The notes beneath the pieces are model-generated. The model searched no databases. It was not told the origin of the DNA and was given only the letters and a program-made list of their open reading frames with translations. A DNA stretch of 47,768 nucleotides, taken from assembly GCA_020353555.1 (NCBI GenBank), contig CP070697.1, positions 6,100,022-6,147,789 of the forward strand, written 5' to 3'. The position numbers and the translations under genes are program-made. Shown here one piece after another: positions 1 through 47,768 of the stretch. Numbering within the stretch: the first letter of the stretch is position 1; each line of letters begins with the position of its first letter. The stretch is from Desulfobacterales bacterium (lineage in GTDB: Bacteria; Desulfobacterota; Desulfobacteria; Desulfobacterales; G020353555).

Positions 1-101
1 CCGGAGCAGTTATCGGCGGTTTGGCCGGGGTTGCCACAGGCAAGAAGAATCAAAGGGAAAAAGCCGCCGTTGGGGCGGCCGCCGGAGCAGTTATCGGCGG
101 T
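1..101 (+). repeat. Exact 20-bp direct repeat inside the OmpA-like gene
   Basis: The 20 bases at 1-20 recur exactly at 82-101, 81 bp (27 codons) apart and in frame, encoding the repeated glycine-zipper block. Exact DNA identity across a low-constraint region suggests a recent in-frame duplication. Confidence 0.75.
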
Positions 102-551
102 ATTATCGGAAACCGCATCGGGGCTTACATGGATAAACAGGAAGCGGCTCTCAGGAACGCAATGGCTTCAACGATTTCGGCCAACAACGCCACCATTCAG
201 CGCAACAATGAGCAGATGCTGACGGCAACTTTCAAAAGTGATGTGTTTTTCGATTTTAATTCGGCGACACTCAAGCCCGGAGCGTATGCAGAACTGGACC
301 GCGTTGCCAATGTACTCAATCAATACCCGGAAACGACGATTCGCATTGAAGGTCACACGGATCAGGTCGGCAGCGAACAATACAACCAAAAATTGTCTGA
401 GCGTCGTGCCGAGGCTGTCCGCAATGCCCTGATTCAAAAGGGCATTGACCCCGCCCGTATAGCGGCAATCGGGATGGGGGAGTGTTGCCCGATTTCATCC
501 GATAATGCCACCAACCGTCGTGTCTCGCTGGTACTCTCCGCGCAGGCCTGA
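1..551 (+). CDS. OmpA-family outer-membrane protein with glycine zipper (5' end outside window)
   Basis: The reading frame is open from base 3, so the true start lies upstream and only the last 183 codons are seen. The N-terminal part is a Gly/Ala-rich zipper (two GAVIGG blocks, then IIGNRIG) of the kind that inserts in or lies against a membrane. A linker follows, then a C-terminal OmpA/MotB peptidoglycan-binding domain: FFDFNSATL, IEGHTDQVGS, N-K-L-SERRAEAVRNAL and NRRVSLVL, with the Asp and Arg that bind diaminopimelate. Inferred role: anchoring the outer membrane to peptidoglycan. The usual GYGE segment reads GMGECCP, an odd Cys pair. A 20-bp exact direct repeat encodes the two zipper blocks. 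Confidence 0.88.
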   Translation, partial: GAVIGGLAGVATGKKNQREKAAVGAAAGAVIGGIIGNRIGAYMDKQEAALRNAMASTISANNATIQRNNEQMLTATFKSDVFFDFNSATLKPGAYAELDRVANVLNQYPETTIRIEGHTDQVGSEQYNQKLSERRAEAVRNALIQKGIDPARIAAIGMGECCPISSDNATNRRVSLVLSAQA

Positions 552-988
552 GAATGAGCCTCCCGTAACCAGGCACAGCGCCCGGCGTAGCTCCATGCCG
601 GGAGCGTAAACGCTCGAAGCGCTGATTTTTCCGGCCGGGGCACGTTTTTCCGAACCATCCCTCACGGTTGCGTTTTTGCCTGCCAATCTGTTTTCGTCTT
701 GATGCCATCTGGGTACCTGGGGCGGCGTTGCGGATGTCCGGTCAATCCGCGGCTGGGCAAGGTTCCCAGATGGTCTTTTATTTGATGTCGAAGACCGGGT
801 CCTTGGGGCCGGGTCACAGCGAAGCGGCTCGCACGGTACCGATTGCCGGGTCCCGTAGTTCGTGATTTAAGCATAATTAGATGCAACGGTCTTATTTTCT
901 TGACAAATTGGTTTTTCACGGGTAGTTAGGCCGTTTAATGGCAATCGGCTTAAGCAAACCAACCTTTTCCCGGTGGAGTTTCGCAGCT
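552..988. other. Intergenic region, no gene seen; hairpins at 581-615
   Basis: Just after the OmpA-like gene lie two adjoining hairpins: CCCGGC/GCCGGG at 581-602 with a 10-nt loop, and GAGCG-TAAA-CGCTC at 602-615, followed by ATTTTT at 625-630. They could act as a weak terminator. The rest (630-890) has no convincing ORF. A TTGACA hexamer at 900-905 may be the -35 of the IHF-like gene, but the -10 at the right distance (TAGTTA, 923-928) is poor. Confidence 0.35.
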
Positions 989-1270
989 ATGACCCTCACA
1001 AAATCCCAATTCGTGGACGCCATGGTGGAGGCCAACGGATTCACCCGCAAAAAATCCAGCGAAACAATTGAGATCCTTTTGGAACTGATCAAATTTGCAC
1101 TGACTTCCGGCGAGGATGTCCTGATCAGCGGTTTCGGAAAATTCTGTGTCAAAGAGAAGCGCGGAAGGCGAGGTCGGAATCCGGCGACCGGAGAAGACCT
1201 GCGGTTGGAACCCAGACGGGTTGTGACGTTCAGGTGTTCCAGGCAGTTGCGGGACAAGATAAATGGATAA
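989..1270 (+). CDS. ihfA: Integration host factor alpha / HU-family DNA-binding protein
   Basis: A 93-aa protein of the usual IHF/HU length, beginning MTLTKSQFVDAM. It has the conserved dimerisation helices, the SGFGKF turn, and the DNA-bending arm with the RGRNPATGED signature and ARRVVTF-like end (here PRRVVTFRCSRQLR). The start at 989 is chosen because family members begin here and GGTGGAG lies about 10 nt upstream; the frame stays open to 938 but that extension is unlike the family. It would bend DNA, and IHF commonly assists sigma-54 promoters such as the one at 21572. The gene stands alone. Alpha subunit rather than HU is favoured by the N-terminus and arm sequence. Confidence 0.87.
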   Translation: MTLTKSQFVDAMVEANGFTRKKSSETIEILLELIKFALTSGEDVLISGFGKFCVKEKRGRRGRNPATGEDLRLEPRRVVTFRCSRQLRDKING

Positions 1271-1549
1271 GTCGCGATTGGTTGATTCAATTGCATCCAG
1301 TCGAGCGTGCCTATCCTGCGTACAACCGATTGGTGAGTGTGTCGGCGGAAAAGACCCCGAATAGCTGCAAGCCAGGGGATGATTCGTATTGGGCGGCAAG
1401 TCCAGGGTCGCAGAGGCCGGACGGCGCAATCATAATCCCGGGAGACCCACCGACAGATAGGGCGGACTGAATCGAACGAACTTCACCAGGCAACTTGGCG
1501 GTGGATAGAATCTAGAATACGGAACGGATGCGGAAAGGAGCATATTCAA

Positions 1550-1909
1550 ATGACCGTGAAACAGGATCTGAAGGCGTTGCAAAAGGAAATCAAGGCGTTG
1601 GAGAAGAAAGTCGCCAAGCGGGTCAAGGCGATTCAGGCCGTTGGTCGCAGACAGGCGCAAAAGGCGCCGCCGGCGCAAAACGCAAAGGCCCGGAGAACGG
1701 CAAAATCGGCTGTCGAGGCCGCACCGGTCAAAATGACGGCCGCGGACCGGGTACTCAAAGTTATCAAAGGATCCAAGGAAGGCATTGATACGACCGCCCT
1801 GATGAAAGCGACGGGGTTCAAAAACCAAAAGATCCGCAGCATATTGAGCAGGATCTTCAAGGAAGGCAAGGTCAAGCGCACCGGTCGGGGCATATATGTA
1901 GCCGCCTGA
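1550..1909 (+). CDS. Small coiled-coil plus winged-helix protein
   Basis: A 119-aa protein with a good ribosome site (AAAGGAG, about 10 nt before the ATG). Residues 1-35 are Lys/Glu/Ala heptads that should form a coiled coil. Residues 36-60 are a basic Ala/Pro/Lys linker. Residues 62-119 look like a winged helix (VLKVIKGSKEGIDTTALMKATGF, then KIRSILSRIFKEGKVKRTGRGIYVAA), similar to the small C-terminal domains found in H-NS-like or nucleoid-associated proteins. It is likely a basic DNA-binding protein. The target is unknown. It may form a functional set with the IHF-like gene just upstream, but a 279-bp gap argues against one operon. Confidence 0.75.
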   Translation: MTVKQDLKALQKEIKALEKKVAKRVKAIQAVGRRQAQKAPPAQNAKARRTAKSAVEAAPVKMTAADRVLKVIKGSKEGIDTTALMKATGFKNQKIRSILSRIFKEGKVKRTGRGIYVAA

Positions 1910-2257
1910 GCGGGTCGCAGGTGTTTGTGACGGAAGCAGGCGGTGACGCTGCGGCAAGTCTAGTTTGATCCCAAAATGGCGGGGCGCTGGCTCGCGTGAA
2001 CCCGAGCGGGCCGTTTCCGGCTGGTCCGCCCGTTTCCAAGGTCGATCCCCCTGGCAGCGGTAGGCCTTGCGGCAACCTGAATCCCGCTGGCGAGGCTTCT
2101 TGCCGAAGGGACGCCGGGCAGGTTCATGGCCGGATGGATGGGAAGGGGACTCATGGCCCATCTATCTTCCGGCGATATCCACCCCCGGATATTCTTATTT
2201 CCCAGTGCGTTCGCCCCGAGACCTCCCATAAATTATATTGACCTTCCTGTTGCGCAA
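1910..2257. other. GC-rich intergenic region, nothing recognised
   Basis: About 350 bp between the winged-helix gene and repeat copy A. Open frames here are arginine/proline-rich and antisense-like, without ribosome sites. No RNA family or promoter was recognised. Confidence 0.4.
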
Positions 2258-2380
2258 CCGTTTAGTCCTTCGAAAAACCATGGATAGGCGGTCCACCGGG
2301 ATATTTTTCATACAGCTAAACATTCATGGCCCCCTGGGCCACCACAATGCATGAAAATTTTATTTACGTACTAAATTGAT
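2258..2380 (+). repeat. Palindromic interspersed repeat, copy A (forward)
   Basis: Related to 15479-15796 (forward) and 11981-12143 (reverse). Order of parts: a GTTTAG...GAAAAA arm, the core GGATAGG...ACCGGGATATT, an inverted TTTTTC...CTAAAC arm, a compact palindrome bounded by TTCATG and CATGAA that holds GGCCC-N3-GGGCC, and an AT-rich end TTTACGTACTAAATTGAT. It lies 115 bp upstream of the Nif3-like start. No protein is encoded. Confidence 0.85.
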
Positions 2381-2494
2381 ACCCTGTTGCGATCTTACTA
2401 TATTTCCGCAGGTAATTTGAACTCCCAGCTACGCCTGGCAATTGGGGGAAGGGTCTTGTTTGCCAATCAGACGCCACCGAAAAGGAGGGTTACC

Positions 2495-3589
2495 ATGCAC
2501 ACAAAAGTAGAATCAGCGATTATTTCATTATCTTTACTATTTTTAGGGGTATTTGCCACGACCGGGTCAGGTTTGGCCCAGGAAAGAGTTTATGTGGTTC
2601 GTGATGTTCTGGAAGCCATGGAGACCATTACCAAAGGACGGGTGATGGGGCCGGATGAAAACCCTTTCATTACGCCCAACCGCTTCGTGGTCACGAAGAG
2701 CTCGGAAATTCCGGGTAAAGCCGTGACCGAATTGCCTGGTCTGGTCTATGGGAAGTTGGACGCCAAGGTCGAAAAGATCGGAGTTGTCATGACCATCAAT
2801 GAGGGTGTCATCGAGCTTGCGGGAGGTCTGGGGGTCAATGTATTGGTTGCGCATCACCCGTTTGCCGATGCGACGAACTTCGGCGGGGTGCGGCTCAGGG
2901 ATTACTGCGATCTCTACGGCCTCAATCTGTTCGAAGCCCATGAGGCATTTCATGGCCGACATCCGGGTATTGCATTTCTCCACGGGTATAAAGTTCAAAA
3001 CGTCTCCATAAATTATGGCGGCGATCCGGGAAATGTCATGTTTCTGGGAAAAGCTTTTCCGGATACCAAGACCCTGGGGGATATCCTGCAGCGGTTGGAA
3101 AACATAATGGAAGGCCAGAAGCGCGATCAGTTTTTGGCACTCGAAAGAGAGTTCTGGGGAAAAGCCGATCTGCAGGAAGCCGTCGCCCTCAACAAACCGC
3201 TCATTCTGCTGGGCAGCCCGGACAGGAAAGTGGAAAATATTATCCATATATTTCCCCATACGGGCTTTAAACCTGAGCATCTGGAGAAGGTCTACCGGGA
3301 CAATCCCAATCTGGACACGGTTATCTGTTCAATCAGCAGGGTCCGGCCGGATCACGCGTTAGTGCAAAAAGCGGCTGAGCTGGGGCTGAACTTTTTGTTG
3401 GGCAATTCACACCCGCAAGAAATCTATGAAAACGGGATGCCGTTGGGGAAAGCCCTGACCCAACTGCTTCCCGGAGTGCCGGTCTTGCTTTTGGATCAAA
3501 GAGTGACAGCCATACCGGTGGCGGAAGCTGGGAATGCGGCGTTGCAGGCCTACGGTGATCAGATGGCGGCGATTTTGACGGCCAAATAA
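2495..3589 (+). CDS. Exported Nif3-like (DUF34) metal-binding protein
   Basis: A 364-aa protein starting at the ATG behind AAAGGAGG; the frame is open to 2387 but lacks a ribosome site there. Residues 1-27 form a signal peptide (basic start, hydrophobic run, cleavage near SGLAQE), so it should be exported. The mature part resembles the NIF3/DUF34 family: VGVVMTINEGVIELA and the metal-site VLVAHHPF near residue 120, and a C-terminal GNSHPQEIYENGMPLG that replaces the usual GHYxTE segment. NIF3 proteins bind two metals and are normally cytoplasmic, with no settled function. The C-terminal ligand spacing differs from the classic family, so substrate and activity are unknown. A hairpin terminator follows. 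Confidence 0.68.
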   Translation: MHTKVESAIISLSLLFLGVFATTGSGLAQERVYVVRDVLEAMETITKGRVMGPDENPFITPNRFVVTKSSEIPGKAVTELPGLVYGKLDAKVEKIGVVMTINEGVIELAGGLGVNVLVAHHPFADATNFGGVRLRDYCDLYGLNLFEAHEAFHGRHPGIAFLHGYKVQNVSINYGGDPGNVMFLGKAFPDTKTLGDILQRLENIMEGQKRDQFLALEREFWGKADLQEAVALNKPLILLGSPDRKVENIIHIFPHTGFKPEHLEKVYRDNPNLDTVICSISRVRPDHALVQKAAELGLNFLLGNSHPQEIYENGMPLGKALTQLLPGVPVLLLDQRVTAIPVAEAGNAALQAYGDQMAAILTAK

Positions 3590-3606
3590 GCTGCCGTGGC
3601 AGGGGA

Positions 3607-3638
3607 AAAGGCAGGAACGTCGGTTGGAGCCTGCCTTT
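3607..3638 (+). terminator. Hairpin after the Nif3-like gene
   Basis: AAAGGCAGG and CCTGCCTTT form a perfect 9-bp stem with a 14-nt loop 18 nt after the stop codon. There is no long T-run after it beyond the TTT inside the stem, so termination is likely but not certain. Confidence 0.5.
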
Positions 3639-3888
3639 GCATATCTCTGTCAGGCGCGATTCCATGGAAACACCCCCGCCGAACCTGATTCCAGGCAAGG
3701 CCCTCTCGCAACCCCCTGTTCTCACTTGAATCACATGCGCCTCCGGCGGTGGAGGGTTGGGGGTGCTAAGTTCCTTCTCCACGTCATGGAAACCAAAAAC
3801 CGCGATCAGGAACTCGCAGGCGCCGATAGCTTATATGTATCCGAAGGCGCCCCCATCGGGCACGTTATTTTTTTCGTGTCTTTTAGTC

Positions 3889-4155
3889 TTAGATGGGGGG
3901 CGTCCGCCTTCGCGACGCTGACGATGGGACGCGGTGGGGCTGCTTTAGAAACTTGGCGAGCTTTAAATCCTCCAGGAAAACGCTGGACCACTTACTCACC
4001 CGGACCCATCCGTCGCGCCGTTCCGCTTGCAGACGCCGCTCTTTTGAACTTCTGCGGTCCGCGTTCTTGTAGCGGAAACGACCGCGAAGCTTGAATATCC
4101 TGCGCCTGTCTTTGCCAGAACGCCTCTCCGCAGATGCACGCTCGATTCCTGCCAT
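3889..4155 (-). CDS. Small ERR/DRR-repeat protein
   Basis: An 88-aa product beginning MAGIERASAERRSGKDRRR. The ATG is preceded by AAGGAGAG at good spacing. The protein is very basic and carries repeated R-R-S-x-[KE]-[DE]-R-R units (ERRSGKDRRR, DRRSSKERR, AERRDG), then GWVRVSKWSSVFLEDLKLAKFL. I recognise this as a type of short protein found in deltaproteobacteria, of unknown role. The R-R-x-x-R-R style resembles the arginine stretch ahead of PilZ domains, but no PilZ barrel follows. The last 15 residues look unstructured. It is probably monocistronic, 266 bp from the SpmAB-like gene on the same strand. Confidence 0.62.
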   Translation of the reverse strand: MAGIERASAERRSGKDRRRIFKLRGRFRYKNADRRSSKERRLQAERRDGWVRVSKWSSVFLEDLKLAKFLKQPHRVPSSASRRRTPPI

Positions 4156-4421
4156 TGTTCGCTCTCCTTAGATAGCATTTGGGAAGAGATTTTATATTTC
4201 AGACCCGCGAAGAACATTCGCCTGCCTATCTTTAAAACCCGCACAGCACAGGGTGTGGGAAACGGGGGTATGGGAGCGGCGTGTTTGGGCATTTAATCCA
4301 AAAATAAGCCTGATTTCCGTTAAGTAAAGCCTGCGACCGGGTCTGGGAACAGCCAATGATTCCCTTTCAGGGGCACGACGGCACCGGAGTTCGACTAGAC
4401 CGCCTTCCGGCAATCTTTCTT

Positions 4422-5720
4422 TCACGCATACAGATACGTGCAGGCGATAATCGCAAAAATGAGACCGGTCAAATCCGCGGTCAGGGCGGCCGCTAATGTA
4501 TGCCGGATGCGCCGGACCTGAACCGCCCCGAAATACACCGCCAAGACATAAAAGGTTGTTTCCGTAGATCCCTGCAGGGTGGAGACCAGATAGCCGGTAT
4601 AACTGTCCGGTCCGATGGCCGGATCGTTGATAATCGACGCCAAAATGCCGTACGCGCCGGAGCCGGAAAGCGGCCGCATCAGCGCCATGGGCAGCGCTTC
4701 TGCGGGAAGCCCCACGATAGTGGTCCACCCCCCCAGCCAGGACACAATCGTTTCCAGGGCACCGCTGGCGCGAAACATACCGACCGCAACGAGAATGGCC
4801 ACCAGATAGGGAATGATGCGGATGGCCACCTGAAAACCCTCTTTGGCGCCTTCCACGAAAACTTCGTAAATCCGCACGCGTCGCAAAACGCCAAAGCCCA
4901 GAAAACCCATCATCAATGCCGGCAGAATCCAGGGAGAGATTGTCTTGCCGTAAAGAATGGTGAGTGGAACGATGGCCGCCATCGCTCCCAGCGCCATGAG
5001 GCTGATCCACAGGGGATAGCCGTCCCTGGCCGCTGCGGGCAGTTGTTCCTCTGCGCCTTCATTGTCAGGGCGCTCGACCGGGAGGGTGTGCGAAACCGCT
5101 GCCTGCTTCGGCCTGGCGGAGAAGCGGCGGTATATTTGGGCGGCCGCAATGGCCGCGGCGGTGGAACCCATGGTGGCAAACAAAGTGGTCGGGAGGATAC
5201 CGGCCGGATCGGTGGACCCGGCGGCCGCGCGCAGGGCGATGACCCCGGTGGGCAGCAGGGTCACACTGGAGGTGTTAATCGCCAGAAAAAGCGCCATGGC
5301 ATCCGTGGCTGTCCCGCGGCGGGGGTTGAGCTTGTCCAACTCCTGCATGGCCCGGATGCCGAACGGCGTGGCGGCATTGCCCAAACCCAGAGCGTTGGCC
5401 GACATATTCAGAATCATGGCCCCCATGGCCGGATGATCCGCCGGGACGTCCGGAAACAAGCGCACCATCAACGGCCGGATCAAACGGGCCAGCACGGTCA
5501 ACATCCCCCCGGCTTCGGCGACCTTCACCAGTCCCAGAAACAGCGTCATCACACCCACCAGCCCCAGGGCCAGTTCCACGGACCCGGCCGCGGATTCCAC
5601 CATGGCCTTGGAAAGTGCTTCCATGGGGGCAAGTTCACCGTTTACCGGAATCCAGGTGATTTGCTGCCACCCGGCAAATGTGAAAGCCAGCACGACGATG
5701 GCAAAAAAGATGGTATTCAT
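4422..5720 (-). CDS. Fused SpmA-SpmB-like nucleoside-recognition membrane protein
   Basis: A 432-aa integral membrane protein. The N-terminal half (about 1-200) matches SpmA (MILNMSANALGLGNAATPFGIRAMQELDKLN). The C-terminal half (about 240-432) matches SpmB (RIIPYLVAILVAVGMFRASGALE, then MRPLSGSGAYGI and STETTFYVLAVYFGAV). Both carry the 'Gate' / nucleoside-recognition domain. In spore formers SpmA and SpmB are separate proteins that affect spore-core dehydration; fused forms occur in many Gram-negative non-sporulators, where the role is not known. A hydrophilic linker near 205-235 separates the halves. It is separated by 93 bp from the upstream response-regulator gene on the same strand and may be co-transcribed. 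Confidence 0.87.
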   Translation of the reverse strand: MNTIFFAIVVLAFTFAGWQQITWIPVNGELAPMEALSKAMVESAAGSVELALGLVGVMTLFLGLVKVAEAGGMLTVLARLIRPLMVRLFPDVPADHPAMGAMILNMSANALGLGNAATPFGIRAMQELDKLNPRRGTATDAMALFLAINTSSVTLLPTGVIALRAAAGSTDPAGILPTTLFATMGSTAAAIAAAQIYRRFSARPKQAAVSHTLPVERPDNEGAEEQLPAAARDGYPLWISLMALGAMAAIVPLTILYGKTISPWILPALMMGFLGFGVLRRVRIYEVFVEGAKEGFQVAIRIIPYLVAILVAVGMFRASGALETIVSWLGGWTTIVGLPAEALPMALMRPLSGSGAYGILASIINDPAIGPDSYTGYLVSTLQGSTETTFYVLAVYFGAVQVRRIRHTLAAALTADLTGLIFAIIACTYLYA

Positions 5721-5813
5721 GGCATTCGGTTGCGCTAATCAGCGGGTGGACAAAGTCAGGAGTGCGCGGAGCGCGGCCTTGATCGGCAAAAGAAGTGATG
5801 ACCGTGTAGATGA

Positions 5814-7217
5814 TCAATTTGCGGCTGGGTTTAGATCCCGGTCGCCGACACAAACACGGTTTTTGCCTGCTTTTTTGGCCCGGTAAAGGGCGCTGTCCGC
5901 CTGTTCAATCAGGGCTTCCATATTTCCGGCATCGAATGGGTAAAGGGCGACCCCTAAACTGACGCTGATTCTCGGTAACGATCTGGTTTTTTCGTAAGTA
6001 AAGGAATTGGCCTCGATTATCTGCCGGATCCTCTCGGCCGTCCTGGTGGCCCCTGTTCGGGTGGTATTCGGCAACACCAGCGCAAACTCTTCCCCCCCGT
6101 AACGGGCGGCCAGATCAATCTCTCGAATGTTGGCTTTGATCAACCGGCCCAATTCCCGCAAAATTGCATTGCCGGCCAGATGTCCCAGACGATCGTTAAA
6201 TTGCTTGAAATCATCGATATCCATCATGATCAGAGCCACGGCATAGTCCTGACGATCGGCTCTTTTTACCTCTAAATGGAGGAAATGCTCAAAATAGGCA
6301 TAATTGTGAAGGCCGGTCAGTTTGTCCGTGATGGCGGAATGCACCGCCATGGCATGACTGGCCAGGAGGCGGTTAAGATAGGCTTTTTTCTTGACCAGGG
6401 CTTTGATCCGGGCCCTGAGTTCATGCTTGTTGATCGGCTTGATCAGAAAATCGTCGGCCCCGGATTCAATCCCCTTGACCCGGCTTTCCAGATCGCTCAA
6501 ATTGGTGATCGCAACGATCTGAATATTATGGGTCTCCTCCATTCCTTTGAGCACACGACAAACCTCGAAGCCATCGATACCGGGCAGGAGGATATCCAGC
6601 AGGATAAGATCGATGTTTTCCTGCTGGGCCCGCGATATCGCCTCTTCCCCGTCGTGGGCCACGTTTATCTGGTAGGCTTCGCCGTGAAGATAGCTCTGGA
6701 TCAAGCGGGCATCCTTGGAGTTGTCCTCCACCAGGAGGATCGAAGGTAAATCCGTTTCGCCCGGGATGGATCTGAACTCACCCCGGGGGGCTGTCATCAG
6801 ACTGCGGGAGTCGATCTGGGTTTTGAGTTGATCCTGATACTGTTTAAGGCGCAGCAGCGATTTCACCCGGGCCTGAAGTTCGGCCGCGTTAACCGGTTTA
6901 TTGAGGAATTCATCCGCGCCGACCTCCAGCCCTCTGATCTTGTCATCGGTTCCATCCAGCGCCGTGACCAGGATCACGGGAATGTCCTGGCTCCGGGGAT
7001 CACTTTTCAGCCTTTTAGTGGTCTCATATCCGTCGATGCCGGGCATCATGATGTCCAGCAAAATCAAATCCGGAGCTTCGTCCGCTATTTTCGCCAGGGC
7101 TTCCTCCCCGCTGTAGGCCCGGATCGCCTCGTAATGTTCGGGGGGCAGTTTGGCCGCCAATAATTTTACGTTTAGGGGGTCATCGTCCACAATCAAGATG
7201 CGGTTTTTCGTGCTCAT
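5814..7217 (-). CDS. PleD-type response regulator, REC-REC-GGDEF diguanylate cyclase
   Basis: A 467-aa protein with receiver 1 at about 5-125 (DDD cluster, phosphoacceptor Asp55 in LILLDIMMPG, KP at the end), receiver 2 at about 160-280 (LILLDILLPG, FLIKP), and a GGDEF domain at about 300-460. The active site is RYGGEEF, which is catalytically competent. REID five residues ahead of it is an RxxD inhibitory site, so product feedback is expected. It makes c-di-GMP from two GTP when phosphorylated. The gene lies 25 bp downstream of a single-receiver gene and 3' of a histidine kinase, all on the minus strand, suggesting a three-gene signalling operon. Both receivers keep their Asp. Confidence 0.93.
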   Translation of the reverse strand: MSTKNRILIVDDDPLNVKLLAAKLPPEHYEAIRAYSGEEALAKIADEAPDLILLDIMMPGIDGYETTKRLKSDPRSQDIPVILVTALDGTDDKIRGLEVGADEFLNKPVNAAELQARVKSLLRLKQYQDQLKTQIDSRSLMTAPRGEFRSIPGETDLPSILLVEDNSKDARLIQSYLHGEAYQINVAHDGEEAISRAQQENIDLILLDILLPGIDGFEVCRVLKGMEETHNIQIVAITNLSDLESRVKGIESGADDFLIKPINKHELRARIKALVKKKAYLNRLLASHAMAVHSAITDKLTGLHNYAYFEHFLHLEVKRADRQDYAVALIMMDIDDFKQFNDRLGHLAGNAILRELGRLIKANIREIDLAARYGGEEFALVLPNTTRTGATRTAERIRQIIEANSFTYEKTRSLPRISVSLGVALYPFDAGNMEALIEQADSALYRAKKAGKNRVCVGDRDLNPAAN

Positions 7218-7242
7218 AACCTTATCCTTAATCTTTTACGCA

Positions 7243-7629
7243 CTAGGATGCAAGATCGTTACCTCTGAGAAATTGCGCGATCATTTCCAGGAACTGGCGC
7301 GTGTCGATCGGCTTGGTGATATATCCCGCGCAACCGGCCGCCAAGGCCTTTTCTTCATCGCCCTGCATGGCATAGGAGGTTAAGGCCACGATCGGTATGC
7401 GCGCCAGATCCGGATCTTTTTTTATTTCGCGCGTGGCCGTCAAACCGTCCATGCCAGGAAGCTGAATGTCCATTAATATGAGATCCGGCCGGTGCGCGCG
7501 CACCAGCTGGATGCCGGCTTCGGCGTCCGTGGCCTCCAACACCCCGTATTTGTCGAGCGTCAGAAGGCCTCTTACCAGCTTCAGATTCAATTCATTGTCT
7601 TCGATCACTAAAACCGTACTGCATGTCAT
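7243..7629 (-). CDS. Single-domain response regulator (DivK/CheY type)
   Basis: A 128-aa protein made only of a receiver domain: acidic pair near 10-12, phosphoacceptor Asp54 in LILMDIQLPG, Thr/Ser switch at ALTSY, and TKPID near the C-terminus. The MDIQLPGMDG form is typical of DivK-like receivers. It most likely takes phosphate from the histidine kinase encoded upstream (173-bp gap) and feeds the PleD-like protein encoded 25 bp downstream, echoing the DivK/PleD pairing of other proteobacteria. No output domain is present. Confidence 0.9.
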   Translation of the reverse strand: MTCSTVLVIEDNELNLKLVRGLLTLDKYGVLEATDAEAGIQLVRAHRPDLILMDIQLPGMDGLTATREIKKDPDLARIPIVALTSYAMQGDEEKALAAGCAGYITKPIDTRQFLEMIAQFLRGNDLAS

Positions 7630-7802
7630 AAGCCATCCTCGTGTTCGGTCGTTGTTTTAGGCCTGGTCCGTGGTCGAAGCAACCGTTTATTTCCGGGACG
7701 CAAACGATCCGCATTGCGGGTTTCCAAATAGCTTGTGCGGATCCGGGTTGACGGGGGGAACAAAAAAACGCGCAACGCCAAACGCCGCACAAAGCATTCG
7801 GA

Positions 7803-9866
7803 TTAAATGGGTATTGCAAAACGGAACGTCGCGCCCTGGCCTTCGCCGGCGCTTTCCACCCAGATTCGGCCGCCATGGAGTTCCACCAGATTCTTGGTTA
7901 GAGACAACCCCAAACCGGTACCTTGAAAGCGGCGGCTGGCCGACCCATCCGCCTGTTCAAACGGCTGGAAGACGCGCTTTTGATCTTCGGATTTAATGCC
8001 GATTCCTGTATCCGTAATGGCAATCTCGACGCACTTGCGTCCCGGCACGTTCGACGCCTCACCGCTTTCAAGCCGCTTTCCGATGATCGGCAAACCCCCC
8101 GTGTCACCCCGGCGGCGCCCAGGTTGGAGGGCGCACTCAACGGCTTGGGCGCGAATCTTTATCCGGCCGCGATCCGGTGTGAATTTCACGGCATTGGAGA
8201 GAAGATTGTACAGGATCTGTTTCAGTTTGCGTTCGTCCGCCCGGATGATTTCGGGAACCGAATCGATGAACATCTCCAGTTGTATCCCGTGCTTCAAGGC
8301 CTTCTCCTTGATCATCGTCAGGCTGCGGTCCAAAAGCATTTTGAGGTTGAGATCGCAGAGTTCGATCTCGAGTTTACCGGCTTCCACCTTGGAAAGATCC
8401 AGAATATCGTTAATCAAGGAGAGCAGATGCTGGCTGCTTTGAAGCACATCCTTGAGATATTCTTCCTGGTTGGCATTCAAATCTCCGAAGTTCTTATCCA
8501 CTACCAGCTCGGTGAACCCGATAATGTGGTTTAAAGGTGTTCGCAGTTCATGGCTCATATTGGCCAGAAACTCACTTTTGGCACGGTTGGCGACTTCGGC
8601 GGCGTCTTTCGCCTTTTTCAATTCTTCCTGGGCGCGTTGACGTTCGGCAATCTCACTGCGCAATTCGGCGTTGGCCCGCGCGAGGCCGGCGGTGCGTTCG
8701 GCAACCCTATTTTCCAGTTCTTCATTCGCCCGGCGCAGGGCCTCTTCGGCCCCCTTGAGTTCGGATACATCGGTGGCCACCTGGATGCGCACAAAACGGT
8801 CGTTCACCCATTTGATCGCGCGATCGCAATTGATGTACCATTTGCCCGTGATCGGATTCTGGGACTCCCAGACATAGACTCCGGCGGGTTGGCCGGCTTC
8901 ATCGAACAACTTGTCGTTGGTACAATGCCGGCAGGGTCCGGATTCCCCCCGGAACGCCTGCCAGCAGATTTCGCCCACTCGATCCCGGCCAAAGCTGTCG
9001 CGCAGATGCTGATTCATGAACAGAATTTCATAAGTTTCCAAATCGGCAACATAGACGCCGGCATCGATGCCATCCAAGACGGTGAGAAACCTTTCATGCG
9101 CCTCCTTGAGGGCATTTTCCGTCTGTTTGCGCTCCTGAACTTCAAGGTGCAGTTCCTGGTTAGCTTTTTTTAAATCCGCCGTGCGCCTTTGCACCTGCAG
9201 TTCCAGCTCGTCGCGGTGTTTCTGCAGCGCTTCTTCGGTTGCGCGCAGCGCGGCGACTTTTTGTTGCAGCTGAGCGTTGTTCACCGCCAGCTTCTGTTGG
9301 GTGCGGGCGCGGACACTTTCGAAAAAATACGCGTAGGCGCAAACCACCAAGAAGGACATAACGAATCTGAGCTTGAAACCGAGGGGATAAACCGCCAAGC
9401 GCGGTGAGGGCTCCCGGAGGGTCAGAAATGTCAGGGCGGCCGCCAATAACAAGAGTGCGGTCAGGGCTCCCTGGCGCGCGCCCAGCAGGAACGAGGCAAA
9501 CAAAGGGAAAGTATAAAACCACAGATGACCGGTAGCGTCGATACCTCCCGTCACAAACAGATAGAAGAAGAGCGCGCCGGCACAACTGATGCCCGCGTAA
9601 CTGCTGCAAATATGATTTCCCGTCCGCCGCAGATGAATTTGCAGAACGATCAGTGCGGCTCCCACGGCAAGGTCAAAAAAACCGAGGGGGAGGTTGCCCT
9701 GCTGCAGTGCGCAAGTACCTAGAATGACGAGATTTAGCACCCCAATCACACTGATGATATTTATCAGGGTAATCTTGCGGGCGATTTCGACATTGTGGTC
9801 GGGGCGGATGCCGCCGGTGATTAACTTCTTGGCCAATTGTGTGAGAGGGCTGCCGTTTGAATTCAT
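7803..9866 (-). CDS. Membrane histidine kinase with PAS domain
   Basis: A 687-aa protein if it starts at 9866 (GGAG 6-7 nt upstream). About six membrane segments fill residues 32-180 (MASE-like). A long coiled coil follows (about 185-270), then a PAS domain (about 270-400), a second coiled coil, HisKA with [14 protein letters not shown], and a HATPase with [17 protein letters not shown] and GTGLGLSL. The PAS domain holds a C-x(10)-C-x2-C set (ICWQAF...PCRHC) known from a deltaproteobacterial PAS subfamily. A stretch of about 35 residues rich in Arg/Gly lies between the N and G1 boxes, longer than usual. There is no receiver. An in-frame start at 10049, also with a plausible ribosome site (GGAAGG), would add 61 low-complexity residues. 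Confidence 0.9.
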
Positions 9867-10340
9867 CTTGTGCTCCGGAAACGTTCGGCCGGGCGCGGAA
9901 TCAGATCTTCTTCCCGCGGCGCAGATGGAACCGCCATCCAGCCTTGCCCCCTTGAGGGCCAAAGGAGTCTGACTTCGGCCTTGGGGGACCGGATCCGTCG
10001 ATTTGGGCCTTATCGATCCCGGCGGATTGTTCTGCAATATTAGTGCCATCTTCAACCTTCCCCGCGGGTCTGGCACAAGTTCAAAAATTGATTTTATTTC
10101 AATAGGATATAATATCGAAGGGAAGCACCACAGCGTGTTCTGGGAGCGAGGTTCCAAAAGAGAAACCCGTTAGAAGGCAAGAGTGCCAAAGTATTGACTG
10201 AGGCTAGATGGGACGGGGATCTAGGTCCAATCCTCCATAAGACCAGGGCCGAGCGCTGTGTGCCCGCGGCCCGGTGATGCGAATGGGTCGGACGGGTGGC
10301 CCCGGGCGGACCTCTGGTCCGCTCCGGGGGGGGTCCACCA
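9867..10340. other. Intergenic region upstream of the histidine kinase gene
   Basis: The kinase frame stays open to 10157, so part of this region (9867-10049) may be coding if the upstream ATG is used. From 10158 to 10340 the sequence is GC-rich; no gene, promoter or known RNA was recognised. Confidence 0.35.
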
Positions 10341-10994
10341 TTACGCCTTTTTGCTTTGAAAGAAGAGTCTCCCGCTGACCATTTTGACGGCAATTTTGCC
10401 CTGGCCCTCAAGTTCGTCTAACTCGTTCATGAAATCGCTGAAATCGGTATCGGGAAAGTCCGCGGATAAATGGTTCATAATTTTGCGGTAATTTGTGGGT
10501 TCATTCTTTTTTTCCAAATATTTCAGAATCGCCGCCTGCACGTCCGGGTTGCTGATCCAATTTGCTTCGGCGTTTTTCGCATGCTCATCCATTTCGTCTT
10601 CCATGGGCTCCATCTGATCGTCGATGATTTCGGCCAGGTCCTCTCGGGGCGTATCTTCGGTATGGGCCAATTCAATTTGTTCCGCTTCCGCTATCATCTG
10701 TTCCACGCTGCGGGTGGGATTGGCCAGGGAATCCAAATAACTATCGATTTCAGCGGATTCGTACACGGCTTCGTCCAGGGCGTTGTTGAGCAGGGCCTGG
10801 TTCTTATTCTGCAGGCTTGTCAGCATTTGCTTTTCCATGCTGAGCAGGGTCTGTTGGGCCTGCCGGATGAGGGCGACGCCATTCCGGTACAGCTTCAGGA
10901 AATAAAAAAAACCGACGGCGATCACGAATAAAGCGGCGGCCGCAAGACCCACGAAGACAATTGTCATGGTCGAAATGGTCTCATAAAAATTCAT
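10341..10994 (-). CDS. Membrane-anchored coiled-coil protein with C-terminal winged-helix-like region
   Basis: A 217-aa protein of unrecognised family. One membrane segment lies at about 10-33, followed by a cytoplasmic helical region (VALIRQAQQTLLSMEKQMLTSLQNK) likely to be a coiled coil. A very acidic linker occupies about 95-140. A compact C-terminal domain (about 145-215) has NPDVQAAILKYLEKKNEPTNYRKIMNHL, then ELDELEGQGKIAVKMVSGRLFF, which reads like a winged helix with a beta-hairpin wing. The start has GAGGG upstream. A possible role is a membrane-tethered regulator or scaffold, but the sequence alone does not settle it. Neighbours on both sides are on separate transcription units. Confidence 0.68.
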   Translation of the reverse strand: MNFYETISTMTIVFVGLAAAALFVIAVGFFYFLKLYRNGVALIRQAQQTLLSMEKQMLTSLQNKNQALLNNALDEAVYESAEIDSYLDSLANPTRSVEQMIAEAEQIELAHTEDTPREDLAEIIDDQMEPMEDEMDEHAKNAEANWISNPDVQAAILKYLEKKNEPTNYRKIMNHLSADFPDTDFSDFMNELDELEGQGKIAVKMVSGRLFFQSKKA

Positions 10995-11150
10995 CTTAAT
11001 CCCTCGTCTTTCCCAGGCAATCCAGATCGTTTACGATTTTGCCGGCGATGAGATGCAAAAAAGGAGATCCGTCAAGCGCAGATCCTTTAGAAAATTACCA
11101 CACCCTATTTCTGAATGCAAATAACACGTTTGGGGGAGGTACCGACTGGG

Positions 11151-11213
11151 GACATCGTCTTTCAGCAAAGGTCCTCTCCCCTCCAAGAATTCCAAAGGCG
11201 TTGGACCTGGAAA
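11151..11213 (+). repeat. Second dispersed repeat, copy 1
   Basis: This 63-bp stretch resembles 47027-47088. The best-kept part is TCCAAAGGCGTTGG, with GCAAAGG, CCC...CAA and CCTG...AAA blocks around it in the same order. Both copies lie between divergently transcribed genes. No function is recognised. Confidence 0.6.
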
Positions 11214-11337
11214 TCCCTCCCGGTACGGTTGACATTTGCCGAATTGTCCGGTAGGTGTATTCATCCCTGAACGGACGTGAGGCTGTTGATTGAGCGGTAT
11301 CCAAAAAAAATAAACGTTTGTTTGAGAAGCGCTCGCC

Positions 11338-11871
11338 ATGAAACGTTCCATGCTGATTTATATGGTGGCGGTGTGGCTGGCCAACTATACGGCCACCTGG
11401 TTTATCCCCCTGCCGCTGTTCGGTCTTGTGTCCATCGGGACCCTCATCTTCGGCGTCACCTTCACCCAGCGCGACCGGGTTCACCGTTACGGACGCAAAG
11501 CGGTCTACAGCATGATTTTCATGGCGGCGATCGGGATGGTCCTGGAATCATTGCTGTTGGGCGTTGCGTGGCGCATTATTGCCGCCTCGTTTATTGCCAT
11601 CGTCCTGAGCGAAACCGCGGACACCGAGGTATACCAGAAACTGCGGCATCGTGCCTGGGTGCAGCGGGTGGCGGGCTCCAACCTGGTCAGTATTCCGCTG
11701 GACAGTCTCGTGTTTAACCTGATCGCCTTTGCCGGCGTATTTGCGGCGCCGATGCTGGTCGCGATAATTTTCGGGGAAATTGTGGCTAAATTTGTAACCG
11801 GTGCCGTGGCCGCCCTGTGGAAGACCAGCGATTTCCTGGAACTTGATTTGAGGGGAAGCTCAACCGTCTGA
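11338..11871 (+). CDS. VUT-family (YhhQ-like) queuosine-precursor transporter
   Basis: A 177-aa membrane protein with about five or six hydrophobic segments. It carries family marks: an early WLANYTATWF helix, IGTLIFGVTFTQRDRVH, LSETADTEVYQKLR, and SNLVSIPLDSLVFNLIAF. The YhhQ/DUF165 family imports preQ0/preQ1 for queuosine. It is shorter than the roughly 220-aa enterobacterial protein, mainly at the N-terminus. The ribosome site is weak (GAGAAG about 10 nt upstream). I looked for a preQ1 riboswitch in the 343-bp leader and saw none. The gene stands alone, and a repeat array (11981-12143) follows. Confidence 0.8.
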   Translation: MKRSMLIYMVAVWLANYTATWFIPLPLFGLVSIGTLIFGVTFTQRDRVHRYGRKAVYSMIFMAAIGMVLESLLLGVAWRIIAASFIAIVLSETADTEVYQKLRHRAWVQRVAGSNLVSIPLDSLVFNLIAFAGVFAAPMLVAIIFGEIVAKFVTGAVAALWKTSDFLELDLRGSSTV

Positions 11872-11980
11872 CCCAGCCGGTTTAATCGCAGCGACCGGTG
11901 GGAATTTTCTCTTTGTCCGCACCGATCCGGTTCAGCCTGTCGGAAATAAGGCCAAAAAGCTTCTCAATGCTTGGGTGTAC

Positions 11981-12143
11981 CAATTTAACACGAAAATAAA
12001 ATTTTCATGCATTGTGGTGGCCCGAAGGGCCGCGAATGTTTAGTACGTAAATAAAATCTTCATGCACCGTGGTGGCCCAGAGGGCCATGAATGTTGAGCT
12101 GTATGAAGAATATCCCGGTCGACCTATCCACGGTTTTTCAAAG
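11981..12143 (-). repeat. Palindromic interspersed repeat, copy B (reverse), with doubled palindrome
   Basis: Reverse-complement relative of the repeats at 2258 and 15479. The compact palindrome occurs twice in tandem: about 12004-12039 and about 12059-12093, each holding GTGGTGGCCC and GGGCC. An AAATAAAAT spacer separates them. The GGATAGG core follows (as CCTATCC near 12123). It lies just past the stop of the SNF2 gene, between two convergent genes. Confidence 0.82.
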
Positions 12144-12177
12144 GGGTACACTTGGGGGGAGGGTTTCTGCGTACGCT

Positions 12178-15100
12178 TCAAGCCGACCCTGCAAGGACAG
12201 GGGCGGTCGCCTCACCCGGCATGGAGAGCAGGTCAATCAATTCTTCCCGGTTGAACGCTTTCAGTAGTCCCGGGTCATCTTCCTGCACGACGTCTTCCAT
12301 GAGGTTGCGTTTTTTGGCGATGAGGGCGGCAATCTTTTCTTCGAGGGTTCCGGCGGTTACCAGCTTAAAGACTTGCACGCCGCGCCTTTGGCCGATGCGG
12401 TGAACCCGGTCGGTGGCCTGGTCTTCCCGCGCGGCGTTCCACCAGCGGTCATAATGGATGACCACCGAAGCGGCCACCAGGTCAATACCAGTGCCCCCGG
12501 CCTTGAGGCTGCCCACGAACACCCGGCAAGCGGGGTCGTCGGCGAAGCGGGCGATGATATCGCCCCGGTTGCGGCTGGCGCCGGTCAGACTGGCAAACCC
12601 CACTTGCTGGACCGCCAGGTGTTTTTTAATAATCTCGATCATGGCCAGATACTGGCTGTAGACCACCACTTTCTGCCCGCTGTCCAGACTCTCGGCTAAG
12701 AGTTCCGTGAAAAGATCCCACTTGCCGGATTCGTAACGGACGTAATCATCCGTCTTCTTTTCGACCAGCGCCGGGTGGTTGCAGATCTGTTTCAGCAGGT
12801 TCAGCAGGGCAAAAATGTGCATATAGGGCACCGGTTCCTGCCCCTTCTCCAGCACCTCCCGCAAGCCCCGGCCGCGGGCGGCCACGGCATCCCGGTAAAG
12901 CTTGACCTGATCTTCACTGAGCCGGCAGGTGCGCAGGTCTTCAATTTTTTCCGGCAGCTCTTTTAACACCGTTCCTTTCATCCGGCGCAGTGTAAAGGGG
13001 GATATCAGCCGGCTGAGTTCCTTGCGGCGCGAGACGTCTTGATCCTGCTCGATTGCATTCAAATAGCGGTCAATAAATTTGGCGGTGGAGCCCAAATATC
13101 CGGGAACCGCCAGATCCATGAGCGCCTTGAGTTCGATTAGGCTGTTTTCAATCGGTGTTCCCGTGAGGCCGATTTTCATTGAGGCGTCGATGGCCTCGGC
13201 CGCGCCATAGGCCTGGGTGAGAGGATTTTTGATATTCTGAATCTCATCAAAGACCGCCACCGCAAAATGGACCGGTTTGAGGATTTCGGTATTGCGTCGC
13301 AGGATACCGTAAGAGGTCAAGACCACATCGTTGCGGCGCAGGGCCTCTTGCAGATCCCGCTGGTTGCCGTAATAGACGGCGGTTTTCAGACCGGGGGCGT
13401 GCTCGCGGATCTTATTTTCCCAGTGACTGATAACGGTCGTGGGGCAAACCACCAAAAAAGGTTCGGGAGCCTGGGCCTGCTCGCGCAGACAGGCCATCAA
13501 GGCCATCACCTGATGGGTTTTGCCGAGGCCCATGTCATCACAGAGCAATCCACCGAAACGGTTTTCGAACAGAAACCAGAGCCATTCGGTGCCGCGCTGC
13601 TGGTAGGCGCGCAAGACGGAGGTCATTCCCTTGATATCCGGCAGCGGACGGGAGGGTTTCAGCTCCAACAGCTTTTCCAGGACGGCCACGGGCTCCGGGG
13701 CGCCGGTCAATGACGGCGGCTTGTGGCTGGTGGCGGCGATACGAAAGATATCGGCGCGTTTCAGCCGTATCCGGTCGGTCCCTTCCGGCGGCGGTTGCAC
13801 GGCCAGCTGCTTGAGCAAGGCGTCCAACGGCTCCAAATCGGGCGCCTGGCAGTCGATCCAGCCCTCGGCCGTCGCGATAAAGCGCTGATGGGCCTGCTTG
13901 GCGCGCAGGATTTCAGCCAGGGAAACCGCTTGATTGCCGGCGCCGTAGCTGACCGCCAGCCAGCACCAGTCGCGGTCGAGCGCCGCGGGCGTAATTTCGA
14001 TCCTTTCAAACTGCTTGAAGATCTTCAGACGCTTAATTTGGTCGTCCACCAGGTACGCGCCGTTCTTCAGATCCGTTTCAAATTCTTCCAAAAAACTGGG
14101 GACCTGGCTCCTCTGGATGACCGTCTTGACCGGTTCGCGGAACCTGGCCGGCGGTGGGTGCGGGTATTGGTCTTCCGCCAGAATTCCCAGCTCCTTGATG
14201 TAGTATAAATCTCCGTATTGAAAGCGCTTGAGGTCTTTTCTTTCAAAGAATTTGGCTTCGCCGTTCTGCTGGATCAGGCGGACCAGAGGGCGGACCTCAA
14301 TATCCAGCGCGTCATTCAGTTTCACGTCAAAAAGGGAGTCCAGCGGTATGGGATGAATCGCCAGGCCGTGGTGATTACAAAGCAGTTCTTTAAAACTGTT
14401 CAGCACGCGCTTGACTTTCTTGCGGGGAATGTTCAGGGCGAAAAGCTTTTGGTCGGCGGAGTCCCGGCAAGTAACCACGAATTCACCGGAAGTTTCGGCC
14501 ACGGCCGCGTGAAAACGGCCGCCAGCGGTTCCCAGTTCCCGGTAGCCGTGATACGCCAATTTGTGCCAGAAACTTTCTTCCATCACCTGTCTGCGGGTTT
14601 TGAGGCCCTGGTCCATCAGCAGCTCCTCGTGGGGAGTCAGGGTCAGCAGGGAAATCCGCTGGATGACCGCTGCCCGAGTGGGAACCGCGCCGTCGGCCGC
14701 GCCGTCGGCCGGGGGAAGGGTACAGCGTTCCAAAAACCGGTGGCGGTCCATACCTCGGGAAAAATAGACCAGGAGCCGGTCGCCGCCGCGGCTGAAGACT
14801 TCCAGGGCCTCTTGATCTCCGTGATGGGCCGTCATCATCCGGATGGTTTGGGGCGTCTCCCGCAACCCCTCCGCCAAGACGCTGGCCAGACGATACCAGA
14901 TGCTGGATTTAAAATCATCGCTCAGATTGGTGATTCCCTGCTTGCGCTGCAAAGCCAGGACCACCTGGGATAATTCTTTCAGATGCGAACAGGTTCGGGA
15001 CCGGGCGGTGCTGCAGGTACAGAATTGCTGATCGACGCGGCCGCGGGGGGCGTCCACCCGGATGGCGATTCCCGGCCGCTTGTCCCGCGGATCCGGCATT

Positions 15101-15228
15101 AACGCCAGAGCGTTGCGGTGGAATTCCAGGCGGTGGAGGTCGGCGACCGTGAGAGCCCCTTTCTTTGCGGAAGTTATCGGGGTAGCCGCCGTCTTTTTTG
15201 CGCTTGGACGCCTGTTTTTTTTAGCCAT
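12178..15228 (-). CDS. SWIM-SNF2 family helicase/ATPase
   Basis: A 1016-aa protein. A basic Lys/Ala-rich start is followed by a SWIM zinc motif near residues 60-80 (FCTCSTARSRTCSHL, CxC...CxH). A long middle region precedes the SNF2 ATPase: DDMGLGKT (Walker A), FDEIQNIKN (motif II, DEIQ for the usual DEAH/DEAQ), LTGTPIENSLIEL (III), VVYSQY (IV), GSLKAGGTGIDL (V) and DRVHRIGQRR (VI). All motifs are intact, so it should be an active DNA translocase, probably in chromosome or repair processes. The start at 15228 is chosen because the upstream extension needs a TTG codon and looks unlike protein; no clear ribosome site is seen. Inverted copies of the palindromic repeat flank the gene. Confidence 0.92.
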   Translation of the reverse strand: MAKKNRRPSAKKTAATPITSAKKGALTVADLHRLEFHRNALALMPDPRDKRPGIAIRVDAPRGRVDQQFCTCSTARSRTCSHLKELSQVVLALQRKQGITNLSDDFKSSIWYRLASVLAEGLRETPQTIRMMTAHHGDQEALEVFSRGGDRLLVYFSRGMDRHRFLERCTLPPADGAADGAVPTRAAVIQRISLLTLTPHEELLMDQGLKTRRQVMEESFWHKLAYHGYRELGTAGGRFHAAVAETSGEFVVTCRDSADQKLFALNIPRKKVKRVLNSFKELLCNHHGLAIHPIPLDSLFDVKLNDALDIEVRPLVRLIQQNGEAKFFERKDLKRFQYGDLYYIKELGILAEDQYPHPPPARFREPVKTVIQRSQVPSFLEEFETDLKNGAYLVDDQIKRLKIFKQFERIEITPAALDRDWCWLAVSYGAGNQAVSLAEILRAKQAHQRFIATAEGWIDCQAPDLEPLDALLKQLAVQPPPEGTDRIRLKRADIFRIAATSHKPPSLTGAPEPVAVLEKLLELKPSRPLPDIKGMTSVLRAYQQRGTEWLWFLFENRFGGLLCDDMGLGKTHQVMALMACLREQAQAPEPFLVVCPTTVISHWENKIREHAPGLKTAVYYGNQRDLQEALRRNDVVLTSYGILRRNTEILKPVHFAVAVFDEIQNIKNPLTQAYGAAEAIDASMKIGLTGTPIENSLIELKALMDLAVPGYLGSTAKFIDRYLNAIEQDQDVSRRKELSRLISPFTLRRMKGTVLKELPEKIEDLRTCRLSEDQVKLYRDAVAARGRGLREVLEKGQEPVPYMHIFALLNLLKQICNHPALVEKKTDDYVRYESGKWDLFTELLAESLDSGQKVVVYSQYLAMIEIIKKHLAVQQVGFASLTGASRNRGDIIARFADDPACRVFVGSLKAGGTGIDLVAASVVIHYDRWWNAAREDQATDRVHRIGQRRGVQVFKLVTAGTLEEKIAALIAKKRNLMEDVVQEDDPGLLKAFNREELIDLLSMPGEATAPVLAGSA

Positions 15229-15478
15229 GGGAAACGGGGTGGAGCTGATGCGCAGATGACTTGACGTACGGCCGTCCAAGTCATTAAGTGCTCAGCGCCG
15301 TGATAGGGAAAAAATTTTGTCGCTCTTTTTCGTCTTCGCGGCTTCGGGTTGGCGTTGCACGCCGCAAAAGCCTTGCGCTGCAAGTTGGCGGCCGAAGATG
15401 CTGGCCTCAAACGGCTATCCGGCAACCTCCCGCATTTTGCAGGCCTCGATTTGTAAAATGCATGCTGGCTTCTAAGTA

Positions 15479-15796
15479 ACCGTTTAGCGCTTTGAAAAAC
15501 CAGGGATAGGCCGACCGCTGATCGGCTTTTGGCAGCGGAAAAAACTCGCAAAGAAGGTTCGTAAAACCGACCCGCGCGGTGATTTCAAAAAGAAGGCCGC
15601 GCAAAGGAAGGTCTATCCAGGCCTGGATGGGAACGCCTTTTTACGGTTCGGTTGAACGACCTCTAATTTTTTCAGACCGTTTCCCGCTGCCCCAAGCCGA
15701 TGAGCGGGCGACCGGGATATTTTTCATACAGCTAAACATTCATGGCCCTTCGGGCCACCACGGTGCATGAAAATTTTATTTACGTACTAAATTGAT
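15479..15796 (+). repeat. Palindromic interspersed repeat, copy C (forward), split by an insertion
   Basis: The left part (15479-15514) matches copy A from GTTTAG through GGATAGG, and the right part (15709-15796) matches from ACCGGGATATT to CTAAATTGAT. The palindrome here is the most regular: TTCATG, then GGCCC-TTC-GGGCC, then CACC-AC-GGTG, then CATGAA, giving a possible three-way junction. About 195 bp absent from copies A and B separate the halves. Confidence 0.85.
15515..15708. mobile_element. MITE-like insertion inside repeat copy C
   Basis: The insert is about 192 bp and has imperfect terminal inverted repeats of about 27 bp: the left end CCGCTGATCGGCTT with GGCAGCGG, and the right end read in reverse CCGCTCATCGGCTT with GGCAGCGG. 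CGACC occurs at 15512-15516 and again at 15709-15713, while copy B has it once, as expected for a 5-bp target duplication. The exact boundary is uncertain by about 2 nt. A perfect 14-bp palindrome (ATCCAGGCCTGGAT) lies at 15615-15628. No transposase is encoded. Confidence 0.68.
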
Positions 15797-15909
15797 GCTC
15801 TTCTAATAGGAGTCCCGGGCGCTTCTGTCAAGGGAAGATGCGGCTCCCAAGACCCAATTTCTGCCCTGACACCCCGTCATCTTTTTGTAATGTTTAAATA
15901 TTTAAGAAA

Positions 15910-15937
15910 TTGACAGGGGGCTTTACCTTGGCAGAAT
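15910..15937 (+). promoter_or_regulatory. Likely sigma-70-type promoter of tctCBA
   Basis: TTGACA at 15910-15915, a 16-nt spacer, and CAGAAT at 15932-15937, about 52 bp before the tctC start. Confidence 0.45.
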
Positions 15938-15989
15938 GCTGTCAGCGCGCAGCATCTAACCCGCAACATCCGTTGAAAAGGAGGAGACT

Positions 15990-16964
15990 ATGCGAAAAAA
16001 AGCTTTAGTGGCACTGGGTGTGACGGTCCTGATGATGGCCGCAGGGGGTTGGACGGCGGCTTCCGCCGCGGATTATCCCCAAAGGCCCATCACTCTGATT
16101 TGTCCCTGGGGGGCCGGCGGCGGTACCGATGCCGTTTCGCGGATCATTGCCACCTTGCTCAAAAAGGAACTGGGCGTACCGGTCAATGTGGTCAATCGGA
16201 CCGGTGGCAGCGGGGCGGTGGGTCATACGGCCATGGCCACGGCCAAACCGGACGGCTACACCATCGGCATGCCCACGGTGGAAATTACCATGATGCACTG
16301 GATGGGGCTGACCGAGATTACATACCAGAATTTGACTCCCGTCTGTATGGTGAATTTCGATTCGGCGGCCATCAATATCCGCACCGATGCCCCCTGGGCG
16401 ACGTATAAGGATCTGGAAAACTACATTCGTGCAAATCCGGGCCAACTCAAGGATTCCGGCACGGGCCAAGGAGGCATCTGGCATCTGGCGATGGCCGGCT
16501 GGCTGAAGGCCGTCGGGTTTGCACCCACCGACATTAAGTGGATTCCCAGCAAGGGCGCCGCACCGGCTTTGCAGGACCTCATGGCCGGCGGCATCGACAT
16601 GAGCAGCTGCTCCCTGCCCGAGGCCGCCACCCTCATCGATGCCGGCAAAGTCAAACCCCTGGCCGTGATGGCGCCGGAACGGGATCCCAAGTTTCCCGAT
16701 CTGCCCACGCTGAAGGAATTGGGTATCGACTGGACCTGTGGGGCCTGGCGGGGAATCGCGGCCCCCAAAGGTACGCCGGCCGAAATCGTAGCCGTTTTGG
16801 AAAAAGCCATTGAAAAAGTGGTCAAAAGCGATGAATTCATCAAATTCATGCAAAATCGCGGCTTCGGCATTTACTGGCTGAATTCGACTGATTTTGCCCA
16901 AGCCTTGGCGCAGGCGGACAAAGACAACGGCGAGATCATGAAAGCCGCCGGGATTGCCAAGTAA
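15990..16964 (+). CDS. tctC: Tripartite tricarboxylate transporter, periplasmic binding protein (TctC/Bug family)
   Basis: A 324-aa protein with a strong ribosome site (AAGGAGGAG). Residues 1-27 form a signal peptide (MRKKALVALGV, hydrophobic core, cleavage near SAADYP). The mature protein has the Bug-family fold marks: YPQRPITLICPWGAGGGTDAVSR at its start, NRTGGSGAVGHTAMA, then GRPG-like and ERDPKFPDLPTLKELG segments. These proteins bind carboxylates or related solutes in the periplasm and pass them to TctAB. The ligand cannot be read from sequence. It is first in tctCBA, with tctB 27 bp downstream. Confidence 0.93.
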   Translation: MRKKALVALGVTVLMMAAGGWTAASAADYPQRPITLICPWGAGGGTDAVSRIIATLLKKELGVPVNVVNRTGGSGAVGHTAMATAKPDGYTIGMPTVEITMMHWMGLTEITYQNLTPVCMVNFDSAAINIRTDAPWATYKDLENYIRANPGQLKDSGTGQGGIWHLAMAGWLKAVGFAPTDIKWIPSKGAAPALQDLMAGGIDMSSCSLPEAATLIDAGKVKPLAVMAPERDPKFPDLPTLKELGIDWTCGAWRGIAAPKGTPAEIVAVLEKAIEKVVKSDEFIKFMQNRGFGIYWLNSTDFAQALAQADKDNGEIMKAAGIAK

Positions 16965-16991
16965 CTTCAATTGGGGCGCAAAGGTAGCATC

Positions 16992-17450
16992 ATGCGGGTG
17001 AGCAACACGGCCATTGGATTGTTTCTGATTGTTTTTGCCGGCACCGTGCTGGTGTACGTCCAGACCTTTCCGTCGCTGGATAACGGCTATCCGGGACCAG
17101 CCCTGTTTCCCAGGGTCCTGGCCGTGTTGTTCCTTCTGGCGGGTATCGGTCTGGTCTTCGAAGGCCGGCGCAGTGGAGAAAAACTGTTAAAATTCGATTT
17201 GGGGCCCATTACCCGGGCGGGGTTGATCAATATTGGCCTCATGCTGGCCGTGATCCTGGCGTACATTTACCTGTCCGACCTTCTGGGCTTCATGATCCTG
17301 ACCCCGCTGCTGCTGCTGATCATGGCCAAATGGCTCGGCGTCAAGACGCACTGGAGCCTGGTCCTGGCCGTCGGCCTGACCCTGGTCATTTACGTGCTGT
17401 TTGCCAAGATTTTACTGGTGCCGCTTCCCTGGGGCCTGTGGGGTTGGTGA
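16992..17450 (+). CDS. tctB: Tripartite tricarboxylate transporter, small membrane subunit TctB
   Basis: A 152-aa protein with four membrane segments, as usual for TctB: about 5-25, 38-55, 75-95 and 110-145. Near the start comes DNGYPGPALFPRVLAVLFL, the typical TctB loop. The ATG at 16992 is preferred to the earlier in-frame TTG (16971) because AAAGGTA precedes it and it begins directly at the first membrane helix. It sits between tctC and tctA in a compact operon. Confidence 0.9.
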   Translation: MRVSNTAIGLFLIVFAGTVLVYVQTFPSLDNGYPGPALFPRVLAVLFLLAGIGLVFEGRRSGEKLLKFDLGPITRAGLINIGLMLAVILAYIYLSDLLGFMILTPLLLLIMAKWLGVKTHWSLVLAVGLTLVIYVLFAKILLVPLPWGLWGW

Positions 17451-17455
17451 CGGTT

Positions 17456-18997
17456 ATGGAGCATATTCTTACGGCTGTTTCTCTGATCGCGCAACCCTAT
17501 GTGTTGATGATCATCTGTATCTCGGCCTTGTATGGCCTGTTTGTGGGAGCGATTCCCGGGCTCACGGCGACCATGGCCACCGCCTTGCTGGTGCCGGTCA
17601 CCTTTTTCATGGATCCGGTCCCGGCCCTGGCGGCCATCGTGACCATGGAGGCCATGGCCATTTTTGCCGGCGATATTCCCGGTGCCCTGGTGCGTATCCC
17701 GGGCACCCCTTCTTCGGCGGCCTATGTGGATGAGTCTTACGCCCTGACCCAGAAAGGGCGGGCCGGATTCGTGTTGGGGGTCGATGTCACCGTGGCGGCC
17801 ATCGGGGGTATGATGGGTGCCGTCATTCTGATCGCGTTGGCACCCATGCTGGCGGAAATCGCCATGCGGTTTACATCCTTCGAATATTTCTGGCTGGCCT
17901 GCATCGGCCTGAGCTGCTCCGTATTGGTGACGAAGGGCTCGCTGCTCAAAGGTCTGATATCGCTTTTGATCGGCTTGTTCATGACGACGGTCGGAGTCGA
18001 TATTACCCTGGGTTATCCACGGTTTACCTTTGGCATCACCGACTTTCTCAACGGCTTTACGTTCATTCCGGCCATGATCGGCATGTTCGGTGTTTCCGAG
18101 GTTATGCGCAATGTGACGGGGGATGGCTGCCAGTGTAATGTCGGCGCCGTTCAAACCCAGAAACTGTTCAACGGCATCGGCCCGGTTTTGCGAAAGTACC
18201 GGCTGAACGTCGCCCGTTCCGGCCTGGTGGGTACCTTCGTCGGCATTCTACCCGGGGCCGGGGCGGACATCGGGGCCTGGATTGCCTACGCGCTGAGCAA
18301 GAAGTTTTCCAAAGAGCCCGAAAAATACGGTACGGGCCACATCGAAGGCATCGTGGACGCGGGCACGGCCAACAATGCTGGGCTGGGCGGCGCCTGGGTG
18401 CCGGCCCTGGTTTTCGGTATTCCGGGCGATTCCATCACGGCGATTGTGATCGGCGTTTTGTTTATGAAGGGCCTGCGGCCCGGACCGATGATTTTCCAGC
18501 GGACCCCGGAAATCCTTTATGCCGTCTACATCGCCTTTATCTTTGCCAATCTGATTCTGATCCCCTTCGGGGTCCTAGCCATCAAAACCGGCAGTCAAAT
18601 GCTGCGGGTTCCCCGGAATATGCTCATGCCGGCCATTCTCATGTTCTGCATCGTCGGGGCTTTCGCCATCAACAACACGACTTTTGATGTAGGGGTCATG
18701 CTGGCCTGCGGCATCCTGGCCTACATCATGGAATCCAACGATATTCCGGTGGCTCCGGCCATTCTGGGAATCGTGTTGGGACGGCTGTTGGAAGAGAGCT
18801 TTATGGTATCCATGATCAAGAGCGACTGGGATTTGACCGTTTTCTTCCACCGCCCGGTGAGCGCTGTCCTGGGGGTGATCACGGTCATTCTCTGGAGTTC
18901 ACCCGTTATCGCCGCCTGGCGCGGACGGCGTCGGGTGGCCGAACAGGTGGCGACGGAAGAGGCCGTCTGCGAGCCAAAGATCAAGGAGTTGACTTGA
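17456..18997 (+). CDS. tctA: Tripartite tricarboxylate transporter, large membrane subunit TctA
   Basis: A 513-aa protein with about 11-12 membrane segments. It shows the TctA signatures GAIPGLTATMATALLVP, GDIPGALVRIPGTPSSAA, FVGILPGAGADIGAWIAYALSKKFSK, and GVLFMKGLRPGPMIF. The ATG at 17456 lies 6 bp after the tctB stop. The frame is open further upstream inside tctB, but that part is only the shifted reading of tctB. TctA forms the sodium- or proton-coupled channel of the system. The C-terminal 30 residues are charged and cytoplasmic. No clear terminator follows. Confidence 0.94.
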   Translation: MEHILTAVSLIAQPYVLMIICISALYGLFVGAIPGLTATMATALLVPVTFFMDPVPALAAIVTMEAMAIFAGDIPGALVRIPGTPSSAAYVDESYALTQKGRAGFVLGVDVTVAAIGGMMGAVILIALAPMLAEIAMRFTSFEYFWLACIGLSCSVLVTKGSLLKGLISLLIGLFMTTVGVDITLGYPRFTFGITDFLNGFTFIPAMIGMFGVSEVMRNVTGDGCQCNVGAVQTQKLFNGIGPVLRKYRLNVARSGLVGTFVGILPGAGADIGAWIAYALSKKFSKEPEKYGTGHIEGIVDAGTANNAGLGGAWVPALVFGIPGDSITAIVIGVLFMKGLRPGPMIFQRTPEILYAVYIAFIFANLILIPFGVLAIKTGSQMLRVPRNMLMPAILMFCIVGAFAINNTTFDVGVMLACGILAYIMESNDIPVAPAILGIVLGRLLEESFMVSMIKSDWDLTVFFHRPVSAVLGVITVILWSSPVIAAWRGRRRVAEQVATEEAVCEPKIKELT

Positions 18998-19157
18998 AGT
19001 TGATTGGGCCCCAAGGCGATTAAGCCGATCCCTAATCCCTCCTTGGATCGAAAGCATTTCACGTTTGCCGGTTTCCCCATCACGCCGAAATGTAGAATTT
19101 CAGGCTGATACGACTATGAGGGGGAGACCGATTCGCGCGGGGATGGAAAACATCATT

Positions 19158-20270
19158 CTAGAGCAGTCCCTCGATCGGCGTGTAGTTCAAGCCCAAGTTT
19201 GCCGCCACCGCCTCATACGTCACGTGGCCTTGCACCACATTGGCGCCCCTCTTTATTTCGGCGTTGGACCGCAAGGCCTCTTTCCATCCCTTGGCCGCGA
19301 TCTCCAGGGCATACAGCAGCGTGGCGTTGGTCAGGGCCAGGGTGGCGGTGCGGGGCAGGGCGCCCGGCATGTTGCTCACGGCATAATGCACCACGCCGTC
19401 GATCGTATACGTGGGATCCTCATGGGTGGTTTCCTTGGAGGTTTCAAAACATCCCCCCTGATCGATGGCCACATCCACCAGGACCGCCCCTTTTTTCATG
19501 GTCAACAGCATATCGCGGGTAACCATGGTGGGCGTTTTGCTGCCCGGAATGAGGACGGCCCCTACGACCACGTCGGCGGTCTTGATCAGTTCGCGAATGG
19601 CGGCGGGACTGGACATGCATAAAAAGCAATTCGGCGGCATCACATCGCTCAGATACCGCAAGCGGTCCGTATTAACGTCGAGCACATAGACCTTGGCTCC
19701 GAGTCCGCAAGCCCTTTTGGCCGCATGCATTCCGACCACCCCGCCGCCGATAATGACCACGGTACCCGGATCAACGCCCGGTACCCCCCCCAGCAGAACG
19801 CCGTGGCCGCCCTGGGCCATTTCCAGGTACTTAGCGCCTTCCTGGATCGCCATCGGGCCGGCGACCTCACTCATGGGCTTGAGCAGCGGCAAAGAGCCAT
19901 TGGCCTTCTGGACGGTCTCGTAGGCGATCGCAATCACATCGCGTTCCATCAGCAGACGCGTGACCCTTGCGGATGCCGCCAGGTGCAGATAAGCAAAATA
20001 GATCTGACCTTCGCGTAGGAGGTCGTACTCGGAAGGTTGGGGTTCCTTGACGTGCAGAATCATGTCGGCCCGGCGGAAAACTTCCGGGGACCCATCCACG
20101 AGCTCGGCGCCGGCGCGGGCATAAGCCTCATCGTCAAAGCCGCTGCGCACACCGGCGTTTCTTTCGACCAGAATGGTATGGCCGTTTTGTCGCATGACCT
20201 CCACGCCCGCCGGCGTCAGAGAGACGCGATTTTCCCCGGCTTTGATTTCTTTGGGAATGCCTACGATCAT
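19158..20270 (-). CDS. ald: Alanine dehydrogenase, copy 1
   Basis: A 370-aa protein of exactly the family length. It starts MIVGIPKEIK and keeps Arg15, the Lys in ILHVKEP, the His in YLHLAA, the NAD-binding glycines VVIIGGGVVGMHAA, and the Asp in DVAIDQGGCFETS. The reaction is L-alanine + NAD + water to pyruvate + ammonium + NADH. It lies 97 bp downstream of a second ald gene with very similar sequence, so the pair is probably co-transcribed from the sigma-54 promoter at 21572. Differences from copy 2 are spread over the surface and cofactor-loop residues, not the catalytic ones. Either direction, alanine use or synthesis, is possible. Confidence 0.95.
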   Translation of the reverse strand: MIVGIPKEIKAGENRVSLTPAGVEVMRQNGHTILVERNAGVRSGFDDEAYARAGAELVDGSPEVFRRADMILHVKEPQPSEYDLLREGQIYFAYLHLAASARVTRLLMERDVIAIAYETVQKANGSLPLLKPMSEVAGPMAIQEGAKYLEMAQGGHGVLLGGVPGVDPGTVVIIGGGVVGMHAAKRACGLGAKVYVLDVNTDRLRYLSDVMPPNCFLCMSSPAAIRELIKTADVVVGAVLIPGSKTPTMVTRDMLLTMKKGAVLVDVAIDQGGCFETSKETTHEDPTYTIDGVVHYAVSNMPGALPRTATLALTNATLLYALEIAAKGWKEALRSNAEIKRGANVVQGHVTYEAVAANLGLNYTPIEGLL

Positions 20271-20367
20271 GACGAGCCTCTTTCGTTATCGCAAAAGAAA
20301 ATTAAGAGGAAGACGGGTCTCGACAGGCAGTCTAAAATTTCTGCGGTTTTTTCGGCGTTGGCACCCG

Positions 20368-21480
20368 TTAAAGGAGTTCGTCGATCGGCGTGTAATCCAG
20401 CCCGAACGCCTCCGCCACGGCTTTGTAAGTGAGTTTGCCCTGGACGACGTTGGCGCCGCGTTTGATCTCCTTGTTTGCCTGCATGGCCTTTTTCCAGCCT
20501 TTGTTGGCGATTTCCACCGCGTAGGGCAGGGTGGCATTGGTCAATGCCAAGGTGGAGGTTTTGGCGACCGCGCCGGGCATGTTGGCCACGCAGTAATGGA
20601 CGATACCGTCGACGGTATAGATGGGATTCGAGTGCGTGGTCGCTTTGGATGTTTCAAAGCATCCGCCCTGGTCAATGGCCACGTCCACCAGCACCGCCCC
20701 CTTTTTCATGGTTTTAAGCATGTCCCGGGTAACCAGTTTGGGGGCCTTGGCCCCCGTGACCAGCACCGCCCCCACGACGACATCGGCCTCTTTGGCCAGC
20801 TTGCGGATTGTCGCCGGACTGGCCATGAGAGGAAAACAGTTGGCCGGCATCACATCGCTCAGATACCGCAAGCGGTCCAGGTTCATGTCGAGTACGTAAA
20901 CCTTGGCCCCGAGCCCGCAGGCCATTTTGGCGGCATTGATCCCGACCACCCCGCCGCCGATAATGACCACGGTACCCGGATCGACGCCCGGTACGCCCCC
21001 CAGCAGGACGCCGTGGCCGCCCTGGGCCATCTCCAGGTATTTGGCCCCCTGCTGGATCGCCATACGACCGGCCACTTCGCTCATGGGCGTCAGCAACGGC
21101 AAAGACCCGTCCGGCTTTTGGATCGTTTCATACGCAATGTTGATGGATTGGCTCTTGATCAAGACTTGGGTCAGTTCTTCGGCCGCTGCCAGATGCAGAT
21201 AGGTGAATACAATCTGGTCCGGTCGAATAAAATCATATTCCGGCGGCAGCGGTTCTTTCACATGCATGACCATGTCGGCCCGTTCGAAGATTTCGCGGGG
21301 TGCCGCGACCATCTCGGCCCCGGCCTTCCTGTAGGCGGCGTCTTCAAACCCGCTGCCGCTGCCCGCTGCTTTCTCGACTAACACGGTATGACCGTTTTGC
21401 TTCATCACCTCCACACCCGCCGGGGTCATAGAGACGCGATTCTCTGCGGTCTTGATTTCTTTTAAAATGCCGACAATCAT
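20368..21480 (-). CDS. ald: Alanine dehydrogenase, copy 2
   Basis: A 370-aa tandem paralogue of the gene at 19158-20270. The start at 21480 has GAGGAGG 7 nt upstream and matches the family start; the frame remains open to 21525 but the added residues are not alanine-dehydrogenase-like. Catalytic Arg15, the Lys in VMHVKEP, the His in YLHLAA, VVIIGGGVVGINAA and DVAIDQGGCFETS are all kept. GILKEIK replaces the otherwise common GIPKEIK at position 6. Being promoter-proximal, it should be the more strongly expressed copy. A strong -24/-12 promoter lies 92 bp upstream, and the sigma-54 activator gene sits just beyond. Confidence 0.95.
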   Translation of the reverse strand: MIVGILKEIKTAENRVSMTPAGVEVMKQNGHTVLVEKAAGSGSGFEDAAYRKAGAEMVAAPREIFERADMVMHVKEPLPPEYDFIRPDQIVFTYLHLAAAEELTQVLIKSQSINIAYETIQKPDGSLPLLTPMSEVAGRMAIQQGAKYLEMAQGGHGVLLGGVPGVDPGTVVIIGGGVVGINAAKMACGLGAKVYVLDMNLDRLRYLSDVMPANCFPLMASPATIRKLAKEADVVVGAVLVTGAKAPKLVTRDMLKTMKKGAVLVDVAIDQGGCFETSKATTHSNPIYTVDGIVHYCVANMPGAVAKTSTLALTNATLPYAVEIANKGWKKAMQANKEIKRGANVVQGKLTYKAVAEAFGLDYTPIDELL

Positions 21481-21571
21481 TTCTTCCTCCTCTTGGGGGG
21501 TCTGCCATTTGATGGGTACTGCCAAATCTTCGCTTCCGGATGGGATGCCGAGGCATCATGGTGATGGTCTG

Positions 21572-21588
21572 AGCAAAATGCTTGCCAC
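21572..21588 (-). promoter_or_regulatory. Sigma-54 (-24/-12) promoter of the ald pair
   Basis: Read on the minus strand: GTGGCAAGCATTTTGCT. It keeps TGGCA and G of the -24 box and TTGCT of the -12 box with exact spacing (10 nt between GG and GC). The predicted start is near 21560, about 80 nt before the ald copy 2 ATG. The only sigma-54 activator in the window is encoded directly upstream. Confidence 0.75.
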
Positions 21589-21880
21589 CTTTTGCACCCT
21601 GGAGAAAAAGATACCATTCCGGATAGAATATGAACCGGAGCCACTGCCCAAAGGGGTCCGTCAATAAAAATAATTAAATTTATTTCAATATGTTATAAAA
21701 TGAGAGCGCGTATCGGCGCATGACCGCTGCAATCTCTTCGGATTGTCGGGTCGAAGAAAAGATCAGCGGTTATTAGAAACGAAAGTGGCAATAAAACATT
21801 CCAAAACGACACCGTGTATTATCGTATTTAGTTGATCTTGTTTAGTTTATTCAGATATGGTGCTTTTTGTTTCCATTGGT
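21589..21880. promoter_or_regulatory. Upstream region of the ald promoter, likely activator site
   Basis: About 290 bp between the -24 box and the end of the activator gene. It is AT-rich with a short inverted pair CAATC/GATTG at about 21729-21745. An enhancer for the activator is expected here, but I cannot assign one. Confidence 0.3.
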
Positions 21881-23470
21881 TTACTTTGTTTCCATTTCGA
21901 TCGTATGTTTTTTCATTTTATTCAGCAGGGCGGTGTGCGACAGGCCGAGGCTCTTGGCGGCTTGGCGGATGCTGCGGGATTTCTTCAGCGCCGCGCTGAT
22001 AATATTTTTTTCGTAGGCGCCGAGCGCCGTTTTGAGCGACTGGTTGATCGTCGGTGGCGGTTGGGGCCGATTGACGCTTCCCTCCATGCTTTGACCGATT
22101 TCATGGCTGAATAGAACACAATCGGCCTCGATCGTTTCGCCATCACACAGGATGGCCGCCCGCTCGACAACGTTTTTCAGCTCCCGGACGTTGCCCGGCC
22201 AACGGTGGCCGCATAATTTGTTCAGGGCTTCCTCAGACATGGATTGAACCTCTTTACCAAGTTTAGTGGCAAGCTGAAAGAGAAAATGTTCCACCAGAAT
22301 GGAGATGTCTCCGGTTCTTTCGGCCAACGGAGGGATATGGATCGGCAGAACGTTGATGCGGTAATAAAGATCTTGGCGAAACAATTTTTCCTCCACCAGT
22401 TGTTCTAAATTGCGATTGGTGGCGGTGAGAATGCGGGTATTTATGGGTCGTTCCTTCGAACCGCCGATTCGTCGGACGCATTTATCCTGGATAAGTCTTA
22501 AAATCTTGGCTTGCGAACTCAGTGCCATCTCGGCGATCTCATCGAGAAAAACGGTGCCATCCCGGGCAATTTCAAAGAGACCGGGTTTACCTTCCTTACG
22601 GCCCCCCGTAAATGCGCCGGCGACATATCCGAACAGTTCGCTTTCCAGAAGCGGCTCCGGCAGGGCCGCACAGTTGATCGGAACAAACGGACCTCTCTGT
22701 CCGCTGGCGGTATGAATCGCGCGGGCGAACAGTTCTTTGCCGGTACCGCTCCCGCCCCGGATCGAAATGATCGAATCGGTGGCGGCGATCTTTTCGGCAA
22801 AGGAAATGGCCGCGGTAATCGCAGGATTTTGTCCGATAATATCGCTGAAGCTGATCTGGCTCGGCTCTGAGATCGACCGGGCCAGCTTCTTTATTTCCTG
22901 CATATCCTTGACAATTTCAACCGCGCCGATGATGCGGCCCGATGAATCGCGGATCGGCCGGCCAGTGGCGAAATACTGATAGCGCCCCGTGGCGGTGATA
23001 AGGTTTTTCTTAACATTATTGAATGTTTTCCCTTCAAGACATTCCAGGATCCGGTAATCGGGAAGATTCAGCGTTTTGATACTCTGTCCGACCACCTGAG
23101 CGTCGTGGCAGTCTAAAGCCACCAGGGCCATGCGGTTAATGGTGGTAATGCCTCCCTCCCTGCCGATGGAGATGACGCCGTCGCTGATGTTGTCCAGAAC
23201 CACGCGAAACCTGTTTTCCCTTTCTTCCTGGGGGAGGGTGTCGATGAACCGAATGTCAATAAGATCCGGAATGCGGCCGAGTATTTCGAAAATTTCCTCT
23301 CTGCCGGAAACCCGCTGGCCGTTCTCAGCTTCAACATATACATGTGCGCGATCTTCTCTGCGCGCCACCTCCATCGAAACGATGCTGAGCCCATAGGCGG
23401 CGATCACAGCCGAAATATCGGCCACAATGCCGACCCGATCCCTGAATATCAACTCCAATTTAAAATTCAT
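21881..23470 (-). CDS. TyrR-like sigma-54-dependent activator (ACT-PAS-AAA-Fis)
   Basis: A 529-aa regulator. An ACT-like domain (about 1-75, LELIFRDRVGIVADISAVI) suggests an amino-acid ligand. A PAS domain follows (about 85-190), then a sigma-54 AAA+ domain (about 205-435) with GGSGTGKE (Walker A), TVFLDEIAEM (Walker B), and R-finger region RQDLYYRINVLPI. A Fis-type HTH ends the protein (SIRQAAKSLGLSHTALLNKMKK). The sigma-54 contact loop reads GAFTGG instead of GAFTGA. Known TyrR-type proteins with ACT domains sense aromatic or other amino acids. Its gene directly precedes the ald pair with a -24/-12 promoter between, so it is likely their activator, perhaps alanine-responsive (inference). 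Confidence 0.9.
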   Translation of the reverse strand: MNFKLELIFRDRVGIVADISAVIAAYGLSIVSMEVARREDRAHVYVEAENGQRVSGREEIFEILGRIPDLIDIRFIDTLPQEERENRFRVVLDNISDGVISIGREGGITTINRMALVALDCHDAQVVGQSIKTLNLPDYRILECLEGKTFNNVKKNLITATGRYQYFATGRPIRDSSGRIIGAVEIVKDMQEIKKLARSISEPSQISFSDIIGQNPAITAAISFAEKIAATDSIISIRGGSGTGKELFARAIHTASGQRGPFVPINCAALPEPLLESELFGYVAGAFTGGRKEGKPGLFEIARDGTVFLDEIAEMALSSQAKILRLIQDKCVRRIGGSKERPINTRILTATNRNLEQLVEEKLFRQDLYYRINVLPIHIPPLAERTGDISILVEHFLFQLATKLGKEVQSMSEEALNKLCGHRWPGNVRELKNVVERAAILCDGETIEADCVLFSHEIGQSMEGSVNRPQPPPTINQSLKTALGAYEKNIISAALKKSRSIRQAAKSLGLSHTALLNKMKKHTIEMETK

Positions 23471-23866
23471 TTTGATCCTCTTTATTCCGGCGGTTAAATT
23501 TCAAGCCTTCTTTGAACTTGAAAAAACGATCGCCTTTCGGAATGGACATCCAAAGTAAAATTTTTCGATCTGAATCTCGTCTGAACTTATTTTTTTTTTG
23601 CATAACTGACCTTCATGCTTAACTTGTTGGCAACGTTAGATCAACTACAAGACGGCGTGTTACCGATTCTTTTTGCGCTTCCAACGTGGCCTTCTTTGCG
23701 GATGATTCTTCCATCCTCACTGGTCTTATTGAGATAAGGGCCGCCGCCGGACGCCGATCCACCGGGACTAAAATATTTCGCGAATTAAATGGGTTGCAAC
23801 CAAACGCGCTAATAATTCCTAAGAGTTCGTGAAAATCTGCAGGGCACTTCTCGAGTAAAGGTAAAA
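23471..23866. other. Divergent intergenic region between activator and KAS III genes
   Basis: AT-rich; no gene seen. It holds a perfect 10-bp palindrome GGTTGCAACC at 23792-23801 and a near-palindrome ATTTCGCGAATT about 20 bp before it, which may be protein-binding sites. A run of ten T at about 23588-23597 lies near the activator gene side. Confidence 0.4.
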
Positions 23867-23888
23867 GGGCGATTGAAATTCAACGCCC
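23867..23888. promoter_or_regulatory. Inverted repeat, candidate operator upstream of KAS III
   Basis: GGGCG-A-TTGAA-A-TTCAA-CGCCC: a 5-bp and a further 5-bp matched arm about a single centre base, with one unpaired A. It ends 16 bp before the -35 box of the promoter at 23905, where a repressor or activator could act. Confidence 0.42.
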
Positions 23889-23904
23889 ATGCGAACCAAA
23901 ATCC

Positions 23905-23933
23905 TTGTGATTCCGGTCAGGCTGCTATATAAT
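23905..23933 (+). promoter_or_regulatory. Likely sigma-70-type promoter of the KAS III gene
   Basis: TTGTGA at 23905-23910, a 17-nt spacer, and a perfect TATAAT at 23928-23933, 34 bp before the start codon. Confidence 0.55.
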
Positions 23934-23967
23934 AGGCCGATTTCAAAAAGGAGATATAACATTTCAA

Positions 23968-25029
23968 ATGACGAATTCAATCATTGCGGCCACTGGCAGT
24001 TATATTCCCTCCGCGACAATACCCAACAAGTATTTTCTCGGCCACGATTTCTATGGTACCGACGGTCATAAACTCGCAAAGCCCAGTTCCGAGATAATTA
24101 AGAAGCTCCATGAGATCACAGGCATCCGAGAAAGGCGGTATGTCACCGATGAGCTTACCACTTCCGATATCGCTTACATGGCGGCCAAACAGGCGCTGGA
24201 GGGGGTGGATGCGGAAAGCCTCGATTACATCATCGTGGCGCAAAACTTGGGGGATGTGAAGGCGGGCACCACGCGGACGGACATGGTGCCGACCATTGCG
24301 GCGCGCGTGAAACATAAGCTGCGAATCAGGAATCCTTACACCGTCGCCTTTGACCTTCCATTTGGATGTCCCGGATGGCTGCAGGCGATCATCATGGCCG
24401 ACTACTACATCAAGTCCGGCGACGCGAAAAGGGTCCTCGTGATCGGTGCGGAGATATTGTCGCGGTTTACGGATCCCCATGATGTTGACAGCATGATCTA
24501 TGCCGACGGTGCCGGCGCGGCCCTTCTGGAAGCGTCGGCTAAGGAGGGGGGTATTTTATCCCACGTCACCCGCTCGGACACGTTTGACAGTGCCTATCTT
24601 TTGAGGCTCGGCAAGTCCCACAATCCGGAACGAAACGGAAACGAGCTCTTCCTCAAAATGCACGGTCACGAAATATACAAATATGCGGTCAGAACGGTTC
24701 CCCAGGTCGTCAAGCAAAATCTGATCAAGGCCGGCTTTGACCTCAGCGATGTAAAAAAGATTCTGATACACCAGGCCAATGAAAAGATGGATGATGCGAT
24801 CCTCAAAGCCCTGTTTAAGCTATATAATATCACGGAAATCCCTGCCGATATCATGCCCATGACGATATCCTGGACGGGCAACAGCTCGGTCGCCACCCTG
24901 CCGACCATGTTGGATCTGATACTCAAAGGCAAGCTGGACAGGCACCGGCTGAATTCCGGAGATATCGCCGTCTTTGCCTCCGTTGGCGCCGGAATGAACA
25001 TAAATTCCATGATATATAGGATGCCCTAA
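23968..25029 (+). CDS. 3-oxoacyl-ACP synthase III-like (KAS III/FabH) condensing enzyme
   Basis: A 353-aa thiolase-fold protein beginning MTNSIIAATGSYIPSATIPN, as FabH proteins do. The catalytic triad is complete: Cys in FDLPFGCPGW, His in ILIHQANEKM, and Asn in WTGNSSVATLPTML. ADGAGAALLE and FASVGAGMNINSMIYR complete the fold. It should condense an acyl-CoA starter with a malonyl- or similar unit. It stands alone with no other fatty-acid genes, so it could be a specialised starter enzyme rather than the housekeeping FabH. The AAGGAG ribosome site lies 14 nt before the ATG, longer than normal. A TATAAT promoter and an inverted repeat lie upstream. Confidence 0.88.
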   Translation: MTNSIIAATGSYIPSATIPNKYFLGHDFYGTDGHKLAKPSSEIIKKLHEITGIRERRYVTDELTTSDIAYMAAKQALEGVDAESLDYIIVAQNLGDVKAGTTRTDMVPTIAARVKHKLRIRNPYTVAFDLPFGCPGWLQAIIMADYYIKSGDAKRVLVIGAEILSRFTDPHDVDSMIYADGAGAALLEASAKEGGILSHVTRSDTFDSAYLLRLGKSHNPERNGNELFLKMHGHEIYKYAVRTVPQVVKQNLIKAGFDLSDVKKILIHQANEKMDDAILKALFKLYNITEIPADIMPMTISWTGNSSVATLPTMLDLILKGKLDRHRLNSGDIAVFASVGAGMNINSMIYRMP

Positions 25030-25305
25030 CATAAAGAGTCCTGTCAATTCACATCGGCCGAGATTCGGCGGATAGGCGCACGGTCGGGCAGCTTATCTTA
25101 CCCCAATCTGCCGCATTGTCAAAATTTTGTTAGAAGCAAAAGCGTTTTTTCAAACCGGAATTGGAATGCGATATTCGATTGATTTTACGGTTCGGTCGCC
25201 GAGGTGATGCACCTATCTGTTTTAGTCGGACGGGTGTTGCCCCGGTTTGAGGGGGAACTGCACAATTCGGATTGATGTGAAAAAGTGGGTTGTGGCTGGG
25301 ATCTA

Positions 25306-25595
25306 GTTTTACTTTGTCACATTAACCATTTTCAGCATATGGGCGCGGCATGGATGCTCAGATTTGAAACCGTGTAAAACTCATGCCTGAGGGCTCGTAA
25401 AGAGAACCCCGAGGACGCGCAAAATTATGAACCATCGTCGCATCCACGATTTTTGCAGGTCTTTGAAAGCAGGCGTGCCCCTGCGCGGGGCTTTCTTAAC
25501 GATCCCTAAGGCCCTCAGACAGTTACACGCTTTCAAATCTGACCATCCATTGCGTTTGTCCGCGGAAGACTTTCGGTAATGCGACAAAGTAGAAC
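25306..25595. mobile_element. 290-bp long-palindrome MITE-like element
   Basis: The two halves are imperfect reverse complements from end to end. Ends: GTTTTACTTTGTCACATTA at 25306 and, read in reverse from 25595, GTTCTACTTTGTCGCATTA. Inner matching blocks are ATGGATG-x-TCAGATTTGAAA, CGTGTAA, CTGAGGGC, TCGT-AAGA, and GCAAAA/TTTTGC flanking the centre. No convincing protein is encoded, and no clear target duplication was seen. It lies between the KAS III gene and the RRM gene, whose start is 43 bp beyond it. Confidence 0.75.
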
Positions 25596-25637
25596 GATTG
25601 GTCGGTCATCAATGTTCAAAATAGGAAGGAGGATAGC

Positions 25638-25991
25638 ATGAATATTTACGTTGGTAACCTGTCACGCGATGTCACCGAAGAAGATTTGCGACAGGCTTTC
25701 GCGGCCTTCGGGCAGATTGCATCCGTCAATGTTATCAAGGATAAATTCAGTGGGGAATCCAGGGGATTTGGATTCGTGGAAATGCCCGCTCAAGCTGAAG
25801 CGCAGTCTGCAATCGACGGTTTGAATGGGAAGGATTTGAAAGGACGAACGCTTAACGTCAATGAGGCCCGCCCGCGCACTGATGATCGCCGGGGCGGCGC
25901 AAGACCCGGCGCAGCACGAGGCGGCGCAAGGCCCGGCGGAGGACGAGGCGGCGGAAAACCCGGCGGAGGACGAGGACCGCGTTCATGGTAA
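25638..25991 (+). CDS. RNA-binding protein, single RRM with Gly/Arg-rich tail
   Basis: A 117-aa protein. Residues 1-78 are one RRM: RNP2 is IYVGNL at the start and RNP1 is RGFGFVEM near 45, with the aromatic positions kept. The tail (about 80-117) is an RGG-type low-complexity stretch (GGARPG and GGGRGGGKPG units). Such small bacterial RRM proteins, as in cyanobacteria and proteobacteria, bind single-stranded RNA and are often cold- or stress-regulated. The ribosome site is strong (AAGGAGGA). The promoter may lie within the palindromic element upstream. The tail is coded by near-repeated GGCGGCGC-type DNA and so may vary in length between strains. Confidence 0.93.
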   Translation: MNIYVGNLSRDVTEEDLRQAFAAFGQIASVNVIKDKFSGESRGFGFVEMPAQAEAQSAIDGLNGKDLKGRTLNVNEARPRTDDRRGGARPGAARGGARPGGGRGGGKPGGGRGPRSW

Positions 25992-26173
25992 ACGGCGGGG
26001 GAACACGGTCCGGTTAAGGGGCCCACGTAGGTTTTCGCGAACATTGGTTTCCAGCTGAGTTCGGTGCGCGCGAGTTGTTCCGGCGCGAAGACAACTTGGG
26101 GGGGCGAATTGCGTCTTGGGCCCCGTTTCTTCAGCGGAAGCCTTAATCCACTTGGTTTCGCAAAGGATCCGCC

Positions 26174-26593
26174 ATGCAGAAGAAAAATGCCATTTTCAGA
26201 ACGCTTGCTGTTTTGCTGGGGGTTCAGCTGATCTTGGCGGTCGTGGCAACTGCGAGTCAAGCCGGTCAGGTCGCAACTATTCAACGGATCGGGGTGCAAG
26301 AAGCCCGCCAGAAAAGACAGTCCGGCGAGGCGCTGCTGGTTTGCTCCTATCGTGATGGGCGCTGTAAGAAACTCCTGCTGGCCGGGGCCCTTTTGCGAAG
26401 CCAATTCGAGGCCCGACTGTCTTCGCTTTCCAAAAAGACGGAAATTATTTTCTACTGCGCCTGACGGAACGAAGCCACTTCGGTCGGTCTGGCGAAAAAA
26501 TATCTTAGGCAAGGCTATTCCAACGTCAAAGTGCTCAAGGGCGGCGTAAAGGCGTGGAAGGCGGCGGGCTATCCGATGGGCGATCAGAAGTAG
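26174..26593 (+). CDS. Exported rhodanese-domain protein, probable selenoprotein (TGA read as Sec97)
   Basis: The frame runs 26174-26464 to a TGA and then continues in the same frame to a TAG at 26591. Residues 1-30 form a signal peptide. The body is a single rhodanese domain: LLVCSYRDGR, LLLAGALLRSQFEARL, then IIFYCA before the TGA, and RNEATSVGLAKKYLRQGY, VLKGGVKAWKAAGYP after it. Reading TGA as selenocysteine gives 139 aa with Cys95-Ala96-Sec97. Cys95 is in the place of the catalytic rhodanese Cys. The post-TGA part is fully conserved, which argues against long-standing decay. A SECIS-like hairpin starts 10 nt after the TGA. The alternative is a recently broken gene with a Cys-to-stop change. 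Confidence 0.68.
26465..26494 (+). promoter_or_regulatory. SECIS-like hairpin after the in-frame TGA
   Basis: GCCA at 26474-26477 pairs with TGGC at 26490-26493. Inside is a 2x2 internal loop and a short TC/GG stem, with loop GGTC at 26482-26485, 18-21 nt after the TGA. Bacterial SECIS loops sit at about this distance and expose G/U, as in E. coli fdhF. A competing CGAAG/CTTCG hairpin (26470-26482) weakens the call. Confidence 0.4.
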
Positions 26594-26630
26594 TCTTTCT
26601 CTGACGGCGTATGGCGCACGGCATACGAAG

Positions 26631-26656
26631 CCCCCGGCGCGGGGGCGAGCCGGGGG
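26631..26656. terminator. GC-rich hairpin between convergent genes
   Basis: CCCCCGGC and GCCGGGGG form a perfect 8-bp stem with a 10-nt loop. A smaller GTATG/CATAC hairpin precedes it. It lies between the rhodanese gene and the end of the AOR gene and may stop transcription from either side, although T-runs are missing. Confidence 0.38.
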
Positions 26657-26834
26657 CGAGTTTATGGCCGTCGGAGTTAAACCCGGCGTGTGCCGGATGG
26701 GTTCGCACGGATTTGGGCAGCACAGCTGCACCTCTGAGCGTCGAAGCACGGGCCGCGTATCCTGGTGGGGTTGGTCCCGCTTCCCGCTGGCAGTCCCCCG
26801 GGCGGTCTTCCAGTGGCTGTAAAGCGAGCGCCTA

Positions 26835-28769
26835 TCAGCGACCTATTGGGGCTGGAATGGGGCGATCGGCATCCAGGAGCGCATCGACCCATTCCAGCCC
26901 CAATTCCGCCAGCTTGCGTTGGCTGGGGCGGCCGGTGGCGGGATCGCATTCGACCATTTGATAAAGGCGTTTGACGGCCGCATTGAAATCAGCCGCTTCG
27001 AAAATCTTCCGCCCGGCGTTCGGGCCATCCGGCTTGGGGTTAAAAAGCCGGGCGGGCAGCTGATCATTCCTGATGTTAAAGCCTTCCCGGCTGTTGAAGG
27101 CGCGGGCCAGCATGGTTCCGCGCTCCGCGGCTTGCATCAATTCCACCAGGTCGGCATTCCAGCCCGTAATGGCATTCAAGCATGCGACCATCTCAGCGAT
27201 GGGCATAACGCCCCGGGGCGCGAATCCGAACACGCACAATCCGAGCGCATCCATTATTTTCCAGAAATTGTCCAGTCGAATGTAGCTTTGAACTTTTTCT
27301 TCCGTCAGCGCGGTGGGGTGCATGGCTTTTTCAATTCCGATGGGTCGGGCGGACTTAAAGCTGAATGAATTCTCATCGGCAAATAGCGGATCATGGGGCG
27401 CATTCATGTGATCCGCGCCATAGGTGCTGATGGCAAAACCAATCCCCACCCCGACTTTTACCCGGGGATCGTGCATGGGAAGCTCCTGGCCTTTGACCGC
27501 GAGGTGATAGGGCGTGTCCACAGCGCCCCATTTTTGGGCCAAGCGGGTGGTACCTTCGGCCAGTAAATCGCCGAAGCCTTCCCGGCGGGCGGTCATTTCC
27601 AGTAAACGGATCATCAGATCCGCATCCCCGAAACGCAATTCCAGTCCCCCGGTATCCTGGGCGGTGATAATGCCTTTTTCAAAACACTCACAGGCAAAGG
27701 CGATGGTCATTCCGGCCGAAATGGTGTCCAGGCAGTAGCGGTTGCAGATTTCGTTGCCTTTGGCGATGGCCTTGAGGTCGGTGATATTTAAATTCGTTCC
27801 CAAGGCCGCCATGGTCTCATACTCAGGTCCTCCGTAGCGCGAGTCCACACCGTACTTGGGATCATCCACGCGAATCCCCCGCTTGCAGCGGATGGGGCAG
27901 GCGTAACATCCCCTTCGTGTTTGCAGCAGTAACCGATTGTAGGCATCTCCGCTCAGAGGGGCGGCGTCGTCCAGCTTGCTGCGTCGGAAATTGTCGACCG
28001 GCAAGGCTCCGGCCTCGGATAACAGCCGGACGAAATCGGTCGTTCCATATTCGTGCAAGGCTTTCCCCAGAGGGTTGTCCTTAAAGGTTTGAGCGTAATT
28101 TTGGGCGGTTCGACGCAGGAATTCGGGGTTGGCAAAGCGGATTTTCGCGGTGCCCAAGGCGGCGATGGCCCGAATGTTCTTGGATCCCATCAAGGCGCCT
28201 AGACCGTTGCGACCGTTGAAATGACCGAGATTGTTTGTGATGTTGGCAAAAAGCACCCGATTCATTCCCGCCAACCCGGTCTGGGCCACGCGCACTTTCG
28301 CGCTGCCCATCTCCGCCCGGATGGCATCCTCGACTTCCCGGGCGCCCAGTCGGCTCAGACGGCTGGCATCTTGGATGGCGGCGTGTTGGCCGGTAACCTG
28401 AAGATAAACGGGGGTGTCCGCCTTGCCTTGCAGGACGACGGCGTCAAAACCGGCCATTTTCAGTTCCGGGCCAAAAAAACCGGCGGCCTCCGATTCACCC
28501 AGGGTGCCGGTCAGGGGCGATTTGCCGATGACCGCAAAGCGGCAGGAAGCGGCCAGGGGCGCGCCGGTCATCACCCCGGTGGCAAAGATCAGCAGATTTT
28601 CAGGGGCCAAAGGGTCAATCCGGGCCGGTATTCTTTTGAGGCTATAGTGATAACCGAACCCCCTTCCTCCTAGATAGGTCCGGTAGAAGTGATCATCGGG
28701 TTCTTCCACTTCAATCTTGCGGTTGCCCAGGTCGACGTGCAGGATCCTGCCCATGTAGCCGTATGACAT
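26835..28769 (-). CDS. Aldehyde:ferredoxin oxidoreductase family protein (tungsten/molybdenum)
   Basis: A 644-aa protein. The ATG at 28769 follows GAAGGAGGAA; the open frame to 28904 has no family match. It keeps the AOR marks: YMGRILHVDLGNRKI at the start, LGGRGFG, ESEAAGFFGPELKMAGFDAV, NGRNGLGALMGSKN, the [4Fe-4S] motif CYACPIRC near residue 287 with a later Cys in LGLCVFG near 510, and GPEYETMAALG. AORs oxidise aldehydes to acids with ferredoxin using a bis-pterin W or Mo. The exact substrate is unknown; the sequence fits the broad AOR family rather than a named subtype. It is divergent from the flavoprotein gene at 29107, with promoters in the 337-bp gap. Confidence 0.93.
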   Translation of the reverse strand: MSYGYMGRILHVDLGNRKIEVEEPDDHFYRTYLGGRGFGYHYSLKRIPARIDPLAPENLLIFATGVMTGAPLAASCRFAVIGKSPLTGTLGESEAAGFFGPELKMAGFDAVVLQGKADTPVYLQVTGQHAAIQDASRLSRLGAREVEDAIRAEMGSAKVRVAQTGLAGMNRVLFANITNNLGHFNGRNGLGALMGSKNIRAIAALGTAKIRFANPEFLRRTAQNYAQTFKDNPLGKALHEYGTTDFVRLLSEAGALPVDNFRRSKLDDAAPLSGDAYNRLLLQTRRGCYACPIRCKRGIRVDDPKYGVDSRYGGPEYETMAALGTNLNITDLKAIAKGNEICNRYCLDTISAGMTIAFACECFEKGIITAQDTGGLELRFGDADLMIRLLEMTARREGFGDLLAEGTTRLAQKWGAVDTPYHLAVKGQELPMHDPRVKVGVGIGFAISTYGADHMNAPHDPLFADENSFSFKSARPIGIEKAMHPTALTEEKVQSYIRLDNFWKIMDALGLCVFGFAPRGVMPIAEMVACLNAITGWNADLVELMQAAERGTMLARAFNSREGFNIRNDQLPARLFNPKPDGPNAGRKIFEAADFNAAVKRLYQMVECDPATGRPSQRKLAELGLEWVDALLDADRPIPAPIGR

Positions 28770-28908
28770 GCCGGTTCCTCCTTCAGGTATTCGCTGTTGT
28801 TGGTTGGCGGTTTGAAAGGCAAGACGGACGATCGCATATCCCCCCGTGTGCAAGCGATCGAAAAATAGGTGTGGAGGTTCTTGCGACCGACGCATGACAA
28901 TCAAATCA

Positions 28909-28936
28909 ATTATGCATATTTGGGCGGGGAGATCAA
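28909..28936 (-). promoter_or_regulatory. Possible promoter of the AOR gene
   Basis: On the minus strand: TTGATC (28936-28931), a 16-nt spacer, and CATAAT (28914-28909), giving a leader of about 130 nt. Confidence 0.35.
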
Positions 28937-29008
28937 TCTGATTTTAGGTGGATTTCAGAACCTTCCGCGGAGCTCGGCGGCGTTGGCCGGCCCTTTTGCT
29001 GTATTTCT

Positions 29009-29037
29009 TTGACAGGCCATAGCCTAAATACTATACT
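29009..29037 (+). promoter_or_regulatory. Sigma-70-type promoter of the COG2509-like gene
   Basis: A perfect TTGACA at 29009-29014, a 17-nt spacer, and TATACT at 29032-29037. The predicted start is about 60 nt before the ATG. This is the best sigma-70-type match I found in the window. Confidence 0.65.
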
Positions 29038-29106
29038 CAATTAAATCTGTTCATGACGAGCAAGCTGTCGCCAAAGTCTTGGGGAGGCGACTTGACAGGA
29101 GGATCG

Positions 29107-30519
29107 ATGTCGGTACCCCGAAATCCCCAGGGAGATCAAAATTACGACGTCATCATCGTCGGCGGCGGTCCGGCCGGTATGTTTGCGGCCTATTATCTGA
29201 GCGCCCATTCCGACTTGCGGGTGCTGCTCCTTGAAAAAGGCAAAGGCCCACTGAACCGCAAATGCCCCATCAACGCGTCCCAGGAATGTCTGAAGTGCAA
29301 GCCCTGCAACATTCTGTCCGGCATTGGCGGCGCCGGATTGTTTTCCGACGGGAAGCTGAACTACATTCACAAGCTGGGTAAGACGGACCTGACGCAGTTT
29401 ATGCCGGCGCCCAAGGCCCAGAAACTGATCGATGAGACGGAAGTTATCTTCAATCAATTCGGTATGGACGGTCCGGTCTACCCGACGGATATGGAAGAAG
29501 CCAAAAACATTCGCAAGCGAGCCAAACGTTACGGTATCGACCTGCTCATCATCAGGCAAAAGCATTTGGGAAGTGACTGTTTGCCGGAATACATCGCCGG
29601 CATGGCCGATCATCTGCGGTCCCAAGGGATCGTCATCCACACCTCCGAGGAGGTCAAGGGCGTCATGGTTCAAAAGGGTGCCGTGGCGGGCGTGATTACC
29701 AGTCGGAAAAAATATTTTGCGCCCCATGTGATTCTGGCACCGGGACGGGTGGGTGCCGAGTGGGTCGGGAGCCTGGCCTTGAAATACGGAATCGGTCTCA
29801 GACAGCGGGGGATCGAAGTGGGCGTGCGGGTGGAGGTTGACAATGACATCATGCAGGATCTTTGCGACATCATCTACGATCCCACTTTCTTCATCCAGAC
29901 GGCCAAGTACGACGATCAGACCCGAACGTTTTGCACCAACCATGGGGGTTTTGTTTCCCTGGAGAACTACACAAAATTTGTCTGCGTCAACGGCTACGCC
30001 TATCGCCACAATAAATCCGCGAACACTAATTTTGCGTTTCTGTCGAAAGTCGTGTTAACTGAGCCGGTCACGGACAACCAGGCCTACGGGGAGTCGATCG
30101 GCAGTCTGGCCACACTGATCGGCGGGGGCAGGCCCATTTTGCAGCGTTTCGGCGATCTCAAACGCGGCCGGCGCAGCACCTGGCAAAGAGTCAAAAAGGG
30201 TTACATCGAGCCGACCTTCACGAATGTGGTCTGCGGCGATATCGCCATGGCCTTGCCCGAGCGCATTCTGACCAATATCATCGAAGGATTGGATAAGCTG
30301 AACATGGTCATCCCAGGCGTCGCCAACGACGAAACGTTGCTGTATGCCCCGGAAATCAAGTTTTTTGCGACCCAGATTGACACCACCAGCGAGCTGGAAA
30401 CCAAAATCAAGGGCATGTACGTCGCCGGGGACGGTCCGGGGGTCGCCGGCAATATCGTCTCGGCCAGCGCGACCGGCCTGATTCCGGCGCGGGCCATAAT
30501 TGCCAAAATGCAAGCATAA
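29107..30519 (+). CDS. FAD-dependent dehydrogenase, COG2509-like
   Basis: A 470-aa flavoprotein, started at the ATG behind AGGAGG (29098-29103). The FAD-binding Rossmann motif is DVIIVGGGPAGMFAAYYL. A Cys-rich loop follows (KCPINASQECLKCKPC) and then GIGGAGLFSDGKLNY, which mark the uncharacterised NAD(FAD)-dehydrogenase group COG2509. The C-terminal FAD motif is MYVAGDGPGVAGNIVSASATG. The substrate is unknown. The Cys cluster may hold an Fe-S centre or a disulfide, but this is inference. It is expressed divergently from the AOR and leads toward an aminotransferase gene 183 bp downstream, so the three may serve one pathway. Confidence 0.85.
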   Translation: MSVPRNPQGDQNYDVIIVGGGPAGMFAAYYLSAHSDLRVLLLEKGKGPLNRKCPINASQECLKCKPCNILSGIGGAGLFSDGKLNYIHKLGKTDLTQFMPAPKAQKLIDETEVIFNQFGMDGPVYPTDMEEAKNIRKRAKRYGIDLLIIRQKHLGSDCLPEYIAGMADHLRSQGIVIHTSEEVKGVMVQKGAVAGVITSRKKYFAPHVILAPGRVGAEWVGSLALKYGIGLRQRGIEVGVRVEVDNDIMQDLCDIIYDPTFFIQTAKYDDQTRTFCTNHGGFVSLENYTKFVCVNGYAYRHNKSANTNFAFLSKVVLTEPVTDNQAYGESIGSLATLIGGGRPILQRFGDLKRGRRSTWQRVKKGYIEPTFTNVVCGDIAMALPERILTNIIEGLDKLNMVIPGVANDETLLYAPEIKFFATQIDTTSELETKIKGMYVAGDGPGVAGNIVSASATGLIPARAIIAKMQA

Positions 30520-30702
30520 CCTACGCCCGTCCGTGCGCACGAGCATTTGGAAGCCCACACGCAAAGGCTTTGGAGATTGCGGCACGAAGCACGGCGGCGC
30601 ATGGGAACCACCCTCCGGAGAAAGAAGCGCAATTTGCGATCCCGGTGGGTCTATCCCTTGCGGTGTGCGTTTTGAATCCCAGACCGTGAAAGGATATGAG
30701 CC

Positions 30703-31791
30703 ATGCAAACCTACCCCATTCCCATGGTACCCGGTCCGGTCAAGGTTCCCGAGGCGGTCCGGGAAGTTTATCGGACCGACTTCGGGTCCGCGGACCTGGA
30801 GAGCGAATTTCTGGAACTTTATCAAAAAACCGAAGCCAACCTAAAACAGATTCTGGGTACCGGCAATCAAGTGGTCATGCAATCCGGCGAAGGTATGCTG
30901 GGATTATGGAGCGCCTTGAAAAGCTGTCTGCGGCCTGGCGACCGGGTGTTGGCCATCGCTACCGGTGTCTTTGGCGACGGCATAGCGGAAATGGCGGGCG
31001 CCCTCGGCGCGCAGGTGCGAAAAATCAGCCTGGCTTACAATGAGACGATTTCGGACTTGACCGCAATCGAAAAAGCCATTGTCGCCTTCCAACCCAAAAT
31101 GATTACGGCCGTGCATTGTGAGACACCCTCGGGCACTTTAAATCCCCTGGCCGAAGTGGGCCGCCTCAAAAAGCATCACGGGGTTCCCCTCTTGTACGTG
31201 GATGCGGTTGCCAGCGCGGGGGGCACCGCCGTTCGGGGCGATGCGTGGCATATTGACTTGTGCTTGGGTGGATCCCAAAAGTGTTTGTCTTCCTTACCGA
31301 ACATGGCCTTTGTAGCCGTCAGCGATACGGCCTGGGAGATCATCGATCAGGTCAATTACATGGGCTACGATGCTCTGAAGCCTTTTCAGAAAGCTCCGGC
31401 CGAAGGGTATTTTCCGTACACGCCTTACTGGCATGGGGTCGCCGGCCTTAACGCCGCGGCGGAATTGATACTGCGGGAGGGCCTGCCCGCCAGCTTCGCC
31501 CGGCATGCCGCGGTGGCCGAATACTGCCGCACAAGATTAACCGCCATGGGCCTGGCTCTTTTCCCGGCTCCGAACGCCGTATCTTCGCCCACCGTCACCG
31601 CCGTGCAGGTTCCGGGCGAATGGAGTTGGCCGGAATTCGACGCGCGCTTGCGCCGGCAGGGACTTGTGGTGGGCGGAAGTTATGGGCAACTGGCCGGCCG
31701 CGTTTTCCGCCTCGGACACATGGGCACCCAGGCCAATATGGAGCTGGTCAAACAGGCCCTGGATGTCATCGAACGCGTAATGGGAGAGTAG
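30703..31791 (+). CDS. Class V aminotransferase (serine/alanine-glyoxylate type)
   Basis: A 362-aa PLP enzyme with start ATG after GAAAGGA. Key parts: MVPGPVKVPEAVRE at the start, AIATGVFGDGIAEMA, HCETPSGTLNPL (the Glu/Thr/Ser-Gly site), LLYVDAVASAGG (PLP-binding Asp), and GGSQKCL with the Schiff-base Lys. Such proteins move an amino group from alanine or serine to glyoxylate or pyruvate, and some family members serve sulfonate or phosphonate routes. In context with two alanine dehydrogenases 10 kb away, an alanine-donor role is possible, since alanine is the product those enzymes recycle. The substrate stays open. Confidence 0.9.
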   Translation: MQTYPIPMVPGPVKVPEAVREVYRTDFGSADLESEFLELYQKTEANLKQILGTGNQVVMQSGEGMLGLWSALKSCLRPGDRVLAIATGVFGDGIAEMAGALGAQVRKISLAYNETISDLTAIEKAIVAFQPKMITAVHCETPSGTLNPLAEVGRLKKHHGVPLLYVDAVASAGGTAVRGDAWHIDLCLGGSQKCLSSLPNMAFVAVSDTAWEIIDQVNYMGYDALKPFQKAPAEGYFPYTPYWHGVAGLNAAAELILREGLPASFARHAAVAEYCRTRLTAMGLALFPAPNAVSSPTVTAVQVPGEWSWPEFDARLRRQGLVVGGSYGQLAGRVFRLGHMGTQANMELVKQALDVIERVMGE

Positions 31792-31881
31792 GGACCCGGG
31801 TTGGGCCTTAAGGGCCAAATATGGCTAGAATTTGCCTTCAGGAAATCAAAGATTTTCGCCATCGCGTGGCGATCGAATCGA

Positions 31882-32952
31882 TTATGACCTATCATTGCCA
31901 AGCTTGTCGACCACCGCATCCGTCAACTCGCGGGTACGGGCGGTTCCCCCGAGGTCGGGCGTCAGGGCCTCACCCTCCGCGGTTACTGCTTCGATAGCTT
32001 GCATGAGGTCGGCGGCGGCCGCTTTTTCCCCCAAAAACTCCAGCATCATGGCCGCTGACCACAAGGTGGCGATAGGATTAGCGATGCCTTGGCCGGCAAT
32101 ATCGGGGGCCGATCCGTGAACCGGCTCGAACATGGAGGGATAGTCTCGTGAGGGATTGATGTTGGCCGAAGGCGCAATGCCGATGCTGCCGGCCAAGGCC
32201 GGACCCAGGTCGGAGAGAATATCGCCGAAGAGATTGCTGGCCACCACGACATCGAACCAGTCGGGATGCTGCACAAAGTGGGCGGTCAGAATATCGATGT
32301 GGTAGTGATCCGTGCGGACATCGGGGTAATCTGGGGCAATCGCGGCAAAACGCTCATCCCAGAAGGGCATAGTGTGAATAATGCCGTTGGACTTGGTGGC
32401 CGACGTGAGGTGTTTTTTGCGTCGCTGGCGCGCCAACTCGAAGGCGAATTTGATGACGCGGTCGACGCCCCGGCGGGTAAAGATGGATTCCTGGATCGCA
32501 CATTCCTGTTCGGTACCGGCGTAGAGCCGGCCGCCGATTTCCGAGTACTCGCCTTCGTTGTTTTCCCGCACGATGCAAAAGTCGATATCTGCGGGAGTTC
32601 GGTGGGCCAGCGGCGAGGTGATGCCCGGCAGCAGCCGCACGGGGCGCAGATTGACGTACTGCTGCATCCGGCGGCGAATCGGTATCAGCAATCCCCACAA
32701 GGACACGTGGTCCGGTACTTCCGGAGCTCCCACCGCCCCGAGGAAGATAGAATCAAATTCGGCCAACAATTCGATCCCGTTTTCCGGCATCATGACGCCA
32801 TGTTTGAGGTAGTAAGCGCAGGAGTAGGGGAACTCCGTGAACTGGACCTGAAAATGATATTTGCGAGCCAATTTTTCTATCACCCGCACCCCTTCGGGAA
32901 TGACCTCCTGGCCGATGCCATCGCCCGGAATTAATGCCACACGCAAAGTCAT
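31882..32952 (-). CDS. Tartrate/D-malate/isopropylmalate dehydrogenase family protein
   Basis: A 356-aa NAD-dependent beta-decarboxylating dehydrogenase. It has IPGDGIGQEV at the start, GAVGAPEVPDHVSLWGLLIPIRRRMQQYVNLRPVRL, CIVRENNEGEYSEIGGR, TSATKSNG (the catalytic Lys region), NLFGDILSDLGPALAGSIG, and EPVHGSAPDIAGQGIANP. The SLWGLLIPIRR stretch and lack of a typical LeuB substrate loop favour the tartrate dehydrogenase / D-malate dehydrogenase (TtuC/DmlA) group over 3-isopropylmalate dehydrogenase. It would oxidise and decarboxylate a 2-hydroxy diacid. It lies convergent with the aminotransferase gene and 118 bp upstream of the enolase-superfamily gene on the same strand, probably one operon order running leftward. 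Confidence 0.88.
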   Translation of the reverse strand: MTLRVALIPGDGIGQEVIPEGVRVIEKLARKYHFQVQFTEFPYSCAYYLKHGVMMPENGIELLAEFDSIFLGAVGAPEVPDHVSLWGLLIPIRRRMQQYVNLRPVRLLPGITSPLAHRTPADIDFCIVRENNEGEYSEIGGRLYAGTEQECAIQESIFTRRGVDRVIKFAFELARQRRKKHLTSATKSNGIIHTMPFWDERFAAIAPDYPDVRTDHYHIDILTAHFVQHPDWFDVVVASNLFGDILSDLGPALAGSIGIAPSANINPSRDYPSMFEPVHGSAPDIAGQGIANPIATLWSAAMMLEFLGEKAAAADLMQAIEAVTAEGEALTPDLGGTARTRELTDAVVDKLGNDRS

Positions 32953-33070
32953 GGTACTTTCCTTTTTCTTCCAACCTCAGACGTTCTGCGCCGCTGTCTC
33001 ACGGAAAACGCCGCAATCCGGTTTTGCCCCTGCCGGCGGCGTCACGGCGGCCGCTCTGAAGCCGCACCCT

Positions 33071-34162
33071 TTAAGCCCGGACCTCATATTCAGCCAACGC
33101 CTCCCAGTTGAAGGAGACGCCGTGTCCGGGTCGATCCGGAGCGAGGGCTTCCCCGTTTTCGATCTGCAGGGGATCGGCGATAAAGCGCTCAAGTCCAAAG
33201 CCGTGGACTTCCAGATAGGAGGCATTGGCAACGGCGCCCAGCAGATGGACATGCAGATCATGGACCCCGTGGGAGGTGATCGGCAGGTGATTGCCCAGCG
33301 CCAGTTGTGCGACTTTCATCCAAGCGCTGATGCCCCCCATGTTGGCAACGTCCGGTTCGGGAAAAGACAGTTCTCCCTGTTCGATCATGGCCCGAAATTC
33401 GTAAATGCTATGCAAATTCTCCCCGGCAGCGATGGGCAGTCCGCCTTCGCGGGCAATGCGCGCATGTCCCTTGACATCCTCCGGGAGGGTGGGTTCTTCC
33501 AGCCAATAGATGCCATAATCCCGCAGAACCCGGGCGGCGCGGATGGCGGCGTCCACCGTCCAGCGCATGTTGGCATCGACCATCAAGACGATTTCCGGGC
33601 CGATCAGTTCACGGACCGCCTGAACCCGGGCGATATCGTCGCTCAGCTTTTCCCGGCCAACCTTCATCTTAATCGCGCGAAAACCGTTCTGTAAATTCTG
33701 GCGGGTTTGTGCGCAGAGCTCCTCCGTCGAAAACTGAAGGTCGATTCCGCCGGCATAAGCTTGGACGCGCTGGGAATGCCCTCCCAACAGCCGCCACAAG
33801 GGCTCGCTTTGCGTTTGCCCTTTCAAGTCCCACAGGGCGATATCGACGGCCGAAATGGCAAAGGCCGCCAAGCCCCCGCGGCCCACCCAATGCAGGCGCC
33901 ACCACATCTTATTCCACAAGTGTTCGATGCGGCGGGGATCCTCGTCGAGCAAGACGGGTTTGAGATCACGGTTGATCAACGCCCTGATGGCCGCTCCCCC
34001 GCAACCGACGGTATAGGTATAGCCGACGCCTTCCAAGCCGTCATTGTCCTGCAGCTTGACGGTGATCAGTTCAAAGAAAGGAATATCTCCGTGCGTCGAA
34101 TCGGAAAGAACAACCGGCAGGGCAATCCGATAATGGGCGGATTGGATATCTTTTATCTGCAT
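33071..34162 (-). CDS. Mandelate racemase/muconate-lactonizing enzyme family protein
   Basis: A 363-aa enolase-superfamily enzyme. The start at 34162 is chosen because GAGGAAAG precedes it and the domain begins at MQIKDIQSAHYRIAL; the frame opens earlier, to 34201. Catalytic and metal residues are kept: IKMKVG (KxK), VDANMRW (Asp), WLEEPT (Glu), AGENL (Glu) and TSHGVHDLHVHL (His). This pattern fits acid-sugar or hydroxy-acid dehydratases and racemases that abstract the alpha-proton of a carboxylate. Exact substrate unknown. It precedes the tartrate/D-malate dehydrogenase-like gene in the same direction, which would suit sequential processing of a hydroxy diacid. Confidence 0.9.
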   Translation of the reverse strand: MQIKDIQSAHYRIALPVVLSDSTHGDIPFFELITVKLQDNDGLEGVGYTYTVGCGGAAIRALINRDLKPVLLDEDPRRIEHLWNKMWWRLHWVGRGGLAAFAISAVDIALWDLKGQTQSEPLWRLLGGHSQRVQAYAGGIDLQFSTEELCAQTRQNLQNGFRAIKMKVGREKLSDDIARVQAVRELIGPEIVLMVDANMRWTVDAAIRAARVLRDYGIYWLEEPTLPEDVKGHARIAREGGLPIAAGENLHSIYEFRAMIEQGELSFPEPDVANMGGISAWMKVAQLALGNHLPITSHGVHDLHVHLLGAVANASYLEVHGFGLERFIADPLQIENGEALAPDRPGHGVSFNWEALAEYEVRA

Positions 34163-34317
34163 AAGCTTTCCTCGCGTCGCGGATGAACCTTCGTTTCGCA
34201 CTTATACGGGAGATGAAAGTGTTTTTCAAATATAAAGTTTAGCACCAAAATACCGATAGTATAAAAGATGCAAGCCACTTTGGCGCCGAATCGAGGTACC
34301 AGCAAAGGGAGGTTGTT

Positions 34318-34716
34318 GTGAGCGAGGAGAGGCGAGAAAGAAGACGATATCAGCGTGTATATTTTTCAAAGCAGGATGAATTGGTCGCAATGCTGCAATC
34401 ATCCGACAGGCAAGAAACGCGGCTGTCGGCGCGTGTTAAGGATTTGGGGGCAGGGGGGGTCGGCTTTACGATTCAGCGCGACCAAGAAAGCGGCATACTT
34501 CCAGGTGCCCAATTTACGATTCAAGCGATTCAGGGCTCCGACCAATTAGCATTTATAACTGATTTAAAGGTGGAAGTCAGGTGGGTGTTAAGCCTTGAGT
34601 GGTTGGAGAATGTCGGATTCGGCTGCGAATTCGTCGATACGCCCCCGGCGGTCGGAGAAGCAATCAAAAAATATGTCGAAACCTGGGCAGAGGCGTCAAG
34701 CCCCACGAACGCGTAA
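34318..34716 (+). CDS. PilZ-domain protein
   Basis: A 132-aa protein with a GTG start behind GGGAGG. It begins with an Arg/Glu-rich stretch, RRERRRYQR, that includes the PilZ RxxxR c-di-GMP contact. The beta-barrel follows with VKDLGAGGVGF, where the usual D/N-x-S-x-x-G reads D-L-G-A-G-G, so the Ser is replaced by Gly. Later VEVRWVLSLEWLENVGFGCEF is the typical PilZ end strand. Binding of c-di-GMP is likely but may be weakened. It is placed before the chemosensory cluster with a 679-bp gap, and it could couple c-di-GMP made by the PleD-like and other enzymes to pili or to the array. Confidence 0.85.
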   Translation: MSEERRERRRYQRVYFSKQDELVAMLQSSDRQETRLSARVKDLGAGGVGFTIQRDQESGILPGAQFTIQAIQGSDQLAFITDLKVEVRWVLSLEWLENVGFGCEFVDTPPAVGEAIKKYVETWAEASSPTNA

Positions 34717-35395
34717 CGATTTAGCTGTTCGCAAACATATACGTATGGTTGGCAAATCTAGGGCCATCCCTTCGGGTGGTGGCGCGATTTTCCCTTTCAG
34801 GGCTGGGCGAGGTTCATCCGGGGCGCCGTGATTCTCGCCACGCATGTTCGGCACTTGATGGGGAAGCGGGAATGCAGGACAAACGCAGCCAAAACCCTTT
34901 GACTATTTTTTGAATTCGCTCGCGGACGTATTTGCCGGTCGCATCATCGTCGTTCTCCTTTCCGGGGCCGATGTCGGTGATTTGAGAGGATTGACGCGGG
35001 TCAAAGAAGCACACGGTCATATTATTGTCTAGGAGCCCGCTTCTTGTATGGTACCTTTGGCGCTTGCAGGCGTCATCCAGGCCGGGTTGAGCAGCAGGAT
35101 AATCGCGCCGGATAAAATAGTGAACCAGATTTTGGATTTCCTGTGATATTTTTAATTTCCCCGTAAAGGTTTTGGCCCAACACACCGATATATAATTTAG
35201 CATCAGATTTTGATTGGTTGAGTATTCGAAACCCAAAAATCAGGGAAGCCTGACAGACCAAACGGTAAAGCTCCGGTATTTCACGAGAAGGTCCCTGCGA
35301 GCCGTTTCTTAAACTCAATAAACGATCAACGCGACAGAGATAGCTTTCGTTCTCATAAAGACTTAAGAATGGGATGAGCAATTCAAAACAAGCCT
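34717..35395. other. Long intergenic region before the chemosensory cluster
   Basis: About 680 bp without a convincing gene. Minus-strand frames of 140 and 102 codons at 34814-35381 have no clear ribosome site or recognised domain and may be chance or remains of a gene. Short hairpins (CCA-CCC-TTC-GGG-TGG near 34764-34780, CCC-TTTCA-GGG near 34792-34802) follow the PilZ gene and could end its transcript. A promoter for the cluster should lie in 35240-35395, but I could not assign boxes. Confidence 0.35.
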
Positions 35396-36772
35396 ATGGA
35401 AAATATTGCGCCCACATGGGAAACTAAGACCATCGGTTTCATGCATGGCTTTACTTTGAGCAACTTTCTGCAATATGTAGAAATGGAGGAGAAAACCTGT
35501 ACGCTCAAGATCACTTTGGATGGGAAATCCGGGTATCTGCACTTTGAAGATGGCACATTGATTAATGCGGACGAAAACGGCCTGAAAGGGGAAACCGTTG
35601 CTCTAAGAATAATCGGTTGGGAAGACGCGCAAATTGAAGTGCAGGATGCCGCCGCGGGTGTTCAAAAAGAAATTGAGACCTCACTGTCGGGGTTATTGCT
35701 GGAAGCCGCTAGACTCAAAGATGAGAGCGATGAGGTCGTTGAAGATGAAACTGTGGTTGAACAGGGCATTCTACTAGCAGAAAGACAGCGTTTCAGAGAA
35801 GCTATGATGGTCTTGACGAAATTCTTAAAAGCCCATCCGCAAAACCATAAGGGATGGTTGTGGTATTCGCGCTGTGCCGGCAGTCTAAAATCGATCGAAG
35901 CCGCCCTCAAGCGTGCATCTCAAGCTGCGCCTGACGACCCCGAGGTCCTCCGGGAAATCGAAAAGCTCCAGTTGGCCAAGACCCGACTGGGCGAAGGGCC
36001 AGTTCGACGTTGTCCGTTTTGTTGGTCGCCATTGGATCGCAAGGCGTTTCAATGCGGATTTTGCGGAGCCGATCAAATAATTGTGAAAGCGAGAATAATG
36101 TTCCCGCGGAGGAAGGTGCAAGAAGAGGTTCTGCGAGACGCCTTCACCAGATTCGCGAACGTTATTGCTTTGGAAAAAAATGTCAATGCGATCTATTATT
36201 TGTGCATGGCCCATTATAACCTGAATCAGTTAAATGAAGTGTTGGACCTGTTAAACCAGGCGGTCAAAATTGCTCCGGAGAAGAAATTCTTTAGCGAACA
36301 ACTCAATCTAATTCTGAATTATATGGCCTCCGCAACGGCGACATACGAAACTGCTCGTCCGGATCGACCGACCGATCCGAAGCCCAGGGCCTCCGAAAAA
36401 GGGGTCAACAATAAAAAGAAGGTTCTGGTGGTTGAGGATAGCTCCACAACCCGCAAGGTTATCGTCTTGACCCTGAGCCAGCGCGGCTACACCGTCATAG
36501 AAGCGCAGGACGGGTTGGAGGCCCTGAGCAAGTTAAATGAAGAAAAGCCTGATATGGTCCTGTTGGATATCATCCTCCCGCAAATGGATGGCTACAAAAT
36601 CCTTTCGATTATAAGAGAAAATAAAGACTTCAAAAATACGCCGGTCATCATGTTGACCAGCAAAGATGGCATTTTAAACAAAGTCAAAAGCAAACTGGCC
36701 GGTTCAACGGCGCACCTGACGAAACCATTCACTCCCGAAGATCTAGTTTACACCATTGAGAAATATCTGTAA
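35396..36772 (+). CDS. DUF4388-TPR-zinc ribbon-receiver protein (PatA/PilG-like)
   Basis: A 458-aa protein with four parts. Residues about 13-105 form a DUF4388 (PATAN-like) domain, LSNFLQYVEMEEKTCTLKITL then GYLHFEDGTLINADENG. Then a TPR-like helical segment at about 120-195, a zinc-ribbon CPFCW...CGFCG at about 207-225, further TPR-like helices to about 300, and a receiver at about 340-458 (VVEDSSTTRK, LLDIILPQMDGY, LTKPF). It resembles the response regulators of twitching chemosensory systems with added input domains. The ATG at 35396 has no clear ribosome site; the Met 15 codons later is a possible alternative. Its 3' end overlaps the CheW-like gene by 17 bp. Confidence 0.85.
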   Translation: MENIAPTWETKTIGFMHGFTLSNFLQYVEMEEKTCTLKITLDGKSGYLHFEDGTLINADENGLKGETVALRIIGWEDAQIEVQDAAAGVQKEIETSLSGLLLEAARLKDESDEVVEDETVVEQGILLAERQRFREAMMVLTKFLKAHPQNHKGWLWYSRCAGSLKSIEAALKRASQAAPDDPEVLREIEKLQLAKTRLGEGPVRRCPFCWSPLDRKAFQCGFCGADQIIVKARIMFPRRKVQEEVLRDAFTRFANVIALEKNVNAIYYLCMAHYNLNQLNEVLDLLNQAVKIAPEKKFFSEQLNLILNYMASATATYETARPDRPTDPKPRASEKGVNNKKKVLVVEDSSTTRKVIVLTLSQRGYTVIEAQDGLEALSKLNEEKPDMVLLDIILPQMDGYKILSIIRENKDFKNTPVIMLTSKDGILNKVKSKLAGSTAHLTKPFTPEDLVYTIEKYL

Positions 36773-37334
36773 GCAATCCACTCGAGAGCCTACTTGGCCG
36801 CCCTTGGATGAACTGATTGGCGAAATTGACAGGGAACTTCAGGCAGGTCGGGAACCTTGCTGCGACGAACATAAATCCCAATCCGAGCGGCAGCAATTCA
36901 TAGAATTTCTTCTAAATGAAGTGGTTCTGGCCATTCGGTTAAGCAGCGCTTTGGAAATATGCCCCTCTTATGAGATTACCCCACTTCCGAATCTGCCGGA
37001 AGGGGTGCTGGGGGTCTGCAATATCCGCGGAGAAATCATTTCCGTGGTGGATCTAAAACGCTATTTGCGGATGTCGGCGGGCGGATTCAACGCACCTAAT
37101 CCCTTAATTGTGATCCGCAGCAACGTTTTGAAGACCGCCATCATGGTCGATAAAATCCAGGGTCTTCTATCTGTGGTGCAATTCGACCCGCGATTACAGG
37201 CTAGTCCTATTGCCGCCAAGGAGATTTCACCGTACCTCTCCGGGGTATTTGCTTCCGGTGATAGGTTGGTTCACCTGATCAGTTCAGAGAAATTACTGTC
37301 TGCGCTTCGCGGGAGTGCATTTAAAGCCGAGTAG
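36756..37334 (+). CDS. CheW-like adaptor 1
   Basis: A 192-aa protein in which residues about 50-185 form a CheW domain (FIEFLLNEVVLAIRLSSALEI, then LPNLPEGVLGVCNIRGEIISVVDLKRYL). The frame overlaps the upstream receiver gene by 17 bp and would need a TTG start at 36756. A second TTG at 36804 is possible; neither has a good ribosome site, so the start is uncertain and translation may be coupled. It should link a receptor to the CheA encoded downstream. It is one of three CheW-like proteins in the cluster. A stem-loop region follows it. Confidence 0.82.
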   Translation: MRNICKQSTREPTWPPLDELIGEIDRELQAGREPCCDEHKSQSERQQFIEFLLNEVVLAIRLSSALEICPSYEITPLPNLPEGVLGVCNIRGEIISVVDLKRYLRMSAGGFNAPNPLIVIRSNVLKTAIMVDKIQGLLSVVQFDPRLQASPIAAKEISPYLSGVFASGDRLVHLISSEKLLSALRGSAFKAE

Positions 37335-37368
37335 CTAGTGCCAGGGCGGAAAGTCCAATTCTAGGAAG

Positions 37369-37418
37369 GTTGGGTTGGGCCGAGCCGCTAAGTTCAGTCC
37401 CGTCCCTCAACTCAACCG
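37369..37418 (+). terminator. Stem-loop between CheW 1 and the CheA gene
   Basis: GGTTGGGTTGGG (37369-37380) pairs with CTCAACTCAACC (37407-37418) through 12 pairs, two of them G-U, with a 26-nt loop. GGCTAGTTTT follows directly, giving a short T-run. It could be a partial terminator or an mRNA processing or stability site in the operon. Confidence 0.42.
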
Positions 37419-37545
37419 GCTAGTTTTAGCTATCGGTGAAAAATAACTTCAAAAGGGCGAAACCCGACAAAGGAATCGGAAGGGTTACCGGCCAGACGGA
37501 AGTTAGGTATCCGATTTCATGTTGTTCGATTTCAGGAGGCCGTTA

Positions 37546-40500
37546 ATGCCCAGATCATCCCGTGACGAAATCGTCAAAGATTTTGTTGCCGAGCTGCAAA
37601 GCTACATTCCGACTCTGGTGCGGAATATCGAAACCCTGAAGAAAGACCCGGAGCATAAAGATGCTTTCGAGGAACTGCATCGGCTGGTGCACACCATCAA
37701 AGGAGCGGCGTCTTTGGTCGGAATTGCGGGGTTAAGCCATATGGCGCTGCCCATGGAAGAAGCACTTGATGATATCACCACAGGGGCGCTCGAGTTTACA
37801 GATGAGCTCTTCGACGCCATGGCGCAAACGGTTTGCGGTTTTGAAACTTATGCCGGGAGACTTTTGGCAGACGGGATGGATCAACAGGCACTGGTTGAAA
37901 AAGCGGTAACGTACTTTCGGCGCCTGCGCAATCTCTCCTTAAACAGCGACCCCGAAAACGCATCGAGGGAAGCTGGCCAGCCTAATGGCAATATCCAGCC
38001 TTCGCGCGAAGAAGGTGCAGACGACATTGGAGCTGACGATTTTCCGGTGACAATGGATGATATACCTGCCATTGATCTGACAGGAGAAACGATTAGCCTT
38101 TCGGCGAACGGCCTGGAAGACTTTGACACCCTGGCCGTTTGCGGCAATCTAAACGACCCTTCGGACGCACCCGAGGCGGCGATTGGAATGGAAGGAACGG
38201 TCGGAGCGCTGGAAAATGGTAATGAGCGATCTTGGGATTTACCCCAGGATGAATTGCTGGCGAGTTTTTATCAAGAAGCCGAAGAGCATCTGCAGGATCT
38301 GGGGCGCGCTCTGATTGTGCTTGAATCCCAGGTGCCGGATGCAATTGCAACGTCTGCGTCCCATCGCGAGTGCATTCGACAGATCCGACGCGCGGTGCAT
38401 ACCATCAAAGGTGCAGCAGCGGTTATAGGGCGCCCGGAGATTTCGGCTTGGGCGCATGCGGTCGAGGATCTGCTGGATTGGCTGCATGAGGAAGCTTCGG
38501 AAGTTACGCCGGTGATTATCGCAACACTGGCTGAATCCTCAGACCTGCTCGAACAATTCGTGACCGATCCCCAAACGGTCGATCACCAGAGAGTCAGTAT
38601 TCTGAAGCGCAGTTTTGATCAAATCATGGGTCCGCGGTCAGCCGCAAGGAACGATAATGTCCCTGCTTTCAAGCGTGACGCGGAAAATGAAGAAAGCTTC
38701 TCGGAGATGCCTGCAGAGAGCGAGAAAGAGTTCCTAGAGACTCTCCTCGAAGGCTCGAAAACGGATGCGGCTTCATTGTCGGCGTCGCACGCCAAAACAC
38801 TCAGAGTGGGCCTGGACCGTGTGGATGCCTTAGTCAATCTGGCAGGGGAGATGAACATTGCATTTAGCGCCCTTGAGCGGAAGATGGGCGTCATGCTGGA
38901 ATCGATCGGAGATCTGGAGCGCTCATGCGATCGTCTTCGAAAGACCGCTCACGATTTGGAGGTGGGGTATGAAGTCAAGGCCATTCAGCACCCCGGCAGC
39001 GCGCACAGAATACCGCCGGCCGCTTCATCTCTTTCAGATTCGGTGGCCGCCGATTTGGCCGATTTTGATTTGCTGGAACTGGATCGATATTCGGAGTTCA
39101 ATCTGATTATTCGCAGCCTGAATGAAGCGGTGCTTGATGTCGGGGCCGTTCATAACCGCCTTACCAACTTTTATAATGATTTCGACAGCCATCTTAACGA
39201 GCAGCGCGTGCTTGTCAGTGAACTGCAGGATAAGATCATGCGGGTGCGGATGACGCCCATGACGATGATTACCAACCGCCTTCACCGGACTGTGCGTGAA
39301 ACCGCTGCCAAGTTGGGCAAAAAAGCCAGACTTGTCATCAAGGGCGAAGAAATTGAACTCGACCGTATGGTTTGGGAAAAGCTCTCCGACCCGTTGATGC
39401 ATTTGTTGCGCAATGCCGTGGATCATGGGATCGAGTTCCCGGTCCAGCGTGAGGTCAAGGCTAAACCGGCGGTGGGAACCGTGAAAGTGATCGCATCCTA
39501 CGAAGGCAACCAAGTGGCCATTCGTATCAGCGACGACGGGGCCGGACTCGATTACGAGGCGATCCGGAAGACGGCGCTTCACAGGAATTTGGTCGGCAAG
39601 CCCGACGCCAGGTCCGAGGATGAGCTGGCCGCTTTGATATTTCAGCCTGGATTGAGCAGCCGTAGGGATGTCAGCGAAATTTCAGGACGCGGAGTGGGCT
39701 TGGATGTCGTCAAGGAAAATATTGCCGCGCTTCAAGGTACGATTCGGGTTTCGACTTTCCCGGAGGACCAGGGGGTGCAGTTTTGCCTGCGAATTCCGTT
39801 GACCCTGGCTGTCATTCGCGCCTTGTTATTTACCGTCAATGGCCGGACTTATGCGTTGGCTCTCAATCAGATCAAAGAAATCATGCGCATTCCCTCTGAA
39901 AACATCATCCATGCGAAGCACAAAGCGGTGCGCATCGACGCTGAGATAATTCCTTTACACTATCTATCCGAAGCTTTGAGTTCGTGCGGTCAGAGTGGCG
40001 ACGTCCCCGCCACCGCGGAGAATCCCCTCACGCTGGTCGTCGAGACCGGAGAATGGCGCGGAGCCGTCGTCATCGACGCCCTTAACGCACAGCGAGAAAT
40101 TGTCATCAAAAACTTGGGATCCCATCTTGCTTCGGTCAAGGGCATCGCGGGGGCGACCATCATGGGAGACGGTAAAGTCGTTCCGATCCTGAATGTGGAC
40201 GAGTTATTCGGTTCCGATGGGGTTGGGCGAGAGGGTGTGGTGGCTGAAACGAGGTCGATAGTGGAAAAACCGTTGGAAATACTGGTTGTTGACGATTCGG
40301 TCAGTATTCGCCAAGTGGTGGTGGGTTTGCTCCGGAGGCAGGGATGGCAGACACGAACGGCTCGTGACGGAATCGAGGCATTGGAAAAGGTAGATGAAAG
40401 CCAACCGGATTTAATCCTCCTGGATGTCGAGATGCCGAAAATGAATGGCTATGAATTCATGAGGGCCCTCCAAGCCCGACCCGCTTCTCGGAAAATACCC

Positions 40501-40644
40501 ATCGTGATGCTGACATCGCGCACAGCCCCTAAGCACCGGCAAAAAGCGGCCACTCTGGGAGCTAAGGGTTTTATCGTGAAACCGTACGAGAATGAAAAAT
40601 TAATTGCCCTCATTCAACACGTAATCGGCGTAGCTGGCAAATAG
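37546..40644 (+). CDS. Hybrid chemosensory histidine kinase CheA/ChpA-like (Hpt-Hpt-CheA-REC)
   Basis: A 1032-aa protein starting at the ATG behind AGGAGG. It has Hpt domain 1 with His49 (LVHTIKGAASLVG) and Hpt domain 2 with His285 (VHTIKGAAAVIG). After a linker come the CheA dimerisation helices (about 420-560), a HATPase (about 565-755; HLLRNAVDHGIE, DDGAGL, SGRGVGLDVVKEN), a CheW domain (about 760-890) and a C-terminal receiver (about 908-1030; LVVDDSVSIRQ, LILLDVEMPK, IVKPY). Both histidines and the receiver Asp are kept. The layout resembles ChpA/PilL of the type IV pilus Pil-Chp system with fewer Hpt copies. It should phosphorylate the encoded receivers under receptor control. Confidence 0.93.
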   Translation: MPRSSRDEIVKDFVAELQSYIPTLVRNIETLKKDPEHKDAFEELHRLVHTIKGAASLVGIAGLSHMALPMEEALDDITTGALEFTDELFDAMAQTVCGFETYAGRLLADGMDQQALVEKAVTYFRRLRNLSLNSDPENASREAGQPNGNIQPSREEGADDIGADDFPVTMDDIPAIDLTGETISLSANGLEDFDTLAVCGNLNDPSDAPEAAIGMEGTVGALENGNERSWDLPQDELLASFYQEAEEHLQDLGRALIVLESQVPDAIATSASHRECIRQIRRAVHTIKGAAAVIGRPEISAWAHAVEDLLDWLHEEASEVTPVIIATLAESSDLLEQFVTDPQTVDHQRVSILKRSFDQIMGPRSAARNDNVPAFKRDAENEESFSEMPAESEKEFLETLLEGSKTDAASLSASHAKTLRVGLDRVDALVNLAGEMNIAFSALERKMGVMLESIGDLERSCDRLRKTAHDLEVGYEVKAIQHPGSAHRIPPAASSLSDSVAADLADFDLLELDRYSEFNLIIRSLNEAVLDVGAVHNRLTNFYNDFDSHLNEQRVLVSELQDKIMRVRMTPMTMITNRLHRTVRETAAKLGKKARLVIKGEEIELDRMVWEKLSDPLMHLLRNAVDHGIEFPVQREVKAKPAVGTVKVIASYEGNQVAIRISDDGAGLDYEAIRKTALHRNLVGKPDARSEDELAALIFQPGLSSRRDVSEISGRGVGLDVVKENIAALQGTIRVSTFPEDQGVQFCLRIPLTLAVIRALLFTVNGRTYALALNQIKEIMRIPSENIIHAKHKAVRIDAEIIPLHYLSEALSSCGQSGDVPATAENPLTLVVETGEWRGAVVIDALNAQREIVIKNLGSHLASVKGIAGATIMGDGKVVPILNVDELFGSDGVGREGVVAETRSIVEKPLEILVVDDSVSIRQVVVGLLRRQGWQTRTARDGIEALEKVDESQPDLILLDVEMPKMNGYEFMRALQARPASRKIPIVMLTSRTAPKHRQKAATLGAKGFIVKPYENEKLIALIQHVIGVAGK

Positions 40645-40683
40645 ACGGTCCGCGTTCGCGGTACCGCTAAGAGGTCATGCGGC

Positions 40684-41607
40684 ATGCAAAACATCGTTCT
40701 TTTTCAAGCAGGAACCCGACAATTTGGCATTGGAGAGCACCGGATCAGCGGTATTGAAGCGATGAGCAAAGTTGTGCCCGGCAAGTCGCCAAGCGACACA
40801 CCCCGCGCGTTGTTGATCGAGGGGCGAAATATCCCCTTTTATGATCTAGCGGAGCTGCTGGGCGAAAAGGCCGGTTGCGGGAGACAATCCGGGCAAAAGA
40901 TCCTGATCGTCAATGGAAAGACACCCCTTACCCTTCTGGTCGACCGGGTCGATGGTGTGGTCGAAACCGATGAAGATCATATCGCCTTGCTTCCGCCGGT
41001 ATTTAAAGGTCCGGCCTTATCTTGTTTCCCCAGCGTATTGCGAATGGAGCGGCAGCTTATTCTTATCGTCGATCCGGAACAACTCGGCTGTCTCAATGAG
41101 CTGGCGGCTGAAGCCAAAACAGACAGAAGTGTTGAACGGCAGGCACCCGATTCCGACTGTGCGCCGACCGCATCGAATTACTTCTTGAGTCGCCAAGAAA
41201 ACGCACTGCATGTCGTCGACCGTGACAGCGCAATGGAATGCCACAGTGGTGAGGCGACATTCGAAGGCGCCGTTCAACCTGTTCAGGGGGCGCCCGTTAA
41301 GCAGATCGCAGAAAATGACGATTCAGGGTTAGGTCAACGACGTCCCGGAGTGAAATCGGGCCAAGAGATGAAGTCTGCGGACGAATGGGTGACAAAAGCT
41401 TTGGATAGCGCGATTGACCTGCTCAAGCTGGAACCGATGTTGTCGGCCAAAATCCGAAAGTTGGTGGCGGACCAAACCAGAGAGATGTTTGCCCGTGTCC
41501 TGCATAATACCTTGGATTCAAAACTGGCTAAACTCAAAGAGGCTTTGCGGAGCTATCGGAGATCAAAGTCATCGCCTTGCGACAGGATACCGTCTCAGAC
41601 AGCGTAG
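40684..41607 (+). CDS. CheW-like adaptor 2 with helical C-terminal extension
   Basis: A 307-aa protein. Residues 1-135 form a CheW-like domain (LFQAGTRQFGIGEHRISGIEAMS, then LIEGRNIPFYDLAELLGE and MERQLILIVDPEQL). Residues about 140-230 form a low-conservation linker. Residues about 235-300 are helical and charged (AIDLLKLEPMLSAKIRKLVADQTREMFARVLHNTLDSKLAKLKEAL). The extension is unusual for CheW and may contact other cluster members. The gene lies 39 bp after the CheA gene and 30 bp before the next CheW-like gene. Confidence 0.8.
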   Translation: MQNIVLFQAGTRQFGIGEHRISGIEAMSKVVPGKSPSDTPRALLIEGRNIPFYDLAELLGEKAGCGRQSGQKILIVNGKTPLTLLVDRVDGVVETDEDHIALLPPVFKGPALSCFPSVLRMERQLILIVDPEQLGCLNELAAEAKTDRSVERQAPDSDCAPTASNYFLSRQENALHVVDRDSAMECHSGEATFEGAVQPVQGAPVKQIAENDDSGLGQRRPGVKSGQEMKSADEWVTKALDSAIDLLKLEPMLSAKIRKLVADQTREMFARVLHNTLDSKLAKLKEALRSYRRSKSSPCDRIPSQTA

Positions 41608-41637
41608 GACGTCAGCAGAGTTCGGAAGGAAACCGCA

Positions 41638-42132
41638 GTGGTTGCAAGAACCAGCAAAGACCGAACGGTAGCACGGGAAGTACTTATATTTCCAGCGAGA
41701 GCGCCGGAACTAGACGGCGAACCGCTGTTTTTCCTATTCAGTGTTTTTCAAATTGAAGAAATTTTCAGAGAAATAACAGTGTGCCCGGTCCCGTTTTCCC
41801 CTCCTTTTGCCGAGGGTGTTGCGGAGTGGCGTGAACAGGTCTTGCCGGTAATATCATTAGAAGCCTGGCTGGGCCTGGAAACTTTGCCAATGCCGAGGCC
41901 ACAGCGTTTGATGGTTGTGCGGGCGCCCCGATCGGGGAATAATTCCAAGGGGGAATCCATCGGCATTATCCGGGTGACACCGGCCCTGCGCAAGGTGAAG
42001 CTTCCGATCCCATGTGCCTTGGCTCAACCGCATGAATGGTTTTCCGACCGGGCTCTTTTCAAGGGTGTTTATAAATGGGAGGAAGGTCTCTTACTGGTCA
42101 TAGATCTGCAAAATCTGTTGGGCGGGACCTGA
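41638..42132 (+). CDS. CheW-like adaptor 3
   Basis: A 164-aa protein started at GTG 41638 with AAGGAAAC upstream. It is a single divergent CheW-like domain: EVLIFPA, FFLFSVFQIEEIFREITVCPVPFSPPFAEGVAEWREQVLPVISLEAWLG, and FKGVYKWEEGLLLVIDLQNLL, which match the receptor- and kinase-binding strands. The usual GxxNxRGxxxPVxDL reads GVAEWREQVLPVISL, a shift also seen in pilus-type adaptors. It would join a chemoreceptor to CheA. It is the third CheW-like protein of the cluster. Confidence 0.75.
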   Translation: MVARTSKDRTVAREVLIFPARAPELDGEPLFFLFSVFQIEEIFREITVCPVPFSPPFAEGVAEWREQVLPVISLEAWLGLETLPMPRPQRLMVVRAPRSGNNSKGESIGIIRVTPALRKVKLPIPCALAQPHEWFSDRALFKGVYKWEEGLLLVIDLQNLLGGT

Positions 42133-42282
42133 TTTCTCCTATTGGCATAGTACCCTTGTATGTTGCTTGTTGTGTGTTGATCGTTGTTCTACAAAGGATG
42201 TTTTGTTGATTGGTAACTCTGAGCCCAGTGAGCCATAGCATCCGCTATCAACTGAGCCGGACCGAAAAGAGAGATTAATATT

Positions 42283-42438
42283 ATGGGAGTCAATGCCGTC
42301 ATAAAGAAGAATTGGATTGAGGTCCAGAAAAAGCATGATGTCCCGGTGAACGCCATCGGAATTAAAATAGACCCCAAAGACCAAAAAACTCTAAAAGTCT
42401 GGAAAGAGGAAGGCCTTGACCAATTCGTGAAAAAGTAG
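42283..42438 (+). CDS. Conserved-looking 51-aa protein in the chemosensory cluster
   Basis: A short ORF, MGVNAVIKKNWIEVQKKH then a PVNAIGIKIDPKD segment, ending in EGLDQFVKK. GAGAG lies about 9 nt before the ATG. It is Lys-rich with a helix, a short strand and a helix, and it has no membrane segment or signal peptide. I do not recognise a family. Its in-frame codon use, ribosome site and place between CheW 3 and the receiver gene, in the same direction, favour a real gene. It may be a small adaptor or regulator of the array. Confidence 0.55.
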   Translation: MGVNAVIKKNWIEVQKKHDVPVNAIGIKIDPKDQKTLKVWKEEGLDQFVKK

Positions 42439-42534
42439 ACCTCGACTACCCAAATCGCTGAAGGCTAGAATTATTGAGCCTGGTGGTAGAGAATTCATTT
42501 TCGTAACGACAGGTCTTACGTGAGGAGACAAACC

Positions 42535-42900
42535 ATGGCCCCAAATAGAATTCTGATCGTGGAAGATAGCCCCACCGCGATGCGGCAGATCACGGAAATA
42601 CTCCATAACCAAGGCTATGACCTCATTCGTGCCGTGGACGGCGAAGAAGCTTTGGAAAAGGCCCTTCAGGAGAAGCCGCACATCATCCTCTTGGATGTTA
42701 TCCTGCCTAAAAAGAACGGCTTTCAGGTATGCCGGCAGCTAAAAACGACACCGGATACCAAGGACATAAAAATCTTGATGTTGACCAGCAAGTCCCAGGA
42801 CAGCGACTGTTATTGGGGACTGAAGCAAGGAGCAGATGGCTATCTGACCAAGCCCTTTGAAGACGTCGAACTACTCGATAACATCGCTCAACTCCTTTAA
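42535..42900 (+). CDS. Single-domain response regulator (CheY/PilH-like)
   Basis: A 121-aa receiver started at ATG 42535 behind GAGGAG. It has RILIVEDSPTAMRQITE, phosphoacceptor Asp54 in IILLDVILPKKNGF, LTSKSQ and LTKPFED. The EDSPTxxxQ form and position in the cluster fit the PilG/PilH regulators of the Pil-Chp type. It lies directly upstream of the chemoreceptor gene, separated by 78 bp, and should be phosphorylated by the encoded CheA. Confidence 0.9.
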   Translation: MAPNRILIVEDSPTAMRQITEILHNQGYDLIRAVDGEEALEKALQEKPHIILLDVILPKKNGFQVCRQLKTTPDTKDIKILMLTSKSQDSDCYWGLKQGADGYLTKPFEDVELLDNIAQLL

Positions 42901-42978
42901 TGCCGGATCGGACTCGCAAGGTATTTTGCTATAAGTCTTTGACCGCGTAAAGGATCAGCAACCGGGAGGGTTTTTCTT

Positions 42979-45726
42979 ATGAGAAATGCGCACGCAGTGT
43001 TAATAAAATTGGGAGCATGGGGTCCAATCAGATTTATCAGCAGCAGTATTCGCAAGAAGTTACTCACAACGATCCTTTTTATTGGTGTCGTCCCCGTGAT
43101 GGTGTTTGGTGTGATCGGCTATCAGATTACCTCTGATGGGCTCATGCGACACGCAACGGAAAATTTGGAAGGCATACGTAAAATCAAGAGCACCACCATT
43201 CAAAACTACTTCCTGGAGCGCCAAAGCGACCTGACGCTTTTGGCGGAGACCATTCGCAGTTTTTTTCAGGAGGCTTCCGAGAAGATCCATGTCATTCATC
43301 TGAATAAAAAGCACCAGATCGAACAGCATTTGCGCCGTCAGTTTGAAAGCGGGGCGGACCTGGCGCAATACGACAAAACGGTCGACCGTATTGTTCAGAA
43401 TCGAAGCGGCTTGGGAAGGACGGGTGAGAGCTATCTCGTGAGCCAAGACGGGAAAGAAACGACGCTTAAGAGCAATCAGGTCATTGACAAGGGCAAATTC
43501 GGTGACAAGCGCTCCGGTGAATGGTCAAGCAAAGCCCTCGCCGGCAAATCGGGTCAGGCGCTGGGACGCGCCGGCGAAGGCATTTATGAAATTATTGAAT
43601 ATAGCGTGCTGGATTTACCCGACAAGCTGAATTGGGCGATCATCACCACCATGGCTGTGGATGAGATAATTTCTCCGAAATCAGAAGACAAGGATTTTAT
43701 TAGCCATTTTAGAAACCAACATGGTTACGCCAATGTTTTTCTGATTGACGCCACCGGGTACGTTTTGCATGCTGCCAAGCATGGGCCGGACCGCTATACG
43801 AATCTACTGCAAGGTCCCTTCAAAAATACCAACCTGGGCCGCCTCGTGGCCAAAGTTGTCAAAACCAAGAGCTTTGGAATGGCCGACTTTGAAAGATATG
43901 CACCGACATCAAATTTGCCTGCCGCATTTCTCGCACAGCCGGTGGTAAACGAAGATCAGGTCAAATTTATTGTAGCAGTTCAGCTGTCTTTGGATCAGAT
44001 CAACACCATCGCCCAGGACCGGGCCGGTTTGGGTCAAACCGGGGAGACGTGTCTGATCGGCAAAGATAAGATGTGGCGGAATGACTCTTACTACCTGGAA
44101 GAGCTTAAGGTCTTTAGCACCATTTTGAATCCTCAAACGAAGGTAGATACCGAAGCCGTGCGTCTCGCGCTCATCGGCCACTCCGCGACAAAAATTATTA
44201 AAAACTATCGAAGCGTTCCGGTGTTGAGTTCCTGGCAGCCCTTGAGGATTGTAAAGCCGAATCCGGTTAATCCGGAAGGTATCCATTGGGCGGCGATTAC
44301 TGAAACTAGTTTGGCTGAAATCCAGAAACCGTTACTTAACATGGCCAAGATCGGCGCGACTGTGCTGTTCAGCGCGGTCCTCGTCGTCTTGGCGGTGGCC
44401 ATGATTCTCTCCGACGGTTTGACCTCCCAGATTCGCCGCATCATGGGTTTGTTCGCTGAGATCGGTATGGGCAATTTCAGCGCGCGTTGCGCAATTGTCA
44501 GCAGGGATGAATTGGGGACCATGGCAACTTCACTGAACGCGATGTTGGACAATACCCTGACCCTTATTCAGAGCCAGCAGGAACGGGACGCGATCCAGGC
44601 ATCGATTATGAAGCTCTTAGAAGAAATCAGAACGCTGACGGAAGGAGATCTGACGGCGCGCGCCGAAGTGACCGAAGAAATCACGGGCGCTATCGCAGAT
44701 TCTTTCAATGCCATGGCCGAGCAACTCGCCAAGATTGTTAAAGAAGTAAAAGCAGCCACGTTGGAGGTGGGTACTACCTCCGATAAGATCAGCACTTCGA
44801 CAAGAAAATTGGTCCTAACCAGCGAAAAGCAGGCCGCACAAATATCAGACGCAATCGCCTCCATTCAAGTGATGGCAACTTCCATCCGAGAGGTCGCTGA
44901 ACATGCGGTCCAGTCCGCCGTGGTCTCCGAGCAGTCCATGATCAATGCCCAGAAAGGGGCTGAGGCTGTGCAGAATACCAACAAAGCGATGGATGCCATT
45001 CGTGACAGGGTGCAGGAGACGGCGCGTGCGATTAAGCGCTTGGGGGAAAGTTCACAGGAGATCGGAAACATTGTTCAGATCATTAACGAAATCGCCGACC
45101 GGACATCCATCTTGGCGCTGAATGCCTCGATTCAGGCCGCAACGGCGGGCGATGCGGGGCGGGGTTTTGCCGTGGTGGCCGAAGAGGTCCAGCGTCTGGC
45201 CGAGCGCTCTGCCAACTCCACGAAGCAGATTGAAACGTTAGTCAAAAACATTCAAGGTGAGATCAATGAGGCCGGAACCAGTATGGAAGAAAGTATTCAA
45301 CAGGTCGTGACGGGATCCCGGCTGGCCGAAGCGGCCCACACCAAACTGGAAGAGATCGGCAAGGTATCCTCGCAGCTGGCCGAATTGGTTCAGGCGATCT
45401 CTACTAAGGCCAAACAACAAGCCGAGGCCTCGGAGGGCATATCTAAGACCATGGAAGCAGTCGGAAAGACCACTTCCCAAACTTCGACCGCCAGCCGCCA
45501 GACGGCCGCGTCTATGCAGGCTATGGCAAAAACTGCTAAGCAGCTCCGGGTGTCGGTGGAGGCTTTTAAACTGGAGGACAGCCAGGAAGACGAACCGCTT
45601 CTCTTGGAAGATGAGGTCGGCGAAAGCGAAAAGGATCGGCGGCCTCTGCATGTCGAAAAGAAGATTTCCAGAGATAGTTTGGCTGGTATTTCGCCGGAGC
45701 CGGCAACGAGTCGAGCGACGATTTGA
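42979..45726 (+). CDS. Methyl-accepting chemotaxis protein (PilJ-like), Cache-type sensor
   Basis: A 915-aa chemoreceptor. TM1 lies at about 30-52, a large periplasmic sensor (about 55-450, with [17 protein letters not shown] and [19 protein letters not shown], Cache-like) is next, and TM2 is at about 455-478. HAMP-type linkers follow (about 480-600). The signalling hairpin near 700-750 reads [33 protein letters not shown] in overlapping parts, the conserved CheA/CheW contact. The A-A-T-A-G-D form rather than E-A-A-R-A-G-E is common in PilJ-type receptors. The C-terminus has no NWETF-like pentapeptide. GGGAGG precedes the start at a slightly long spacing. It ends the cluster and should signal to the encoded CheA. 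Confidence 0.93.
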
Positions 45727-46111
45727 TGAATTGTCCAAAAAGGGTCAGCCTCGTTGTGTTGTGTTCTTAGCAATGAATACGGAAGGGACTGAGGCCACTA
45801 GGCTGGTGGCGAAGCGACGCTTTAAAAATATCATGGTTTTTGGAGACGGCCTTCCGGGCTGGAGCAAGGCCGGGTATCCGGTTAAACGCTTGATGGCCGT
45901 CGCAGATGCCGAGACTACCTCAGTTCGTGCGCAACAACTCTAGGCTCTGCTCGCCGAAGTCAATATCATTGATGTCAGGCCGGAGAACGTTTATGCGACA
46001 GGGTTCATCGCCTATAGCCGCGCGATTTTCCTGGGGCATCTATCGCAGCTCTTTAAGGAAATCCCTTCCCATTCTCCGAGAGTCGGCGGCGATGGCCGCT
46101 TGCGGTCATAA
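45716..46111 (+). pseudogene. Decayed tandem-rhodanese gene
   Basis: One frame runs from near the end of the chemoreceptor gene to a TAA at 46109-46111, broken by TAG at 45941. Before the stop it reads like the end of a rhodanese domain (NTEGTEATRL, KNIMVFGDGLPGWSKAGYPVKRL), and after it like the start of a second (ALLAEVNIIDVRPENVY, LGHLSQLFKEIP). The catalytic Cys expected after CVVF is missing (FLAMNTEG). The 5' part is overrun by the chemoreceptor gene. Decay is more likely than TAG recoding. It is convergent with the SDR gene, overlapping by 6 bp. Confidence 0.68.
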
Positions 46112-46864
46112 AATGGTCCATCCGCCATCGACATGGATGGTCTGTCCCGTTATGTAGTCGGCTAAATCAGAGGCCAAAAAGAGCGCCGTATGGGCTATGT
46201 CTCGGGGGGTGGCGAAGCGTTTGAGCGGAGTTCGTTCCAACAAGAATCGCCGCACATCGTCCTGGGCGAAGTATGACTGGGTCATCTCTGTTAAGGTCCA
46301 GCCTGGCGCGATCGCGTTCACGTGGATATTATGCTCGGCCCATTCGGCCGCCAAGTCCTTGGTCAGCATGACAATGCCCCCCTTGCTGGCGCAATAGGCC
46401 GAGCGCGGCGGCAAAGCGACGTTTCCCATGATCGATGATATGTTGATGATCTTCCCCCCTTGTCTGCGCGCGATCATGTGTCTGGCTACCGCCTGGGAGC
46501 ACAGGAAGGTTCCTTTGAGATTGACGTCGATGATTCGATCCCATTCGGCCTCCGTGATTTCTTCGGCCGGTTTGCGCGTAATGACGCCCGCGTTGTTGAC
46601 CAGAATATCAATCCGGCCGAAGGTCTGAAGGGTTTCCGCCGTCAAACGATTGACATCCTCGGCGACGGCCACATCGGCCTTAATCGCCCGAGTTCTGCTA
46701 CCCCCGGACTCGATGAGGTCAGACACTTGTGTAGCCGCTTCCAGATCGATATCATTGATTACGACCGCGGCGTGCGCCTCGGCGAAATTCGCCGCGATGG
46801 CCTTGCCGATGCCTCTTCCCGCCGCAGTTACGATGCAAACCTTTCCAGTCAGATCGATTTCCAT
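46106..46864 (-). CDS. Short-chain dehydrogenase/reductase
   Basis: A 252-aa classical SDR. It has AAGRGIGKAIA (TGxxxGxG type, NAD(P) site), NDIDLEAA at the second strand (Asp, favouring NAD), LVNNAGV, and the catalytic Ser in NISSIMG, Tyr and Lys in SAYCASKGG. It ends with the usual FLASDLADYITGQTIHVDGGW. The ATG at 46864 is preceded by GGGAGGAGG; the frame stays open to 47071, but that extension runs into a dispersed repeat and is not SDR-like. Substrate unknown: it may be a sugar-acid, hydroxy-acid or 3-oxoacyl reductase. It would suit the acid-metabolism genes upstream but is not in their operon. Confidence 0.93.
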   Translation of the reverse strand: MEIDLTGKVCIVTAAGRGIGKAIAANFAEAHAAVVINDIDLEAATQVSDLIESGGSRTRAIKADVAVAEDVNRLTAETLQTFGRIDILVNNAGVITRKPAEEITEAEWDRIIDVNLKGTFLCSQAVARHMIARRQGGKIINISSIMGNVALPPRSAYCASKGGIVMLTKDLAAEWAEHNIHVNAIAPGWTLTEMTQSYFAQDDVRRFLLERTPLKRFATPRDIAHTALFLASDLADYITGQTIHVDGGWTIL

Positions 46865-47369
46865 GATTCCTCCTCCCCCAGGAACAAGGTGAGCAATGCT
46901 GAATTTGTTTGACAGGATAAAAAATCGGATCGCGTCAAATCGCTGCGTTTGCTTGGTGTGGGCCTTCGCAACCAAACGGCAATGTATAAGCAGGTTTCCG
47001 GGGGAATTGTCAAGTGCAATGAAGAGGATATCGTCTTTTCGCAAAGGCCTGCTTGCCCCCAAAAACTCCAAAGGCGTTGGCCCTGAAACGCGTCTGCCTC
47101 GTGTTGGCTGCCTTTGAGGTCGATTTGCGGCTTGAAACTAGCGGGCGGGACAAAAACGGTGAAAAGTACCTACAAGTCCGCAGATTCTTGGGTTTTTCGG
47201 GAAAAATCCGATATTAAGGTAGTGAACCCCCAATGGACCAACACGTCCGGTTCCGATTTTATCGCCAACAATTGGTTAATTGAAGCAAGGAAGCGGCGCC
47301 CATCGCCGAGCCGGAAAACAACAAGGCTCACCAGCGGACCTTGCCCCGAGTGAAAAAAGGTAAACGACA
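46865..47369. other. Divergent intergenic region between SDR and GGDEF genes
   Basis: About 500 bp. It holds the second dispersed repeat (47027-47088), with no convincing gene. A hairpin TCGG-GAAAAAT-CCGA lies at about 47197-47211. Promoters for both sides are expected but no clear boxes were assigned. Confidence 0.4.
47027..47088 (+). repeat. Second dispersed repeat, copy 2
   Basis: Matches 11151-11213 in order and orientation: ATCGTCTTT, GCAAAGG, CCC-CAA, TCCAAAGGCGTTGG and CCTG-AAA. It also lies between divergent genes. Confidence 0.6.
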
Positions 47370-47768
47370 ATGCAAACACAGTTAATGACGGAATACGAAA
47401 CAAAAACGGGTGTCCCTTTTACAGATAGTCTCACCGGGCTGTTAAATCACGGTTTCCTGCAGGTCTACCTGGATCGCGAAATTGACCGGTCGGAAAGATA
47501 CGGAGACCCCTTCACGCTGGCCCTAATCGATATCGACTCTTTCACCCAGTACAACAAACGGTTCGGCTCGGTGGAAGGCGAACGTGTGATTAAGGAAGTC
47601 GCGGGGATAATTATGAAGAATCTCCGCAAAGTCGATCTGGCCGCCAGGTACTCCGGTGATGTGCTTGCGGTCATTCTAACTAATTCGTGCCTGAACGAAA
47701 AGTCTGCGATTTTTAGCGTCAACAATGTGGCCAATGAATATTCACTAAATGACTACCATTCAAAATGA
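47370..47768 (+). CDS. Short degenerate GGDEF protein with intact inhibitory site
   Basis: A 132-aa protein with AAAGG upstream; the stop codon TGA is the last three bases of the window. The N-terminal part is a normal GGDEF start: DSLTGLLNHGFLQVYLDREI, LALIDIDSFTQYNKRFG. The active site that should read GGDEF reads SGDVL (RYSGDVLAVIL), so cyclase activity should be lost. RKVD, five residues before it, keeps the RxxD c-di-GMP inhibitory site. The remaining part after the site is only about 30 residues and unlike the family, so the domain is truncated. It may be a c-di-GMP-binding protein or a gene in decay. Confidence 0.72.
   Translation: MQTQLMTEYETKTGVPFTDSLTGLLNHGFLQVYLDREIDRSERYGDPFTLALIDIDSFTQYNKRFGSVEGERVIKEVAGIIMKNLRKVDLAARYSGDVLAVILTNSCLNEKSAIFSVNNVANEYSLNDYHSK

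Follow-up and report, generated by a model that had tools for sequence, protein, structure and literature searches.

A probable selenocysteine-containing rhodanese-fold protein with a C-x-U motif in a Desulfobacterales genome, a sister variant of the known CxU rhodanese selenoproteins

The window (the whole 47.8-kb stretch of DNA analysed here) contains a gene whose frame opens with an ATG (26174-26176) and runs for 96 codons to a TGA (26462-26464), beyond which 42 further codons lead to a TAG (26591-26593). This TGA, at codon 97, is the only one in frame and lies two codons past Cys95, giving the motif CAU at residues 95 to 97; all these coordinates proved to be as claimed in an earlier reading of the sequence alone. 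That reading also anticipated that automated annotation would cut the gene, and the standard ORF list does indeed end it at 26464, with a product of 96 aa. The genome is a single contig of 6.84 Mb with an estimated completeness of 79.6%. Within the window the gene stands alone, flanked on one side by a gene for an RRM protein and on the other by a convergent aldehyde ferredoxin oxidoreductase gene. No gene neighbourhood was conserved beyond close relatives, and no neighbour pointed to a function. The features of the locus are collected in Table 1.

Table 1. Features of the rhodanese gene and its surroundings, in window positions.
Feature	Position	Strand	Basis
Shine-Dalgarno-like AAAGGA, 6 nt upstream of ATG	26162-26167	+	read in sequence
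Whole gene of 139 codons and a TAG; the UGA is probably read as Sec	26174-26593	+	translation; PF00581 match across TGA
Probable Sec-type signal peptide, basic at its start, with the core LAVLLGVQLILAVVAT and likely cleaved at SQA, after Ala30	26174-26263	+	read by eye
Rhodanese-like domain	26276-26578	+	PF00581, 36.6 bits; subfamily alignment A1
Cys57 codon (LVCxY), invariant in subfamily	26342-26344	+	invariant alignment columns; comparison with LYCAU members
Cys95 codon TGC, aligned with rhodanese catalytic Cys; second UGA in 11 relatives	26456-26458	+	alignment, DNA reading
UGA codon 97, probable selenocysteine	26462-26464	+	UGA in 57/57 DNA-verified family genes including the window's; Sec machinery of the genome
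Bacterial SECIS-like hairpin in family register; loop GGUC 26486-26489; bulged or mismatched G at 26482	26479-26496	+	family covariation; top match of model R1; weak folding energy

The Pfam Rhodanese model matched residues 78 to 131, on both sides of the TGA, with a score well above its cut-off of 22.2 bits. Because this match spans the TGA, the part downstream of it is homologous protein rather than a chance reading frame, and the proposal that the last 42 codons preserve the rhodanese fold is borne out. In an alignment with solved rhodaneses, Cys95 falls on their YC, where the active-site loop begins, and occupies the catalytic position.

Relatives were collected by a protein search covering 291 genomes from the order and by profile searches of 395 phylum genomes, 58 relatives, 389 class genomes and 29 genomes of another order, so that the sampling of the subfamily covers one phylum. 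About 70 subfamily members were found across these searches, and every listed match contained one or two in-frame TGA codons, with none lacking them. In the profile search of the 395 phylum genomes, members scored at least 114 bits, except for one fragment at 80.7, whereas other rhodaneses scored no higher than 69. A single-sequence search of genome contigs returned only distant ordinary rhodaneses, and the matches listed from a plasmid search were MoeB-type rhodanese domains at 30% identity.

Fifty-seven distinct genes (47 at first, then 10 more) were read at the DNA level. The TGA always fell in the codon-97 column, with ungapped flanks; no Cys occupied this column in any of the 57, nor was a Cys form found among the roughly 70 members from this one phylum. 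The CxU form accounts for 46 of the genes. The remaining 11 are UxU (L020, L036, L037, L039, L043, L071, L080, L108, L112, L116 and L117), a second TGA replacing the catalytic Cys; here the first bases of the two UGAs are 6 nt from each other, and one conserved hairpin lies downstream of both. In the phylogeny built from the 47 genes read first, the UxU form requires four changes, at least two of which are forced by well-supported branches.

In bacteria, the SECIS is a hairpin with a G in its small apical loop, located just downstream of the UGA (PMC1088965). The 48 nt from the TGA onward align without gaps in the family and, counting the T of the TGA as 1, positions 20 to 24 pair with 30 to 34 around a loop at 25 to 29, which reads GGUCN in 36 of 47 genes. 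Stem pairing was observed in 227 of 235 cells (96.6%), compared with 166 ± 5 (71%) under a synonymous-codon null, and GGU occupied loop positions 25 to 27 in 38 genes, compared with 6.5 ± 2.3 in the same null. Changes on both sides of the stem numbered 29 against 7.7 in shuffles, pair 21/33 having changed on both sides in 20 genes and pair 24/30 in 9. Since positions 21, 33, 24 and 30 are all third codon positions, these changes fit RNA pairing better than a need of the protein. A strict folding test placed GGUC in the predicted loop of just 15 of the 47 relatives, and covariation and the codon null were therefore used in place of folding alone. At the family level there is thus a hairpin of the bacterial SECIS type with covariation, of which the window copy is a weak example.

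The sequence-only reading had placed a hairpin with a GGTC loop 10 nt after the TGA. A GGUC hairpin conserved in the family is present, but that register (a GCCA/UGGC pairing of 26474-26477 with 26490-26493) is not conserved and was rejected in favour of the stem at 26479-26496. A covariance model, R1, built from 44 relatives with the window excluded, found its best site in the whole window at 26474-26501 (15.7 bits, rough E 0.008). In the family register, two of the five pairs (20/34 and 21/33) are broken in the window gene. Single-sequence minimum free energy folding of 26462-26510 was uninformative (z -0.88), a fold of 26455-26505 (z -3.4) did not expose the GGUC, and an Rfam search of the region gave nothing meaningful. 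Decoding may be inefficient, or the window's element may be eroding.

These features bear on the possibility that a former selenoprotein gene is decaying in this lineage, having lost SECIS pairs, so that decoding would be poor and the main product a truncated protein of 96 aa. The window hairpin has the weakest folding energy (-2.2 kcal/mol) among the 47, and it competes with a more stable structure (-19.6 kcal/mol) that includes the UGA. However, the 42 codons behind the UGA form an unbroken frame, and their differences from the nearest relatives lie mainly in third positions (8, 9 and 17 at codon positions 1, 2 and 3 against L019; 10, 10 and 19 against L020). Furthermore, the window copy retains its GGUC loop and remains the top-ranking site of the family model, and a stem of six pairs can still form with the G at 26482 bulged. 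We consider such decay unlikely.

A second alternative supposes an ordinary Cys rhodanese gene in which the TGA arose by a chance nonsense mutation or through an assembly error. Local errors are possible in a one-contig genome of modest estimated completeness. The TGA column shared by the 47 genes first read nevertheless essentially refutes this explanation, and the same column holds TGA in all 57 distinct genes, drawn from many families, and is followed by a covarying hairpin.

The complete machinery for selenocysteine decoding was detected in the same genome, where selA, selB, selC and selD were each found above curated cut-offs, as a check proposed alongside the original claim had called for. 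The tRNA-Sec scored 75.4 bits (cut-off 47), has the anticodon TCA and was confirmed by ARAGORN; SelB scored 373 bits (curated cut-off 242), SelA 620 (268) and SelD 370 (125), the SelD gene itself having an in-frame TGA. Two SelD-like stretches (L057 and L058) are present in the genome; both contain a single in-frame TGA, and L058 is partial (positions 3-153 of 311). A reassigned code, in which UGA would stand for an amino acid genome-wide, has nothing in its favour except the in-frame UGA itself and is ruled out by normal termination in the window, where 9 of the 33 ORFs longer than 250 aa stop at a TGA, so that this codon is not reassigned; the Sec machinery and the TGA stop of the same gene in several relatives likewise argue against it.

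We conclude that the gene very probably encodes a rhodanese-fold selenoprotein in which UGA97 specifies selenocysteine. The basis is computed: homology across the UGA, the presence of the UGA throughout the subfamily, the conserved and covarying hairpin and the complete decoding machinery. The C-x-U selenocysteine rhodanese first proposed is further supported by the literature, which confirms such proteins among the bacterial selenoprotein families: reviews describe rhodanese selenoproteins with UxxS, UxxG, CxU (NF041203, TKB26178.1) and UxxxxU motifs (PMC13188914; PMC9312934). The UxU motif is absent from PMC13188914, and the deep-Sep text makes no mention of rhodaneses.

The closest known group is that of NF041203 (rhodanese_LYCAU, "rhodanese-like form 3"), which shares with the window protein the rhodanese domain, the CxU in the active-site loop and the register of the hairpin. 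The window protein reaches 70.2 bits against a cut-off of 115, which places it in a sister subfamily; the eight subfamily members tested (the window protein and seven others) score 46 to 73 (45.9 to 72.7 for the relatives), while true LYCAU proteins score 150 to 180. The subfamily also differs in possessing LVC-x-Y, with the invariant Cys57 sitting where ordinary rhodaneses have a D-V-R motif, and in that some of its members are UxU. Moreover, a Cys form exists in LYCAU (L045) and none was found in the window subfamily; of the homologues checked at position 97, close ones all have TGA and those of the more distant LYCAU family TGA or Cys. A true LYCAU selenorhodanese is encoded in the same genome (L006, 1390-1791; 150.6 bits, CAU). 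The Cys-form gene of L045 (169-570) keeps a complete SECIS-like stem, probably a fossil hairpin left by a recent Sec-to-Cys change. Given this fossil hairpin and the register common to both groups, the window subfamily and LYCAU probably descend from one CxU ancestor. The window gene is best described as a sister variant of the already known CxU rhodanese selenoproteins, and its subfamily may already be hidden in earlier catalogues, where generic rhodanese entries would leave it uncounted.

Other Sec rhodaneses (UxxS, UxxG and the UxxxxU of TsoB, NF045694; PMC13188914) likewise combine a rhodanese domain with Sec inside or close to the active-site loop, but their Sec lies at the place of the catalytic Cys or at other spacings. 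TsoB is in addition a DsbD fusion, and the window protein scores 21.9 bits against its cut-off of 805. GlpE-type thiosulfate sulfurtransferases (NF001195; PDB 1gmx) are also single rhodanese domains, whose catalytic Cys aligns with Cys95; they differ in having one Cys and no Sec, and the window protein scores 25.6 bits, short of the cut-off of 102. Two further rhodaneses were observed in the same genome. One (L001, around 1636) has UxxG (AYUAAGARS) at the catalytic position, followed by a domain that appears ferritin-like or rubrerythrin-like by eye; the other (L012, around 1669) is a two-domain rhodanese with one in-frame TGA and the motif CMGLRUPYS (CxxxxU).

The window protein is probably exported through its putative signal peptide; N-terminal extensions similar to its own occur in the subfamily alignment in three relatives (L019, L020 and L022). 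Most relatives have no such extension. The predicted location would accordingly be the periplasm for the window member and the cytoplasm for most relatives. GlpE is cytosolic.

In the selenoprotein reading that we favour, SelB and tRNA-Sec would decode UGA97 as selenocysteine under the guidance of the hairpin, so that the active-site loop of an exported single-domain rhodanese-fold protein would contain the pair Cys95-Ala-Sec97. Cys95 would attack or carry sulfane sulfur, and Sec97 would form a selenenylsulfide with Cys95 or receive the sulfur. Since Sec beside Cys95 would allow a selenenylsulfide, the arrangement points to redox or persulfide handling, and the protein may act as a periplasmic thiol/selenol oxidoreductase or a persulfide carrier instead of a classical one-cysteine sulfurtransferase. 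To a redox role alone we would give somewhat short of an even chance.

Tentatively, and with rather more doubt than confidence, we suggest that these genes form a rhodanese-fold subfamily of their own, Sec-only and not yet covered by a model, in which a Cys-Sec pair (Sec-Sec, UxU, in several lineages), together with the extra invariant Cys replacing D-V-R, makes a redox centre rather than a sulfurtransferase site. With standard annotation, the window gene and its relatives come out truncated at the UGA, and none of the tested members scores above the cut-off of a curated model. As no Cys form was found in the family, the usual method, which relies on Cys/Sec pairs, detects such a family poorly. 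In the UxU members, a single active-site loop would hold two Sec residues next to each other, a case in which the natural use of a diselenide or selenenylsulfide by a rhodanese fold can be tested directly.
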